DNA from: Cyanobium sp. Morenito 9A2
GTDB lineage: Bacteria > Cyanobacteriota > Cyanobacteriia > PCC-6307 > Cyanobiaceae
Length of the DNA stretch: 64,000 nucleotides
Direction of reading: 5' to 3'
NCBI RefSeq assembly: GCF_024345575.1
Contig: NZ_JAGQBJ010000004.1
Coordinates: 62,001 to 126,000 of the forward strand
In this document: in pieces, positions 1-64,000 of the stretch
How positions within the stretch are numbered: position 1 is the first letter of the stretch
Layout: each line of letters opens with the position of its first letter
Program-made: the position numbers and the translations under genes
The notes under the pieces: model-generated
What the model was told of the DNA's origin: nothing
Seen by the model: the letters and a program-made list of their open reading frames with translations, nothing else
Database searches by the model: none

Positions 1-576
1 GTGTCAGAGGCGATTCGCCGACAGCTGTTCGACGCCCTGGTGGCGAGCCAGCGGCAGCGGTGTCAGGTCTTTGTTCAAGACTGCCTGGAGCGGACGCCGC
101 CGAACCGGCCCTTCTGGCTCTGCTCCGTTCCCAACCTGGCTCACCAGTTCCCTTTGAACCAGCTGCCTTTTTCGGTGCTTGAGCGCTGGTTGCAGCAGCT
201 GGGCCGTGGTCATGGATTCGATCGCCAGCGGGATGCGTTGCTGCTCATCGACCATCCCAAGGCCCCAGCCTGGGGAAGCTTCGGGTCTGATCTTCCCGCT
301 GGTGTCAGCGGACGGATCCGTAGTGCCGTGCCGCTGGAGGTGCTGGTGCGGGCCCTTGAGGAGGCGGCGCCTGGGCGATCAATTGTGGTGGCCGGCCTGA
401 GCTCGGCTCTTTATGGCGTGCGCTGCCTCACCGGGGCGGCTGTGGTGTGGCTGTCACTGGCGCCGCTCTGGCTCGGCAATCGCCTCTACAGGCGCAGGCC
501 GCTGGAGTTTCTCCACAGGGCGCTGAGGGTGAGGCGGATGGCGCAGCTCACGGCGCAACTGCGGAGCGATCAATAG
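1..576 (+). CDS. Orphan glycan-locus protein, possibly C-terminal part of a polysialyltransferase-like enzyme
   Basis: The frame is open to the window edge, so the GTG at base 1 may not be the true start and the gene may be truncated. The visible 191 residues have a mid-region HPKAP motif, a PLEVLVRALEEAAPG helix and then an IVVAGLSSALYGV segment. An HPK-like motif followed by a Gly-X-Ser-Ser-Ala-Leu stretch recalls the nucleotide-sugar binding end of GT52/polysialyltransferase-type enzymes, but the resemblance is weak and is inference. The hydrophobic stretch after it could be buried strand and helix rather than membrane. It ends convergently with the polytopic protein, overlapping by 7 nt, and lies beside the KDO operon, which supports a role in surface glycan assembly. 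Confidence 0.55.
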   Translation: MSEAIRRQLFDALVASQRQRCQVFVQDCLERTPPNRPFWLCSVPNLAHQFPLNQLPFSVLERWLQQLGRGHGFDRQRDALLLIDHPKAPAWGSFGSDLPAGVSGRIRSAVPLEVLVRALEEAAPGRSIVVAGLSSALYGVRCLTGAAVVWLSLAPLWLGNRLYRRRPLEFLHRALRVRRMAQLTAQLRSDQ

Positions 577-1757
577 CGCACCTCCCAGGGCCAGCGGTCG
601 GGGATGCAGAGGAACGAGTCGTTCGCCCCGCAGGCCAGCGTTTCGGTGTTGAGGATGCGCCCGAACAGCCAGTAGTGAAGGGTGACGAGCAGGGCGGGCA
701 GCAGGTAGGCGTAGGCCTGGTAGCGGTGGATCCAGGCCAGATAGGTGATCAACAGAAAAAACCCCACACCATCCGCCAATCGGAAGGTGATCTGGGGAAA
801 CCACTCCCATTCGACCGAGGCCTGAATGAGCAGAAACAGCACGGAGAACAGGGCTAGCTGCCGGCTCAGAGAACATTTCAGCAATCGCATCACTCCGAGG
901 TGCCGTTGCCAGCAGGTGAGGGCCAGTCCCAGCGCCAGGGCCCATTGCAGCCGCTGAACTTCCCGCAGCACGGCGTAGTGACTGAAGAAGGTTTCCCGGG
1001 CGGCATAGACGGAGACTTTCTGCCAGGCGATCGGCGCGACGGCGATCAGCAGGGCTGCGAGGACGCCCATGGTCAGCCACCAGCGCCAGCGGCCCGGGGC
1101 CGTTCCGGTCGCCCGATCGCGCAGCAGCAGGGGGGAAAGGCTGAGCAGCAGGTTCGTGGGGAAGGTGGAGTGGACCAGGGCAGACCAGAGCACCCCAACC
1201 GCGATCAAGGGACGACGGAGCTCCACCAGGCGCCCTGACCAGAGCATCAGGGGCAGCAGCAGCAGCAGGGCCAGGGCCTGCCTGGTCACGCCGTTCTGCA
1301 GAAAACTCCGCAGCAGGGGGCTGCAGCAGATCAGCAGACTCGACCAGCCCCCCCAGGCCAGGGCCCGCCAGCGCCAGGCCAGCAGGAGCGGTGCGGCGGC
1401 ATACCCGGCGGCCACCAGTCCGTGCACCGCCGCCATGCGATACGGCAAGGCCAACACCAACGGGCCCACCAGCAGCCAGAACGGTTCCCCTTTGGTGCCA
1501 CCACCTGGGTAGATCGCGAAGCCGTGGCTCAGCTTGGTGATGTCACTGGTCCCCCAGCTGGCGAGGGTGAAGAACAGGGCCACCAGGCTCAGCAGCACCG
1601 CTGCTCCGATCCACCAGCCGCGCCGGCGCCCGTTGACCCCGGCCCATGACATCCAGGCGGCCGCCGCCAGTTGGCACCCGAAGAGGCCGGCCATCAGCAG
1701 GGGGGCTGCGGTGACCTGATCGATGCGGAAAGGACCTTCGGTCGGGAACGGGGTCAT
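570..1757 (-). CDS. Polytopic membrane protein, candidate polysaccharide polymerase (EpsG/Wzy-like)
   Basis: This 395-residue protein is mostly hydrophobic, with roughly ten to twelve membrane segments separated by short Arg/Trp-rich loops. That topology is typical of Wzy/EpsG polymerases and O-antigen ligases. I recognise no diagnostic motif, so the polymerase call rests on topology and context. The ATG at 1757 overlaps the stop of the upstream gene as ATGA, which favours it over a start 14 codons further up. It is the last gene of the leftward operon exporter-kdsA-kdsC-capsule protein. The C-terminus has two cysteines (about residues 376 and 385) that could pair on the periplasmic side. Confidence 0.6.
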   Translation of the reverse strand: MTPFPTEGPFRIDQVTAAPLLMAGLFGCQLAAAAWMSWAGVNGRRRGWWIGAAVLLSLVALFFTLASWGTSDITKLSHGFAIYPGGGTKGEPFWLLVGPLVLALPYRMAAVHGLVAAGYAAAPLLLAWRWRALAWGGWSSLLICCSPLLRSFLQNGVTRQALALLLLLPLMLWSGRLVELRRPLIAVGVLWSALVHSTFPTNLLLSLSPLLLRDRATGTAPGRWRWWLTMGVLAALLIAVAPIAWQKVSVYAARETFFSHYAVLREVQRLQWALALGLALTCWQRHLGVMRLLKCSLSRQLALFSVLFLLIQASVEWEWFPQITFRLADGVGFFLLITYLAWIHRYQAYAYLLPALLVTLHYWLFGRILNTETLACGANDSFLCIPDRWPWEVRY

Positions 1758-2873
1758 CGTCGGGGTCGAGGCTGACGGCCCATGGCGTGCTTTCGCCACA
1801 GGTCACGGAGTGACGCCTGCCCCTGCACGGAGGCAAAGCCCCAGTAGGGGTCAAGCAGCGTTCGTACCGCCGTGGTGCTCTCCCCCGATCGCAGCCGTTC
1901 CCGCAGCTCGGCGCTGAGCCGTTGCCGCTCCTGCCATTCGCGCACCTCCTCCTCCCCTTTGGCGTCGGTGAGTGTGGTGACATCTTGCTCGACCTCCACA
2001 TCGATCCAATGCAGCCGCCTGCCGAGGGCCACGCCATAGCCCAGGTGCGTTCCGAAGGCGTTGCTGGCCAGCCCATCGCTCAGCTCCAGCAGGGTGCGCA
2101 GCGCATCGAGGAACCAGGGGTTGGAGCGATGGCCGTTGCAGGCCACGATCCAGTGCGGCGGCAATCCGTGCAACTGGGGATCCTTCCAATGGCGCAGCCA
2201 GATCACCGAGCGGTAACCGCTGGCCTCGGCCCTGGCGCGCACCGCCTCGACACAGCGTTGATGGTCCATGCGGCGTTCGACCTGATCCCAGCTGTGGGCC
2301 AGCACCACCAGGAGGGTGGGGCCGAGCTCATGCCTCAGCCCGGCGATGGCTTCCGCGTCGAGCACGGGCCGCGCGTAGGCGATCCAGGGGCCGATGGCCA
2401 TGGCCGGCAGGCCAAACCGTTCGCTCAGCCAGCGGGCCCGCAGGGGACCCATGCAGAGGTAGCCCTTCGTCCAGGGCTTGGGGCTCTCGAAGGTGGACCC
2501 CTGGGCCACCTTGAGGCCGTGCTCCAGGAGGAAGGGCATCGGACGGCCGATCAGGGGCAAGCCGGCCTGACGTTTGAGCTGCACGTCGTGGCCGTAGTGG
2601 TGGGAAGAGTTCTCCAGCTCCCGGCGCGCTGGGCTGAAGAAGTTCTTGCGTCCTGTTGAGGACTGAAAGACTCCCTGATCCCAGAGGTCGGCGCTGACCT
2701 CTGGGGCGAAGGGGCGAGCGCTGAAGGCCTGGTGCACCAAGCCCCTGTAGGCGGCCAGGGCCATCCACTGGTCCCGGTCCAAACGAGCCACAGCTCCCAG
2801 GGGGCCGAGCCGTCCAGCGCGCACCCAGTCGCGCAACAGCAACCGCAGGGCCTTGCGCATCCCCCCCGCCGGC

Positions 2874-2881
<8 letters not shown>
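1754..2881 (-). CDS. Capsule/surface-carbohydrate biosynthesis protein, GT-B-like
   Basis: The 375-residue protein has no signal peptide. The middle carries PFLLEHGLK and GPWIAYARP segments. The C-terminal half has a SNAFGTHLGYGVALGRRLHW stretch, the pattern in which a UDP/CMP-sugar binding GT-B domain ends in capsule proteins: an Asn followed by Gly-Thr and a second Gly-rich turn. It resembles unnamed capsular polysaccharide synthesis proteins often found near KDO genes. Whether it transfers KDO, as KpsC/KpsS do, cannot be read from sequence. The ATG at 2881 overlaps the kdsC stop by 8 nt. Another ATG at 2860 is possible. Confidence 0.6.
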
Positions 2882-6110
<3,229 letters not shown>

Positions 6111-6263
6111 CGATCGGTGCGAAGATCCCAGCGGAGCAGGGCCATGGCGACTAAACGGTATGTGACCTGTTAGGCCACGGTTGAGATCCCTGGCCAGCCC
6201 TGCAAGCGCCCCTATCAAGAGGAGGCGGGCCATACACTCGCGCCACCGCAGGGGAGGGCTGAA

Positions 6264-7262
6264 ATGTCGGCACTGACGCGCTGTCTTCAGGAGGAGGCCG
6301 CCGCGATCGCCGCGGCGGCCGATCGTCTGGACAGCGCCCAGGTGGACGCGGCACTCACCCTGCTCGATCGCTGCGCCGACCTGCGTTCCAAGCTGGTGAT
6401 CACCGGCGTGGGCAAGAGCGGCATCGTGGCCCGCAAGATCGCCGCCACCTTCTCCTCGATCGGGCTGATGGCCCTTTATCTCAACCCCCTGGACGCCCTG
6501 CACGGGGACCTGGGGGTGGTGGCACCGGAGGACGTGGCCCTGCTGCTCTCCAACAGTGGTGAGACCCAGGAGCTGATCGAGATCCTGCCCCATCTGCGCC
6601 GGCGCGGCACCGCCCGGATCGCCCTGGTGGGCCGGATTGACTCAAGCCTGGCACGGGGCTGTGATGTGGTGCTGGACGGTTCGGTGGATCGGGAAGTCTG
6701 TCCGTTGAATCTGGCCCCCACCGCCAGTACGGCCGTGGCCATGGCGGTGGGCGATGCCCTGGCGGCGGTCTGGATGGAACGGCGGGGCATCTCGCCGGCG
6801 GATTTTGCCCTCAACCATCCCGCCGGTGCCCTCGGCAAGCAGCTCACCCTCACGGTTGCCGACCTGATGGTGCCCGCCGACCGTCTTCATCCCCTCGATG
6901 AGGCGGACAGCCTCCAGGCGGTGATCGCCCAGCTCACCAGCGATGGGGTTGGGGCCTGCTGGGTGCGGAAGCCCGGCCAGGGGGGACGGCTGTCGGGGCT
7001 GATCACCGATGGTGATCTGCGGCGGGCCCTGGAGCACCATCCCCCGATGGCCTGGGCCACGCTGCGCGCCGCCGAGCTGATGACGGCCGATCCGATCACC
7101 GTGGGCCCCGAACTGCTGGCGGTGGAAGCGCTCGAGCGGATGGAGCGCAACCGGCGCAAACCCATCGGTGTGCTCCCAGTGCTGGCGGACCAGGGGCCGA
7201 TGCTGGGCCTGCTTCGCCTGCATGACCTGGTCCAGGCGGGGCTTGGTCCTTCCAGTCGTTGA
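6264..7262 (+). CDS. kdsD: D-arabinose 5-phosphate isomerase KdsD/KpsF
   Basis: It interconverts ribulose 5-phosphate and arabinose 5-phosphate, feeding KdsA. The 332 residues hold an N-terminal SIS domain (GVGKSG at 48-53, LLLSNSGETQE near 93-103, HPAGALGK near 188-195) and two CBS repeats from about 205 to 325 (DLMVP, LMTADPITV and ITDGDLRR segments). Length and order are the normal KdsD/KpsF layout. A GGGGAGGG ribosome-binding site at 6251-6258 precedes the ATG by 5 nt. It is transcribed away from the exporter-kdsA-kdsC operon and ends 4 nt from the convergent kdsB. Confidence 0.93.
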   Translation: MSALTRCLQEEAAAIAAAADRLDSAQVDAALTLLDRCADLRSKLVITGVGKSGIVARKIAATFSSIGLMALYLNPLDALHGDLGVVAPEDVALLLSNSGETQELIEILPHLRRRGTARIALVGRIDSSLARGCDVVLDGSVDREVCPLNLAPTASTAVAMAVGDALAAVWMERRGISPADFALNHPAGALGKQLTLTVADLMVPADRLHPLDEADSLQAVIAQLTSDGVGACWVRKPGQGGRLSGLITDGDLRRALEHHPPMAWATLRAAELMTADPITVGPELLAVEALERMERNRRKPIGVLPVLADQGPMLGLLRLHDLVQAGLGPSSR

Positions 7263-7266
7263 GCGT

Positions 7267-8037
7267 TCAGACCCCGCGCGCGAGCACGCGGGCCTGCTCC
7301 AGTTGGTCCTCGGTGTCGACCGAGAGGAAGTCCCCGTCCACGGGGAAGGTACCCAGGGTGATGCCGGCTTCGATCAGCCTCAACTGCTCGAGTTTCTCGG
7401 TGTGCTCCAGCGGCGAGTGGGGCAACTGGCCCCAGCGGGCCAGCACATCGGCCCGGTAGCCGTAGAGGCCCACATGGCCCCAGTAGGGAGCATGGGCGTG
7501 CCAGCGCTCGGGTTCCTCACCGCGCACGTGGGGCAGGGCCGAGCGCGAGAAGTAGAGGGCACGGCCGTCAGCCGCCACCAGCGTTTTCACCACATTGGGG
7601 TTGTGGATCTTCTCGGGCCCCATCAGGTAAATGGGGGTGAGCACCTCGGGGGTGGGATGGCGCTGCTCGAATTCCTGAGCCATGGCGTCGATCACATCCG
7701 GGTCGATGAACGGCTGATCCCCCTGCACGTTGATGATCACCGTCTGCGCTGGATCACTCGCACCGGCGAGGGCCACCAGCTGGTCCACCACCGAGGCGAG
7801 ACGATCGCTGCCGGAGCTGCAGGCCGGGCTGGTCATCAGAACCGGGAAGCCCCAGTCCTCGGCGGCCCGCCGGAGCCGGTCGCTGTCCGTGCAGAGCACC
7901 ACGGCGGCCGGGCGACGGGCGGCCCGGCAGCACTCCAGCACCCGTTGCAGCATCGGTCGACCGCCGATGTCGGCCATCACCTTGTTCGGCAACCGGGAGG
8001 ATTCGAGCCGGGCCGGCACCGCCACCACGCATTGCAT
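7267..8037 (-). CDS. kdsB: 3-deoxy-manno-octulosonate cytidylyltransferase (CMP-KDO synthetase)
   Basis: KdsB activates KDO with CTP to CMP-KDO, the donor for KDO transferases. The 256-residue protein opens with VVAVPARLESSRLPNK, the CTP-binding loop, followed by GRPMLQRVLE. NVQGDQPFIDP near the middle holds the metal-binding Asp, and the end has VDTEDQLEQAR. All are family signatures. ATG 8037 sits directly before the first strand. The HIT gene upstream ends 29 nt away on the same strand. With kdsA, kdsC and kdsD this completes the pathway to CMP-KDO inside about 5 kb. Confidence 0.94.
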   Translation of the reverse strand: MQCVVAVPARLESSRLPNKVMADIGGRPMLQRVLECCRAARRPAAVVLCTDSDRLRRAAEDWGFPVLMTSPACSSGSDRLASVVDQLVALAGASDPAQTVIINVQGDQPFIDPDVIDAMAQEFEQRHPTPEVLTPIYLMGPEKIHNPNVVKTLVAADGRALYFSRSALPHVRGEEPERWHAHAPYWGHVGLYGYRADVLARWGQLPHSPLEHTEKLEQLRLIEAGITLGTFPVDGDFLSVDTEDQLEQARVLARGV

Positions 8038-8066
8038 CGGGCTGTTCTGCCAGTTCGGGCCGGAGC

Positions 8067-8555
8067 CTATCGCCACAGGGCTGTCTGTTCCCGGGCCTGA
8101 CGCACCAGGACCGCAACCTCCTGCGGGTCTGCCGGCGGGCGGGTCCCCGAGGCCATGGCGCGGTAGAGGTCGGCCACCCTCCACGCCTCCGTGGCGGGGT
8201 CGTCGCCGAAGCGGGGGATCAGGTGCAGATGCAGGTGGCGGGCCCCCTCGCCGAAGGCGATCGCGTAGACCCGATCACAACCGGTGAGCTCGCGCACCAG
8301 GGAGCTGCCCCGCTGCAGCATCGGCCCGAAGCCGGCAGCCTCCTCGGCGCTGAACTCGATCGGACCGCCCAGGTGCCGTCGCGCATCGAGCATCAGCCAC
8401 CCCGCCAGCGGGGCGGGCAGCGGGTGGTGACGCAACAGCCAGAGCGGCTCACGGTGAATCTCGAAGCGGCTGATCGCTTCCTGGTCGTTGTGCAGGCGGC
8501 AGACACCACAGCCTGGCTGCGAAACTGGGGTCAGCAGCGGGTCGGTCATCGCCAC
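8067..8555 (-). CDS. HIT-family nucleotide-binding protein
   Basis: The 162-residue protein carries the histidine triad HLHLHLIP at 107-114, the catalytic signature of HIT hydrolases and transferases acting on nucleotide phosphoramidates or dinucleoside polyphosphates. An N-terminal CGVC pair at 16-19 could bind zinc, as in some HIT proteins. Its natural substrate cannot be told. A second ATG at 8549 is an equally good start. It precedes kdsB on the same strand with a short gap, and its 5' end is only about 20-30 nt from the divergent glycosyltransferase. Confidence 0.85.
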   Translation of the reverse strand: MAMTDPLLTPVSQPGCGVCRLHNDQEAISRFEIHREPLWLLRHHPLPAPLAGWLMLDARRHLGGPIEFSAEEAAGFGPMLQRGSSLVRELTGCDRVYAIAFGEGARHLHLHLIPRFGDDPATEAWRVADLYRAMASGTRPPADPQEVAVLVRQAREQTALWR

Positions 8556-8577
8556 CGTTCCTCCCCGGTCGGCACCT

Positions 8578-9438
8578 GTGGTGCTCAGCGTGGCGTATCA
8601 CAGTCAGCCAGCGCTGGAGCGGCTTGCCCACGACTTGGTTCACCAGAGCCTGTTGCCGCTCCTCTGGCTGGTGGTGGACAACAGTCCAGATTCGGCTCCC
8701 TTGGATGCCGCGCGCCTGCAGCCGGCGGGCTCCCAGGGGGAGAGGCTGGATCTGGAGCTGGTGAGCGGCCAGGAAGGAGATGGCTTCGGGGCCGGCTGCA
8801 ACAGGGGTTTCGACCACCTGGCCCAGCGGGGTCTGCGGGGCTGGGTCTGGCTGCTCAACCCCGATACGGCGCTTCCGGAGGGGACCGAGCTGGAACGGCT
8901 CTGCCAAGCCCTGGACGGGCAATCCGCGCGGGCCCTGGTGGGAACGGCCGTGCGCGACAGTGACGGCCGGCCGGAGGCCAGCGGTGGCTGGATCGATCCG
9001 GGTCTGGATTTCCGTCGCCGCCGGCTCGGCCCTGACCAGATGAACAACGTCGAATCGCTCGCCGTCGACTGGCTGAGCGGTTGCAGCCTGGTGCTCCAGC
9101 CATCCGCCCACACGCCCCCCGCCCGCTTCGATCCGGTCTTCCCCCTCTATTACGAAGACATGGACCTCTGCCTGCGCCTGGCTCGCTCCGGCGCCTCCGT
9201 GCTTTGGCTTCCGTCTCCGGCGGTGATCCATCAACGGGGCGCGGGCAGCCACACACCCAGCGAGCGCCGGCTGGGGCTGTCCACCCTGAGTTATGTTCTC
9301 TTTCTGAGGCGCCATCGGCCTGGCTGGGTGACGCTTGTGCGCAGCCTGCGGCTTCTTTTCACCAGCCTGCTGCGGTTGCCGTTGCAACCGAGGCGCAGCG
9401 TTGCCGTGCTCCGGGCGATGCTGGCTGCCTGCCGATGA
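8578..9438 (+). CDS. Glycosyltransferase family 2, rhamnosyltransferase-like
   Basis: It is a GT-A fold transferase, likely cytoplasmic. VVLSVAYHSQPALERL opens the nucleotide-sugar domain. LLNPDTALPEG carries the DxD-like Asp, DWLSGCSLVL is the acceptor loop and YYEDMDLCLRLARSG holds the catalytic ED motif typical of GT2 rhamnosyltransferases. The GTG at 8578 gives 286 residues and begins just before the first strand. An in-frame ATG at 8488 would overlap the divergent HIT gene and looks too early. The stop overlaps the next gene as ATGA, so the two transferases are translationally coupled. Donor and acceptor are unknown. Confidence 0.85.
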   Translation: MVLSVAYHSQPALERLAHDLVHQSLLPLLWLVVDNSPDSAPLDAARLQPAGSQGERLDLELVSGQEGDGFGAGCNRGFDHLAQRGLRGWVWLLNPDTALPEGTELERLCQALDGQSARALVGTAVRDSDGRPEASGGWIDPGLDFRRRRLGPDQMNNVESLAVDWLSGCSLVLQPSAHTPPARFDPVFPLYYEDMDLCLRLARSGASVLWLPSPAVIHQRGAGSHTPSERRLGLSTLSYVLFLRRHRPGWVTLVRSLRLLFTSLLRLPLQPRRSVAVLRAMLAACR

Positions 9439-10511
9439 GTGGCCGGTCTCCCCTGGCTCTGTTCAACGGCAGTTACCTCTGCCGGAGGCCCACCGGCATC
9501 GGTGTGGTGGCCCGTGAGCTCGTGGCGGCGCTGGATCCCGCCCTCGTTCCCCTGCTCGACCCGCTCTCTGGTGAGCGTCCCGGCAGCGTGGAGATCCCTT
9601 CCGATCTTTCCCCTGAGCACGGCCGGGACGGCCACCTGCGGCGCCTGCTCTGGACCCAGCGCGAGCTGCCGAAGCTGATGCGGGAGGGCGGCGCACCGCT
9701 GTTGCTCTCCCCCCTGCCGGAGGCGCCACTGCTCGCAGGCGTGCATTCGATCGTGCTCGCGCACGACCTCCTGCCACTGCGCTACCCCCAGCTGACGCCG
9801 CTGTTGGCCTACCACCTCGCCTACGTGCCGCTGGTGTTGCACCGGGCTGTGCGGGTGCTGTGCAACTCCGAGGCCACGGCGCGGGAGGTGCATGGGCGCC
9901 TCGGGGTGCCGCTACGGCGCCTGGTGCCGATTCGGCTCGGCTTCAATCCCGGCCAGCTGCGGCCGCTGGGGCTGGAGCGCCAACCCTTCTTCCTGGTGCT
10001 GGGCCGCCACGACCCCCACAAGAACCTGGAGCGGGTGCTGAAGGCCTTCGCCGCCCTGGCGGATCGGGAGCACCGCCTCACCCTGGTGGGCCCCCACGAC
10101 CGGCGTTACACCCCGAAGCTCCAGCGCCTGGCCGGGGAGCTGGGAATCGCCAGCCGCTGCGATTGGATTCCCTGGGTGAGTGACCTGGAGCGCCTGCAGC
10201 TGTTGAACCGCTGCCGGGCCCTGGTGCTGGTGAGCCTGTGGGAGGGGTTCGGTCTGCCGGCCCTGGAGGCCATGGCCTGCGGGGCCCCGGTGATCGCGTC
10301 CCGCGCCGGCGCCCTGCCGGAGGTGGTGGGGGAGGCGGCGGTGCAGGTCGAACCGCGGCGTACGCCTGAAATCAGGGCGGCGCTGGCGGCACTGATCGCC
10401 CAGCCGGACCTGGCCCGTCGGCTCTCGGCCGCGGGGCAGCAGCGGGCGAGCGGGTTCTCCTGGAGCGACACGGCCGCTCAGGTGGAAGGATTGCTGCGGG
10501 AGCTGGCCTGA
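9435..10511 (+). CDS. Glycosyltransferase family 4 (GT-B, mannosyltransferase-like)
   Basis: The 358-residue GT-B protein starts with an N-terminal acceptor domain (FNGSYLCRRPTGIG). The donor domain has VLGRHDPHKNLERVLKAF and the EX7E-type motif EGFGLPALEAMACG near 270, followed by GAPVIAS and ALPEVVG, which is a classical GT4 signature. This family often uses GDP-mannose. ATG 9435 overlaps the previous stop. The 3' end overlaps the convergent WaaE-like gene by 34 nt, so there is no room for a terminator between them. Confidence 0.88.
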   Translation: MSGRSPLALFNGSYLCRRPTGIGVVARELVAALDPALVPLLDPLSGERPGSVEIPSDLSPEHGRDGHLRRLLWTQRELPKLMREGGAPLLLSPLPEAPLLAGVHSIVLAHDLLPLRYPQLTPLLAYHLAYVPLVLHRAVRVLCNSEATAREVHGRLGVPLRRLVPIRLGFNPGQLRPLGLERQPFFLVLGRHDPHKNLERVLKAFAALADREHRLTLVGPHDRRYTPKLQRLAGELGIASRCDWIPWVSDLERLQLLNRCRALVLVSLWEGFGLPALEAMACGAPVIASRAGALPEVVGEAAVQVEPRRTPEIRAALAALIAQPDLARRLSAAGQQRASGFSWSDTAAQVEGLLRELA

Positions 10512-11368
10512 GCGGGCTGATCCTCCTGGACCAGCCAGCGTTCGGCCTCCTGCCGGTAGCTGTGACGGACACCCTCAGCGCTGATGCCCGCCCGCAGCTC
10601 CGCCAGCTTGGCCTGCACCACGAAGCGGTAGATCGTCATCATCACGGTGAGCTGCAGGCCGCGCCAGCCGAGCCGGTAGCCCCGGCCCCGCAGCCACCGC
10701 CCCCACCACTCCCGCCGCAGGGACACCAGCAGGGCCCACAGAAGTGAAGCCCGCTGCCCCTGCGCCCGCGCCTCGGCCGCCTCGATCGAGGTGTAGGTGT
10801 TGAGCTTGGCGAGGAAATGGGAGAGGTCGATGTAGTTGAAGTGGACGATGCCGCCGTCCTGGCCGTAGCTCAACCGCCGCTGGCGGGCATCTGGACGGGC
10901 ATGGAAGAAACGGTGGATCTCGCCGGTCACACCAACCGCTGGCCGCCGGAACAGCCGCATCTGGGCGTCTTCGTCCGGCCCCCAGCCCATGCCCGGCAGC
11001 GCCGCCCCCAGCAGGTAATTGAGCCGCGGAATCCAGCAGATGTCGCAGCTGTCCTCGGCCACCACAGCCAGCAACCGCCGTGCCAGGGGCGGCGGGATCA
11101 GTTCGTCGGCATCCAGCACGAGCACCCAGTCATGGCGGGCCTGGGCGATGGCATAGGCCCGGGCCGGATCGGCGAAGCCGAGCCGCTCGTGCAGGCACAC
11201 CCGGGCACCGAAGGAGTGGGCGATCGCCACGGTGGCGTCGTCGCTGTGCATGTCGCAGACCACCACCTCCGCCGCCCAGCCCTGCACCGAGCGCAGGGCG
11301 TAGGGGAGATTGGCCTCCTCATTGAGGGTGTTGATCACCACCGAGATGGGAACGGGAGAGGGTTCCAT
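10478..11368 (-). CDS. Glycosyltransferase family 2, WaaE/KdtX-like
   Basis: The 296-residue protein reads as a WaaE-type transferase: ISVVINTLNEEANLPYAL at the N-terminus, VVVCDMHSDDATV, then VLVLDADELIPPPLARRL with the DAD metal motif. A C-terminal amphipathic/hydrophobic region (RGLQLTVMMTIYRFVVQAKL) may hold it at the membrane. In other bacteria members add glucose or heptose near KDO of the LPS core, which suits the KDO genes nearby, but acceptor specificity is inference. It starts 10 nt after the upstream orphan gene on the same strand. Confidence 0.85.
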   Translation of the reverse strand: MEPSPVPISVVINTLNEEANLPYALRSVQGWAAEVVVCDMHSDDATVAIAHSFGARVCLHERLGFADPARAYAIAQARHDWVLVLDADELIPPPLARRLLAVVAEDSCDICWIPRLNYLLGAALPGMGWGPDEDAQMRLFRRPAVGVTGEIHRFFHARPDARQRRLSYGQDGGIVHFNYIDLSHFLAKLNTYTSIEAAEARAQGQRASLLWALLVSLRREWWGRWLRGRGYRLGWRGLQLTVMMTIYRFVVQAKLAELRAGISAEGVRHSYRQEAERWLVQEDQPAQASSRSNPST

Positions 11369-11378
11369 CAGGGCGCGG

Positions 11379-12275
11379 TCAGGAGGGGACCGGGCTGAGC
11401 AGGCGGCTGGCGGGCCGCTGGGCGCAGAGGCACTCCACCATGGCTTGGAGATGGGGGTCCACTGCCGGCGGCAGGGCCACCAGCAGGGGCCAGTCGACGG
11501 GGCGGTGCACCAGGGCCATCACGAGCAGGAAGCTCTCGCCGACTAACAGCGGACCGGCGAAGTGAAGCACCAGCCAGTCTGGGTTGGGCCGTGGCAGTGC
11601 GGAAGAAGAGGTCTTAGGTGGTGCGGGCGGCGACTGGGCCCCAGGCCAGCTGCGTTTGCCGGCAGCTGGGTGGGCCAGCACAAACCGCGGCAGTGGTAGG
11701 TCGATCTCCACCGGCGGCAGCCGATCGAGGCCGGGGGCATCCACCACCAGGCTGGCCGGCTGCTGGCCAGAGGCCAGCAGGGCTCCACCACCAGGATCCT
11801 GCTCGGGAAGCGGAAAGGCCCCTAGCTCCCGGCAGGCGTAATGGGCGCACCAGGGGGCCCGGAACGGCACGGCATCGGAAAAGAGGTACAAGGGGGTTGC
11901 GGCAGGGAACTGGTCGGGGGTGAGGGCGCGGGGCCGGGCGCGGTATTGGTCGAGGCCGTCATCCAGCAGATGGATGTGGCGGCAGCGCGACAGCACGAAG
12001 CCCAGGGCGCGCCCCGCCCCGCGCCGGTGGGGGATGTAGATGCGTTCGATCAGCCCCAGCAGCGCCAGCAGCACCAGCACAGCCATCGTCCAGGGGCTGC
12101 TCGGGCCGCGCAGGTGGCCGATCCCTCTGGGCCAGGGCTTGCTGGCATCGAGCCGAAAACGGCTGGGTTCCACCAGCAGCAGGCTCAGATCACAGGGGCG
12201 TTCCAGCAAACGCTGGCGCCAGGCGGCCAAGTAGTTCACCTGGTTGAAGCAGAGGTAGAGGCTGATTCCGCTCAC
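11379..12275 (-). CDS. Orphan glycan-locus protein, possible GT52/polysialyltransferase-like
   Basis: I do not recognise this 298-residue protein with certainty. It opens with LYLCFNQVNYLAAWRQ, contains a hydrophobic stretch near residues 60-78 (MAVLVLLALLGLIERIYIP) and an HIHLLDDGLDQYRAR segment near 110-125. A DDG/EG-x-Y motif of this kind occurs in GT52 and polysialyltransferase-type enzymes. A later HFAGPLLVGESFLLV segment could form the donor site. A Pro/Ser-rich insert near 205-225 looks like a linker. It is co-directional with, and 10 nt before, the WaaE-like gene. A role in surface glycan synthesis is inferred from context. Confidence 0.6.
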   Translation of the reverse strand: MSGISLYLCFNQVNYLAAWRQRLLERPCDLSLLLVEPSRFRLDASKPWPRGIGHLRGPSSPWTMAVLVLLALLGLIERIYIPHRRGAGRALGFVLSRCRHIHLLDDGLDQYRARPRALTPDQFPAATPLYLFSDAVPFRAPWCAHYACRELGAFPLPEQDPGGGALLASGQQPASLVVDAPGLDRLPPVEIDLPLPRFVLAHPAAGKRSWPGAQSPPAPPKTSSSALPRPNPDWLVLHFAGPLLVGESFLLVMALVHRPVDWPLLVALPPAVDPHLQAMVECLCAQRPASRLLSPVPS

Positions 12276-12603
12276 GCCCGCATCGCTGGCTTCTGCACGG
12301 ATGGAACAAGCATCAGGCCTGATTCAGGAAGCTGAGGTTCAGGTTGGCAGCTGGTTGAGCCCGAGGGCGAGCTGAGATGGAACAGATCCAGGACATCGAC
12401 AGGCATGGACAGGGAGGGGGCTGACAATCGTCCCGTGCAGGACGAGAACCAGACCGAGGACGAGCCGGGCTCGGCACGGTTGAGCCTGGGGAGCGTGGTC
12501 TGCATTCCTGCGAACGGAGTCGGCGATGAAGAGACCCGCTACCCATCCGTGGCCGGACATGGAGAACAACCACTCTTGATGGATGGCCCAAGATCGTGCG
12601 GCG
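12276..12603. other. Gene-free stretch at the left edge of the accessory patch
   Basis: No frame in these 328 bases shows a recognisable start, protein motif or neighbour-like codon pattern. The short frames on both strands have scattered Pro/Ser/Arg composition typical of noncoding GC-rich sequence. No terminator hairpin with a T-run was seen. It may hold the promoter of the leftward orphan gene at 12275. Confidence 0.5.
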
Positions 12604-13314
12604 TTAGATGCAGGTCATGAGCTTGTGAAAGCTTGTATCCATCAGGCCTTGTTTCAGGCACTCGTGCAGGAAGTTGAAGTCATCGCGATAGAACTGTTCT
12701 GCGATGGACTTGAGGGATGAATTGTAAAAAAATTTGTAGCCGGGAATCGTTTTGCTTTTAATGAGTTCGAGTAGTTGGGCTGAGTTGAGTTTCCAGATTT
12801 CACTGGCGTAGGAGGCTTCTGTTTCGATTGACTGCGGACAGTCCATGTTCTTGGCTCCGAATTTGTTGACTCGAAAGGGCATCTCTACGCTGGTCAGAAA
12901 CATGGAATTAATGTATCTCTCTAGAGGTAAAAGGTTTTCCGAGTTGAAGATGAGATCAAAAGTCCTCCGCTTATAGGCTGAGATCTGGGGGGTAAAGTGA
13001 AGTTTGTCGATCAGTCTGAGGCCGTTTGCGCTGAGCTCGTGCAAAAAGTTCTCAAAGGTATGGAGCTCGATCCGGGGGTTCTTCCGCCTGGCTGCTTCGA
13101 CATACTTTGTGTGCTCGACATACTTGTTCAGGTATCCACTGATGAGGCGGTTGTAGGGATTCCGAAAGACAATGATGTTGATTTTTTCCTTGTTGCGTGT
13201 TTCGGTCTGCTTTGCGACTTCCCAGGCAAAGTCACTGACGCTCCTGCAAGAACACTTGGGAGAGGTGAAGATCGTCACATTATTGATCTTGTTGATCAAT
13301 GCTCTGGGCGCCAT
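12604..13314 (-). CDS. Sulfotransferase family 2-type protein
   Basis: It is likely to transfer sulfate from PAPS to a carbohydrate. The 236-residue protein has TIFTSPKCSCRSV near residues 14-26, resembling the 5'-phosphosulfate loop, and IIVFRNPYNRLISGYLNK near 47-64, matching the 3'-phosphate-binding motif RxPxxRxxSxY. A downstream HFTPQ segment is typical of carbohydrate sulfotransferases. Base use is clearly AT-richer than all neighbours, with runs of A/T in codon third positions, which signals acquisition from a lower-GC source. It stands alone, next to a dead transposase. The 3' end is intact with stop TAG. Confidence 0.75.
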   Translation of the reverse strand: MAPRALINKINNVTIFTSPKCSCRSVSDFAWEVAKQTETRNKEKINIIVFRNPYNRLISGYLNKYVEHTKYVEAARRKNPRIELHTFENFLHELSANGLRLIDKLHFTPQISAYKRRTFDLIFNSENLLPLERYINSMFLTSVEMPFRVNKFGAKNMDCPQSIETEASYASEIWKLNSAQLLELIKSKTIPGYKFFYNSSLKSIAEQFYRDDFNFLHECLKQGLMDTSFHKLMTCI

Positions 13315-13349
13315 GCGGCCGGACCCCTTTCGGTATTCTTCAGCACAGG

Positions 13350-13475
13350 TTACGCCTCGGCTCGATCGGGTTTCTCTCTACGACCGCCAGGTGGGCGGAC
13401 CCCAGGCGTTGGGGATGGCAAGCCAGGAAGCGCCAGCAGAAGGGGGCCTCCTTGAGGGATGTGCAGAAAAATCAT
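13350..13475 (-). pseudogene. Possible remnant of a second sulfotransferase N-terminus
   Basis: A 41-codon frame begins MIFLHIPQGG. This closely resembles the MIFLHIPKTGG opening of sulfotransferases, whose Lys-Thr-Gly-Gly loop binds the 5'-phosphosulfate. After those ten residues the frame becomes a Pro/Arg-rich sequence with no family likeness and stops. It lies just upstream of the AT-rich sulfotransferase on the same strand. A chance match cannot be excluded because only about ten residues agree and the key Lys is Gln. Confidence 0.25.
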
Positions 13476-13559
13476 CTCGCGGTAGGTGTTTTTTCCCGCT
13501 CTCAATTGACGTCCTGCTGAATTCGGCTGACGAGCCTCTCTACCTTCGGCTGGTTGGAT

Positions 13560-14650
13560 TTCGGCACGTTATCCCTGTCTCGAGGCTCTGTTTGGTGGTC
13601 CCACTGGACAAACATCTGGGCAACGGACGGATGAGGTCAGCACCATGGTGGGCTTGTGGATGTTGCTCAGGCGCATCAGCTTGTCGGCGATCACAGGCCG
13701 CCCGTAGCCCCCAGGCCGGGTGGTGCCTGCGGTGAGGGTCGGCCCAGCCGCCGCATCCCGGCCACGAACCCTTGGTGTCGTCGTTCCTGTCGGCGGCGTT
13801 CCCTGTTCGGTGGTCACCAGGACCATCGGCAGCCATGACCCGGGCCGCCCCCCCCCCCCCCCGTTGGGCGAAGCCCACCGCTCCGCAGAAGTTGCTTGAA
13901 GGGATGTGAGCCGCCAGGTTGTGCCGGCTCTCCATGGGCCCATGACCGCGGTAGCTCAGCAGAGCTGGATGGGTCTGGGAGGTCCTGGCCAGAAGAGCCT
14001 CCGGATCCGTGCTGGAGACGTGGGCCCCGTTGGTGAGTTGGATGCAGCGGATGTCGCCTATGGCCCGTTTCTGTTCTCCATGGATGCACCGAATCCCCCG
14101 ACAGGAGCTGCGGATGGCGGCGGATTGTCCTGGCCATGGATCCGACCTGGGGAGGCGTCTGGCGCCCGGGCCTGCGGCAGGGTTCCGTCCACTGAGACAT
14201 GCCTGTCGCTGAGCAGCGGTTTCACCTCGGGCGCTCCGATCAACGGCTCGGGGACCTTGCCCATGACATCCCCATTGAGGAGCTCCCGGCACGCTCGGCC
14301 TCGATTGGGGTGACGTGGGTTGGTGCCGATCGGATCATCAGGGCCTGGGCCGACGGAGCCAGAGGTCCGGCGAAGCCGCGCCAGCGGAGCCGCGGGTTTC
14401 AGGACCCCGCTCCAGCAGCCCCTCCCTGGGGCGGCCGAAGAACTTCTGCTGCAGCCAATCAGCGGGCTCTGCTCGGGCGGCACCGAAGGGCGTCCGCCTG
14501 AGGCCTACGGCCGCAGAAGGCGGGAGAGCGCCGAGCTGTGGCCTGATCGGCCAACGTTTGAATCCGCCCGGGCGGATGGATCGTCAATGGTCGATCTCGA
14601 TCGCGACGCAGGAGACCAGGGAGCCGCTGCTCTCCGGCTGACCTCGGCAC
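13560..14650 (-). mobile_element. Degenerate IS5-type transposase (DDE), multiple frameshifts
   Basis: Pieces of one transposase are spread over different frames of the minus strand. Near 14590-14510 is HPPGRIQTLADQATARRSPAF, resembling the DUF772-type N-terminus with its H-P-L-R-x-I-R-x-L-A pattern. Near 14340-14180 is DDPIGTNPRHPNRGR followed by VKPLLSDRHVSVDGTL, the first catalytic block. Near 14015-13930 is STDPEALLARTSQTHP, SYRGH and PMESRHN, the mid-domain block. After a 15-C run the DTKG...FVAGMRRLG region continues in yet other frames. At least three frame changes make it nonfunctional. I could not define terminal inverted repeats or target duplications, so the ends are approximate. 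Confidence 0.8.
13848..13862. repeat. 15-base poly-C run
   Basis: An uninterrupted run of fifteen C residues on the + strand (poly-G in the transposase direction) lies inside the dead transposase. In the decayed frame it reads as glycines. Such tracts slip during replication and sequencing, so its length is uncertain and it probably caused or follows from one of the frameshifts. Confidence 0.9.
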
Positions 14651-14803
14651 GTCGGTTGTGCTCTTGCTGCTGCTTCTCTGGGCCTGATGGGTTGTCAGCG
14701 AACGCTCTGGGCCTTTCCAGCGTGGCCACCGAGGTTTGTCCCTGGCCACGCCGGTGCACCGACCCACCCAGCGGGGCCAGCGCAGGGGCAGAGGTGAGCG
14801 CGG

Positions 14804-15826
14804 TCAGGCCCTCCTGAACAACTGCTTCAGTTCCATCAGCAGCCCACGGGTCGAGGCCAGCAGGCAGACCGGAATGGCCAACAGCTGCCGGCCGGTGTAC
14901 CAGTAGAGCCGGTGCCACCAGCGCACCTGCCAGCGGCCCTGGCGGGCCGGTGGAAACAATTTGAACGGCATCACGGCCAGAAATGTCTCGGGGATGGCAA
15001 GGAAGCAACCCCAGAACATCATCCGCCGCACATGGCCGATCTCCTCGGCGACCTCCGGGGAGGGTGATGGGATCGAGTCGGGCTTGACCCGCCAGCTGCC
15101 ATCGGGCTGTTGGTTGTACTGGCTGGCGATGGAGTGGCTGCTCCAGGGGTGGTAGGCCACCAGCAGGCGGTTGGACAGGCGGGACGCGCGCATCCGGGCA
15201 GTACCGAGCGACTGGCCGATCAGGCTTCGTTGTTCGCCGCTCCACAGCTCCGCCCGTTCCGCGTCCGTATGGGCGATCACCTCCAACCAGGGGGGGGGGA
15301 TCGCCAGGGGCTCCCGTCGGCTGAACACCCCAAGCCGGATCTTCAGATCCTTGTCATCGAAGCCGTAACCCACCAGGTATTCGTTGAAGCCGCCTACGGC
15401 GGTGAACAGCGTCAGTGCGATCAGGAACTGGCCCTTGCGCCCATCAGGACCGCTGCCCAGGGCGTAGGCACCCTCCCCTGGGCCTGAGCTTCCGGATCCG
15501 TCAGGAAGCACGAGCGTCGGTTCGAACGCGGCGGTGGGCCAGCAGTCGGCATCCAACTTGAGAATCCAGGGACCCCGCGCCAGGGAGATCGCGAAGTTGT
15601 AGGCGCGGCAGAGGTTCCAGATCGATTCGCCCTCCACGCGCACCAGGCGCAACCGCGGATCGGCAGGGAGGTCCTCCCGCCGCAGGGGTTCGTTGCTGCT
15701 CCAGTCGACAATCAGGTGCTCCTGATGGTGGCTCCAGAGGGCCAGTTGGGCGGAGGAGTGCAGCAGGTGGTCGCGTCGGTTCATGCAGACCGTGACGACG
15801 CTGAGGCCGGGCGCGGTCAATCCCAC
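14804..15826 (-). CDS. Glycosyltransferase family 2 with galactosyltransferase-like C-terminal half
   Basis: The 340-residue protein has GLSVVTVCMNRRDHLLHS at the start and WILKLDADCWPTAAFE, with a DxD-type motif, near residue 90. A FNEYLVGYGFDDKDLKIRL block near 168-186 resembles the W/GxGxDDxDL acceptor motif of GT7/GT27 C-terminal galactosyltransferase domains. The C-terminal 80 residues are hydrophobic-aromatic (MMFWGCFLAIP, YWYTGRQLLAIPVCLLA) and may associate with membrane. The start is GTG at 15826, overlapping the upstream stop by 10 nt. A ten-C run at codons 176-179 makes the frame prone to slippage. Confidence 0.82.
   Translation of the reverse strand: MGLTAPGLSVVTVCMNRRDHLLHSSAQLALWSHHQEHLIVDWSSNEPLRREDLPADPRLRLVRVEGESIWNLCRAYNFAISLARGPWILKLDADCWPTAAFEPTLVLPDGSGSSGPGEGAYALGSGPDGRKGQFLIALTLFTAVGGFNEYLVGYGFDDKDLKIRLGVFSRREPLAIPPPWLEVIAHTDAERAELWSGEQRSLIGQSLGTARMRASRLSNRLLVAYHPWSSHSIASQYNQQPDGSWRVKPDSIPSPSPEVAEEIGHVRRMMFWGCFLAIPETFLAVMPFKLFPPARQGRWQVRWWHRLYWYTGRQLLAIPVCLLASTRGLLMELKQLFRRA
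15290..15299. repeat. 10-base homopolymer inside a glycosyltransferase frame
   Basis: Ten G on the + strand read as ten C in the coding direction, encoding Ile-Pro-Pro-Pro-Trp of the glycosyltransferase gene at 14804-15826. The present length keeps the frame open. Gain or loss of one base would truncate the protein. Confidence 0.9.
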
Positions 15827-16530
15827 AGCTTGAGGGCGTCATCCCGGGCGGAGAACCATTCCGCCGCCAAGGGGCCGCCCATCGTGCGCATGTCCCGGAA
15901 CCACGGTCCACCCAGGGTCCAGTGCAGCAGAGCCGGGCCACCCGCATCGACCGCAGCGCCAGGCGGCACCTGCACATCCACCAAGTGGTTCCAGCGCTCC
16001 GGTAAGGCGCCGATCTCGTGGTCGCCGTGCAGCCAATGGAAGCGGTGCAGATCCAGGCCGGTGGCCGTGCTCACGTACTCCGGTGTCAGGGCGGTGCAGC
16101 GGGAGCAGTTGAACAGCATCACGGAACTCCAGTTCTTCTTGGGGTAGGCGCTCTGGGTTTCGCCGAGGAACTTGGTGGATTCGGTGGGTCTGTGATCGTG
16201 CTGCACAACCATCAGTGCATGGCGCTCATCGCGAAGGGCCCAGAGATCGGCGATGTCGGAGCGGCAGAGGATGTCACAGTCCATGAAGATGGCCCAGCCG
16301 CTGTAGTTGCTCAGCCAGGGCACGAGGAATCGGGTGAAGGAAAAGGCCGTGCTCTGGCGTGGATCACGGCTCCTGGTGTAGACACCCGCTAACTGCTCGG
16401 CGACGATCGGTGTGATCGCCAGAGGCAGCGAGGCGTGCTGATAGAGGCTGTCGATCAGCACGTTGGTGGCGGCCCGCTCGCGAGGGTCGTAGCCGATGAA
16501 AATGGGGATCGTTCCGAGCGCGGCTGCCAT
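15817..16530 (-). CDS. Glycosyltransferase, GT8-like
   Basis: The 237-residue protein starts IPIFIGYDPRERAATNVL. It has FLVPWLSNYSGWAIFMDCDILCRSDIADLW, in which the DCD is the metal/nucleotide motif expected of GT8-type GT-A enzymes, and then WSSVMLFNCSRC and a HWLHGDHEIGALP acceptor region. A C-terminal HWTLGGPWF matches the H-x-x-x-G-x-x-W-F signature of this group. ATG 16530 fits the first strand. A GTG at 16554 is possible. The stop overlaps the downstream transferase start, so the pair is coupled. Confidence 0.82.
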   Translation of the reverse strand: MAAALGTIPIFIGYDPRERAATNVLIDSLYQHASLPLAITPIVAEQLAGVYTRSRDPRQSTAFSFTRFLVPWLSNYSGWAIFMDCDILCRSDIADLWALRDERHALMVVQHDHRPTESTKFLGETQSAYPKKNWSSVMLFNCSRCTALTPEYVSTATGLDLHRFHWLHGDHEIGALPERWNHLVDVQVPPGAAVDAGGPALLHWTLGGPWFRDMRTMGGPLAAEWFSARDDALKLWD

Positions 16531-16642
16531 GGGGGTGTCTGGGGCGGCGACCACCGCAGGCTGAGGGGAAGCGCTGCAGCGAAGTGAAGCAAGCGGGCCA
16601 ATTTAGCCGTCGGTCTCAAGGCAGTGGGTTTCGGCCCGACAC

Positions 16643-17596
16643 TCAGGCCCAGAATTCCCAGCGATCCATCACCTCACCGGGCGTGTACTTCCGCAGCTGA
16701 GCCGCCACCCGAGACGGGAACAAGGCCCGCGCCAAGCGATGGCGCAACAGCATGGCTGCGCCCTTGACGGCATGTTTGATGGTGGTGGTTTTCTTGCCCC
16801 TCGCCAAATCCCAGTAGCGATAGCTCTTGTAGGGTATATTATAAGCCTCCGTGATGATGTTGTAGAGTCTTCTTGGTAGTTGATTGTCGCTCTCCAGGTA
16901 GGGAGTTACCCCGTGCAATGACGATTGGCCGTTTAGAAGAGCAACGAAGCGATTGTGGCGGTAGGCAATACGCTTCACCGGTTTCACGACATAGGCATTT
17001 CCCTTTAAGCGGGTGCCATCGAAGACATGGCCAGGGCCGCATTCGTAGAGGATGAGGTCGCCACCTACGGGAGGCATGTCTGCAGGATGGAGATATAGCA
17101 AGCCAGCGAAAATCTCATATTTGTCATCGAGGTGGGGTTCCAGTCCGGCGAATTGTGGTGGGTTGATCCCCGGCTGGATGTCGTAGGAGAATGATGGAAT
17201 CCCCTCAAGCCAGTTCTGCCGGTCGTCCGGAGACATCCGAGGCAGGAAAGGGTGCTGGTCAGCCCCGGGCTCAAGCTGATCCTCCAGGAAGGGGCGCAGC
17301 TTGGTGAACACCGAACGCACGAGCGTCTCAAGCCCCAGGGCTTGGTAGAAGCCCTTGAGATCGTCAAGTCTGGGGTCGTCACAGGCCTGAACTGTGGCCA
17401 GATCCAGGCTGGCCCTTGAATTGGCCTGGAGATCCTCGGATCTGGAGGCCAGATCGCTGATCAAGCCACGATTTGGAAAGCCACGGATGGCTGCTGCCAG
17501 AAGATCGTCGGGCAGAAAATCATCGATGACCAGATGAGGGAAGGGATGGCGATGAACGTCAGCCTCTTCAAGCCGTTCTGCCCAGGTCATCCCCAT
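16643..17596 (-). CDS. 2OG-Fe(II) oxygenase-like protein in a glycan locus
   Basis: The 317-residue protein opens with HPFPHLVIDDFLPDDLL, the usual entry of prolyl-4-hydroxylase-like 2-oxoglutarate dioxygenases. The core has EPHLDDKYEIFAGLLYLHP, giving an HxD iron pair, and SSLHGVTPYLESDNQLPRRL, giving the distal His and the 2OG-binding Arg. Such enzymes hydroxylate proteins, lipids or sugars. The substrate here is unknown. Starts at 17596 and 17590 (ATG GGG ATG) are both good. Part of the gene (about 16,800-17,000) has lower GC than the region. It lies 112 bp upstream of the two glycosyltransferases on the same strand. Confidence 0.7.
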   Translation of the reverse strand: MGMTWAERLEEADVHRHPFPHLVIDDFLPDDLLAAAIRGFPNRGLISDLASRSEDLQANSRASLDLATVQACDDPRLDDLKGFYQALGLETLVRSVFTKLRPFLEDQLEPGADQHPFLPRMSPDDRQNWLEGIPSFSYDIQPGINPPQFAGLEPHLDDKYEIFAGLLYLHPADMPPVGGDLILYECGPGHVFDGTRLKGNAYVVKPVKRIAYRHNRFVALLNGQSSLHGVTPYLESDNQLPRRLYNIITEAYNIPYKSYRYWDLARGKKTTTIKHAVKGAAMLLRHRLARALFPSRVAAQLRKYTPGEVMDRWEFWA

Positions 17597-17741
17597 CGGT
17601 TCAGATCTCCACGTTGGCTTTTGGCAGCGACTGGAGGCAGGAGGCCAGTTCTTCCCCTGCCCATCGGTTCGGGAGTGTCCTGAGGAACTTACCCGGTTTC
17701 GCCGATGGGGTTTCCAGGTCCTTCTTCCTAGGCTCCCCGGC

Positions 17742-20210
17742 ATGGCTGCCCCCTCCCCTTCCCCCTCTTCAGAGCCAGGTCAAGGCCAGGCCGCCCGCTC
17801 GACCTCCTTTCTGGCCGGTCTCAACGACGCCCAGCGCCGGGCGGTGGATCACCACAACGGTCCGTTGCTGGTGGTCGCCGGGGCGGGCAGCGGCAAGACC
17901 AGGGCCCTCACCCACCGGATCGCCCACCTGATCGGTCACCACGGTGTCGATCCGGCCCAGCTGCTGGCGGTGACGTTCACGAACAAGGCGGCCCGGGAGA
18001 TGAAGGAGCGGCTGGAGCTGCTGCTGGCCCAGAAACTCGCCCAGAGCCAGTTCGACCAGCCCTTCAGCACCCTGGGTGCGGTGGAGCAGCGCCAGTTGCG
18101 CAGCCGCATCTACCGCGAGGTGATCAAAGACCTCTGGATCGGCACCTTCCACGCCCTGTTCGCGCGGCTGCTGCGCTTCGACATCGACAAGTACACCGAT
18201 CCCGAGGGGCTGAGCTGGACGCGCCAGTTCTCGATCTACGACGAGGCCGACGCCCAGACCCTGGTCAAGGAGATCGTCACCCAGGAACTTGGCCTGGATC
18301 CCAAGCGCTTCGAGCCCAAGAAGGTGCGCTGGGCGATCAGCAACGCCAAGAACCAGGGCTGGCTGCCCGAGCAGCTCGAGGCCGACCAGCAGGGCCAGCG
18401 GGGCAAGCTGATGGCGGACGCCTACCGCCGTTATCGCCGCGCCCTGGCCGCCAACAATGCTCTCGACTTCGACGACCTGCTGCTGCTGCCGGTGCAGCTG
18501 CTCACGGCCAACGAGCAGATCCGCCACTACTGGCACCGGCGCTTCCGCCATGTGCTCGTCGATGAATACCAGGACACCAACCGCACCCAGTACGACCTGA
18601 TCAAGCTGATCGTGACCAACGGCGAGGAGCCCGAGCGCTTCAGCGACTGGGGCGACCGCTCGGTGTTCGTGGTGGGGGATGCCGACCAGAGCATCTACAG
18701 CTTCCGGGCGGCTGATTTCACGATCCTGATGGGCTTCCAGGACGATTTCGGCGATCGGGTCGCCGATGACACCACCCGCACGATGGTGAAGCTGGAGGAG
18801 AACTACCGCTCCACAGCCACGATTCTGGCGGCCGCCAACGCCCTGATCGCCCACAACACCGAGCGCATCGACAAGGTGCTCCGCCCCACCCGTGGCGACG
18901 GCGAGCCGATCACCCTCACGCGCTGCGACGACGAGATCGCCGAGGCCGAGGCCGTGGTGCACCGGATGCGGATGCTGGAGGCGGCCCATCCCGAGCTGCG
19001 CTGGGGCGACATGGCCGTGCTGTATCGCACCAACGCCCAGAGCCGGGCGATGGAGGAATCGCTGGTGCGCTGGGGCATCCCTTACATCGTGGTGGGAGGC
19101 CTGCGCTTCTACGACCGGCGCGAGATCAAGGATCTGCTCGCCTATATGAAGCTGCTGGTCAACCCGGCCGACACCGTCAGCTTGCTGAGGGTGTTGAACG
19201 TGCCCAGACGCGGCATCGGCAAGACCACGGTGCAGCGGCTCACCGATGCGTCCAACCAACTGGGGATTCCGCTCTGGGATGTGATCAGTGATGCGGAGGC
19301 GGTGCGGTCCCTGGGGGGGCGCTCCGCCCGGGGGCTGCTGCAGTTCGGCGAGTTGATCGGCGATCTGAGCGGCCGCCTCCAGGACGCGGCCCCCGCCGAG
19401 CTGGTGCAGCGGGTGATGGAGCAGAGCGGCTACGTGGCCGAGCTGATCAGCGAGGGCACCGATGAGGCGGAAGAGCGCCGCCGCAACCTGCAGGAGCTGG
19501 TGAATGCCGCCCTGCAGTACCAGGAGGAAAACGAGGAGGGCTCCTTGGAGGGCTTCCTGGCCAGCGCCGCCCTGGCCAGCGACGCCGACAGCAAGGACAC
19601 CGCCGCCGACCGGGTCACCCTGATGACCCTGCACGCCAGCAAGGGTCTGGAGTTTCCGGTGGTGTTCCTGGTGGGGCTGGAGCAGGGGCTGTTCCCCAGC
19701 TACCGCTCCCTGGAGGACCCCGCCGCCCTCGAGGAGGAGCGGCGCCTCTGCTACGTAGGCCTCACCCGGGCCAAGGAGCGCCTGTTCCTCTCCCATGCCA
19801 GCGAACGGCGGCTCTGGGGCGGCATGCGAGAGCCTGCGGTGCCCTCGGTGTTCCTCTCGGAACTGCCGGCCGAGTTGATTCAGGGTGACATCCCCCACAG
19901 CGGCGGTGCCACTCTGCGCCGGGAGCAGCGCTTGGAGCGGCTCACTCGGGTGGACCGCAGCGACAGCCAGCGGGTGCAGGCCGGCGGAGCGGCGGGGGCC
20001 CCGGCCAACGCCGTGCGCCGCAAGGGGATTTCCCGCAGCTGGAGCGTGGGCGACCGGGTCCGCCACGCCAACTTCGGCGAGGGGCAGGTGACCCACCTGT
20101 TCGGCAGTGGCGAGAAGGTCTCGATCGCGGTGAAGTTCGAGGGCATGGGACCGAAGATCCTCGACCCGCGTCTGGCGCCGATCGAAACCCTCGATGGCGA
20201 CCCGGCCTGA
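17742..20210 (+). CDS. pcrA: UvrD/PcrA-type superfamily 1 DNA helicase
   Basis: It unwinds DNA 3'-5' in nucleotide excision and mismatch repair and clears RecA. The 822-residue protein has Q-motif LNDAQRRAV (27-35), Walker A AGAGSGKT (46-53), motif II DEYQDTN near 272, motif III VVGDADQSIYSFRAAD, TLMTLHASKGLEFPVVFLVG and VGLTRAKERL. It ends in a Tudor-like RNA-polymerase-binding module (VGDRVRHANFGEGQVTHLF), characteristic of PcrA/UvrD. Length is normal with a short Pro/Ser-rich N-terminal tail. The stop overlaps the next ATG by one base (TGATG). Confidence 0.95.
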   Translation: MAAPSPSPSSEPGQGQAARSTSFLAGLNDAQRRAVDHHNGPLLVVAGAGSGKTRALTHRIAHLIGHHGVDPAQLLAVTFTNKAAREMKERLELLLAQKLAQSQFDQPFSTLGAVEQRQLRSRIYREVIKDLWIGTFHALFARLLRFDIDKYTDPEGLSWTRQFSIYDEADAQTLVKEIVTQELGLDPKRFEPKKVRWAISNAKNQGWLPEQLEADQQGQRGKLMADAYRRYRRALAANNALDFDDLLLLPVQLLTANEQIRHYWHRRFRHVLVDEYQDTNRTQYDLIKLIVTNGEEPERFSDWGDRSVFVVGDADQSIYSFRAADFTILMGFQDDFGDRVADDTTRTMVKLEENYRSTATILAAANALIAHNTERIDKVLRPTRGDGEPITLTRCDDEIAEAEAVVHRMRMLEAAHPELRWGDMAVLYRTNAQSRAMEESLVRWGIPYIVVGGLRFYDRREIKDLLAYMKLLVNPADTVSLLRVLNVPRRGIGKTTVQRLTDASNQLGIPLWDVISDAEAVRSLGGRSARGLLQFGELIGDLSGRLQDAAPAELVQRVMEQSGYVAELISEGTDEAEERRRNLQELVNAALQYQEENEEGSLEGFLASAALASDADSKDTAADRVTLMTLHASKGLEFPVVFLVGLEQGLFPSYRSLEDPAALEEERRLCYVGLTRAKERLFLSHASERRLWGGMREPAVPSVFLSELPAELIQGDIPHSGGATLRREQRLERLTRVDRSDSQRVQAGGAAGAPANAVRRKGISRSWSVGDRVRHANFGEGQVTHLFGSGEKVSIAVKFEGMGPKILDPRLAPIETLDGDPA

Positions 20211-21439
20211 TGGAGCTCCCCGGGCTGCCGCCGGGGCTGTTGGAGGCCCTGGTGGCCAGTGCGGCCGGCCGGCGGCTGGCCCTGGTGGGGGGCGCCGTGC
20301 GCGATCTGTTGCTGCATCAGGTCCACAACGACCCCTGGCGCGGTCTGGTGGATCTGGATCTGGTGCTGGAGGGCTCGGCCCCGGAACTGGCGGAGCGGCT
20401 GCGGCTCTGGGCCGGTTCGGAGCGGCTGGGGTTCTGCCACATTCACGGGGCCTATGGCACGGCGGAACTGGAGCTCGATGGGGTGCTGCTGGATCTGGCC
20501 AGCGCCCGCCGGGAGAGCTACCCCGCCCCTGGCGAGAACCCCGTGGTGCGCTTGGCGGCCTTGGCCGATGACCTGGCCCGCCGCGACTTCACGATCAACG
20601 CCATCGCCCTGGAGTTGGCCCCCGCCGCCGGTGGGGTGGTGGCCCTGGCCCTGCTGGATCCCCATGGCGGCCAGGCGGATCTGGCGGCCCGTCGCCTGCG
20701 CCTGCTCCACGGCGGCAGCCTCAGCGATGACCCCACCCGGGTGCTGCGGGCGGCCCGCTACGCCGCCCGGCTTGGGTTCGAGCTGGCGCCAGGCAGCCTG
20801 GAGCAGCTGCGGCGAACCCTGGCCGCCTGGCCCTGGGCCTGGCGGCCGGGAGATCGGCCGGAACTGGCCCCGCCGGCCCTGGGCACCCGTCTACGCATGG
20901 AGCTCGAGCTGCTGCTGGAGCGGGAGGACTGGCGCGCGGCCATGGCGCGGCTTCAGGACTGGGGGGCCCTGCCGTTGGTGGAAGAGGCCCTGCAGAGCGA
21001 CCGCCACTGGCGGCGCCGGTTGCATTGGGCCCAGCGCTTCGGGCTGCCCCTGCTGCCGGCCTGGCTGGCGGCGGCGGCCGATCCGCTGGCGGTGGCCGCC
21101 CGGCTGCAGCTGCCCCACCACGGCCAGAGGCTGCTGCAGCAGTTCGTTCAGCTGCGCCACTGGCTGGCGGAAGAGCCGGGCAGCACCCCCGGCTGGCCCC
21201 CTTCTCGCTGGAGTGAAGCGCTGGAGGAGCGAGGTGGGTCGGCGGAGGCGGTGGCCCTGGCCCTGGCGGTGGGCCTCGGCCCCCGGCGGCCGCTGCTGCG
21301 TTGGTGGCTGCGCTGGCGCCATCTGCCGCCTCCGGTCACCGCCACGGAGCTGATCGCCGGGGGGCTGGCGCCGGGCCCGGCCCTCGGGCAGGCGCTGCGG
21401 GCACGGCGGGCCCAGCGCCTCGATCAGGAACGCCGCTGA
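20210..21439 (+). CDS. cca: tRNA nucleotidyltransferase (CCA-adding, class II)
   Basis: It adds or repairs the CCA end of tRNA. This matters here because the tRNA in this window lacks an encoded CCA. The 409-residue protein has ALVGGAVRDLLL (23-34), the DLDLVLEG metal motif, the flexible-loop RRDFTINAIALEL, and DPTRVLRAARYAARLGFEL, which binds the nucleotide template. These are head and neck signatures of class II CCA/poly(A) polymerases. Some bacteria split the activity into CC- and A-adding enzymes, which sequence reading alone does not separate. Confidence 0.9.
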   Translation: MELPGLPPGLLEALVASAAGRRLALVGGAVRDLLLHQVHNDPWRGLVDLDLVLEGSAPELAERLRLWAGSERLGFCHIHGAYGTAELELDGVLLDLASARRESYPAPGENPVVRLAALADDLARRDFTINAIALELAPAAGGVVALALLDPHGGQADLAARRLRLLHGGSLSDDPTRVLRAARYAARLGFELAPGSLEQLRRTLAAWPWAWRPGDRPELAPPALGTRLRMELELLLEREDWRAAMARLQDWGALPLVEEALQSDRHWRRRLHWAQRFGLPLLPAWLAAAADPLAVAARLQLPHHGQRLLQQFVQLRHWLAEEPGSTPGWPPSRWSEALEERGGSAEAVALALAVGLGPRRPLLRWWLRWRHLPPPVTATELIAGGLAPGPALGQALRARRAQRLDQERR

Positions 21440-21474
21440 GTTCGCTACCTTCCCGGCTCCCGCCCGAGACGGCC

Positions 21475-21795
21475 ATGGCCACCGTGATCAAGTTCAGCTC
21501 CGAGGACTGCGGCACCTGCCATCGCATGGCCCACTACGACGCCAAGGTGGCCGCAGAGCTGGGGCTTGAATTCGTGAGCGTGATGCTCCAGGACACCAAC
21601 ACCTACCGCAAATACCGTCCGGTTCTGCTCAGCCAGTACCCCAGCAAGGACGGGATGGGCTGGCCCACCTACCTGGTGGTGAGCGATCCGGAGGGCAGCT
21701 TCGAAGTCCACGGTAAAGTCAAGGGAGGCCTGCCGAAGGGGGAGTTTCGCGAACGGCTGGCGGCCGCGGCCGGCCTTTCCGCCCCAGGGGCCTGA
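21475..21795 (+). CDS. Small thioredoxin-like protein
   Basis: The 106-residue protein has the active-site motif CGTC at residues 12-15 after VIKFSSEDCGTC, and a cis-proline segment GWPTYLVV near 62-69. It is shorter than a typical thioredoxin and the motif differs from CGPC, so it may act as a reductase for a specific partner. No signal peptide is seen, so it is cytosolic. It stands 35 nt after the CCA enzyme on the same strand. Confidence 0.8.
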   Translation: MATVIKFSSEDCGTCHRMAHYDAKVAAELGLEFVSVMLQDTNTYRKYRPVLLSQYPSKDGMGWPTYLVVSDPEGSFEVHGKVKGGLPKGEFRERLAAAAGLSAPGA

Positions 21796-21822
21796 GGGAC
21801 TCGGCGGCGGGGTCTGCTGCTT

Positions 21823-23997
21823 TCAGCCAGGGCTGACCCGTCCGATCACGGTCGCCTGGGGGAAACCAATCCCGCGCAGGGCTTGCAGCGCTTCGGGGGC
21901 CTGGGCACTGGGCAGGGCCACCAGTAGCGGGCCGCAGGTCTGGGGATCGACCAGCAGGCCTTCCAGGGCCCTTCGGCTGACCCCAGGGCTGAGACCCGTG
22001 ACCTGGATGGGCCCCTCCAGAAGCACCAGGGCACGGGCGTTGGCGGGGGCGAGGCTGCTGGCGAAACCGCGCTCCAGCAGCGGGAGGGCCCCCTCCAGGC
22101 TGGGGATGGCGGCGGCCTCCAGCGCCACGGTCAGCCCTGGCTGCGTCCGGTGGCTGGCCTCCACCATCTCCCCCAGGTGCCCCAGCAAGCCGAAGCCGGT
22201 GATGTCGGTGCAGGCATGCACCTCGAAGCCCGCCAGCAGTTCCACAAGTTCCGCCTGGCTCTGGCCCATCAGGGCCAGCGCCCCATCGATCCATTCCGGC
22301 CTGGCCGCCCCGGCCTGGGCGGCGGCGAAGAGCACACCGCTGCCGATCGCCCGGCTCAGCAGCAGCGCATCCCCCGGCCGCAGGCCCCCCTTGGCCCAGA
22401 GGCGGCCCGGCGGTGTCTTCCCGTTCACGGTCAGCGCCAGGCTCAGCTCCTCGCCCGCCTCCAGTCGCTGCAGGCTGTGGCCGCCGAGGAGCCTGGCCCC
22501 CAGGGGGTCCAGCACTGCACGCACCCCCGCCAGCGTCTGCACCAGCAGCTCCTCCTGCAGGGACTCCCCCAGGCGCGGCAGGGTCACCAGCGCCTGCACC
22601 GATTGCAGCTGGGCGCCGCAGGCCCACAGATCCGAGCAGGCGTGGAGGGTGGTGAGCCGGGCACTGAGCCAGGGGTCGTCCACCAGGGCCGGAAAGCCAT
22701 CGACGCTCTGCAGCAGCCACCCGCCCTCAGCTGTGGCGCCCACCACGGGGGCATCGTTCGGATCCGAGGTGGCTCCCGGATCGAGGCGGGCCAGGGCGTT
22801 GCGCAGGGGGGCGGCGGCCAGCTTGGCGGCGCAACCCCGGCAGGCCATGGCTGCCGCGCTCTCGTCAGGGCTGCCTGTCATCGCCCCCAGGTCCGCGAAG
22901 CCCGCCATGAATCGCCGGTCGATGCGGTTCTTCCAGCGCCAGAGCAAGGGCGAGGGCCCCAGGGCGAAGGGGCCCCAGAAGGCCACGGCCTGGGGCTGGC
23001 CAGCTTCGGCAGCATGGAGCGCCCCGCCATCGCCGAGCAGCTGCAGGGCCCAGGGCTGGGGGTGCCAGCGGCGCAGGGGTCGCCCCGTCCCCTGCGCCGC
23101 CCGGTTGGCTTGAAGCGCCAGGCGGCGCTCCAGATTGGCGGCCAGCACAGGGGCGGCCCGCACCGCCCATACCCCTGAGGGGGGCCGGGGGGCTGCATCC
23201 ATCAGAGCGCAGTCGCCGCTGGCGAAGACATCGGCCTCCCCAGCCACCTGCAGGGTGGCCTCGGTGCGGAGCCGGCCGGAGGCCGGATCGGTGGCCAGCC
23301 CTGAGGCGGCCAGCCAGGCGGGGGCGCGGCTGCCGGTGCAGGCGAGGTTTCCCGTGCCCGTGTCCCCAGCGTTCCGCTCGATGGCGATGCCGGCGCGAGC
23401 CAGCAACCGCTCTCCGCAGGCGTTGGCGGCCTTCGAACCCAGGTGCAATCGTTCACCCCGCAGCACCAGCCGCGGCCGAACCGAGCGCCGCAGGGCCAGG
23501 GCCAGTTCCACCGCCGCGGCGCCGCCCCCGAGGATTCGCCGCTCCGCCGCCTGCCCAAAAGCTCCGGCGTCCAACCCCGCGCACCAGTCCAGAAAAGGTT
23601 CCAGGGGCTTCACCGCCACCGCACCGTCGGCCACGGCTGCCGTTTCGGCGCCCACATCGAGGCTGAGCAGATCCCAGCGCAGGGGCGCCCGACCGGCCAG
23701 CCGCAGCTCCCGCCGCTCCCGATCCAGAGCCACGATCTCCGCCCTCACGAAGCTCACCCCCGCCAGCCGGCAGAGCCGGCGCAGGTCGATGGCGCAGGCG
23801 TCGCGGGGGTAGAGCCCCGCCACCAGGCCCGGCACCATCCCCGAATAGAGCGCCGTGCTGGCGCGGCTCACCAGGGTGATGAGGCAACGCTTTGGCCGGC
23901 GCTGGGGGTGCATCACCCAGCGCTTCAGCACCAGGGCATGGCTGTGGCCGCCGCCCGCCAGCAACAGCTGATGCAGGGCTTCGGGGGCGGGCTTCAC
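21823..23997 (-). CDS. selD: Pyridine nucleotide-disulfide oxidoreductase fused to selenide, water dikinase
   Basis: SelD makes selenophosphate from selenide and ATP. The 724-residue protein has an N-terminal FAD/NADH dehydrogenase-like half (LLLAGGGHSHALVLKRW at 11-27, FASGDCALM near 260) and a C-terminal SelD half from about 385. There CRGCAAK supplies the catalytic Cys and Lys, and DDAPVV-like, GLLGHLGEM and VDPQTCGPLL motifs follow. This fusion is known in cyanobacteria. No selA, selB or Sec tRNA is in the window, so the likely product is selenouridine in tRNA. It overlaps galE as ATGA, an odd operon partner. Confidence 0.9.
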   Translation of the reverse strand: MKPAPEALHQLLLAGGGHSHALVLKRWVMHPQRRPKRCLITLVSRASTALYSGMVPGLVAGLYPRDACAIDLRRLCRLAGVSFVRAEIVALDRERRELRLAGRAPLRWDLLSLDVGAETAAVADGAVAVKPLEPFLDWCAGLDAGAFGQAAERRILGGGAAAVELALALRRSVRPRLVLRGERLHLGSKAANACGERLLARAGIAIERNAGDTGTGNLACTGSRAPAWLAASGLATDPASGRLRTEATLQVAGEADVFASGDCALMDAAPRPPSGVWAVRAAPVLAANLERRLALQANRAAQGTGRPLRRWHPQPWALQLLGDGGALHAAEAGQPQAVAFWGPFALGPSPLLWRWKNRIDRRFMAGFADLGAMTGSPDESAAAMACRGCAAKLAAAPLRNALARLDPGATSDPNDAPVVGATAEGGWLLQSVDGFPALVDDPWLSARLTTLHACSDLWACGAQLQSVQALVTLPRLGESLQEELLVQTLAGVRAVLDPLGARLLGGHSLQRLEAGEELSLALTVNGKTPPGRLWAKGGLRPGDALLLSRAIGSGVLFAAAQAGAARPEWIDGALALMGQSQAELVELLAGFEVHACTDITGFGLLGHLGEMVEASHRTQPGLTVALEAAAIPSLEGALPLLERGFASSLAPANARALVLLEGPIQVTGLSPGVSRRALEGLLVDPQTCGPLLVALPSAQAPEALQALRGIGFPQATVIGRVSPG

Positions 23998-25064
23998 CCG
24001 GAGCTTTGAGAGCCGGGACTGTCGTAACCGTCAGGGTTGGCGCTCTGCCAGGCCCAGCCGTCGCGACAGATCTCCTCGAGGCCGCGGCGGGTGCGCCAGC
24101 CCAGGCGTTCTGCCGCCAGGGAGGGGTCGGCGACGGTGATCGCCGCATCACCGGGACGCCGATCCAGCTGCTCGTAGGGCACCGATCGGCCGCTGGCGGC
24201 CTCGAACGCCCGCACCACTTCGAGCACCGAATGGCCCTGGCCGCTGCCCAGGTTGAGGGAGAGCAGCTGGGGCCCTTCCGCCAGCAGCACGTCCAGGGCC
24301 GCTTTGTGGCCCTCGGCCAGGTCCATCACGTGGATGTAGTCGCGGACGCCGGTGCCATCGACCGTGGGCCAGTCGCGGCCATAAACGGTGAGGCGTTCGT
24401 GCCGGCCCACCGCCACCTGGCTGACGAAGGGGAACAGGTTATTGGGCGTTCCCAGGGGGTCTTCGCCGATCCGGCCGCTGGGGTGGGCCCCCACAGGGTT
24501 GAAGTAGCGCAGGCGGGCGATGCGCCAGCGGGCCAGCTCCGGTGCTTCGCTGGCCACCACGTCCGCCAGCAGCTGCTCTACGGCGGCTTTCGTATGGCCG
24601 TAGGGGTTAATCGGCGCCACGGGGGCCATCTCGTTGATCGGGATCTGTTCCGGGAAGCCGTAGATCGTGCAACTGCTGCTGAACACGAGCGTGTGGCAGC
24701 CGTGCTCGGCCATTACCGCCACCAGGCAGCGGCTGCCGCTGAGGTTCACGTCCCAGTAGCGCAGGGGCTCGGCCACCGATTCCCCCACCGCCTTGAGGCC
24801 CGCGAAATGCACCACCGCCTCGATCGGGGCGGGGGCGGCCGCAAAGGCCCGCTGGAGATCGGCTCTGGAGCGGATGTCGCCCTCGATCCAGCGCAGCCGG
24901 CCCGCCGCCTCTGATCCCACCAGCTCCATCACCCGCCGCAGCGCCTCCGGCGAGCTGTTGTCGAAGTTGTCGAGCACCACCAGGTTGTGGCCGGCCTCCA
25001 GCAGCACCACGGCCGTGTGGCTGCCGATGAAACCGGCGCCGCCGGTGATCAGTAGCTGGGTCAT
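23994..25064 (-). CDS. galE: UDP-glucose 4-epimerase
   Basis: It interconverts UDP-glucose and UDP-galactose for glycan synthesis. The 356-residue SDR protein has the NAD loop GGAGFIGS (8-15), Ser129-131 before CTIYG, and the catalytic Tyr155-x3-Lys159 in [22 protein letters not shown] and the C-terminal [16 protein letters not shown] are GalE-specific. The tail after residue 340 is Ser/Gly-rich. It is transcribed divergently from hisS with a 33-bp gap between the start codons. Confidence 0.93.
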
Positions 25065-25097
25065 CGTCTGAGGTTAGAACTGGGGCCATCGCCCAAG

Positions 25098-26399
25098 ATG
25101 GCCCCAGTTCAGGCCCCGGGTGTGGAGAAACTGCAGAGCCTGCGGGGCATGGTGGACCTGCTGCCCGCTTCCACGCCCCTGTGGCAGGGAGTGGAGGCCA
25201 GCGCCCGGGAGCACTTCCGCCGCGCCGGCCTCGCCGAGATCCGCACGCCCGTGATGGAGGTCACCGAGCTGTTCGCCCGCGGCATCGGCGAGGCCACCGA
25301 TGTGGTTGGCAAGGAGATGTATACCTTCCTGGACCGGGGCGAGCGCCGCTGCACCCTGCGGCCGGAGGGCACCGCTTCGGTGGTGCGCGCCGCCCTCCAG
25401 CACGGTCTGCTGAGCCAGGGCCCCCAGCGGCTCTGGTACGGCGGGCCGATGTTCCGCTACGAGCGGCCCCAGGCGGGGCGCCAGCGTCAGTTCCACCAGA
25501 TCGGCGTGGAATTTCTGGGCTTCGCAGACCCCCGCAGCGACGCCGAGGTGATCGCCCTGGCCTGGGATCTGCTGGCGGACCTGGGCGTGCGGGGCCTGGC
25601 GCTGGAACTCAACTCGCTGGGCAGCGCTGAGGATCGCGCGCGCTACCGCCAGGAGCTGGTGACCTTCCTTGAGGCCCGCCGCGATCAGCTCGACCCTGAC
25701 TCCCAGGCCCGCCTGGCCACCAATCCCCTGCGCATCCTCGATTCCAAGGACGCCGGCACCCAGGCGCTGCTGGCGGGGGCCCCCACCCTCGCCGCTGCGT
25801 TGGGCGCAGAGAGCCGCGAGCGCTTCCAGCTGGTGCAGGAGTCGTTGACGGCCCTGGGGCTTCCTTTCCAGCTCAATCCCCGCCTCGTGCGCGGCCTCGA
25901 TTACTACAGCCACACCGCTTTTGAAATCACCAGTGATCAGCTCGGCGCCCAGGCCACGGTCTGCGGTGGCGGCCGCTACGACAGCCTGGTCGAGCAGCTG
26001 GGCGGAGCACCCACGGCGGCGATCGGCTGGGCGTTGGGGATGGAGCGGTTGCTGGTGCTGCTTGCCCAGGGGGATCCAGCGGCCTTGCCGACGGCCCCGG
26101 CCCCCGATCTCTATGTGGTCAGTCGGGGGGAGCGGGCCGAACCCTTGGCCCTGGTGCTGGCACGCGGGTTGCGCCAGCGGGGCCTGTCGGTGGAGCTGGA
26201 TCTGAGCGCCTCCGCCTTCACCAAGCAGTTCAAGCGCGCCGACCGCAGCGGCGCCCGCTGGGTGGCAGTGATCGGCGAGGGGGAGGCGGAATCGGGCGTG
26301 GTGTTGCTCAGACCGCTGCGGGAGGGCACGGGTGATCCGGCCCGGGAGCTGCGTCTAGCCGTGAAAGACCTGGATGGCCTGCGGTTGCGGTTGGGCTGA
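25098..26399 (+). CDS. hisS: Histidyl-tRNA synthetase
   Basis: It is a class II synthetase charging tRNA-His. The 433 residues start at [12 protein letters not shown], the normal entry. Motif 1 lies around residue 48 ([12 protein letters not shown]). [13 protein letters not shown] and motif 2 [20 protein letters not shown] bind ATP and t[16 protein letters not shown] is the histidine-A signature, and motif 3 is [10 protein letters not shown]. The C-terminal anticodon domain is complete. Length is typical. Confidence 0.95.
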
Positions 26400-26426
26400 G
26401 ACGTTGCTGGTCTGTTGTCTTGGTGC

Positions 26427-27791
26427 TCAGTTCCTCTGCGGCAGGTCACGGGGCACAGCCCCCTGTCCCAGGGCCACCAGCCGCAGGGTCTTGATCAGGA
26501 TCAGCACGTCCAGCATCAGGTTGGCGTTGCGCAGGTAGTAGAGGTCGTAGCTGAGCTTCATGCGGCTGTCTTCGATGCTGGCGCCGTAGGGGTAGCAGAC
26601 CTGCGCCCAGCCGCTTAATCCAGGCCGGACCCAGTGGCGCACCCGGTAATGGGGAATCGCCTCTTCCAGTTCCCCTTCCAGCTCCGGGCGCTCCGGGCGA
26701 GGGCCGATCAGGCTCATGTCGCCCTTAAGCACACTCACCAACTGGGGCAGTTCATCGAGGCGGAGCTTGCGCAGCCAGGCGCCGATCCGGGTGATCCGGG
26801 GGTCATTCCGCTGGGCCCATTGGGCCCCCTGGGTTTCCGCCCGCACCTCCATGCTGCGCAGTTTCCAGATCTCAAGGGGCTCCCCGTACATCCCTGTGCG
26901 CCGTTGGCTGTAGAGCACCCTGCCGCCGTCGCTGATCTTGATGGCCACGGCCGCCAGGGTCAGCAGCGGTGCGCTGAGCACCAGCAGCAACGAGGCAACC
27001 GCCAGATCCCCGAGCCGCTTCAGGCGCCAGCCCCAGCGGCCCGGTTGCAGTTCGAACCCTTCCGCCTGCACGAGCCAGCGGCTGGAGAACAACTCAGGGG
27101 GTACGCGCTGGAGGTGCTGCTCTGCCCAGACCACCAGGCTGCACACCGTGGTTCCCTTGCCCCGGATGGCCAGCAGCTCCTGGAGCAGGCCGTCGTCGAG
27201 CGGAGCCGCCTCACTCACGGCGATGCCATCGAGCCCGGCCTCGATCCGTTGGTGCTGCAGGTGAAGCGATGCTCCGTCGCAATAAAAAAGTTCCAGCCCC
27301 TGGGCCTCCAGGTCATGGAGCAGTTCCTGCTGCAGGATCCTGATTTCATCGCCGTCTCCCACCAGCAGCCATTGGTGCCTGCGCCGTTGCCTGCGGCTCG
27401 CCCACAGCTGGGCGAGCGCTGACACACCTGTGGTGGCCGCCAGCAACGGCAAGATGAAGCTGCGGAAGGTGCGCGGATCGTCGATCTTCAGGCCCCAGCT
27501 CAAGATCACCACCACGCTGGCCAGCACCAGCAGCGCCACCAGAACGGTGGCCATCAGACGCCAACGCTGGGAATCCCGTTGACCTTGCTCCGGTTTGGAG
27601 TAGCGCCCCAGAAGGTAGGAGGCCCCTACCCAAAGCATCACGAGCGCCCATACCGAGGGAGTGAACCCTGCCCAGCGGCCAAAACGGTGCCAGAAGAGCA
27701 GGTTGTAGAACCCCAGCAGCAGAGCGGCATCGAGAAGGGTGAGCCCCAGCAGCAGCCAGCGCTGCCTCAGCCAGGGGGTCCTCCACCACAT
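26427..27791 (-). CDS. Polyprenyl glycosylphosphotransferase (WbaP/WcaJ-like)
   Basis: It transfers a sugar-1-phosphate onto undecaprenyl phosphate, starting repeat-unit synthesis. The 454-residue protein has four N-terminal membrane helices, a cytosolic CoA-binding-like middle domain, a fifth hydrophobic hairpin ([19 protein letters not shown]) and a C-terminal catalytic domain. The catalytic domain has [50 protein letters not shown] and [11 protein letters not shown]. These are family signatures. It diverges from gmd, so initiating enzyme and GDP-fucose supply may share a control region. Confidence 0.92.
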
Positions 27792-27889
27792 GCCGGTCGC
27801 CCTGTCTAGGAGAGCGACTCTATGGGTCGGCCTGCGTGGCTGGGATACTGGGCGCCTTGGAGACCGGCATCCGCAGTCCTGGCGATTTC

Positions 27890-29065
27890 ATGCAGAGTAC
27901 GAACCGTTCGAAGACCGCCCTGATCACGGGCATCACGGGTCAAGACGGCTCCTATTTGGCTGAGTTGCTGCTGGAGAAGGGCTACCAGGTGCATGGCATC
28001 AAGCGCCGCGCCAGCAGCTTCAACACCGATCGCATCGATCACCTCTACCAAGATCCCCACGAGCTCGACAGCAGCGGCACCTCCCCCCGGCTCACGCTCC
28101 ACTACGGCGATCTCACCGATTCCACCAACCTGATCCGGATCATCCAGCAGGTGCAGCCCGATGAGATCTACAACCTCGGCGCCCAGAGCCATGTGGCGGT
28201 GAGCTTCGAGAGCCCCGAATACACCGCCAATTCCGATGCCCTCGGCACCTTGCGCATCCTTGAGGCGGTGCGGATCCTCGATCTCACCGCCCAAACCCGC
28301 ATCTACCAGGCCTCCACCAGCGAGTTGTACGGGCTGGTGCAGGAGATCCCCCAGAGGGAGAGCACGCCGTTTTATCCGCGTAGCCCCTACGGCGTTGCCA
28401 AGCTCTACGCCTACTGGATCACGGTCAATTACCGCGAGGCCTACGGGATGTATGCCTGCAACGGGATTTTGTTCAACCATGAGAGCCCCCGGCGCGGTGA
28501 GACCTTCGTGACCCGCAAGATCACGCGCGGTCTGGCGCGGATCGATGCGGGCCTCGACGAATGTCTGTTCATGGGCAATCTCGATTCCCTGCGGGACTGG
28601 GGCCACGCCCGCGATTACGTCGAGATGCAGTGGCGGATGCTGCAGCAGCAGGGCCCACCGGAAGACTTCGTGATCGCCACCGGCCGCCAGGAAACCGTGC
28701 GGCGCTTCATTGAGCTGAGCGCCGATCAGCTGGGCTGGGGTGGCATCGTCTGGAGCGGGGAGGGCATCGAGGAGATCGGCACGCGCGCGGGCACCGGCGA
28801 AGTGGTGGTGCGCATCGATCCGCGCTACTTCCGCCCGGCGGAGGTGGAAACGCTGCTGGGAGACCCTGGCAAAGCCCACGAGAAATTGGGCTGGACTCCC
28901 ACCACCACGCTCGAGGAGCTGGTGGTGGAAATGGTGCGCCATGACGTCGAGGAGGCCAAAAAGGAGGCTTACCTGCGCCTCAAGGGTTTCAACGTGGTGG
29001 GGTCGATGGAGAATCCCCCCAGCAGTGCTTCGGTGATCGTTTCTACCGGCACAGGCGATCCATGA
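27890..29065 (+). CDS. gmd: GDP-mannose 4,6-dehydratase
   Basis: It converts GDP-mannose to GDP-4-keto-6-deoxymannose, the first step to GDP-L-fucose. The 391-residue SDR protein has [12 protein letters not shown] (14-25), STSELYG (142-148) with the catalytic Thr and Glu, Tyr167-x3-Lys171 in SPYGVAK, and [20 protein letters not shown] 27890 was chosen because it precedes the NAD loop normally. The 18 extra codons upstream lack family likeness. The stop overlaps the next ATG as ATGA. Confidence 0.95.
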
Positions 29066-30081
29066 GTACGACCGCTGCTCCCCACTCACCGCTGATCAGC
29101 CCTGCTGACGGGATCTTTGTGGCCGGTCACCGGGGCATGGCCGGCGGTGCGATCGTGCGCGCCCTGGGCGCGGCCGGCTACGGCCAGCTGCTCACGGCGT
29201 CCCGCAGCGAACTGGATCTGGAGGATGGACCGGCCGTGCGCGCCTGGTTCGAGGCCCGGCGCCCCGATGTGGTGGTGCTGGCGGCCGCCAGGGTGGGTGG
29301 CATCCACTCCAACGACACCTACCCCGCCGATTTTCTGCTCGACAACCTCAAGATCCAGACCCATGTGATCGAGAGTGCCTGGCGCACGGGCACCCGGCGC
29401 CTGCTTTTTCTGGGCAGCAGTTGCATCTATCCCAAGTTCGCTGAGCAGCCGATCCCAGAGACGGCTCTGCTCACCGGCACCCTTGAGCCCACCAACGAGT
29501 GGTACGCGATCGCCAAGATCGCCGGCATCAAGCTATGCGCGGCCCTGCGCAAGCAGCACGGCTTCGATGCGATCAGCCTGATGCCCACGAATCTCTACGG
29601 GCCGGGAGACAACTACCACCCGCTCAACTCCCACGTGTTGCCGGCCCTGATCCGCCGCTTCCACGAGGCTGCCGAGGCCAAGGCCCCAGCGGTCAGCTGC
29701 TGGGGAACCGGTGCACCGCTGAGGGAGTTCCTGCACGTGGATGATCTGGGCGCGGCCTGTGTGTTCGCCCTCGAGCATTGGGATCCTGCCGCTCCTGGCG
29801 CCCCACGGGATGATCAGGCTCAGCCGCTCACCCACCTCAATGTGGGCACAGGTGTGGACCTCACCATCAAGGAGCTTGCCGAGGCCGTCGCGGTGGCCAC
29901 GGGCTTCACCGGTGAGATTCTCTGGGATGCCAGCAAGCCCGATGGCACCCCCAAAAAGCAACTCGATGTGAGTCGCCTGGCGGCCCTGGGCTGGCGGGCC
30001 AGAATCCCCTTGGCCGAGGGCCTGGCCAGCACGGTGACCCTGTTCCGCGACCAGCTTCAGCAGCAGCTGGTGCGGCTCTGA
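29062..30081 (+). CDS. fcl: GDP-L-fucose synthase
   Basis: This epimerase-reductase finishes GDP-L-fucose. The 339-residue SDR protein has the NADP loop [15 protein letters not shown] (21-35), [15 protein letters not shown] near 118, and [12 protein letters not shown] near 147, with catalytic Tyr and Lys. [11 protein letters not shown] and the [11 protein letters not shown] segment are characteristic. It is coupled to gmd by ATGA. A 29-nt gap separates it from the decarboxylase that follows. Confidence 0.95.
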
Positions 30082-30110
30082 TCGTTTCTGTTCCCCGTCC
30101 CTCCTGCTTG

Positions 30111-31061
30111 ATGCCCGCTTCGCCCACCCGCAACCTTGTCACCGGCGGCGCCGGTTTCGTGGGGTCCCACCTGGTGGACCGGCTGATGGAGGCCGGCGAG
30201 GAGGTGCTTTGCCTCGACAACTACTTCACAGGGCGCAAGGAGAACATCGCCCGCTGGATCGGCCATCCCCGCTTCGAACTGATTCGCCACGACGTCACCG
30301 AACCGATCCGGCTTGAGGTCGATCACATCTGGCATCTGGCTTGCCCCGCCTCTCCCATCCATTACCAGCACAACCCGATCAAGACCGCCAAGACCAGCTT
30401 TCTGGGAACCGCGAACATGCTCGGCCTGGCCCGCCGCGTCGGTGCCCGCCTGCTGCTCGCCTCCACCAGTGAGGTCTACGGCGACCCTGAGGTGCACCCC
30501 CAGCCCGAGAGCTATCGCGGCAGCGTCAACACCCACGGCATTCGCGCTTGCTACGACGAAGGCAAGCGCGTCGCCGAAACCCTCTGCTTCGACTATCAGC
30601 GGGTCCATGGAGTGGAGATCCGCGTCGCCCGCATCTTCAACACCTATGGGCCGCGCATGCTCCCCGACGACGGCCGCGTGGTAAGCAATTTCATCGTCCA
30701 GGCCCTGCGGGGTGAACCGCTCACGCTCTACGGCGAGGGAGCCCAGACCCGTTCGTTCTGCTACGTCGACGATCTGGTGGAGGGTCTGGTCCGGCTGATG
30801 AACGGCGCCCATCCCGGGCCGATCAACATCGGCAACCCTGGGGAGTTCACCATCCGCCAACTGGCGGAGCTGGTGCGCGCCGCCATCAACCCCTCCCTGC
30901 CGTTCACCACCCAGCCCTTGCCCCAGGACGACCCGCTCCAGCGCCAGCCCGTGATCGACCTGGCCCGCACAGAGCTCGGCTGGGAACCCACCATTCCCCT
31001 GCAGCAGGGTCTTGAGAGCACCATCGCTGACTTCCGCGCCCGCCTGGAGGTGGCCCCTTGA
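30111..31061 (+). CDS. UDP-glucuronate decarboxylase (UDP-xylose synthase)
   Basis: It makes UDP-xylose from UDP-glucuronate. The 316-residue SDR protein has [10 protein letters not shown] (12-21), [12 protein letters not shown], the substrate segment [20 protein letters not shown] and [16 protein letters not shown]. The catalytic Tyr and Lys are in RACYDEGKR near 147-152. [19 protein letters not shown] follows. This combination is the UXS signature rather than that of dTDP-glucose dehydratase. The ATG at 30111 is the real start; the TTG before it is not needed. The stop TGA shares bases with the TTG start of the next gene. Confidence 0.92.
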
Positions 31062-32443
31062 TCCACTCCATCTGCTGCATCGGTGCCGGCTACGTCGGCG
31101 GCCCCACCATGGCCGTGATCGCCGATCGCTGCCCACAGATCCAGGTCACCGTCGTCGATCTCAACGCCCGTCGCATCTCTGCCTGGAACGACGACGACCT
31201 TTCCAGGCTTCCCATCTACGAGCCTGGCCTGGCGGAGGTGGTGGGTCGCTGCCGGGGCCGCAACCTGCACTTCAGCACCGAAGTGGAGGGCGCCATCGCC
31301 AGCGCCGACCTGGTGTTCCTCTCGGTCAACACCCCTACCAAAACCAAAGGGGCTGGGGCCGGGCAAGCCTCCGACCTGCGCTGGATCGAGACCTCGGCTC
31401 GGCAGGTGGCTGCGAACGCCAGCGGCCACACGATCGTGGTCGAAAAGAGCACCCTGCCGGTGCGCACCGCCGAAACCGTCAAGACCATTCTGGCGGCGGG
31501 TCCGGCCGGCAAGAGCTTCGCGGTGCTCTCCAACCCCGAGTTCCTCGCCGAGGGCACGGCGATCACCGATCTGGAAAACCCCGACCGGGTGCTGATCGGC
31601 GGCGAGGACGCCTCGGCCATTGAGGCCCTCGCCTCGATCTATGGCCACTGGGTACCCGCCGAGCGCATCTTGCGGACCAACATCTGGAGCAGCGAGCTCT
31701 CCAAGCTCACCGCCAACGCCTTCCTCGCCCAGCGCATCTCCTCGATCAATTCGATCGCCGCCCTCTGCGAGGCCACCGGCGCCGATGTGATTGAGGTGGG
31801 CCGTGCCATCGGTACCGACTCGCGCCTCGGCTCCAAGTTCCTCAAGGCGGGGCCGGGGTTTGGCGGCAGCTGCTTCCAGAAGGACATCCTCAACCTCGTC
31901 TACCTCTGCGGCCACTACGGCCTCCACGAGGTGGCGCGTTACTGGCAGCAGGTGGTGGAGCTCAATGCCTGGCAGAAGCACCGCATCGCCAGCAAGGTAG
32001 TGGCGAGTCTGTTCGGCACCGTCACCGGCAAGCGCCTCGCCATTCTCGGCTTCGCCTTCAAGGCCGACACCAACGACACGCGCGAGGCCCCAGCCATCAC
32101 CATCTGCCGCGATCTGCTCGAGGAGGGCGCCCAACTGGCGATCTACGACCCCAAGGTGGACGGCGAGCAGATCCGTCAGGCCCTGGGGGTACCACCCAGC
32201 GCAGGGGCCCCAGCGCCCAGTGACGATGGCCTGTGGCAGCTCGCCGCCGATCCACTCACGGCCGCCAGCGGCGCTGATGCCATCGTGATCCTCACCGAAT
32301 GGAAGACGTTCAGCTCCCTCGACTGGTCCGCTCTCTCGGCCGTGATGCGTCAGCCCGCCTGGGTTTTCGATGCCCGCCGCATCGCCGACGCCGGTGCCGC
32401 CCGCGCCGCTGGTCTCAAGGTCTGGCAGGTGGGCCTGGGTTGA
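31058..32443 (+). CDS. UDP-glucose 6-dehydrogenase, eukaryote-like type
   Basis: It oxidises UDP-glucose to UDP-glucuronate, the substrate of both flanking enzymes. The 461-residue protein has [20 protein letters not shown] at the start, [24 protein letters not shown], the catalytic Cys near 271 in [17 protein letters not shown], and [14 protein letters not shown]. The CFQKDxLNLVY form and the length belong to the animal/plant-type UGDH rather than the roughly 390-430-residue bacterial Ugd. The start is TTG at 31058, overlapping the previous stop as TTGA, which implies translational coupling. Confidence 0.92.
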
Positions 32444-32444
32444 G

Positions 32445-33491
32445 ATGAATGGTGCTGACGTGGGGGCTTCTTCTGTGCTGGTCACCGGTGTTGCAGGCTT
32501 CATCGGTGCGGCCGTGGCCGAGCGGTTGTTGCAGCGTGGCGAAACGGTCGTAGGCCTCGACAACCTCAACGCCTACTACGACCCAGCCCTCAAAATGGCT
32601 CGGCTGGAGAAGTTGCAGGCCTTGCCGCAGGCCGCCGGCGGCGCTTTCCGATTTCACCGGCTGAATCTGGAGGACGGTGCGGCGCTGGGGGACCTGTTCG
32701 ATGCCGAGCGCCCGGATCGGGTGGTGCACCTGGCGGCGCAGGCGGGGGTGCGCCATTCGATCGAGAACCCTGCGCTTTACATCCAGAGCAACCTGGTGGG
32801 CTTCGGGCACATGCTCGAGTGCTGCCGCCACCGGGGGGTCCAGCATCTGGTCTACGCGAGCAGTAGCTCGGTTTATGGCGGCAACCGCCGGATGCCCTTT
32901 TGCGAGCAGCAGCCGGTGAATCATCCGGTGAGCCTCTATGCGGCCACCAAGAAGGCCAACGAACTGATGGCCCACACCTACAGCCACCTCTACGGTCTGC
33001 CCGCGACGGGCCTGCGCTTCTTCACGGTGTACGGACCCTGGGGGCGTCCGGATATGGCACCGATGCTGTTTGCCCAGGCGATCCTGGCGGGGGCGCCGAT
33101 CCGGGTGTTCAACCAGGGTCGCATGCAACGCGATTTCACCTACATCGACGACATCGTCGAAGGCGTGATCCGCTGCCTCGACAAGCCTGCCACCCCGGAT
33201 CCATCCTTTGACCCACTCGAGCCCAACCCGGCCACGGCGGCGGCTCCCCACCGGCTCTTCAACATCGGCAACAGCCAACCCACAGCGCTGCTCCGCTTTA
33301 TCGAGGTCCTCGAAGACGCCTTGGGAGTGAAGGCCATTCCTCAGTTCGAGCCCATGCAACCGGGCGATGTTGCCGCCACCGCCGCCGACACCTCAGCGCT
33401 GGAGGCTTGGGTGGGATTTGCTCCCCACACCCCCCTGGAGCAGGGAATCGGCCGGTTCGCCCGTTGGTACCACACCTACGGCCGGGTCTGA
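32445..33491 (+). CDS. UDP-glucuronate 4-epimerase
   Basis: It converts UDP-glucuronate to UDP-galacturonate. The 348-residue SDR protein has TGVAGFIGAAVAERLL (14-29), DNLNAYYDPALK, QAGVRHSIENP, YASSSSVYGGN and the catalytic Tyr164-x3-Lys168 in SLYAATKKANELMAHTYSHL. FFTVYGPWGRPDMA follows. These match CapI/LspL-type epimerases. ATG 32445 follows the UGD stop immediately, so the UXS-UGD-epimerase trio is one operon. Confidence 0.92.
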   Translation: MNGADVGASSVLVTGVAGFIGAAVAERLLQRGETVVGLDNLNAYYDPALKMARLEKLQALPQAAGGAFRFHRLNLEDGAALGDLFDAERPDRVVHLAAQAGVRHSIENPALYIQSNLVGFGHMLECCRHRGVQHLVYASSSSVYGGNRRMPFCEQQPVNHPVSLYAATKKANELMAHTYSHLYGLPATGLRFFTVYGPWGRPDMAPMLFAQAILAGAPIRVFNQGRMQRDFTYIDDIVEGVIRCLDKPATPDPSFDPLEPNPATAAAPHRLFNIGNSQPTALLRFIEVLEDALGVKAIPQFEPMQPGDVAATAADTSALEAWVGFAPHTPLEQGIGRFARWYHTYGRV

Positions 33492-33536
33492 GGCCCCCTG
33501 AACACCGGGCCCCTGGCCCTTGGGTAGCCGGGGCCT

Positions 33537-33960
33537 TCAACGTTGGTCGACGTAGGCCTTGCCATCCACTCGGAGGTTGCGCAGGCGCCGGGCTTCCCGG
33601 GGGGTGGACTGGCTCACGGTGGAGTTGCCGCCGATCGCATCGACATGGGCCACCTGCTGCCAGAAGTCCCGTTTGGCCCTGCTCACGCTGTGACTCACCC
33701 GACCCTGGCGCACCGCATGGCACCAATGGGCCATACCTCACTGGGGACAGAAGAGCTGCTCAAGCCACTCGTTGCTCAACACCAGCACCCGGGTAGTCGT
33801 TGATCACCAGCCGCGCCCGCCTGTTGGCCATGCCCCGGGCCTTCAGTTGATCGGGGGTGGGCAGGTGAAGGATGTGCTTCTTGCCGTTGCCCCCCACCCG
33901 TTGCTCGGGGTGGGAAGGGCAGAACAACTCCCGGGGGCGGGCCGCCGCGGGCGGCGTTGG
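33537..33960 (-). pseudogene. Broken zinc-ribbon-type conserved protein
   Basis: Coding-like sequence runs leftward in two frames. The first frame reads RELFCPSHPEQRVGGNGKKH, then LHLPTPDQLKARGMANRRAR and LVINDYPGAGV. After a frame change near 33780-33792 it resumes as VLVLSNEWLEQLFCPQ. A TGA at 33738-33740 follows, then GMAHWCHAVRQGRVSHSV, KRDFWQQVAHVD and STVSQSTPREARRLRNLRVDGK, ending at TAG-type stop 33537. The TGA falls where a CPxC zinc-ribbon cysteine would be (one base from TGC/TGT). Frameshift plus stop indicate a recent pseudogene of a small protein I cannot name. Confidence 0.6.
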
Positions 33961-34081
33961 GGCCTGGGATCGGTTTAGGAAGGCGAAACAAGCGAATAGT
34001 CGCTGGGCTCAGATTGAGTCGGATGGCCGGATAGTCCAAGCCCTCAGATCGGGTCGGAAGGTCTGCGACGTGGGAAGGGCC

Positions 34082-34106
34082 AAAAAAAACGGGCCCCAGG
34101 ACCCGC
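34082..34106 (-). terminator. Rho-independent terminator of psbEFLJ
   Basis: In the psb direction CGGGTCC and GGGCCCG pair around a tight loop and are followed by eight T. It stands about 30 nt after the psbJ stop, ideally placed to end the operon. Confidence 0.85.
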
Positions 34107-34136
34107 TTGATTCGTGTTGGGGCGAAGGACCTGGGA

Positions 34137-34337
34137 TCAGGCCGAACCCACACCCACGTAGGAGCCATAGAAGAACAGACCGACCACGAAGATCACGGCA
34201 ATGCCTCCGGCGGTGGCCACCAGCCACAGGGGCAATACGCCTTCGGTCCAACGGCTGCGCCAGGCGACAGCAGGACGGCCATCGGGCAGGCGGTCAGGCA
34301 GACGGCCGTCGGGCAGTGTGGATTTCTTGCCGCTCAT
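34137..34337 (-). CDS. psbJ: Photosystem II protein PsbJ
   Basis: PsbJ is a one-helix subunit near cytochrome b559 that affects plastoquinone exchange. The 66-residue protein has an N-terminal hydrophilic extension ([19 protein letters not shown]) before [18 protein letters not shown] and the helix ending [11 protein letters not shown]. The core is the usual 40 residues. The extended form is what picocyanobacteria carry. It is the last gene of psbEFLJ, 15 nt after psbL. Confidence 0.95.
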
Positions 34338-34352
34338 GGCTGAGGCTCCGGA

Positions 34353-34472
34353 TCAGTTGAAGAAATAACTGGTGAAAAGCACACCGGTGACGAAAACCAG
34401 CAGCAGCCCCAAATAGAGGCTGGTGCGGTTCAGTTCAACCGGCAGGTTGTTGGGGTTGGTGTTGCGTTGCAT
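34353..34472 (-). CDS. psbL: Photosystem II protein PsbL
   Basis: This 39-residue one-helix subunit reads [20 protein letters not shown] at the start, then a hydrophobic helix ending LFTSYFFN. The sequence is nearly invariant in the family. PsbL supports PSII dimer formation and the QA site. It lies 12 nt after psbF and 15 nt before psbJ. Confidence 0.95.
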
Positions 34473-34484
34473 GGCCAGAGGGGT

Positions 34485-34622
34485 TCAGCGACGGACGAAC
34501 TGCATGGCCGCCAACGCACCCAGAAAGAACACCGTCGGAATACCGAGGGCATGCACCGAGAGCCAACGCACCGTGAAGATCGGATAGTTGCGCGGTGTGG
34601 TGGCGATGGGGGATTGACTCAT
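34485..34622 (-). CDS. psbF: Cytochrome b559 beta subunit PsbF
   Basis: The 45-residue protein has the haem ligand His24 in [20 protein letters not shown], followed by AAMQFVRR. It pairs with PsbE to bind one b-type haem in the PSII reaction centre. It starts 3 nt after the psbE stop, as in other cyanobacteria. Confidence 0.96.
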
Positions 34623-34625
34623 GGC

Positions 34626-34874
34626 CTATTTCAAGCGCAGATCGAGTTGGCTCTTGGCCTCGTAGCGCTGGCTCACGACCGGAGCCTTGCTTTCCTGGGA
34701 TTGGAAATAAGCATCCGGACGAGGAGTTCCAAAGGCGTCGTAGGCCAGACCTGTGGAGACGAAAAAGAATCCGGCCAGGAAAATCGCCGGCAATGTGACG
34801 GCGTGGATGACCCAGTAGCGGATGCTTGTGATGATCTCGAAGAACGGGCGTTCTCCGGTGGAGCCGGCAGCCAT
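34626..34874 (-). CDS. psbE: Cytochrome b559 alpha subunit PsbE
   Basis: The 82-residue protein has the haem ligand His24 in [18 protein letters not shown], then the lumenal tail [10 protein letters not shown] and QLDLRLK. ATG 34874 gives the conserved N-terminus [15 protein letters not shown] start four codons earlier is less likely. It is the first gene of psbEFLJ. The 128 bp upstream to ycf48 should hold the operon promoter, though I could not pick convincing -10/-35 boxes. Confidence 0.96.
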
Positions 34875-35002
34875 AGCAGCGGGCAATTCAGCCCAGCGAT
34901 CCTAAGGGTGCGGCACAGGCGATCGAGGCCGCGGGCGTTGGTTGGTTACAGAGGGACGCAGTTCCCGTGTTTGGCTTGGTCCAACGCCGGGGCACCGATC
35001 CT

Positions 35003-36001
35003 TCAGCCCACCCAGCGCAGCAGGTGACCGCGCTCTCCAAGCACGAAACCCTTGTCGTCAGCAGTGAAGACGATGCGGCTGAAGTTCGTTCCCTGGCGCA
35101 GACCCACTGGGTCGGTGCTCCAGTTGTGGCCGCCATCCCGGCTCATCAGCAGGGTGCCACTGCCGCCACCGGCCCAGATCGCGCCAGTGGGGTCCCAGGC
35201 CATGTCGAGGTAGCCGTAGCCGTTGACGATGGGAACCACTGGTTTGGCCCAGCTCTCCGGGTCGTCCGCCGTGCCGTCGAAGCGCATCTGGGCCCCGCGG
35301 GAGAGCATCCAGAGCTGGCCGTCGGGCTGCTGACCCATGCTCTGCAGCCGCTGGCTGCTGATGCGTTGGTGCGGTTGCCAGGCCCCCTGGCCGGGCTCCC
35401 AGGTGGCGAAGTAATTTCCCAGGCTCGAAACACCCACATAAGACCCATCCCTGCCGCGACGAAGGTCGCGCAGGGCGCCGGCGGCATCTCCAACCTTGGC
35501 TTGCCAGGTGCTGCCGCCATCGGTGCTGGCGTAGATGGCGCCCACATTGGTGGCCAGTTCAGCCTGGTTCGGTCCGAGGGCGGTGATCAGGTACGGCTCT
35601 CCGGGGAGCTTGGTGTCCAGCAGCAGCCGGGTCCAGCTCTGTCCGCCGTCGTCGCTGTGCAGCAGCAGGCCAGGCTGGCCGGCGATCCAGCCCTCCTGGC
35701 CGCGGAAATCGATGCTGAGCAGCCGGAAGTTTTCCTCAGCGGGCAGCTCCAGGGCGCGTTCCTGCCAGCTGGCGCCGCCGTCCCCGGTTTCGAGGATCAG
35801 CCGGTTGCTCCCCACCAGCAGGCCATGGCGGTCATCGGTGAAGGCCAGATCCAGGGGGTTGGAGCGGCTGGGCAGCTCCACCGCCTCCCAGGGGCTGGCC
35901 TCGGCGACAGGCAGAAAGGAGCGGGAGCAGCCGCCTGCCCCAAGGGCCAGGCCCAGGGCGAGGACGAGGCTGAGCAGGGTGGAGAGCAGCGGCCGTTTCA
36001 C
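35003..36001 (-). CDS. ycf48: Photosystem II assembly factor Ycf48 (HCF136)
   Basis: It helps early D1/PSII reaction-centre assembly on the lumenal side. The 332-residue protein begins with a lipoprotein signal whose lipobox GAGGC places the modified Cys at 25. A seven-bladed beta-propeller follows with repeated DGGxSW motifs (GDGGASWQE, DDGGQSWTR, TDGGSTWQA, RDGGHNWST). The start is GTG at 36001, 5 nt after the rubredoxin stop. The order rubA-ycf48-psbEFLJ is the conserved cyanobacterial arrangement. Confidence 0.95.
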   Translation of the reverse strand: MKRPLLSTLLSLVLALGLALGAGGCSRSFLPVAEASPWEAVELPSRSNPLDLAFTDDRHGLLVGSNRLILETGDGGASWQERALELPAEENFRLLSIDFRGQEGWIAGQPGLLLHSDDGGQSWTRLLLDTKLPGEPYLITALGPNQAELATNVGAIYASTDGGSTWQAKVGDAAGALRDLRRGRDGSYVGVSSLGNYFATWEPGQGAWQPHQRISSQRLQSMGQQPDGQLWMLSRGAQMRFDGTADDPESWAKPVVPIVNGYGYLDMAWDPTGAIWAGGGSGTLLMSRDGGHNWSTDPVGLRQGTNFSRIVFTADDKGFVLGERGHLLRWVG

Positions 36002-36006
36002 GGGAC

Positions 36007-36513
36007 TCAGCGAAGGGAATAGAGAGACAGGAAGAAGGCAATGGCCAAGGCAAAGGCGCTGAAGATCAGCACGTTCTTCTGGCCGGGGGTCAGCTGGTTG
36101 ACCCCCAGGCCGAAGCCCAGGTTTTCCTCGAAGCCACTGGGCTTGTTGCGCGGACCGATGTCCTTGAAGGCACCGATCTTGCTGCGGCAGACCGGGCAGC
36201 GGAAGCTCAGGGGATCGAGGTCTTCGAAGGCGACGCCGGGTTCGATCCCGAGCTTGCGGATGCCCTCGGCGGGGTCGAAGACGAAGCCGCAGCTGAGGCA
36301 TTCGAACCGGTGGTCGCGGCCGTCATCGACCGCGGCAGCACCTTCGCCTGCTTCAGCACCGGCAGCTCCTTCAGCAAAGGGCTGAGTCGCTGGATCCGGT
36401 CCGTCTTCGGGGCGGGACGCCTCGCTGAGCCCCCCGGCGACAAGCGCCGTTGTGGCTGCTGGCTGTGGGGGCGGTTCGGGGGCGTCCAGAGCCTGGTCCT
36501 GGGGGGAAGCCAT
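36007..36513 (-). CDS. rubA: Membrane-anchored rubredoxin RubA
   Basis: RubA is needed for PSII/PSI reaction-centre assembly. The 168-residue protein has the Fe site Cys72-x2-Cys75 ([10 protein letters not shown]) and Cys106-x2-Cys109 (CPVCRS) and a C-terminal membrane helix ([18 protein letters not shown]). The first about 65 residues are an Ala/Pro/Glu-rich extension without structure-like patterning, longer than in most homologues. ATG 36513 was chosen. An ATG ten codons further up is possible. It diverges from ndhC across 115 bp. Confidence 0.93.
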
Positions 36514-36628
36514 CGGTGTTGTCGCCCACTGCGCTGGGGTCAATCTATCGAGGGGCTTCGGATCCAGTGGCCGCAGGCTTCAGCTCTGGCCCACAGGTGC
36601 CAGACTGCGCCCCAGGTCAGTCCCTCCC

Positions 36629-36991
36629 ATGTTCGTTCTCTCCGGATACGACGCCTTTCTGGGCTTTCTGCTGATTTCGGCTGCGGTTCCGGTGTTGGCC
36701 CTGGTCAGCAACAAGGTGCTCTCCCCCCGCTCCCAGGCGGGGGAGCGGCAGCTCACCTATGAGTCGGGCATGGAGCCCATCGGCGGGGCCTGGATTCAGT
36801 TCAACATCCGCTACTACATGTTCGCTCTTGTCTTCGTCATCTTCGATGTGGAGACAGTCTTTCTCTATCCCTGGGCGGTGGCCTTTCACACCCTGGGGCT
36901 GCTGGCCTTCATTGAGGCCCTGATTTTCATCGCCATCCTCGTGGTGGCGCTCGCCTATGCCTGGCGCAAAGGCGCCCTGGAATGGAGCTGA
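36629..36991 (+). CDS. ndhC: NAD(P)H-quinone oxidoreductase subunit 3 (NdhC)
   Basis: The 120-residue membrane subunit of NDH-1 has three helices. [20 protein letters not shown] and the [12 protein letters not shown] motif are strict family signatures. NDH-1 works in respiration, cyclic electron flow and CO2 uptake. ATG 36629 gives the normal N-terminus. It is followed by ndhK after 3 nt. Confidence 0.96.
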
Positions 36992-36994
36992 ACC

Positions 36995-37750
36995 ATGACC
37001 CTCACCACTTCTTCACCCACCTCCCCGTCCAACCAGGGGATTGATGCGCTGCGGGACCTGCGGGCCGCCAGCTGCAACCCTGTGGGCGCCCCTGGTGTCA
37101 CCAACGCCCTCTCGGAAAACATCATCCTCACTAGCCTGGATGATCTCCATAACTGGGCGCGGCTGAGCAGCCTCTGGCCGCTTCTCTACGGCACCGCCTG
37201 CTGTTTCATCGAATTCGCGGCCCTGATCGGTTCCCGCTTCGACTTTGACCGCTTTGGCCTGGTGCCCCGCTCCAGCCCGCGCCAGGCCGACCTTCTCATT
37301 GTTGCCGGTACGGTCACGATGAAGATGGCTCCGGCCTTGGTGCGCCTCTATGAACAGATGCCCGAGCCCAAGTATGTGATCGCCATGGGGGCTTGCACGA
37401 TCACCGGCGGCATGTTCAGCGCCGACTCCACCACCGCGGTGCGAGGGGTCGACAAGCTGATTCCCGTTGATCTCTATTTGCCCGGTTGCCCCCCGCGCCC
37501 TGAGGCCATCTTCGATGCGGTGATCAAGCTGCGCAAAAAGGTGGCAAACGAATCGATTGCTGAGCGGGGTCAACTGGTGCCCACCCACCGCTACCTCACC
37601 ATCGAGCACCAAATGGTGGCGGTCCTGCCGATCGTCGATGGCACTTACTTGCGCGCTGAAACCCAGCGGGCGGCCCTGGCCGCCTCGGCCGCCCTGCCCG
37701 TGGCCCTGACTGAAACCGTCCCCTCTCTCCAAGCCCAGGGCGATGCCTGA
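36995..37750 (+). CDS. ndhK: NAD(P)H-quinone oxidoreductase subunit K (NdhK)
   Basis: This subunit carries the N2-type [4Fe-4S] cluster. Cys69 and Cys70 ([10 protein letters not shown]), Cys134 ([10 protein letters not shown]) and Cys165 (LPGCPPRPE) are all present in the 251-residue protein. Its stop overlaps the ndhJ start by 8 nt, keeping the ndhCKJ order. Confidence 0.96.
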
Positions 37751-38303
37751 TCCCACCGATCTCAGCTCCACTCCCGAAACGGCTTCGGCCCTGGCCGCGC
37801 CCCCGAGCGGCCCATGGAGCCAGTGGCTGAACTCTGAAGGTTTCGAGCATCAGGCTCTAGAACCTGATCATCTTGGGGTGGAGCTCATCGGCGTGGAGCC
37901 GTTGGTGCTGCCGATCGTGGCGGCGGCCCTGAAGTCCCGTGGCTTCGATTACCTCCAGGTCCAGGGTGGCTACGACGAAGGCCCGGGTGGACGCTTGGTG
38001 AGCTTCTACCACCTGGTGCGCCTCGCCGCCGCTGCAGATCCCAACCCTGCCGCCGGCAGCCACCCCGAGGAAGTGCGCCTGAAGGTGTTCCTGGAGCGTG
38101 ACGGTGATCTCACGATCCCCAGCCTCTACGCCCTCTTTCGTGGCGCTGATTGGCAGGAGCGGGAGACTTTCGACATGTACGGCATCCGCTTCGAGGGGCA
38201 TCCCCATCCCAAGCGTTTGTTGATGCCCGAAGACTGGAAGGGCTACCCCCTGCGCAAGGACTACGTTCAGCCTGATTTTTACGAGCTCCAGGACGCCTAC
38301 TGA
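37743..38303 (+). CDS. ndhJ: NAD(P)H-quinone oxidoreductase subunit J (NdhJ)
   Basis: The 186-residue peripheral-arm subunit ends with the hallmark [20 protein letters not shown], then [17 protein letters not shown]. The first 25 residues are an Ala/Pro-rich tail. It overlaps ndhK and ends 7 nt into the convergent YvcK-like gene. Confidence 0.95.
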
Positions 38304-39712
38304 CCCTTGCTGCGGCGGAAAAAGCGCATCACCGCCAGGGCGAGGCTGCGGGGGTCGTGGCGCAAGGTGGCACTCGGACGGCCCCCCTGGAGGGGCGCCA
38401 GGGTCACCTCGTAGCCCCGGTTGCGCAGCTGGCCCAGGTCACAGATGACGGGTTCGGCGCCGCGGTTGCGGTAATGCGCCACGAGCGCTGGATCCTCCAG
38501 GGATTCCTGGGCCAGAACAGCGCTGAACAGCCGTTGCTCCACCCCCAGGCTGGCCAGCTGGGCCTCGATGGCCCGCAGATGCCCCCCCACGTCCAGTCCA
38601 TCGGTTTCGCCGGGCTGGGTCATCAGGTTGCAGATGTAGAGGCGTGGGGCTTTGCTGCGGGAAATCGCCTCCACCAGCTCCGGTACGAGCAGGTTGGGGA
38701 GGAGCGAGGTGTAAAGGCTGCCAGGACCCAGCACGATCAAGTCGGCGTGGGCAATCGCCTCCAGGGCCCTGGGCAGGGCGGGGGGGCGATCAGGGGTGCA
38801 GCCCAGGCGCACGATCGGACTCGAAGCCTGGCCGATGCGCGATTCCCCCTCGATACGTTCGCCGTTCTCCAGCTCGGCCCAGAGGCGCACGTCCGCGTTG
38901 GTGGCGGGCACCACCTGACCCTGCACCGCCAGCACCCGGCTGCTGGCGGTGATCGCCGATTCCAGGCTGCCGGTGATCGCTGTGAGGGCAGAGAGAAAAA
39001 GGTTGCCGAAGCTGTGGCCCTCCAGCCCGCTGCCGGCCTTGAAGCGGTACTGAAACAGACGCGTGAGCAGCGGCTCTTCGGTGGAGAGCGCCGCCAGGCA
39101 GTTGCGGATGTCGCCAGGGGGTTGCACCCCCAGCTCCCGCCGCAGCACACCACTGCTGCCACCGTCGTCGGCCACCGTGACGATCGCCGTGAGATTGCTG
39201 CTGTAGCGCTTGAGGCCGCTGAGCAGCGTGGACAGGCCCGTTCCGCCGCCGATCGCCACGATCGCCGGCCCGCGGTTCAGGCGCCGCTGGGCGAGGAGCG
39301 CATCCACGAGTTCCGTGCCTTTCTCCGGTGCCAGGGCCTGTTGGATCGAGCCGAAGCTGCGGCTCTGACCCAGCCAGATCAAGGCACCTCCGATGACCAG
39401 CACCAGTGGACCGGTGATCGCTCGCGGCATCACGGTGGTGATGTTCTTGAGCAGCCAGTTGAGTGACTCGAGGAACCAGTAGATCGGCTTGAGATCCGCC
39501 CAGACCGCCGCCCCCAGCAGCAGAACCAGTAAACCGATGCCTGAGGTGAGCATCCAACGCTTCACCACCAGTCCCGGCTGAAGCCAGCGGACCGCCCGCC
39601 GTGAGCGGCTCATCAGGTCTTGCTGGCGCAGATGGCCGCGGCCCACCCAACTGGGGCGTTGGGAGCGCCGGCGGATGGCGCGGAGGCGCGGGCTGGGGGT
39701 CTTGGGGCTCAA
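38297..39712 (-). CDS. YvcK/CofD-like protein with N-terminal membrane anchor
   Basis: The 471-residue protein has an Arg-rich N-terminus, two hydrophobic helices near 55-75 and 95-115, then the YvcK domain: [50 protein letters not shown] and [16 protein letters not shown]. YvcK-type proteins bind UDP-sugars and influence cell-wall precursor and carbon metabolism, mostly in Firmicutes and Actinobacteria. The membrane anchor is a cyanobacterial variation. It is divergent from the MlaF-like gene. Confidence 0.85.
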
Positions 39713-39732
39713 GCCACTGGCGCGTAACGCCG

Positions 39733-40593
39733 ATGGGGAATGCCAGAACTGTACGAACCAAAGCGAGGATGGCCCCAGCCCTGCCGCCCTCCGCTGTGAT
39801 CGATCCGGTTCCGAGCACTGAGCCCGTGGCGGAGATGGAGCGTCTGACCATGCGCTGGGGCGAGCGCTTCGTACTTGAGGAGGTGGATCTGGTGCTCTCC
39901 CCCGATGAGCGCCTGGTGGTGGTGGGGCCGTCTGGGGCAGGCAAGTCCACGATTCTTCGGATCATGGCCGGCTTGCAGTTGCCCAGCAGCGGCACCCTGC
40001 GCCTCCACGGATCGGAGCAGCGCTACCTGCGCCTCGACCAACGCCACCCCCCGGACGTGCGCCTGGTGTTCCAGAACCCCGCTTTGCTGGGCTCGCTCAC
40101 CGTGCAGGAAAACGTGGGCTTCCTGCTCTACCGCCATGGCCGGCTGCGGCCGGCGGAGATCCGTGAACGGGTCCGGCAGTGCCTGGAGGCGGTGGGGCTC
40201 TACGGCATCGAGGACATGCTTCCCGGCGAACTCAGCGGTGGCATGCAGAAGCGCGTGAGCTTCGCGCGGGCCCTGATCGATGACCCCACCAAGCCGCCGG
40301 GCCGAGCCCCGTTGCTGCTGTTCGATGAGCCCACGGCCGGACTGGATCCGGTGGCCTGCACGCGCATTGAGGATCTGATCGTCAAGACCACCGAGGTGGC
40401 CAAGGGATCGGCGGTGGTGGTCAGCCATGTGCGCAGCACGATCGACCGTGCCGCTGATCGGGTGGCGTTGCTCTACGACGGTCGTTTTCGCTGGATGGGC
40501 CGTGTCGAGGAGTTCCGCCGCAGCGACAATCCCTTTGTTGAGCAGTTCAGGAGCGGTAGCCTGAACGGCCCGATGCAACCGGCGGAGCTCTGA
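39733..40593 (+). CDS. ABC transporter ATPase, MlaF-like
   Basis: It is the ATPase of a Mla/TGD-type phospholipid or sterol transport system. The roughly 286-residue protein has Walker A GPSGAGKST, the signature LSGGMQKRVSFARAL, whose GGMQKRV form is typical of MlaF, and Walker B LLLFDEPTAGLDP. The ATG at 39733 is one option. ATGs at 39769 and 39835 also work. It is 4 nt before the MCE-domain gene. No MlaE permease is adjacent, so the permease must be elsewhere. Confidence 0.85.
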   Translation: MGNARTVRTKARMAPALPPSAVIDPVPSTEPVAEMERLTMRWGERFVLEEVDLVLSPDERLVVVGPSGAGKSTILRIMAGLQLPSSGTLRLHGSEQRYLRLDQRHPPDVRLVFQNPALLGSLTVQENVGFLLYRHGRLRPAEIRERVRQCLEAVGLYGIEDMLPGELSGGMQKRVSFARALIDDPTKPPGRAPLLLFDEPTAGLDPVACTRIEDLIVKTTEVAKGSAVVVSHVRSTIDRAADRVALLYDGRFRWMGRVEEFRRSDNPFVEQFRSGSLNGPMQPAEL

Positions 40594-40597
40594 ACCC

Positions 40598-41575
40598 ATG
40601 CGCCGCAGTCTGCGCGAGGCGATTGTGGGGTTCTCGTTGCTGGCGGCGATCGCCGGCGGGGTGGGCCTTTGGGCCTGGCTCAAGGGTATTTCCCTGAATC
40701 AGAACATCTGGACGATCAAGGTGCGCTTTGCCGATGCCGCCGGTCTCGCGGATCGTTCCTCGGTTACTTACCGCGGCGTGTTGGGGGGCAGTGTGCGCAA
40801 GATCCAGGTGAGCTCCGGCGCAGTGGAGGCGCTGCTGGAGATCAGCGACCCCAATTTGCGCCTGCGGCGCCCGGTCATGGCCGAGGTCACCACGGGCTCG
40901 CTGCTGGGCGGCGACGCTGAGGTGGCCCTGATTTCCACGGCCCCACCGAGTGGCGAACCAACCGCCCGCCCGGGTTCCCGCGATTGCGATCCCAAGGTGA
41001 TGGTTTGCTCCGGTGGCGAGGTGCCCGGGACTGTGGCAGCCAGTCTCAGCAGTGTCACCAGTTTGATGCAGAACCTTCTCAATCAGGCCAATGAGCAGCG
41101 GATCGTGCCCCGCATCGCCGATCTCACCACCAGCATTGATGGCACGTCCAAGCAGGCCAACCGCTTTCTGGGTGACTCACGTGTGCTCGTGAGGGATCTC
41201 AACGCTGCGGTGCGCCAGGCCGATCCGATCCTGGCCAATCTCAAGACGGCCACCGCCGAGGCGGCCCAGGCCACGCGCCACATCCGTAACGTCGCTGCCG
41301 CCTTCGACAACCCGCGCACCGTTGCCCAACTGAAAACCACCGCCGCCAACGCCGAGAAGCTCACCGCCCGCTGGGAGGCCGTCGGCGGGGACGTCAACAA
41401 GCTCACCGCCGATCCCCAGTTCATGGATGGGGTGCGGAGCGTGACCCTGGGCCTGGGCAAGTTCTTCGATGAGCTCTACCCGGCGCAGGCCGGTGACGCC
41501 AAGACCGGAGCGAAGTCAGGGTCCAAAACGCCGGCCGGGGCGCCGATTGGTCGGCCGGCCGTGCCGATGCGCTGA
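40598..41575 (+). CDS. MCE-domain substrate-binding protein, MlaD-like
   Basis: The 325-residue protein has one N-terminal membrane helix (VGFSLLAAIAGGVGLWAWL). The MCE domain follows (KVRFADAAGLADRSSVTYRG, VRKIQV, TTGSLLGG). A helical region from about 150 to 290 lacks Cys and probably forms a needle or coiled-coil extension, then a Lys/Ala/Gly-rich tail. MlaD rings bind lipid between membranes. Two cysteines near 130-137 may pair. It forms an operon with the MlaF-like ATPase. Confidence 0.85.
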   Translation: MRRSLREAIVGFSLLAAIAGGVGLWAWLKGISLNQNIWTIKVRFADAAGLADRSSVTYRGVLGGSVRKIQVSSGAVEALLEISDPNLRLRRPVMAEVTTGSLLGGDAEVALISTAPPSGEPTARPGSRDCDPKVMVCSGGEVPGTVAASLSSVTSLMQNLLNQANEQRIVPRIADLTTSIDGTSKQANRFLGDSRVLVRDLNAAVRQADPILANLKTATAEAAQATRHIRNVAAAFDNPRTVAQLKTTAANAEKLTARWEAVGGDVNKLTADPQFMDGVRSVTLGLGKFFDELYPAQAGDAKTGAKSGSKTPAGAPIGRPAVPMR

Positions 41576-41606
41576 GGTCACCACAGTCGCACAGTACCAA
41601 CCCCCC

Positions 41607-43667
41607 TCAGAGGTTGGCGACGGCCTCCATGGCGATGGCGGCGATCGCCTGGTCGCTGGCCTTGGGTAGTTGCACGTAGCGTCCGCCGGCGGCTTCGGCC
41701 AGCTCCTTGCCCATGCCGCTGCCGATGAACTTGCGCTCGGTGTCGATCACCAGCAGCTTCAGGCCCAGGGATCGATAGCGACTTGCCACCTGCTTGACCT
41801 CCTCCCTGAGGTCCACGGGCTCCTCCCCCTCCAGCTGGGGTTGGCCCAGGGAGCGGCCCAGGGGCACATTGCCACGGCCATCGGTGATCGCCACCACCAC
41901 CACCTGGCTGAGGTCGCCCGTGGCCAGGGCATTGGCCCCCACCCGCGCCGCCTGGCTGAGGCCGTGGGCCAGGGGGGAACCGCCGCCGCAGGGCATGGAT
42001 TCGAGCCGCCGCTTCGCGGCTGTGATCGAGCGTGTGGGGGGCAGCAGCACCTCCGCCTGCTCGCCCCGGAAGGGGATCAGGGCGACTTCGTCGCGGTTCT
42101 CGTAGGCTTCGGTGAGCAGCCGGATCACGGCCCCCTTGGCGCTCTGCATGCGGTTGAGGGCCATCGAGCCGCTGGCATCCACCAGGAAGATCACCAGGGC
42201 GCCCGCCTTGCGTTGCAGCAGCTTGGCGCGCAGGTCGCCGTCTTCGACGATCACCGTGCGCTGGGGTTCGCGCAGCCGGCGTTGCTTCTGGTGCGGGGCC
42301 GCCGCCCGCAGGGTGGCGTCCACGGCGATGCGGCGCACGGGCCCCCGGGGCAGCATCGGCTTGACGTAGCGGCCGCGGGAGTCGCTGAGCACCACCGAGC
42401 GTTTGCCGCTGCTGCCGCTTCTGGTCCTGCCGGCGTTGAACACCAGTAGGTCGGGGTCGATGGCGATGGCCTCGGGATCGAGCAGGAACTCCTCGGGAAT
42501 CGAGGGGGGCGCCTGGTCCTCGGGGCTGTCGTCTTCGGGTTCGTCTTCGGGCTCCTCCGGCCCGTCGTTGTCCTTTTGTTGGCCCTCGGGGGGCTCGGGT
42601 TGCTCGGGCGGTTGTTCCCCCTGGGACGGCGGCGGGGGTGGTGGCTCCAGGGGCTGCTCGGGATCCTGCGGCGGCAGCTGCCGAGCGCGGGGGGCAATCA
42701 CCAACCGCACGGCCACCTGCAGGTCGTCGGCCTCCACCCGGTCGCGGCCGGAGAGGGCCGCATGGGCTTTGGCCACACGCACCGCGTAGAGCTCCGCCCG
42801 GTGACCCTCGACGCCACCGCGGATCGCTTCGTTCACCAGATAGGCGATCTGCTCCCGGGCGATGGTCACATCCAGCAGCCACTGGCGGGCCAGCAGCAGC
42901 TGGGTGGCCAGGGCGTCGGTTTCCTCCTGCCATTGGGCGCGGAACGGACCGCTGGCCTCGCCGTGGGCCAGCACCGCCTCGGTGATCTCCACCCGCTGGG
43001 CGGTGCTCACCACCTGGTTGGCTGAGAGGGCGATGGCGAAGCGGTCGAGCACGTGGTCGCGCACCGCCCCCTCCTCGGGGTTGTAGGTGGCGATCAGCAG
43101 GGTGCGGCAGGGGTGGCTGAGGCTGAGCCCCTCGCGCTCGATCCGGTTCTCGCCCGAACCCACCGCCGCCAGCAGCAGGTTGATGAGGCTGTCATCGAGC
43201 AGGTTGAGCTCATCGACGTAGAGCACACCGCGGTGGGCCTCCGCCAGGAGCCCCGGCTGGAACACGGCGCTGCCGCTGGCCAACGAAGCGGTCACATCCA
43301 CCGAACCCACCAGCCGGTCTTCGCTCGCCCCCAGGGGCACCTGGATGAAGGGAGCCGGGATCACCCGGGTGGCCAGCAGGGCGCTGCGGTCGGCGCCGCT
43401 GGCATCGCCCCCCAGCTCGGTGATGCGCTGGCGCGTGGCCGCGTCCCATTCGTCGGGGCGCCGGGGATCGCCATTGAGACTGCCCTCCACCACGTCGATC
43501 GGCGGGAGCAGGGCATGGAGACCGCGGGCGAGCACCGATTTGCCCGTGCCACGGCCGCCTGCGATCACCACTCCACCCAGAGCAGGATCCACCGCCGCCA
43601 GCAGCAGGGCGAGTTTCAAGGTGCCGTGGCCGGTGATGGCTGCCAGGGGGAAGCCGCTTGCGAGCAT
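41607..43667 (-). CDS. chlD: Magnesium chelatase subunit D (ChlD)
   Basis: ChlD couples the ChlI ATPase to Mg insertion into protoporphyrin IX, the first step of chlorophyll synthesis. The 686-residue protein has an AAA+-like N-terminal half starting [10 protein letters not shown], with GGRGTGKS at 37-44. An acidic Pro/Glu/Asp linker runs near 345-395, and a VWA domain has the MIDAS motif DASGSMAL near 497 and AITDGRGN later. Length and order are standard. Its ATG overlaps the folK ATG on the other strand within CATG. Confidence 0.95.
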
Positions 43668-44265
43668 GGGGGACCGGCCCGTGGACGTGCGCGCCAGTCT
43701 CGCTGATCAGACCCTGGCCATCGGCCTGGGGGCCAATCTGGGCGATCCGCTGGCCACGCTGGTGGGGCTGCGGCCCCTGTTGGAGCAGCGGCTTGAGGCG
43801 CTCCTGGGGGCCGGATGCTGCCGCTGGTCCCCTTTGTTTCGCACGGCGCCCGTGGGCGGTCCCCCTGGCCAACCTGTTTATCTCAATGCCGCCCTGGTGG
43901 CCGATCTGCCCGAGGGCGCCCATGGGTGCCCCGACCCGCTGGCGCTGCTGAAGGAGCTCCTCGCCCTTGAGCGCCGCTTCGGGCGGTTGCGACGGGAGCG
44001 CTGGGGTCCGCGCCACCTGGACCTCGATCTGCTCTGGTGCGGCCCGCAGCGCCTGAGCCTCCGGGAGCTGGAGCTGCCCCATCCGCGTCTGCTGGAGCGG
44101 GCCTTTGTGCTGGCGCCTCTGGTGGCCATCGATCCCCAGCTTCAGGTGCCTGGGGCCGCCGGCCCAGTGGCCGATCGGCTGGCGGCCTTGCCTCCTGAGG
44201 CGGTTCAGCCCCCACCCGAGCCACTGCCAGGCCGAGAGGACTGGCCAGAAGGAGAAGGCCTCTGA
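43666..44265 (+). CDS. folK: 6-hydroxymethyl-7,8-dihydropterin pyrophosphokinase
   Basis: HPPK makes the pterin diphosphate for folate. The 199-residue protein has [11 protein letters not shown] near the start, [11 protein letters not shown] and the [20 protein letters not shown] block, with the HLDLDL metal site, then [16 protein letters not shown]. The usual length is about 160, and the extra sequence is a Pro-rich C-terminus. The ATG at 43666 shares bases with the chlD ATG on the opposite strand, so a GTG at 43681 is an alternative start. Confidence 0.9.
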
Positions 44266-44327
44266 CCAGTACGGATCACGACCCAGGGCCGCAGGCGGCC
44301 ACACTGGGGGCCCCTCCGGCCGCGGCC

Positions 44328-44888
44328 ATGGCGCCCCTCCCTTCTCCTGAGCCCTCGCAGCTGCTGGCCACCGAGGCGGTGCTGGAGGCCCGCAAGCTGC
44401 GCTTCGAGCTCAACCGGGTGAAGCTGCCCATGGGGATCGAGGGACGTTTCGGCGTCATTCGACATCCGGGGGCGTCTCTGGCGGTGCCGGTGCTCGATGA
44501 CGGGCGGGTGGTGATCCTGCGCCAGTACCGCTTTGCCGTCGCCACCCGGTTGCTGGAGTTCCCCGCCGGCACCCTCGATCCGGGCGAGACACCGCTCGGC
44601 ACGATGCGGCGGGAGCTCCAGGAGGAGGCGGGCTACAGCGCCGAGCGCTGGGAGGAGCTCGGGGTGATGCTGCCCTGCCCCGGTTACTCCGATGAGGTGA
44701 TCCACCTGTTCCTGGCCCGGGAGCTCTCGGAGCTCTCCGAGGCACCCGCCGGCGACGACGACGAGGACCTGGAGGTGCTGCTGCTGGAGCCGTCCGAGCT
44801 GGATGCGGCCCTTGCCAGCGGCGATGAGGCCCTCGATGGCAAGAGCGTGACCGCCTGGTTCCGCGCCAAACAGCGGCTGGGCCTCTGA
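44328..44888 (+). CDS. NUDIX hydrolase, ADP-ribose pyrophosphatase-like
   Basis: The 186-residue protein has the Nudix box at 81-103: GTLDPGETPLGTMRRELQEE continuing into AGY. The preceding VVILRQYRFAVATRLLEFPA is typical of ADP-sugar diphosphatases. The exact substrate is unknown. The stop overlaps the photolyase start as TGATG. An acidic loop (GDDDEDLE) follows the box. Confidence 0.88.
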   Translation: MAPLPSPEPSQLLATEAVLEARKLRFELNRVKLPMGIEGRFGVIRHPGASLAVPVLDDGRVVILRQYRFAVATRLLEFPAGTLDPGETPLGTMRRELQEEAGYSAERWEELGVMLPCPGYSDEVIHLFLARELSELSEAPAGDDDEDLEVLLLEPSELDAALASGDEALDGKSVTAWFRAKQRLGL

Positions 44889-46348
44889 TGGCACCACAGC
44901 GCTGGCTGGTGTGGCAGCGGCGCGATCTGCGCCTGGCCGACCACCGGGCCCTGGCGGCGGCGGTCGCCGCCACCCCGGCGGTTACGGGGGTGTTCGTGCT
45001 CGATCCAGCGGAGCTGCAGGCCGCTGATCAGGCCCCTGCGCGGGTGTGGTTCCTGCTCGAGAGCCTGCGGGAGCTGGGGCGGCGCTGGCGGGAAGCGGGC
45101 AGCGAGCTGCTGCTGCTGCGCGGTGATCCGCTGATCGAGCTGCCAAGGCTCGCGCAGGCCATCGGCGCCGAGGTGGTGGCCTGGAACCGGGATGTGGAGC
45201 CCGCCGCCCGGGAGCGGGACCGGCGGGTGGCGGCCGCGCTCCAGGCCCAGGGCACCAAGGTGCTCGCCCTCTGGGACCAGCTGCTGGTGCCGCCGGAGCA
45301 GCTCCAGACCGGCAGCGGCGGCCCCTACCGGGTCTATGGGCCCTACTGGCGCCGCTGGCGTCGTCACGTGGAGGGTCTGGGCCAGGAGCTGGTGCCCATG
45401 CCGGCACCGACGGATCTGCTGGGTTTCGATCCGGCGGCCCTGCCGGAGCCCGCCACCGCTCTCTGGCGGAGCTTGCCGCTGCTGGGGGAGCTGCCCACGG
45501 CTGAGGCGCTGGGGTTTCCGTTTGCGGGGGCCGCCCTCTGTCCCTGTCGCCCGGGGGAGGCGGCCGCCGCCGAGCAGCTGGCCCGCTTCGCCCAGGGCCC
45601 TCTGCTCGACTATGACAACGGCCGCAACCTGCCCGCCCTCGCCGGCACATCCGCGCTCAGTGCCGCCCTGCGCTTCGGCACGCTCAGCCCCCGCCAGGCC
45701 TGGGCCGCGGCCCAGGGAATGCTGCCCGCCGCCGGCAGCGATGAGCAGCGCCAGGCGATCACCGTCTGGGAGCAGGAGCTGGCCTGGCGCGAGTTCTACC
45801 AGCAGGCCCTGTTCCACAGCCCCGAGCTGGCCGATGGTCCCTACCGGCCCCTTTGGAAGCAATTCCCGTGGGAGAACGACCCGGTGCGCGTTCAGGCCTG
45901 GAGCGACGGGCTCACGGGTGTGCCGATCGTGGATGCGGCGATGCGCCAGCTCAACGAATCGGGCTGGATGCACAACCGCTGCCGCATGATCGTGGCCTCT
46001 TTCCTGGTCAAGGATCTGATCTGCGATTGGCGCCTTGGTGAGCGCGACTTCATGGGCAAATTGGTGGATGGCGATCTGGCCGCCAACAACGGCGGTTGGC
46101 AGTGGAGCGCCAGCAGCGGCATGGATCCGAGGCCCCTCCGCATCTTCAATCCCTCCACCCAGGCGGGTCGCTACGACCCCGAGGCGTCCTACATCCGCAC
46201 CTGGCTGCCAGAGCTGGCCCACGTGGCCGCCGCCGATCTGGTCAGCGGTTCGATCTCTCCCCTGGAGCGCCGCGGCTACCCTGAGTCGATCGTGGAGCAC
46301 AAGCGGCAGCAGGCGCACTTCAAGGCTCTCTATGCCTCCCTGCGCTGA
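44888..46348 (+). CDS. phrA: Deoxyribodipyrimidine photolyase
   Basis: It repairs UV cyclobutane dimers with light. The 486-residue protein has an antenna domain (LVWQRRDLRLADHRAL, VVAWNRDVEP) and an FAD domain with WEQELAWREFYQQAL, the catalytic WSDGLTGVPIVDAAMRQLN and NNGGWQWSASSGMDP. Those Asn/Gly/Trp signatures fit class I CPD photolyases. Translation is coupled to the NUDIX gene. Confidence 0.93.
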   Translation: MAPQRWLVWQRRDLRLADHRALAAAVAATPAVTGVFVLDPAELQAADQAPARVWFLLESLRELGRRWREAGSELLLLRGDPLIELPRLAQAIGAEVVAWNRDVEPAARERDRRVAAALQAQGTKVLALWDQLLVPPEQLQTGSGGPYRVYGPYWRRWRRHVEGLGQELVPMPAPTDLLGFDPAALPEPATALWRSLPLLGELPTAEALGFPFAGAALCPCRPGEAAAAEQLARFAQGPLLDYDNGRNLPALAGTSALSAALRFGTLSPRQAWAAAQGMLPAAGSDEQRQAITVWEQELAWREFYQQALFHSPELADGPYRPLWKQFPWENDPVRVQAWSDGLTGVPIVDAAMRQLNESGWMHNRCRMIVASFLVKDLICDWRLGERDFMGKLVDGDLAANNGGWQWSASSGMDPRPLRIFNPSTQAGRYDPEASYIRTWLPELAHVAAADLVSGSISPLERRGYPESIVEHKRQQAHFKALYASLR

Positions 46349-46361
46349 AGCGGTTCAGGGC

Positions 46362-47561
46362 TCAGGCGGCCAGGGGTTGCTTGACAAGGGCCTGGACGAC
46401 TTCGACCACCCGTTGCTGCTGGGCGGGGCGTAATTCCGGGAAGATCGGCAGGCTGAGCACCTCAGCGGTGAGCCGCTCGGTGATGGGCAGGCTTCCGGGG
46501 CCGTAACCGAGTTCGGCGTAGGCTGGTTGGCGGTGGATCGGAATCGGGTAATAGATGATCGTGCTGACGCCGGAGGCCTGGAGCTCCTGCTTGAGCCAGT
46601 CGCGGCAGCAGCTTTCGGGCAAGCCGAAGTCGGCGCTGTTGGCGGCGGGGCTGCATTGATCCGCGCAGCTGGTTTGGCTGACGGGACAGTTGGGCACGCG
46701 CACCACGAATTGGTTCCAGCTGTGGCCAGCGGGTCCGGCCTCGGGCAACCTCAGGTTGGGGAGGCCGCCGAGTTGCTGACGGTAGGTCTGGGCTAGCGCC
46801 CCGCGCCGTTGCACCCAGCTCTCCAGGTGGGGCAGTTTGACGTTGAGGACGGCCGCCTGGAGGGCGTCGAGGCGGCTGTTGTAGCCGAGGTTGGTGTGCA
46901 GGTAGCGGCGGGGCATGCCGTGCACCGCCAGTTCCCGCACCCGCTGGGCCAGGGCGTCGTCGCGGCAGGTGACGGCGCCGCCATCGCCGGCGGCCCCAAG
47001 GTTCTTGGTGGGAAAGAAGCTGAAGCAACCGGCGTCGCCCCAGCTGCCCACGGGGCGCCCGGCCCAACTGGCGCCGGTGGCCTGGGCGCAATCCTCGATC
47101 ACCTGGAGGCCGTGGGCCGCGGCGATCGCCATCACCTGCTCCATGTCCACCGGGCGTCCGAACAGATGCACCGGCAGCAGCGCTTTTGTGGCCGGTGTGA
47201 TCGCCGCCTCCACTTGATCCAGATCGATCAGGTAGGAGCTCTCCTCCACATCCACGAACACGGGTGTGGCCCCCACGGCGCTGATCGCTTCGGCGGTGGC
47301 GAAGAAGCTGAACGAGCAGGTGATCACCTCATCGCCGGGGCCGATGCCGAGCCCCCGCAGGGCCAGCACCAGGGCATCGGTGCCGCTGTTGCAACCGATC
47401 GCATGGGCGCTGCCCGTGGCGGCGGCGAAGCTTGTTTCGAAGGTGTGGGTGGTGGCCCCGCCGATGTACTGGCCACTGCGCAAGACCTGCAGCACGGCAG
47501 TGTCAAGGTCATCACCGAGCTGCTGGAGTTGCTCGGTGAGGTCGAAGGGGGGCACCTGCAT
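46362..47561 (-). CDS. DegT/DnrJ/EryC1 sugar aminotransferase family protein
   Basis: The roughly 399-residue PLP enzyme has GCNSGTDALVLALRGLGIGP, VFVDVEESSYLID and IEDCAQATGASWAGRPVGS. The PLP Lys is in FSFFPTKNLGAAGDGGAV near 184. The end has YYPIPIHRQPAYAELG. The family makes amino-sugars on nucleotide sugars, and here it could serve glycan synthesis. Starts at ATG 47561 or GTG 47570 are both plausible. It is followed by a thiol reductase upstream on the same strand with almost no gap. Confidence 0.9.
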   Translation of the reverse strand: MQVPPFDLTEQLQQLGDDLDTAVLQVLRSGQYIGGATTHTFETSFAAATGSAHAIGCNSGTDALVLALRGLGIGPGDEVITCSFSFFATAEAISAVGATPVFVDVEESSYLIDLDQVEAAITPATKALLPVHLFGRPVDMEQVMAIAAAHGLQVIEDCAQATGASWAGRPVGSWGDAGCFSFFPTKNLGAAGDGGAVTCRDDALAQRVRELAVHGMPRRYLHTNLGYNSRLDALQAAVLNVKLPHLESWVQRRGALAQTYRQQLGGLPNLRLPEAGPAGHSWNQFVVRVPNCPVSQTSCADQCSPAANSADFGLPESCCRDWLKQELQASGVSTIIYYPIPIHRQPAYAELGYGPGSLPITERLTAEVLSLPIFPELRPAQQQRVVEVVQALVKQPLAA

Positions 47562-47571
47562 GTAGGGCACC

Positions 47572-48141
47572 TTAAGCCCAGTCAGGCGCTTGGCCGGGGT
47601 GCCATTTGATGTTGCAGCCGATCGCCGCAATCTGCCCTGCGCCGGGCCGCTGGCCGTTCAGAACAGCGCCCAGGGCCGCGCGCAGATCCGCTCCATCGGC
47701 GGTCTGGCCGTTGCCGGGACGGCTGCCGTCCAGCTGGCCCCGGTAGGCCAGAACGTGGGCGTCATTGAAAAGGAAGAAATCCGGAGTGCAGGCGGCCCGC
47801 AGGGCCTTGGCCAGGGTCTGATCGCCATCCAGCAGGTAGGGGAAGCGCCAGCCCTGGAGGCTGCGTTGCTCGGCCAGGCCCTCGGGGCCGTCCTGGGGAT
47901 GGGTGGTCAGGCTGTTGCTGGCCACCCCCAGCAGCTGGACCCGCTTGCTGTAGTCACGTTCCAGGCGGCCGATTTCAGCCTCCACATGCTTGACGAAGGG
48001 GCAATGGGCGCAGAGCACCATCAGGAGCACCGGCAGGCCAGGCAGGTCGGCGTTGCTGAACCGACCGCCCCCCAGTTGCGCAAGGGAGAAGGGCGGCAGG
48101 GGTGTGCCCAGGGCCAGCATCGTGGAGGCGGTCAGAGCCAT
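47572..48141 (-). CDS. Thioredoxin-like thiol oxidoreductase (AhpC/TSA/redoxin)
   Basis: The 189-residue protein has LLMVLCAHCPFVKHVEAEIG near 39-58, with Cys44 and Cys47 as a CAHC pair preceding the helix, and CTPDFFLFNDAHVLAYRG with the cis-Pro region near 118-135. This C-x2-C redoxin group is widespread and poorly characterised. No signal peptide. Adjacent to the DegT gene and likely co-transcribed with it. Confidence 0.85.
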   Translation of the reverse strand: MALTASTMLALGTPLPPFSLAQLGGGRFSNADLPGLPVLLMVLCAHCPFVKHVEAEIGRLERDYSKRVQLLGVASNSLTTHPQDGPEGLAEQRSLQGWRFPYLLDGDQTLAKALRAACTPDFFLFNDAHVLAYRGQLDGSRPGNGQTADGADLRAALGAVLNGQRPGAGQIAAIGCNIKWHPGQAPDWA

Positions 48142-48221
48142 GGCGCCAGTGGCTGTGGTTCATCCAGTGACCAACCCACGCTAGGAAATGCGGGAAGATC
48201 GGCAGCCGCTGCCAGCGCCGC

Positions 48222-48776
48222 TTGCGTCTCCACGTCCAACGAGCCCAGGCGGCGGTGCCTTCTCTGCTGACGGCGGTGCTGGGGCTCGCCCTGGCGGCCT
48301 GCGTGCCGGCCCATCGCCGAGCCAGCTGGAGCCATTTCCCCCTGCCGCGCAACCAACCCCACGACGGCCTGGCGGTGGTGAGCCAACCCGACGGCTATGG
48401 CCTCCACATCTGGCTGGAGACCGACACCCGAACAGCAGGGGTCTGTCGGCCTCGCTGGGTGGTGGATGCGGCGCGTCTGTTCAATGGCAACGGCAGCGCC
48501 CCCTTCAGCTCGGGCCTCGCCCCCCGCGCCGAGTGGTTTGAGGCGGTGGCCCGCCAGGATGTGCGAGACGCCCTGCGGCGGGAGCTGGAGGCCCTCTGCC
48601 GGGAGCGCGCCCCGCGCAGCAGCTGGAGCTGGGTCGAGCCGCCCCGCCGCCCCGAGCAGGTGACCGCAGAGCCGTTCCCCCTGCTGGAGGAGAAGCAGCT
48701 GCTGGCGGATCCCGAGCAGGTGCGCCGGCAGGAGGACGCCATGGGTGGCGCAGCGCCGGAGGGGCCTCCGCCCTGA
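48222..48776 (+). CDS. Predicted lipoprotein of unknown function
   Basis: The 184-residue protein has an N-terminal hydrophobic segment ending LALAAC, a lipobox-like Cys near residue 27. Starts at TTG 48222 or GTG 48255 are both possible. The rest is polar with CRPRWVVDAARLFNGNG and an Arg/Pro/Glu-rich C-terminus with no family motif that I recognise. It is divergent from the thiol reductase and precedes fabI by 62 nt. Confidence 0.65.
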   Translation: MRLHVQRAQAAVPSLLTAVLGLALAACVPAHRRASWSHFPLPRNQPHDGLAVVSQPDGYGLHIWLETDTRTAGVCRPRWVVDAARLFNGNGSAPFSSGLAPRAEWFEAVARQDVRDALRRELEALCRERAPRSSWSWVEPPRRPEQVTAEPFPLLEEKQLLADPEQVRRQEDAMGGAAPEGPPP

Positions 48777-48838
48777 ACCCTGGTGTTGGGGAGATTCCGT
48801 CCTTGGGGGAGAATCGGCGGATTCCTGACCCCCCGACG

Positions 48839-49621
48839 ATGCTCCTCGATCTGCGCGGCAAGAAGGCCCTCGTCACGGGCATCGCCAACAACCGCTCGAT
48901 CGCCTGGGGCATCGCCCAGCAGCTCGCCGCCGCTGGCGCTGAGCTCGGGGTCACGTACCTGCCGGATGAACGGGGCCGCTTCGAGGGCAAGGTGCGCGAG
49001 CTGACGGCGCCCTTGAACCCCACCCTGTTCGAGCCTTTGGACGTGCAGGACCCGGCCCAGATCGAGGCGGTGTTCGACCGGGTGAAGGAGCAGTGGGGCC
49101 AGCTGGATGTGCTGGTGCATTGCCTGGCCTTCGCCGGCAAGGAGGAGCTGGTGGGCGACTATTCAGCGATCAGCCCCGAGGGCTTCGCCCGCGCCCTGGA
49201 GGTGAGTGCCTATTCGCTGGCGCCCCTGTGCCGCTGGGCCAAGCCGCTGTTCAGCGAAGGGGCCAGCGTGATCACGCTGACCTACCTGGGCTCGGAGCGG
49301 GCGATCCCCAACTACAACGTGATGGGGGTGGCCAAGGCGGCCCTGGAGGCCTCCGTGCGCTACCTGGCGGCCGAGCTGGGCCCCGAGCATCAGGTGCGCG
49401 TGAACGCCATCAGCGCCGGTCCGATCCGCACCCTGGCCAGCTCCGCCATTGGCGGCATCCTCGACATGATCCACAACGTGGAGGGGAAGGCCCCCCTGCG
49501 CCGAACGGTCACGCAAGACGAGGTCGGTGCCACGGCGGCCTTTTTGGCCAGCCCCCTGGCCTCCGGCATCACCGGCCAGGTCATCTATGTGGATGCCGGT
49601 TATGGGATCACCGGGATGTGA
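48839..49621 (+). CDS. fabI: Enoyl-[acyl-carrier-protein] reductase (NADH) FabI
   Basis: It does the last reduction of each fatty-acid elongation cycle. The 260-residue SDR enzyme has GIANNRSIAWGIAQQL (14-29), VLVHCLAFAGKEEL and the catalytic Tyr-x6-Lys in YNVMGVAKAALE (about 159-166). ISAGPIRTLASSAI and YVDAGYGITGM end it. These are strict FabI signatures. ATG 48839 fits the usual N-terminus. Confidence 0.95.
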   Translation: MLLDLRGKKALVTGIANNRSIAWGIAQQLAAAGAELGVTYLPDERGRFEGKVRELTAPLNPTLFEPLDVQDPAQIEAVFDRVKEQWGQLDVLVHCLAFAGKEELVGDYSAISPEGFARALEVSAYSLAPLCRWAKPLFSEGASVITLTYLGSERAIPNYNVMGVAKAALEASVRYLAAELGPEHQVRVNAISAGPIRTLASSAIGGILDMIHNVEGKAPLRRTVTQDEVGATAAFLASPLASGITGQVIYVDAGYGITGM

Positions 49622-49687
49622 ACCTGACCGGCCCCCGGGTCGCTGGCAGCATGGATCACACGTCCACGTTTGTTTGCCCTCCGACCG

Positions 49688-50305
49688 ATGGTTTCCCCCC
49701 GAACCGGTTCCGTGCACCGCGTCACCGGCGAAACCGATGTGCGGGTCAGCCTGGATCTCGATGGCACCGGCCAGTGCAAGGTGGGCACCGGCGTGCCGTT
49801 CCTTGATCACATGCTCCACCAGCTCTCCAGCCATGGCCTGCTGGATCTGGAGATCAGCGCCACGGGCGACACCCACATCGACGACCACCACACCAATGAG
49901 GATGTGGGCATCGCCGTGGGCCAGGCCTTGGCGCAGGCCCTGGGGGATCGACGGGGCCTCCAGCGTTTCGGTCACTTCGCAGCGCCCCTGGATGAGGCCC
50001 TGGTGCAGGTGGTGCTGGATTGCTCCGGCCGACCCCATCTCAGCTACGGGCTCACGATTCCAGCCCAGCGCATCGGCAGCTACGACACCGAACTGGTGCG
50101 GGAGTTCTTCGTGGCCGTGGCCAACAACTCGGGCCTCACCTTGCACATCAGGCAGCTTGAGGGGGTGAATTCGCACCACATCGTCGAGGCGGCCTTCAAG
50201 GCCTTCGCCCGCGCCCTGCGCCAGGCCACTGAGCTCGATCCCCGCCGCTCCGGGGCGGTGCCCAGCAGCAAAGGAGTGCTGGAGCAGGCGGGTGGCTGGG
50301 GCTGA
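49688..50305 (+). CDS. hisB: Imidazoleglycerol-phosphate dehydratase HisB
   Basis: It is the sixth step of histidine synthesis. The 205-residue protein has [31 protein letters not shown] and the later [19 protein letters not shown], supplying the His ligands of the manganese cluster. ATG 49688 precedes the conserved [16 protein letters not shown] six codons upstream is unlikely. Located 66 nt after fabI. Confidence 0.94.
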
Positions 50306-50375
50306 GGCGCCGGGGCCCCAGCCACCCGCGCTTAACACTCCGTTACGGGATGATGGGGGGCCGCCTGTTGTCACC

Positions 50376-51842
50376 ATGACCCTTGCCCCCAGCCCCCCCG
50401 CGTCGTTTGAGCGCTCCGACTGGTCCAGCGCTTTCCGCAATGTGGGCCAGGAACTGGAGGCCTTCGTGGAGCCCGTTTCCGGCACGATTCCGGCGGAGCT
50501 GGCAGGCACGCTCTACCGCAATGGCCCGGGCCGGTTGGAGCGGGGCGGGGTCTGGATGCACCACCCCTTTGATGGCGACGGCATGATCACTGCCCTGCGC
50601 TTCGAGGGCGGCAAGGCGCATCTGCGCAACCGTTTCGTGCGCACCGAAGGCTTTGAGGCTGAGGAGAAGGCCGGCCAGCTGCTGTATCGAGGGGTGTTCG
50701 GCACCCAGAAGCCCGGGGGCCTGCTCGCCAACGCCTTCGACCTGCGCCTGAAGAACATCGCCAACACCCACGTGGTGCGCCTCGGCGATCAGCTGCTGGC
50801 CCTGTGGGAGGCCAGCTCCCCCCACGCCCTCGACCCCGAAACCCTCGAAACCCGGGGCCTCACCCTGCTTGATGGGGTGCTGGCGCCTGGGGAAGCCTTC
50901 AGCGCCCATCCCCGCTTCGATCCCGGTCACCACGGCGACGCCCGCATGGTCACCTTTGGGGTGAAGGCGGGCCCCACCAGCACCGTGCGGCTGATGGAGT
51001 TCGATGCCGCCGGCGCCCTGGTGGCCGACCAGCGCCGCCGCTTCAAGGGCTTCGCCTTCCTGCACGACTTCGCGATCACGCCCCACTGGGCGGTGTTCCT
51101 GCAGAACGCCGTGGCCTTCAATCCCCTGCCCTTTGTGTTCGGTCAGAAGGGAGCGGCCCAGTGCCTGAGCTCCAAGCCCGGCCAGAAGGGGCAGTTCTGG
51201 CTGGTTCCCCGCTCGGGCGAAGGCGAGCCCCGGCTGATCGAGGCCCCCGAGGGCTTCGTGTTCCACCACCTCAACGCCTTCGAAGATGCGGCGACGGGGG
51301 AGCTGGTGGTGGATTCGATCTTCTACGCCGATTTCCCCTCGATCGGCCCCGATGTGGACTTCCGTCAGGTGGATTTCCAGAGCCTGCCGGAGGGGCAGCT
51401 CAAGCGTTGCCGCATCGATCTGGCCACGGGCGCGGTGCACACGGAGCTGCTGGAGCCGCGCTGCTGCGAGTTCGCGATGGTGAACCCCAATCGCCAGGGC
51501 CTTGAGGCCCGCTACGCCTGGATGGCCGTGACCGAGCGGGAGCGAGGCAACGACCCGCTGCAGGTGATCGAAAAGCTGGATCTGACCACGGGCGAGCGCT
51601 GGCTGTGGAGCGCCGCCCCCCGGGGCTTCGTGACCGAGCCGGTGATGGTGCCCCGCCCCGGCGCCACTGCCGAAGACCAGCCCGCCGAAGATGATGGTTG
51701 GGTGCTGGTGCTGATCTGGAACGGGGCGCGTGGCGCCAGCGACCTGGTGATCCTCAACGCCCACGACCTCAGCGAGCAGGCGGTGATCCCGCTGCCCCTG
51801 GCGATTCCCTACGGCCTGCATGGCAGCTGGGCCGCGGCCTGA
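50376..51842 (+). CDS. Carotenoid/apocarotenoid cleavage oxygenase
   Basis: The 488-residue enzyme of the RPE65/ACO family has YRNGPGRLERGGVWMHHPFDG, HPRFDPGHHGDARM, FLHDFAITPHWAVF, FVFHHLNAFED and a C-terminal IPYGLHGSW, placing the four iron-binding His. It cleaves carotenoids or apocarotenoids to retinal-like products. The exact substrate is unclear. ATG 50376 follows an upstream Pro-rich stretch without conservation. Its stop overlaps the next start (TGATG). Confidence 0.9.
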   Translation: MTLAPSPPASFERSDWSSAFRNVGQELEAFVEPVSGTIPAELAGTLYRNGPGRLERGGVWMHHPFDGDGMITALRFEGGKAHLRNRFVRTEGFEAEEKAGQLLYRGVFGTQKPGGLLANAFDLRLKNIANTHVVRLGDQLLALWEASSPHALDPETLETRGLTLLDGVLAPGEAFSAHPRFDPGHHGDARMVTFGVKAGPTSTVRLMEFDAAGALVADQRRRFKGFAFLHDFAITPHWAVFLQNAVAFNPLPFVFGQKGAAQCLSSKPGQKGQFWLVPRSGEGEPRLIEAPEGFVFHHLNAFEDAATGELVVDSIFYADFPSIGPDVDFRQVDFQSLPEGQLKRCRIDLATGAVHTELLEPRCCEFAMVNPNRQGLEARYAWMAVTERERGNDPLQVIEKLDLTTGERWLWSAAPRGFVTEPVMVPRPGATAEDQPAEDDGWVLVLIWNGARGASDLVILNAHDLSEQAVIPLPLAIPYGLHGSWAAA

Positions 51843-52153
51843 TGGCCTGGTTCATCAAGACCGAAACCTTTCGGCGCCCAAGGGCCGAGGTGGAACCCCA
51901 CCGGCTGGAGCACCTGGCCTGGGTGAAACGGCTGCGGGCCGAGGGCCTCTCGATCAGCAGCGGCTATCTGATTGACGCCGAAGGCCGCCCCGGTGGCGGC
52001 GGGCTGCTGCTGCTGGAGGCGCCCGATCACGCCCGTGCCCTGGAGCTGGTACGGCAGGATCCTTTGATCGCCAGCGGCTGCGTGGATTGGCAGTTGCAGG
52101 GCTGGATCGCCGCCGTTGGTGATCTGGCCACATCCCCCCTCGATCAGCCCTGA
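51842..52153 (+). CDS. YCII-family protein
   Basis: The 103-residue protein has MAWFIKTETF, HRLEHLAWVKRLRAEGLSIS, GGGLLLLEAPDHARALELV and DPLIASG, matching the YCII fold of small dimers with proposed catalytic Asp/His. Function unknown. Start and stop overlap both neighbours by one base, so it is translated with the carotenoid oxygenase and the next gene. Confidence 0.82.
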   Translation: MAWFIKTETFRRPRAEVEPHRLEHLAWVKRLRAEGLSISSGYLIDAEGRPGGGGLLLLEAPDHARALELVRQDPLIASGCVDWQLQGWIAAVGDLATSPLDQP

Positions 52154-52629
52154 TGCTTGCTTTCCTGTTCGCCCCCCTTGGTCTGCTGGCGGCCCCGGTG
52201 CTGGGCAGCTGGCTGCCGGCACTGTTGCTGGTGTTCCACTTCGCCGGCCCGGTGCCCGACACCCTGGGCCCCGTGGCCGGCCAGCTGCCCCCCTGCACCG
52301 CCCCGGCCCACTGCGTGCGCGAGGACTGGCCCGTGGCCGACCCTGTCCTGGCCCTGGGGCGTCTGGCTTTTCAACTGGCATCCACCCCTGGCACCCGCGT
52401 GGAACGCTTCGACGAGCAGGAGCCTCAGCCCTACCTGCACGCCACCGACACCAGCAGCTTTTTTGGCTTCGTCGATGACCTCGAGTTGCTCGCCGACCCT
52501 GAGCGGGGCGTGCTGCAGGTGCGCTCCGAATCCCGTCTGGGGGATTCGGATCTGGGGGTCAACCAAGCCCGGGTGGATGGGCTCAGGCAAGGCCTCGCCC
52601 CGGTCTTACCCCAGGCTAGCCAGGGGTAG
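52153..52629 (+). CDS. DUF1499-family protein with N-terminal membrane segment
   Basis: The 158-residue protein has an N-terminal hydrophobic segment (residues 1-30), then DDLELLADPERGVLQVRSES and RLGDSDLGVNQARVDGLR, the DUF1499 signature. It has two Cys in LPPCTAPAHC. Function unknown. Translationally coupled to the YCII gene (TGATG). It ends convergently with the exported repeat protein. Confidence 0.82.
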   Translation: MLAFLFAPLGLLAAPVLGSWLPALLLVFHFAGPVPDTLGPVAGQLPPCTAPAHCVREDWPVADPVLALGRLAFQLASTPGTRVERFDEQEPQPYLHATDTSSFFGFVDDLELLADPERGVLQVRSESRLGDSDLGVNQARVDGLRQGLAPVLPQASQG

Positions 52630-52645
52630 GCCAAGGCCCCACGGC

Positions 52646-53722
52646 TCAGGCGTTGCCGAAGGCCACCTGGCAGGCCGAGTTGAGCAGCTCCGCCTCTTGG
52701 GCGTTTTGGGGCTCCTGGCCGTTGATCAGACCGGCGTTGCAGTCGGCGCTGAGCTCGTAGGTGCTGCCATCGGCGGTGACGGCGAAGGTCACCCCGGCGG
52801 TGCCGGAGGGCTGCACCGAGCCGAACAGCAACTGATAGTTGGTGTTCGGCACCACGATGTAGGTCTGGTTGCTGCTGATGGCGTCGTTGACGGCGCTGTT
52901 GATGATCGCCGCCGTCGCCAGGGTGCCGACGCCCCAGGCTGCGGCCCGGGCGCCCCACCAGCCCCAGGTGGGGGTGTTCCAGCCGCCATACCAGCCATGG
53001 TTCCAGGGCCGCGCCACGCCCCAGCCGGCCCGGGCCCAGCCCGGGCGCACGTTGACGTTGTTGAGGTTGACGTTGCGGTTCCAGTTGCGGTTGACGTTGG
53101 TCGAGCGGTTGATGGTCCGGTTGACGTCTCGATTGACGTTCCGGTTGAGGTCACGGTTGACGTCTCTGTTGAGGTTGCGGTTTCCATCGCGATTCAGGTC
53201 GCGATTGCCGGCCAGATCACGGTTGCCACCCGGACGGGCGATGTCGCGTGTGCCGGCGCCCCCTCCTCGGTTCAGGTCACGGTTGCCAGCCAGATCACGG
53301 CCGCCGCTGGGACGGTTCCCCGGGGTGCGATTGCCGAGGTTCGCGCCGCCCGCGGGGCGGTTGATCGACGGGTTGGCCCCGGGGGAGGACACCCGGTTGC
53401 TCCAGCCGCCGCTGGGCTTGCCGGAGCCTCTGTTGAGTCCGCCGCCGGCGTTGGCGAAGCCGGTGTTGGCGCGGTTCCCACCGCCCCCGCCACGATTCAC
53501 ACCGCCCCCGCCCCCGCCACGATTCCCACCACCACCACCGCCCATGCGGGCGCCACCGCCACCGCCGCCCCCTCGGGAGCCGCCGCCACCCCCTCTGCCG
53601 CCGCCGCGGGCGATCAGTTGCTGGCCGCCCAGGTCAGGGGTGCGATCGAAGGCCAGCCCCGCCCCGGCCGGGAGGGCGATCATGCCGGCCAGCACCAGGC
53701 CGAGTCCAGAGAGGCGTTTCAT
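52646..53722 (-). CDS. Exported Gly-rich protein with Asn/Arg/Asp/Leu tandem repeats
   Basis: The 358-residue protein has a signal peptide (LGLVLAGMIALPAGAGLAFD). A Gly/Arg-rich stretch follows at about 39-85, then a repeat region from about 140 to 215 with units of NRDLNRxxNRDVNR type, and a WGVARPWNHGWYGGW aromatic turn. A hydrophobic segment comes next (ARAAAWGVGTLATAAIINSAV), and a C-terminal globular part with two Cys (SADCNAGL, NSACQVAFG). Repeat and Gly regions look disordered. The function is unknown; a cell-surface role is inferred. It overlaps the upstream exported gene as ATGA. Confidence 0.75.
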   Translation of the reverse strand: MKRLSGLGLVLAGMIALPAGAGLAFDRTPDLGGQQLIARGGGRGGGGGSRGGGGGGGARMGGGGGGNRGGGGGGVNRGGGGGNRANTGFANAGGGLNRGSGKPSGGWSNRVSSPGANPSINRPAGGANLGNRTPGNRPSGGRDLAGNRDLNRGGGAGTRDIARPGGNRDLAGNRDLNRDGNRNLNRDVNRDLNRNVNRDVNRTINRSTNVNRNWNRNVNLNNVNVRPGWARAGWGVARPWNHGWYGGWNTPTWGWWGARAAAWGVGTLATAAIINSAVNDAISSNQTYIVVPNTNYQLLFGSVQPSGTAGVTFAVTADGSTYELSADCNAGLINGQEPQNAQEAELLNSACQVAFGNA

Positions 53723-54192
53723 TTCAGGTCCAGCTCGCAGCCTTCGTCGTAGCAGCTGGCGTTCGTGCGACCGGTGCCATCGAAGTGCACCTTGACCAGA
53801 TCCCGACCGGCCATCAGGTCGGGGCGGCCCTGGCTGACGCTGTTGAGGTAGTTGGGATTCACCACGCACAGCTCACGGCCGTTGAAGCAGACCGTGTTGG
53901 TGGAGAAGCGGGCCGAGGCGCTTTGCAGGAGCTTCCATTGCTTGGTGTCCTGCTGCCACATCTCCATCCGCAGGGGCTTGTCGGTGATGCGGATCGTTGC
54001 GATGGCCGTGCCGATGCGATGGCGATAGAGCGTGGCGCTGCCTTCGTTAATCGCCTCCACGCTGCAGGCCTGGGGGGCTCCACCGGCGACGCTGCAGCGG
54101 GTTTCCAGCTTGTAGAGGGATTCGGCGCGCCCGGGGGCCGTGGCCAGCAGGGCTCCTGCGGCCAGCAGCAACAGCAATGATCGATCGCGCAT
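53719..54192 (-). CDS. Exported Cys-containing protein of unknown function
   Basis: The 157-residue protein has a signal peptide (SLLLLLAAGALLATAPGRA). The mature part has six Cys (TRCSVAGGAPQACSVE, TVCFNGRELCVVNPN, SCYDEGCELDLK), enough for three disulfides in a compact exported domain. No family recognised. It is co-translated with the repeat protein downstream. A short palindrome (TCACG-gttt-CGTGA, 54245-54258) upstream might be an operator, but it is weak. Confidence 0.72.
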   Translation of the reverse strand: MRDRSLLLLLAAGALLATAPGRAESLYKLETRCSVAGGAPQACSVEAINEGSATLYRHRIGTAIATIRITDKPLRMEMWQQDTKQWKLLQSASARFSTNTVCFNGRELCVVNPNYLNSVSQGRPDLMAGRDLVKVHFDGTGRTNASCYDEGCELDLK

Positions 54193-54289
54193 GGGTGATG
54201 GGGAGATTGCTCTTCCCCTTATCTACCGAGATGCAACGTTCTCATCACGGTTTCGTGAATGATTGAAGCGATGGACCGAGGGAGAGGGT

Positions 54290-54913
54290 TCAGCCCAGCA
54301 GAGGTCTCAACTGCGGGAGCAGCGCCGCGAGGGCCTTGCCGCGGTGCCCCAGGCGTCGTTTGAGCGCCGGGTCCATCTCCGCGAAGGTCTGGCCGACCTC
54401 AGGCACCCAGAAGATCGGGTCATAGCCGAAGCCCCCTTCTCCCCGTGGGGCTTGGAGGATTTCCCCTGGGCAGATCCCCTCCACCTCCAGCACCGTGGTG
54501 CCACTGGGATCTGCCACCGCCAGGGCGGCGGTGAACCGGGCGTGGCGATGGACGGGTCTGTCGGGGCCTCCAGCGGCGTCAAGTTCCCTGAGCATGCGCT
54601 CGATGCGCGCGCCGTCGCTGGCGGCGTAGCGGGCCGAGTGAATCCCCGGCGCACCCCCCAGGGCGTCCACGCTGAGGCCTGAATCGTCGGCGAGGGCCCA
54701 GTGGCCAGTGGCCCGGGCCACTGCCTCGGCCTTGAGCCGGGCGTTGGCGGCGAAGCTGGTGCCCGTTTCCTCCACCTCCAGGCCCGCCGGCTGAGGTCGC
54801 ACCTCCAGCTCCAGATCCGCCAGCAGGGCCGTGAACTCCCGCAGCTTGCCGGCGTTGCCGCTGGCGATGATCAGCACCGTGGGGCTCCCCTGGAAACCGC
54901 AGCTTCGGCTCAT
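54290..54913 (-). CDS. rdgB: Non-canonical purine NTP pyrophosphatase RdgB/HAM1
   Basis: It removes dITP/XTP from the nucleotide pool. The 207-residue protein has IIASGNAGKLREFTALL, LADDSGLSVDALGGAPGIHS and EGGFGYDPIFWVPEVGQTFAEM, the family signatures. ATG 54913 overlaps the mutase stop as ATGA. The N-terminus is about ten residues longer than usual. Confidence 0.93.
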   Translation of the reverse strand: MSRSCGFQGSPTVLIIASGNAGKLREFTALLADLELEVRPQPAGLEVEETGTSFAANARLKAEAVARATGHWALADDSGLSVDALGGAPGIHSARYAASDGARIERMLRELDAAGGPDRPVHRHARFTAALAVADPSGTTVLEVEGICPGEILQAPRGEGGFGYDPIFWVPEVGQTFAEMDPALKRRLGHRGKALAALLPQLRPLLG

Positions 54914-56370
54914 GCCTGTTCAGCCAGGGCGCGCGCCCAGGCGAGCACCGCCGCCACGCGTTCGGCATCTGGGGCCTCGCAGTACAGCCTCAGCAGTGGT
55001 TCGGTGCCAGAGAAGCGCAGCATCAGCCAGTGGCTGGGGCCCAGGCGCATTTTGACGCCATCGGTGCGGATCACTTCGAGCACGGGGGCACCGGCCACGT
55101 CAGCGGGGGGCGCCTCGGCCAGCTGCCGCTCCAGCCGCGCTCGGCTGGCCATGTCCTTGAGCCGCAGGTCGAGCCGGTCATAGCAACTGGCACCGCCACA
55201 GCGGCTTTGCAGGGCATCAAGGCGCGCCCCAAGGGGCAGGTCCCCCTCCACCAGCGCCTCCACCACCAGCAGCGCCGCGAACAGCGCATCGCGCTCGGGC
55301 AGGTGGATCCCAAAGCCCACGCCGCCGGATTCTTCACCGCCAATCAGCACCTCACCGGCGAGCATCTCGCTGGCGATGTACTTGAAGCCCACGGGCTTCT
55401 CGATCACCGCCCGGCCCAGGTCTTCGGCCACGGCCGCCATCAGGTCGGAACCGCTCACGGTCTTGATCACGCTGCCACTGAGTTGGCGGGCCCTGGCCAG
55501 GTGGTCGATCAGCAGGGGCATCAGCAGCTGGGTGCTGCAATACCGGCCGTGTTCATCGATCGCTGCGATGCGGTCGCCGTCGCCATCGAAAACGATCCCC
55601 ACGGCCGGCTGGCCCGACGCGGTGCTGGCCTTGACCCGGGCGATCAGTTCCTGCAGGTAGGGGGCCAGGGGCTCCGGGGGGTGGCCGCCGAACAGGGGGT
55701 CGCGCTGGGAGCGGATCTCGGTGATGCCTTCCCCCAGCAAGGCCCCCATCCCGCCAGCGGCTGAACCGTGCATGGGATCGACGATGACCTGCAATCCCAT
55801 GGCGGCCAGGCCGGTGGCCAGGGAGGCCGTGTCCACCTGGCGGCGGAGTCCGTCGAGGTAGCCGCCCCAGCCGTCGATCAAGGGGGTGTCGCCTTCGATC
55901 GGGACGGTGATGCCCCCCGCCGCCAGGCGGCGCTCCACCCGGGCGGTGAAATCGCCCTCCACCGAGCCGCCGAAGTGGCCCTTGATCTTCAGCCCGAGCC
56001 ACTCGGGCGGGTTGTGGCTGGCGGTGATCACCAGGGCCCCGAGGGCACCGCGCTCCACCACCGCCCAGCTGCAGGCGGGGGTGGGAACGGCGGTGTCGGT
56101 GAGCACGGGTTCAAGGTCGGCGCCGCGCACGGCGGCAGCGATGGCGGCGGCGAACTCCGGCGCCAGGAAGCGGCGGTCGTAGCCGATCACCACCTCGCGG
56201 CTGACCAGTCCCTCAGGGGCAGAGTGCTCCAGTTCCCTGGCGGCGGCGGCGGCCACGCTCAGCAGGCGCTCCATGGTGATGTCCACGCCGAGGATGCCCC
56301 GCCAGCCATCGGTGCCGAAGGCAATCGGGCTGGGTTCCAGGGGCAGGGGGGCAGAAGCCATCGGGACCAA
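54910..56370 (-). CDS. Phosphoglucomutase/phosphomannomutase family enzyme
   Basis: The 486-residue enzyme interconverts hexose 1- and 6-phosphates. It has FGTDGWRGILG at 18-28, the phosphoserine loop ITASHNPPEWLGLKIKG (Ser118), the metal loop DGDGDRIAAID, GEESGG in the sugar-binding loop, and LRFSGTEPLLRLY for phosphate binding. Glucose or mannose specificity cannot be read directly. A mannose role would feed gmd-fcl. ATG 56370 or 56361 can start it. Confidence 0.88.
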   Translation of the reverse strand: MVPMASAPLPLEPSPIAFGTDGWRGILGVDITMERLLSVAAAAARELEHSAPEGLVSREVVIGYDRRFLAPEFAAAIAAAVRGADLEPVLTDTAVPTPACSWAVVERGALGALVITASHNPPEWLGLKIKGHFGGSVEGDFTARVERRLAAGGITVPIEGDTPLIDGWGGYLDGLRRQVDTASLATGLAAMGLQVIVDPMHGSAAGGMGALLGEGITEIRSQRDPLFGGHPPEPLAPYLQELIARVKASTASGQPAVGIVFDGDGDRIAAIDEHGRYCSTQLLMPLLIDHLARARQLSGSVIKTVSGSDLMAAVAEDLGRAVIEKPVGFKYIASEMLAGEVLIGGEESGGVGFGIHLPERDALFAALLVVEALVEGDLPLGARLDALQSRCGGASCYDRLDLRLKDMASRARLERQLAEAPPADVAGAPVLEVIRTDGVKMRLGPSHWLMLRFSGTEPLLRLYCEAPDAERVAAVLAWARALAEQA

Positions 56371-56464
56371 CGCGTTGGTCTAGCCGTAGCAGTTGGAGGC
56401 GGCCCATGGGGGCGGCCTGGTGCCGGCCTGGTGGCAGGCCACCAGGCCGCCGTAGCGTGCGGCC

Positions 56465-57940
56465 ATGGGGCAACCAAAGCCGAGCGATCGGCCACCGATC
56501 ACCGATCGTCTGTTGCGCAGTTGGCTGCGTTGCCACCGCCGTGCCTGGTTGGACCTGCACGGGGAGGCTTCCGATCGGCTCTGGACGGCCCACCGCAGCC
56601 TCCAACTGGAGGATCAATACCGCAGCTTTGCGGCCCTGGTGCCCAAGCGCCCCCGCCATGGCCAAACCGCCTGCGCGGAGGGGGCTGAGGCGGTGGTGGG
56701 CCTGCGCTTGCGGGCCCCGGGGCCCGAGGGCCTCGCGCTGGAGGCCCATCCGCCCCTGCTGCAGCGGGTGGAGGGGCCCAGCCGCTGGGGGGGTTGGGCC
56801 TACCGGCCCGTGCTCGCCCGCCAGGGCCGCCGGCTCACGCGCGAGCACCGGCTCGTCCTGAGTTACTGGGGCCGGCTCCTGGCCCAGACCCAGCAGGGCC
56901 CTGTGAGCCATGCACTGGTGGTGGCCACCTCGAGCGGTGGGCTTGAGCAGGAACGTCTCGCCTTGACCCCTGCCCTGGAACGCCAGCTCGACACCCAGTT
57001 GCTGCGCCTGGCCGAGGCGCTCAGCGGTGCTCAGATGCCGCCGTTGACCACGGACCGCAAGAAGTGCACCCTCTGCAGCTGGCGGGGCTACTGCGGCAGC
57101 GAGGCGACGGCGGAGGGGCACCTCAGTGAGGTGAGCGGCATCGGGGCCAAGCGGCGCGAACTGTTGCTGGAGCTGGGCCTGACCAGGCTCACAGACCTGG
57201 CGGCAGCTGATCCCGAGCAGCTGGCGGAGGCCTTACAGGTGCACGGAGAGCAACACCGCGAGGTGGCGGCACAGCTGGTGGCCCAGGCCCAGGTGCAGTG
57301 CTCCGGGGCCCCCCGACGTCTAGGGTCCACGGCGGCCTTGCCGGAGCTCGCGGATGTCCCTGGGGTCCTGATCTACGACATCGAGTCCGATCCCGATGCC
57401 CGCGATGACTTCCTGCACGGTTTCCTGCGCCTGGGGCGGGGGCCGGCTGGCTGGGATGAGGGGGACAAAGCGCCTTATCACCCGCTCTTAGCGCTTTACG
57501 AGCACGGTGAGGCGCGCCTCTGGCAGCGGCTTCAGCACCTGCTGGCGCGCTATCCCGGCTGGCCCTTGCTGCATTACGGCGAGACCGAATCCATCGCCCT
57601 GGTGCGCCTGGCCCAGCGCCAGGGGGCCCCGGACGCCGAGCTGGAGGCCCTGCGGGCCCGCTGCATCGACCTGCATCAGCGGGTGCGGCGCCATTGGCTT
57701 CTACCGGTGAACAGCTACGGGCTCAAGGCGGTGGCTGGCTGGCTGGGGTTTCAATGGAGCCAGAAGGGGGTGGATGGGGCGCGCTGCCTGCTCTGGTGGC
57801 GCCAGTGGCGTTCGGGGACGGGCAACGCCCCCCGGGGCAGCCACCGCCAGCTGCGCCGGATCTTCCGCTACAACCACGACGACGGCCTGGCCACCTGGCG
57901 GGTGGCCCAGTGGCTGCTGGAGCAGGACATCAAGGGCTGA
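56465..57940 (+). CDS. TM0106-type RecB-like nuclease with RNase H-like domain
   Basis: The 491-residue protein has a RecB/Cas4-like N-terminal domain with Cys23 (LRCHRRAW) and the cluster Cys201, Cys204, Cys210 (CTLCSWRGYC). The four Cys are in the Cas4/AddB spacing, suggesting an Fe-S cluster. A helix-hairpin-helix segment VSGIGAKRRELLLELGLTRL follows near 225-244, and a RNase H-like domain begins with LIYDIESDPDARDDF near 305. Cellular role unknown. It sits convergently with ygfZ. Confidence 0.8.
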   Translation: MGQPKPSDRPPITDRLLRSWLRCHRRAWLDLHGEASDRLWTAHRSLQLEDQYRSFAALVPKRPRHGQTACAEGAEAVVGLRLRAPGPEGLALEAHPPLLQRVEGPSRWGGWAYRPVLARQGRRLTREHRLVLSYWGRLLAQTQQGPVSHALVVATSSGGLEQERLALTPALERQLDTQLLRLAEALSGAQMPPLTTDRKKCTLCSWRGYCGSEATAEGHLSEVSGIGAKRRELLLELGLTRLTDLAAADPEQLAEALQVHGEQHREVAAQLVAQAQVQCSGAPRRLGSTAALPELADVPGVLIYDIESDPDARDDFLHGFLRLGRGPAGWDEGDKAPYHPLLALYEHGEARLWQRLQHLLARYPGWPLLHYGETESIALVRLAQRQGAPDAELEALRARCIDLHQRVRRHWLLPVNSYGLKAVAGWLGFQWSQKGVDGARCLLWWRQWRSGTGNAPRGSHRQLRRIFRYNHDDGLATWRVAQWLLEQDIKG

Positions 57941-57975
57941 AAGGGCGCGCTCCGTCCGGCAGGACTGTCTGGCGT

Positions 57976-58953
57976 TCAGAGCGGCGGTCGGCCCGCCCCC
58001 AAAGGGGGTGCCACGAATTCCTCGGGGAGTGAGATCTCCAGGGCCACGCCCTCCCCTTCGGGCCCGCCGGCCCAGAGCGTCGGCTCAGCCAAGGCCTGGC
58101 GGCGCACCAGCGCCAAGCCCACCACCCGGTTCGTCCGGCCTGTGCTGGCTGGGAGCGCCAGGCTTGAGGTGATCTTTCCGGCCCGCTCACCTGCCGCCGT
58201 GAGCAGCGGGGTGCCGGCTGTCAGGGCGGCGGGCTCGGCCCCCGGTGCCGCCAGGAAGCGCCTGAGCTGCCGCTTGACGCCGTCGTAGGTGCTCAGCTTG
58301 GCCAGGGTCTCCTGTCCCACATAGCAGCCCTTGCTGAGGCTCACCCGGTTGGCCAGCCCCAGCTCGAACGGGTTGGTGTCGTCATTGAGTTCCCCCGGTG
58401 CGGCCGGGTGGCCCCGGCGCAGCCGCCAGAGCTCCTGCTCCGCTGGATCCAGCGGGGCCAGGTTCTCCCAGGCGGCCGGCAGCACAGAACCACCGCTCCA
58501 GAGAAAGCGGGATCCCAGCAACCATCCCTGGGGGCCATCCGCACCCAAAGGCTCCCAAAGGTCTTCAGCAATGGCGGGCGGCGGGTCGGCCGGCGGTGGC
58601 CCCAGGGGAGTGACGAGCGTGGCCGTTTCCATCACCCCCAGCGTCACCTGGTCAGCGGGGAACAGCACCCGATCGAGGGCCTGGTGCACGAGCGACCCCT
58701 CCCCGGCGGTGACCACCAGCCAGGCCCCGCCCGTGTCCACCAGCACCTCCGCCAGGCCCCGCAGGCGGGCGGTGGGACCGATGACGCAGCTGGCCAGCAG
58801 CTGCCCGGGTTTGGCGCCTTCGATCGCCTGGCTGGTCTGGCCGTGCAGCACCCGTAGAGCGTCGGGGCCTTCCAGGCGCATCAGGCTGACCGTTTCCACC
58901 AGGCGGCTGGGCTGGGCGGGCTGCCAGGCCCAGGGGGAGGGGGTGGAGCTCAC
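57976..58953 (-). CDS. ygfZ: Folate-binding YgfZ/GcvT-like protein
   Basis: YgfZ helps maintain Fe-S enzymes using folate. The 325-residue protein has the strict [12 protein letters not shown] motif near 207-218, with the conserved Cys, after RVSLS, and the GcvT-like N-terminal domain ([12 protein letters not shown]). The C-terminal barrel ([13 protein letters not shown]) is complete. It is coupled to pyrE: the pyrE stop and this ATG overlap as ATGA. Confidence 0.9.
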
Positions 58954-59546
58954 GGTTGTAGGGCGGCCGTGGCGGCCACCTCCTCGAGCAGAAACAGGCT
59001 CACCAGTTCGAGATCCTCAGCGGCCATCGCCTCTGCACCGCCCTCCTGACGATCGACGATCGTCAGGACGCGATCCACCCGGTAGCCGGCCTCCCGCAGC
59101 TGGCGAACCGCTTTGAGCGAGGAGCCGCCGCTGGTCACGACGTCTTCGAGCACGGTGATGCGCTCGCCGGCTTTCGGCAGGGGCCCCTCCAGCCAGGCGC
59201 CTGTGCCGTGACCCTTGGCCTGCTTGCGCACGATCAGGGCATCCAGGTCACGGCCAGCGAGGGCGGCGGCCTGGGCGACACCGCTCACCAGGGGGTCAGC
59301 TCCGAGGGTGAGCCCCGCCACCGCCGCCGCCGCCGGCTCCACCCGCTCCAGCAGTTCGGCGGCGAGCAGGGCAAGCCCAAAGCCGCTGAGGCTCACTGGT
59401 TTGCAGTTCACATAGTGGTGGCTGCTGCGGCCGGAGGCGAGGGTGAACTGGCCGTGGCGGTAGGCCCGGCGGGCCAGCAGTTCCAGCAGGGCGGTGCGCC
59501 GCTCGGCGGCTGTGTTGGGAAGGGTTCTGGCGGACAGGGAAGCCAT
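58950..59546 (-). CDS. pyrE: Orotate phosphoribosyltransferase
   Basis: It makes orotidine monophosphate from orotate and PRPP. The 198-residue protein has [20 protein letters not shown], the [11 protein letters not shown] loop and the PRPP motif [19 protein letters not shown]. The length is normal with a short C-terminal extension. Confidence 0.93.
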
Positions 59547-59615
59547 CGGCGTTTACAGGACCTGGCATGTCGGGGTCAAGTTGTCTAGTTTGCGCCTAGA
59601 TCCAGGAGTGTTCCC

Positions 59616-60206
59616 ATGGCCCGTGCGCCTCGCCAATCCCGTGGGACCAGCGCTGAAAGGCTCTGTCGAAGGGCGGCCCTGGGCTTCGCGCCTGCTCTTG
59701 TGGGTGCTGTTTTTCTGGGGATGCCGGTGGCCCAGGCTGGTCCAGTGGTCTGCAACACCACGGTTGAAGCGCCGCTCCCCGGGAGCGGCGCGAGCGATGG
59801 TTTTCCCGCCGCACCGGTGGAGGTGACCCGCTGCGGCGTCGTGCAGACCACCAGCGAGATGGTGGAGCGCCGCTTCTACAGCTACACGGCTCCCTTCGCC
59901 CGGGGCGTCAGCCTCACCAACCAGATCACTGATCTGCTCGGACTCGCTGTCCCCGGTCGTGATGGCGGCAGGATCGTCGCCCTCGGTTTCCCTGATCAGA
60001 CGATTGTCTGGGACGGCTCGGCCCTGCAGAACACCTACCAGGCCCTGCTGGAGGAGCAGAGCAGCCCGATCCCCTGGCGCACCGCCGATGTGGGTAACGG
60101 CTTCTGCTCCGGTCTGCCCGAGGCAGGCTGCGGGATGTCGGTGCAATCTTTCCCCGCCCCGGCCAGGCCCCTCACCACCTACACGCCTGTACGTGGTCTC
60201 TGGTAA
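59616..60206 (+). CDS. Exported protein of unknown function
   Basis: The 196-residue protein has an Arg-rich N-terminus and a signal-like helix ending MPVAQA (about residues 20-41). The mature part has four Cys (VCNTTVE, TRCGVV, FCSGLPEAGCGM; five counting Cys near the C-terminal pair), suggesting disulfides. ASDGFPAAPVEVTRCG and FYSYTAPFARG segments match nothing I can name. It ends 10 nt before the tRNA gene. Confidence 0.6.
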   Translation: MARAPRQSRGTSAERLCRRAALGFAPALVGAVFLGMPVAQAGPVVCNTTVEAPLPGSGASDGFPAAPVEVTRCGVVQTTSEMVERRFYSYTAPFARGVSLTNQITDLLGLAVPGRDGGRIVALGFPDQTIVWDGSALQNTYQALLEEQSSPIPWRTADVGNGFCSGLPEAGCGMSVQSFPAPARPLTTYTPVRGLW

Positions 60207-60216
60207 GACCGCTGTG

Positions 60217-60289
60217 GGGGGTCTAGCAATCTGGTGAATGCAGCGAACTCATAATTCGCCTAAGCCGGGTTCGATCCCCGGGACCCCCA
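60217..60289 (+). tRNA. tRNA with CAT anticodon (elongator tRNA-Met)
   Basis: The acceptor stem GGGGGTC pairs with GACCCCC and the discriminator is A. The anticodon stem GCGAA/TTCGC closes the loop CTCATAA, giving anticodon CAT. The T-arm is CCGGG-TTCGATC-CCCGG. The D-arm GCA...TGC is short. CCA is not encoded. The sequence lacks the initiator-type features, so elongator Met is preferred. A lysidine-modified Ile(CAU) tRNA is the other possibility. Confidence 0.9.
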
Positions 60290-60370
60290 TTCCCTTCCGG
60301 TCGGTGGCTGTGGTCTGAACGCGTCCGCCCCTGGGGGCTCCGCTAGCTGCCGCTTTGGCTCCTTAGTCCT

Positions 60371-61393
60371 GTGATCGAGCTTGCCCTCCCCTGCCCCCTG
60401 GCTGCTGGTTGGCAGGTCCAGGCCCAGTTGGCGCTTCCCTCCCGGGTGGCCGCTGGCAGGCCCTTGGGGGGGTTCTCGGCGGTCAGCTTCGATCAGGCAA
60501 CGGATCTGCTTTGGCTGCTCAGCGATGCGCCCCAGGGCTACCTGATTGCGCTCGATCCGCGCGCTCTGCGTCGGCCATCTGCCCTGTTCCGCGATCCCCT
60601 GGCGCTCGTGGGCCGTCCCTATGCCCCCCTGCCTGTTCAGGTCGATGGCGAAGGTCTGGCGCGGGCCCCCGGAGCGCTCTGGATCACCAGCGAAGGTCGC
60701 CGCAGCGCCGAGCGGCCGGCCCAGTTGCTGCGCTTCGACCCCGCCACGGGTCTGCTGCAGCGGGCAGTGGAGCTGCCGGAGCCCTGGCAGGCCCGGCCGG
60801 GCCAGGGGCTGGAATCCAACAGTGGGCCGGAGTCCCTCACTTGGCTGCCGGCTGCGGGCGGCGCCGGCACCGGCGATCTGCTGTTGGCCGCCGAAACCCC
60901 CCTGCGCCAAGATCCCCCCGACCGGGTGCGGCTGCTGCGTTACGCCCCCTCTGCCAAGGGAGCTGGGTCGTTCACGGCCCTGCCTGCCCTGGCCCTTCCC
61001 AAGCAGCCCGGCCTCTGGGGGCTCACGGAGCTGCTTGTTTTGCCTGACCAGAGGAAGCTGCTGGGGCTCTGGCGCAGTTACCTGCCCCCGGAGGGTTGGG
61101 GCGTCCTGCTGAGCCTCTACCGGATGGGCGATCTTCAGACCGCGCCCGCCGTGGATCCAGCCGTCGCGCCGCCCCTTCAGCCTCTGTTCAGCTGGGATCT
61201 GATCGCCAGCGGCCTGGCATCGGACAACTGGGAGGGCCTGGCCGTGGGACCCCAAGCCGCCCCCGGAGCGGGGACGGGCGTGCGCCGGGAGGGGCCAGCC
61301 CTGCTGCTGGTGAGCGATGACAACTTCAATCCCCGGCAGCGTTCGCTCATGGCGGTCCTGCGGCCGAGGCGTACGGCAGCTTGCCCCGGCTGA
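60371..61393 (+). CDS. Esterase-like/phytase-like beta-propeller protein
   Basis: The 340-residue protein starts at GTG 60371. It has a FSAVSFDQATDLLWLLSD blade, a VDGEGLARAPGALWITSEGR blade, the ESNSGPESLTWLP segment, and a C-terminal DNWEGLAVGP and LLLVSDDNFNPRQRSLMAVL. These are the marks of the PF13449 esterase-like/phytase-like propeller. No clear signal peptide is seen, which is odd for a group that is usually exported. Only 81 bp separate it from the tRNA. Confidence 0.75.
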   Translation: MIELALPCPLAAGWQVQAQLALPSRVAAGRPLGGFSAVSFDQATDLLWLLSDAPQGYLIALDPRALRRPSALFRDPLALVGRPYAPLPVQVDGEGLARAPGALWITSEGRRSAERPAQLLRFDPATGLLQRAVELPEPWQARPGQGLESNSGPESLTWLPAAGGAGTGDLLLAAETPLRQDPPDRVRLLRYAPSAKGAGSFTALPALALPKQPGLWGLTELLVLPDQRKLLGLWRSYLPPEGWGVLLSLYRMGDLQTAPAVDPAVAPPLQPLFSWDLIASGLASDNWEGLAVGPQAAPGAGTGVRREGPALLLVSDDNFNPRQRSLMAVLRPRRTAACPG

Positions 61394-61495
61394 GCAGCCG
61401 GTCGGGGGAGCAGGGCACAGATGGGCCCCGTTCTCTAGGGTCGGGCTGACCGGATGTGCCCCCTGAACCTGTTTTCAGGGCCCCCTCTGCTGCCC

Positions 61496-62827
61496 ATGCG
61501 CTATCTCGCCCTGGCCGGCCTTCTGGTCCTGCTGGCCTTTTTCGCCGCCGGGGAGTTCGCCCTGATCCGGCTTCGGCCCAGCCGGGTGAAGCTGCTGGAG
61601 GCCGATGGCCGCCCGGGCGCTGCGGCGGTGGCACGGCTCCAGAAACGGCTGCGGCGGGCCCTGGTGGCCACCCAGCTCGGGGTGGCCCTGGCCCTGGTGG
61701 CCCTGGGCTGGGCCGGCCGCGGCGTGGCGGCCCGCTGGGATCCCACCGTCAGCCGCCCCTGGATCGATCTGCTGGTGTTCGTGGTGCTGGTGGTGCTGGC
61801 CACCCTGGTGGGGGGGCTGTTGCCCAAGGCCTGGGTGCTGCACCGGCCCGAGTCCTCGGCCCTGCGCCTGGCGCCCCTCCTGGAATCCTCCACCCGCACC
61901 CTGGCGCCGCTGCTGAGCCTGCTTGAGCGCCTCAGTGACGGCCTGCTCCACCTGCTCGGTCTGCCGCGCAACTGGGATCAGCTGGTGCCGGCCCTCTCCG
62001 CCGACGAGCTGGAGACCATGATCGAATCCAACAGCGTCACCGGCTTGATGCCCGATGAGCGCAACATCCTCGAGGGCCTTTTTTCGTTGCGGGACACCCC
62101 GGTGCGCGAGGTGATGGTGCCGCGTTCCGGCATGGTCACCCTTCCGATCGGTGTGCGCTTTGCCCAGATGATGGAGGCGGTGCATGCCACTCACCACGCC
62201 CGCTTCCCGGTGATCGGTCAGTCCCTCGACGACGTGCGTGGCCTGCTCGACCTGCGCCGCTTGGCTGAGCCCATTGCTCGGGGCGACTTGCAGAGCGACA
62301 CCCCTCTGGCCCCCTACGTCACGCCGGTGCTGCGGGTCCAGGAAATCACCCCCCTGGCCGACCTCCTGCCTGTGATCCGCAGCGGGCACCCCCTGGTGGT
62401 GGTGGTCGATGAGCACGGGGGCACCGAGGGCCTCGTGACCGTGGCTGACCTCACCAGCGAGATCGTGGGGGAAGAGGAAGACCCGCAATCGGATCAGAAC
62501 GATCTGCAGCAGGTCCACGACGACACCTGGCTGGTGGCGGGGGATCTCGAGATCTTTGAGCTCAACCGCCAGCTCGGTCTGCACCTGCCCGAAGCCGATG
62601 GCCATCACACCCTGGCGGGGTTCCTTCTGGAGCGCCTGCAGCACATACCCTCCGCCGGTGAAAGTCTGCGCTGGCAAGGTCACAGCTTTGAGATCCTGGC
62701 CATGGACGGCCCCCGCATCGATCGGGTCCAGATCGTCCGGCGCTCCAGCGGAGACACACCTGAGGAGCGACCCTCGGACCGCCCCCAGGACCGCTCCAGT
62801 GAACGATCGGCACGTGAGGGGGGCTGA
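61496..62827 (+). CDS. CorC/HlyC-type CBS-domain membrane protein
   Basis: The 443-residue protein has a DUF21/CNNM-like membrane domain: YLALAGLLVLLAFFAAGEFA, VATQLGVALALVALGWAG and WIDLLVFVVLVVLATLVGGL. Then come MPDERNILEGLFSLRDTPVREVMVPR, two CBS repeats and a CorC_HlyC C-terminal domain with VVVDEHGGTEGLVTVADL and SEIVGEEEDPQSD. Family members handle Mg/Co efflux. The C-terminus is Ser/Arg/Asp-rich. ATG 61496 was preferred over 61454. Confidence 0.88.
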   Translation: MRYLALAGLLVLLAFFAAGEFALIRLRPSRVKLLEADGRPGAAAVARLQKRLRRALVATQLGVALALVALGWAGRGVAARWDPTVSRPWIDLLVFVVLVVLATLVGGLLPKAWVLHRPESSALRLAPLLESSTRTLAPLLSLLERLSDGLLHLLGLPRNWDQLVPALSADELETMIESNSVTGLMPDERNILEGLFSLRDTPVREVMVPRSGMVTLPIGVRFAQMMEAVHATHHARFPVIGQSLDDVRGLLDLRRLAEPIARGDLQSDTPLAPYVTPVLRVQEITPLADLLPVIRSGHPLVVVVDEHGGTEGLVTVADLTSEIVGEEEDPQSDQNDLQQVHDDTWLVAGDLEIFELNRQLGLHLPEADGHHTLAGFLLERLQHIPSAGESLRWQGHSFEILAMDGPRIDRVQIVRRSSGDTPEERPSDRPQDRSSERSAREGG

Positions 62828-62870
62828 TCGTTGATAATTCCACCATGGGTGTCCGGTGGACAGTGACGCA

Positions 62871-63875
62871 ATGACCGATGCCATGACCCCGGTGAAGGTG
62901 GGCGTCATCGGCATCGGCAACATGGGCTGGCACCATGCCCGGGTGCTCAGCCTGTTGCGGGATGCCGAGCTGGTGGCCGTTGCTGACCCCGATGCGGAGC
63001 GGGGCCAATTGGCGGTTGAGCAGTTTCAATGCCGCTGGGTCGCCGATTACCACGAGCTTCTCGGTGAGGTGGAGGCTGTTTGCATCGCGGTGCCGACCCT
63101 CCTGCACCATCGGGTGGGCATGGCCTGCCTGAAGGCAGGCGTGCACGTACTGATCGAAAAGCCGATCGCCGCCAGCCAGGAGGAGGCCGCCGAGTTGATC
63201 CAGGCGGCCGAATCTGCCGGCCGGTTGCTGCAGGTGGGCCACATCGAGCGCTTCAACCCTGCGTTCCGCGAGTTGCTCAAGGTGGTGGCCAATGAAGATG
63301 TGGTGGTCCTCGAAGCCCGCCGCCACAGCCCCAACGCCGACCGGGCCAACGACGTGTCGGTGGTGCTGGACCTGATGATCCATGACATCGACCTGGTGCT
63401 TGAGCTGGCGGGGGCGCCGGTGGTGCGCCTGGCGGCCGCTGGGGGCTGCAGCTCCGAGGGGCCGATCGATTACGTCAATGCCACCCTGGGTTTCGCCAAC
63501 GGTGTGGTGGCCAGCCTGACGGCCAGCAAGATGGCCCACCGCAAGATCCGCAGCCTCAGTGCCCATTGTCGGGCCAGCCTGGTGGAAACCGATTTTCTTA
63601 ACCGCAGCCTGCGTATCCACCGGCGGGCACACCAGTCGATTTCCGCCGACCATGGCGAATTGCTCTATCGCAACGATGGCTTCATCGAGGAGGTGATCAC
63701 CACTTCCATCGAGCCGCTCTACGCCGAGCTGGAGCACTTCCTCCAGTGCGTCCGGGGGCGGGAGACCCCGGCTGTGGATGGTTTGCAGGCTTCCAGGGCC
63801 CTACAGCTGGCCGATCTGATCGAGCAGGCGGTCGAGCAGCCCGCCCGCTGCATGGCCCTCAAGGTGCCGATCTGA
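62871..63875 (+). CDS. Gfo/Idh/MocA-family oxidoreductase
   Basis: The roughly 334-residue protein has the NAD loop GVIGIGNMGWHHARVLSLL at the start, EAVCIAVPTLLHHRVGMACL, IEKPIAAS with the active-site Lys, and HIERFNPAFREL. VSVVLDLMIHDIDLVLELAG holds the catalytic Asp and His. These match sugar- or inositol-type dehydrogenases. Starts at 62856 (GTG), 62871 or 62883 are possible. Substrate unknown; it may modify a nucleotide sugar. Confidence 0.88.
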   Translation: MTDAMTPVKVGVIGIGNMGWHHARVLSLLRDAELVAVADPDAERGQLAVEQFQCRWVADYHELLGEVEAVCIAVPTLLHHRVGMACLKAGVHVLIEKPIAASQEEAAELIQAAESAGRLLQVGHIERFNPAFRELLKVVANEDVVVLEARRHSPNADRANDVSVVLDLMIHDIDLVLELAGAPVVRLAAAGGCSSEGPIDYVNATLGFANGVVASLTASKMAHRKIRSLSAHCRASLVETDFLNRSLRIHRRAHQSISADHGELLYRNDGFIEEVITTSIEPLYAELEHFLQCVRGRETPAVDGLQASRALQLADLIEQAVEQPARCMALKVPI

Positions 63876-63921
63876 ACGCCGGGGGCCTGTCCCGCAGGGG
63901 AGCTTCAGCCGTGGGCTGAGT

Positions 63922-64000
63922 TCAGCCCAGCTGGGTGAGTTCCTTGAGGGCGAGGATCTGCCAGCGGCGGCAGTTCGCCGGCGAGGCCCCGTAGAACTGC
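63922..64000 (-). CDS. C-terminal end of a leftward gene cut by the window
   Basis: The last 79 bases read in the minus direction as QFYGASPANCRRWQILALKE, then LTQLG and a TGA stop at 63922-63924. Composition and frame look coding. Too little is present to name it. Confidence 0.5.
   Translation of the reverse strand, partial: QFYGASPANCRRWQILALKELTQLG

Follow-up and report, generated by a model that had tools for sequence, protein, structure and literature searches.

A conserved pair of overlapping genes encoding putatively exported proteins in Cyanobium and related picocyanobacteria

The window analyzed here, a 64,000-nucleotide stretch of a contig of Cyanobium sp. Morenito 9A2, contains two overlapping genes, A and B, on its minus strand. 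Gene A (53719-54192) encodes a protein of 157 amino acids with six invariant cysteines and a predicted beta-rich fold, and gene B (52646-53722, stop codon at 52646-52648) encodes a protein of 358 amino acids. The stop codon of A and the start codon of B share four bases (ATGA, 53719-53722, minus strand), an overlap that makes translational coupling of the two genes likely. Both proteins appear to be exported, as signal peptides were recognized by eye from the sequence at residues 1-23 of A (54124-54192, minus strand) and 1-24 of B (53651-53722, minus strand). The start of B is placed at the ATG at 53722, and not at the upstream GTG taken by a mechanical open reading frame (ORF) of 407 amino acids, because an A-B spacing of -4 recurs in 75 of 79 loci drawn from the best 80 of 142; two others have a spacing of -1, one has +4, and no start was found in the last. 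Thus, the initial annotation of a two-gene exported cassette agrees with the overlap and with the co-conservation of the genes in relatives, the signal peptides being those assigned by eye.

Comparison with a sister species (G051) indicates that both genes are under purifying selection. The dN/dS ratio is 0.22 for A, 0.16 for the C-terminal domain of B, and 0.20 for the signal peptide and linker of B, the linker estimate leaning on a gapped alignment of repeats. We reject the possibility that A and B are spurious ORFs, or a chance feature of DNA high in G+C, on the basis of this ratio of about 0.2 and the conservation of the genes. Two long ORFs on the plus strand (52157-53752 and 52869-53795) overlap A and B in antisense orientation and were treated as mechanical. 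Scans of the locus for promoters, terminators and Rfam families returned no match. The neighbors in the window, read from their translations, include fabI, hisB, a carotenoid oxygenase gene, rdgB and glmM, which we take to be ordinary cyanobacterial genes.

Protein A appears to be the cysteine-rich exported protein first proposed, with six cysteines (C33, C43, C102, C109, C147 and C152) following its apparent Sec signal peptide, all of them invariant in an alignment of 43 rows. Its AlphaFold model (mean pLDDT 84, pTM 0.73) consists mostly of strands with a helix at residues 113-122. A has no match in Pfam, none in the PDB by sequence, and none among structures searched with Foldseek at an E-value of 0.001; the Foldseek list is headed by PliC of Brucella, with an E-value of 0.45 and TM-scores below 0.4. 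PliC/MliC periplasmic lysozyme inhibitors are, as A is predicted to be, small exported beta proteins; however, A is longer, contains six conserved cysteines and lacks a Pfam match. The best VIA scores (Z 6.2 over 57-58 residues) were obtained with OspA and a fatty-acid-binding protein, a likeness read as a common beta arrangement over short aligned stretches. No similarity was found between A and the end domain of B.

Protein B has a more composite organization. Its signal peptide is followed by the motif LIARGGG, a poly-Gly/Arg tract (residues ~39-83; 53474-53608, minus strand, with TRF arrays inside 53526-53607), a region of N-R-[DN]-[VLI] tetrapeptide repeats (residues ~141-226; 53045-53302, minus strand) recognized from the sequence, TRF and shuffles, a Trp-rich, glycine-zipper-like stretch that is strongly conserved in alignments (residues 227-283; 52874-53044, minus strand), and a compact C-terminal domain delimited by alignment and AlphaFold (residues 288-358; 52649-52861, minus strand). 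The poly-Gly/Arg tract, NRDL-type repeat and C-terminal cysteine pair singled out in the initial annotation are therefore all present. The end domain is modeled confidently over residues 288-356 (pLDDT of 90 or more over most of them) as four strands (288-290, 297-306, 310-317 and 320-327) and a helix (341-355). Its two cysteines, C328 and C351, are invariant; the model places C328 immediately behind a strand and C351 within the C-terminal helix, and the two probably form a disulfide.

In its predicted structure, the end domain of B looks like Haemophilus influenzae protein E (Adhesin_E, PF16747), another small exported protein that combines an antiparallel sheet with a C-terminal helix. Foldseek returned no match for B at an E-value of 0.001, and the VIA-align list comprises five entries, all of them Haemophilus protein E (Z 5.8 to 4.1); the best is a weak match (Z 5.8, rmsd 2.7, 76 aligned residues, 13% identity). 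The fold of protein E has six antiparallel strands and a C-terminal helix, whereas four strands and a helix are predicted in B, which also differs in that its domain is preceded by a long cationic tail. According to a structural description, protein E contains one disulfide, which joins its main helix to the end of strand 4 (PMC6652776), and C328 and C351 of B occupy the corresponding places in its modeled secondary structure. The Adhesin_E profile matched none of 26 B domains, including those of relatives, and nothing in the genome of the window at E-values up to 10, and hhalign comparisons of the B domain with cyanobacterial Adhesin_E members gave non-significant probabilities of 0.5-14% in several modes. 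The domain is thus called protein-E-like, and membership of Adhesin_E is not claimed, because there is neither a Pfam match nor profile-profile similarity. Of 194 genomes surveyed in the phylum, 21 do encode Adhesin_E proteins scoring over the cut-off (including those at L207, L210, L213, L218 and L220), many of them belonging to one family (f31) outside the class of the window.

The pair is kept in relatives, as the survey of homologues suggested in the initial annotation reveals. Of 251 genomes of the same family, 91 contain A and 102 contain the B end domain, and by our own reading of the two tables all 91 genomes with A are among the 102; in a sample of 339 genomes of the phylum the figures are 12 and 16, all 12 genomes with A belonging to the family of the window. 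Carriers include Synechococcus sp. WH 5701 (L075), Cyanobium usitatum, Vulcanococcus limneticus and Aphanothece. A lies directly upstream of B on the same strand in 79 of 80 loci, the 80th being cut by its contig end; these are the best 80 of 142, found with search patterns built from the B type that accompanies A, so that loci with B alone are under-represented. Likewise, for 106 of 114 A matches one of the 153 listed B domains lies no more than 2.5 kb downstream in the same orientation; of the other eight, five adjoin B, two are at contig ends and one is a short fragment (G086:C336). Pairwise distances for A correlate with those for the B domain (r 0.86 over 110 pairs, reached by none of 1,000 permutations), a value that includes shared species history. 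A record titled as a Bifidobacterium breve metagenome-assembled genome (bin-439, L122) contains a typical Cyanobium-type pair with sulfatase and formylglycine-generating enzyme (FGE) genes, and is most likely a mislabelled or mixed bin.

B domains also occur without A. Forty-nine of the 153 listed were counted as such, one of them wrongly, as a tandem pair in G072 had been matched to the farther B. Because B domains without A are common, A is not needed by all B-domain proteins. The genome of the window itself encodes a second B-domain protein without A (L002), with 41% identity over residues 226-357, and a genome of another family in the phylum sample (G286) has a lone B domain whose linker is made of NVPNRPVNTPNRPI units (L160). 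The linkers of lone B domains are unrelated to that of the paired B. Three lone B proteins (L175, 2300-2872; L176, 1330-1893; L195, 4333-5274) have a C-terminus made of a hydrophobic segment and then basic residues, which suggests anchoring in the envelope, and L195 and L175 each have two B-domain genes close together.

No named family accommodates the pair. Neither A nor B has a match over the cut-off in Pfam, NCBIfam, PHROGs or PADLOC; weak matches to HEWD (E 0.1) and to NuoI (E 0.0023; 17.6 bits, where the cut-off is 229) were put down to chance, as were weak matches of B or its profile to PDB sequences. Literature searches yielded no description of the pair, and a term search of PMC12834511 gave no match, in keeping with the initial view that no such system had been described. 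An exoproteome study that included strain WH5701 gives 247 proteins for that strain (PMC4949707).

A similar layout is seen in a DUF6515 (PF20125) protein (L168, genome G330), which contains a signal peptide, a low-complexity QNRDNE repeat, a Gly-rich hydrophobic stretch and a small end domain. It is one of the matches of the B-domain profile in the phylum sample, at a borderline E-value of 9.5e-4 over residues 17-76, and only the Trp/Gly-rich stretch is common to both; the DUF6515 profile matches neither B nor its relatives. In 59 genomes of the class, four have DUF6515 matches at E-values up to 0.001, three of them over the cut-off, a number insufficient for comparing profiles. To our knowledge, DUF6515 has no known function.

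The pair is frequently linked to a sulfatase cluster. In the best 80 of 142 loci, an FGE gene (PF03781) lies within 4 kb of the pair in 28, a sulfatase gene (PF00884) in 24, and both in 22. Among the 251 genomes of the family, a related sulfatase accompanies A in 61; 30 have A alone, seven the sulfatase alone and 153 neither (Fisher test p 1.8e-27, uncorrected for shared ancestry). Where both are present, 34 of 61 genomes have a sulfatase gene at most 14 kb from A, and these 34 span eight genera and include collinear and convergent arrangements; by our own estimate, such proximity is expected by chance in about 1% of genomes (28 kb of 3 Mb). Genes for a DUF1622 protein, a DUF202 protein, an SBF transporter, an MscS channel and an HAD hydrolase also recur, in a neighbor listing that relied on a home-made gene caller and missed B in some loci. 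Of the best 80 of 142 loci, 13 have an exported gene of outer membrane protein (OMP) type after B in the same orientation, its weak OMP_b-brl match (E 0.0035) falling below the cut-off.

Strong as it is, this linkage can disappear. The sister species G051 (L243, G051:C5) has seven genes in the order MscS-HAD-sulfatase-FGE-x-DUF1622-SBF, x being an unnamed membrane protein, between rdgB and A; in the window, 98 bases separate A from rdgB (54192-54290) and the cluster genes are absent there. A like sulfatase cluster is found on another contig of the same genome (L259, G000:C1). Thus, the cluster was relocated or lost between close relatives, and the link is not obligatory because 30 of the 91 genomes with A lack a close sulfatase and the genome of the window carries its cluster on another contig. 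The nearby sulfatase has no evident signal peptide by eye, and may therefore not act on surface polymers. In several genera (L245, L246, L254, L255 and L261), genes read by eye as an iron-type ABC permease and a binding protein are near the pair, often together with a Crp-type regulator. At L249 (9876-11986), the FGE gene and two tandem sulfatase genes flank a couple of related genes, of which at least one carries DUF1254/DUF1214 domains.

Such neighborhoods raise the possibility that A and B assist a cluster devoted to envelope stress or nutrient scavenging, in which B would be a periplasmic or outer-membrane accessory and not a matrix protein. The recurrent sulfatase, FGE, SBF, DUF202, DUF1622, MscS and HAD genes, and their insertion between rdgB and A in G051, favor this alternative; the genomes in which A lacks a close sulfatase, and the window, where the pair stands alone, do not. 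It is unlikely on balance, while deserving more weight than the other alternatives.

The linker of B bears most directly on what the protein might bind. In the window, the tetrapeptide repeat is clearly above chance, with 30 self-matches at lag 4 against 12.1 +/- 3.0 in same-residue shuffles (none of 2,000 reaching 30) and TRF periods of 12, 24 and 36 bases within 53060-53182. Among 78 orthologues, the number used for linker statistics from the best 80 of 142 loci, a run of at least four consecutive NRxx units is present in 27, and 20 have one unit at most; some carry R/D-rich, R/S/Q/T-rich or G/V/P-rich (GVGTPGLNRP) stretches in place of the repeat. The net charge of the linker is positive in all 78 (median +0.10 per residue), with 14% Arg and a median of zero Lys. 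As far as sequences go, it is the charge and the end domain of B that are conserved, and not the eye-catching repeat. AlphaFold assigns low confidence and no regular strands up to about residue 270; over the repeat, where the alignment is shallow and messy, ten-residue means of pLDDT are about 36-61. The linker is thus predicted to be disordered.

A reading of the repeat as a beta-solenoid, the form first proposed, or as an amyloid-like surface fiber draws on its strict period of four and its alternation of polar and hydrophobic residues. It is highly improbable, as the model contains no strands over the repeat and has low confidence there, runs of four or more units are confined to about a third of the orthologues, and the linkers of other B-domain proteins are unrelated. 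The other suggestion made at the outset, binding of polyanions, fares better in that the uniformly positive linker is consistent with it; however, charge alone does not show binding.

A disordered, Arg-rich secreted protein also invites comparison with mineral-binding proteins. B could be a mineral-nucleating or silica- or carbonate-binding matrix protein with A as its partner, and its predicted disorder, cationic linker and export would suit such a role; nevertheless, no biomineralization marker was seen nearby, and we rate the chance as small as that of a solenoid. Least probable of all is a secreted toxin-immunity or antagonism pair with A protecting against B, as its fixed gene order and tight coupling are outweighed by the apparent export of A itself, the many B-domain paralogues without A, and the lack of any match to a toxin-like or defense family.

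The reading we prefer, tentatively, is of A and B as a translationally coupled pair exported to the surface or matrix, in which the cationic tail of B binds anionic polymers. B would leave the cytoplasm by the Sec route and lose its signal peptide. Its disordered, net-positive linker, rich in Arg, Gly and Asn, would then bind anionic polymers electrostatically, such as exopolysaccharide, lipopolysaccharide and possibly sulfated ones, with the Trp-rich stretch and the small, probably disulfide-bonded end domain docking B onto the envelope or a partner. A would be a co-made, disulfide-stabilized, beta-barrel-like partner, either a co-secreted subunit or a periplasmic escort of B. A fuller version is more speculative and on present evidence rather doubtful: a lineage-specific picocyanobacterial secretion pair comprising a protein-E-like domain, a fast-evolving glue tail conserved in charge, and a co-translated disulfide-rich partner, with enzymes of the sulfatase cluster tuning (sulfated) exopolymers.

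Among primary producers, picocyanobacteria of the Cyanobium/Synechococcus group are abundant, and no part of their proteome contains more unknowns than the exported proteins. The A-B pair is real, conserved and without a family name, and it is most likely a hitherto unstudied system that acts at the cell surface or binds slime. A nameless exported pair that is conserved and sometimes present in several copies provides a handle on how these cells may produce surface polymers or attach to them, and on their aggregation and sinking.
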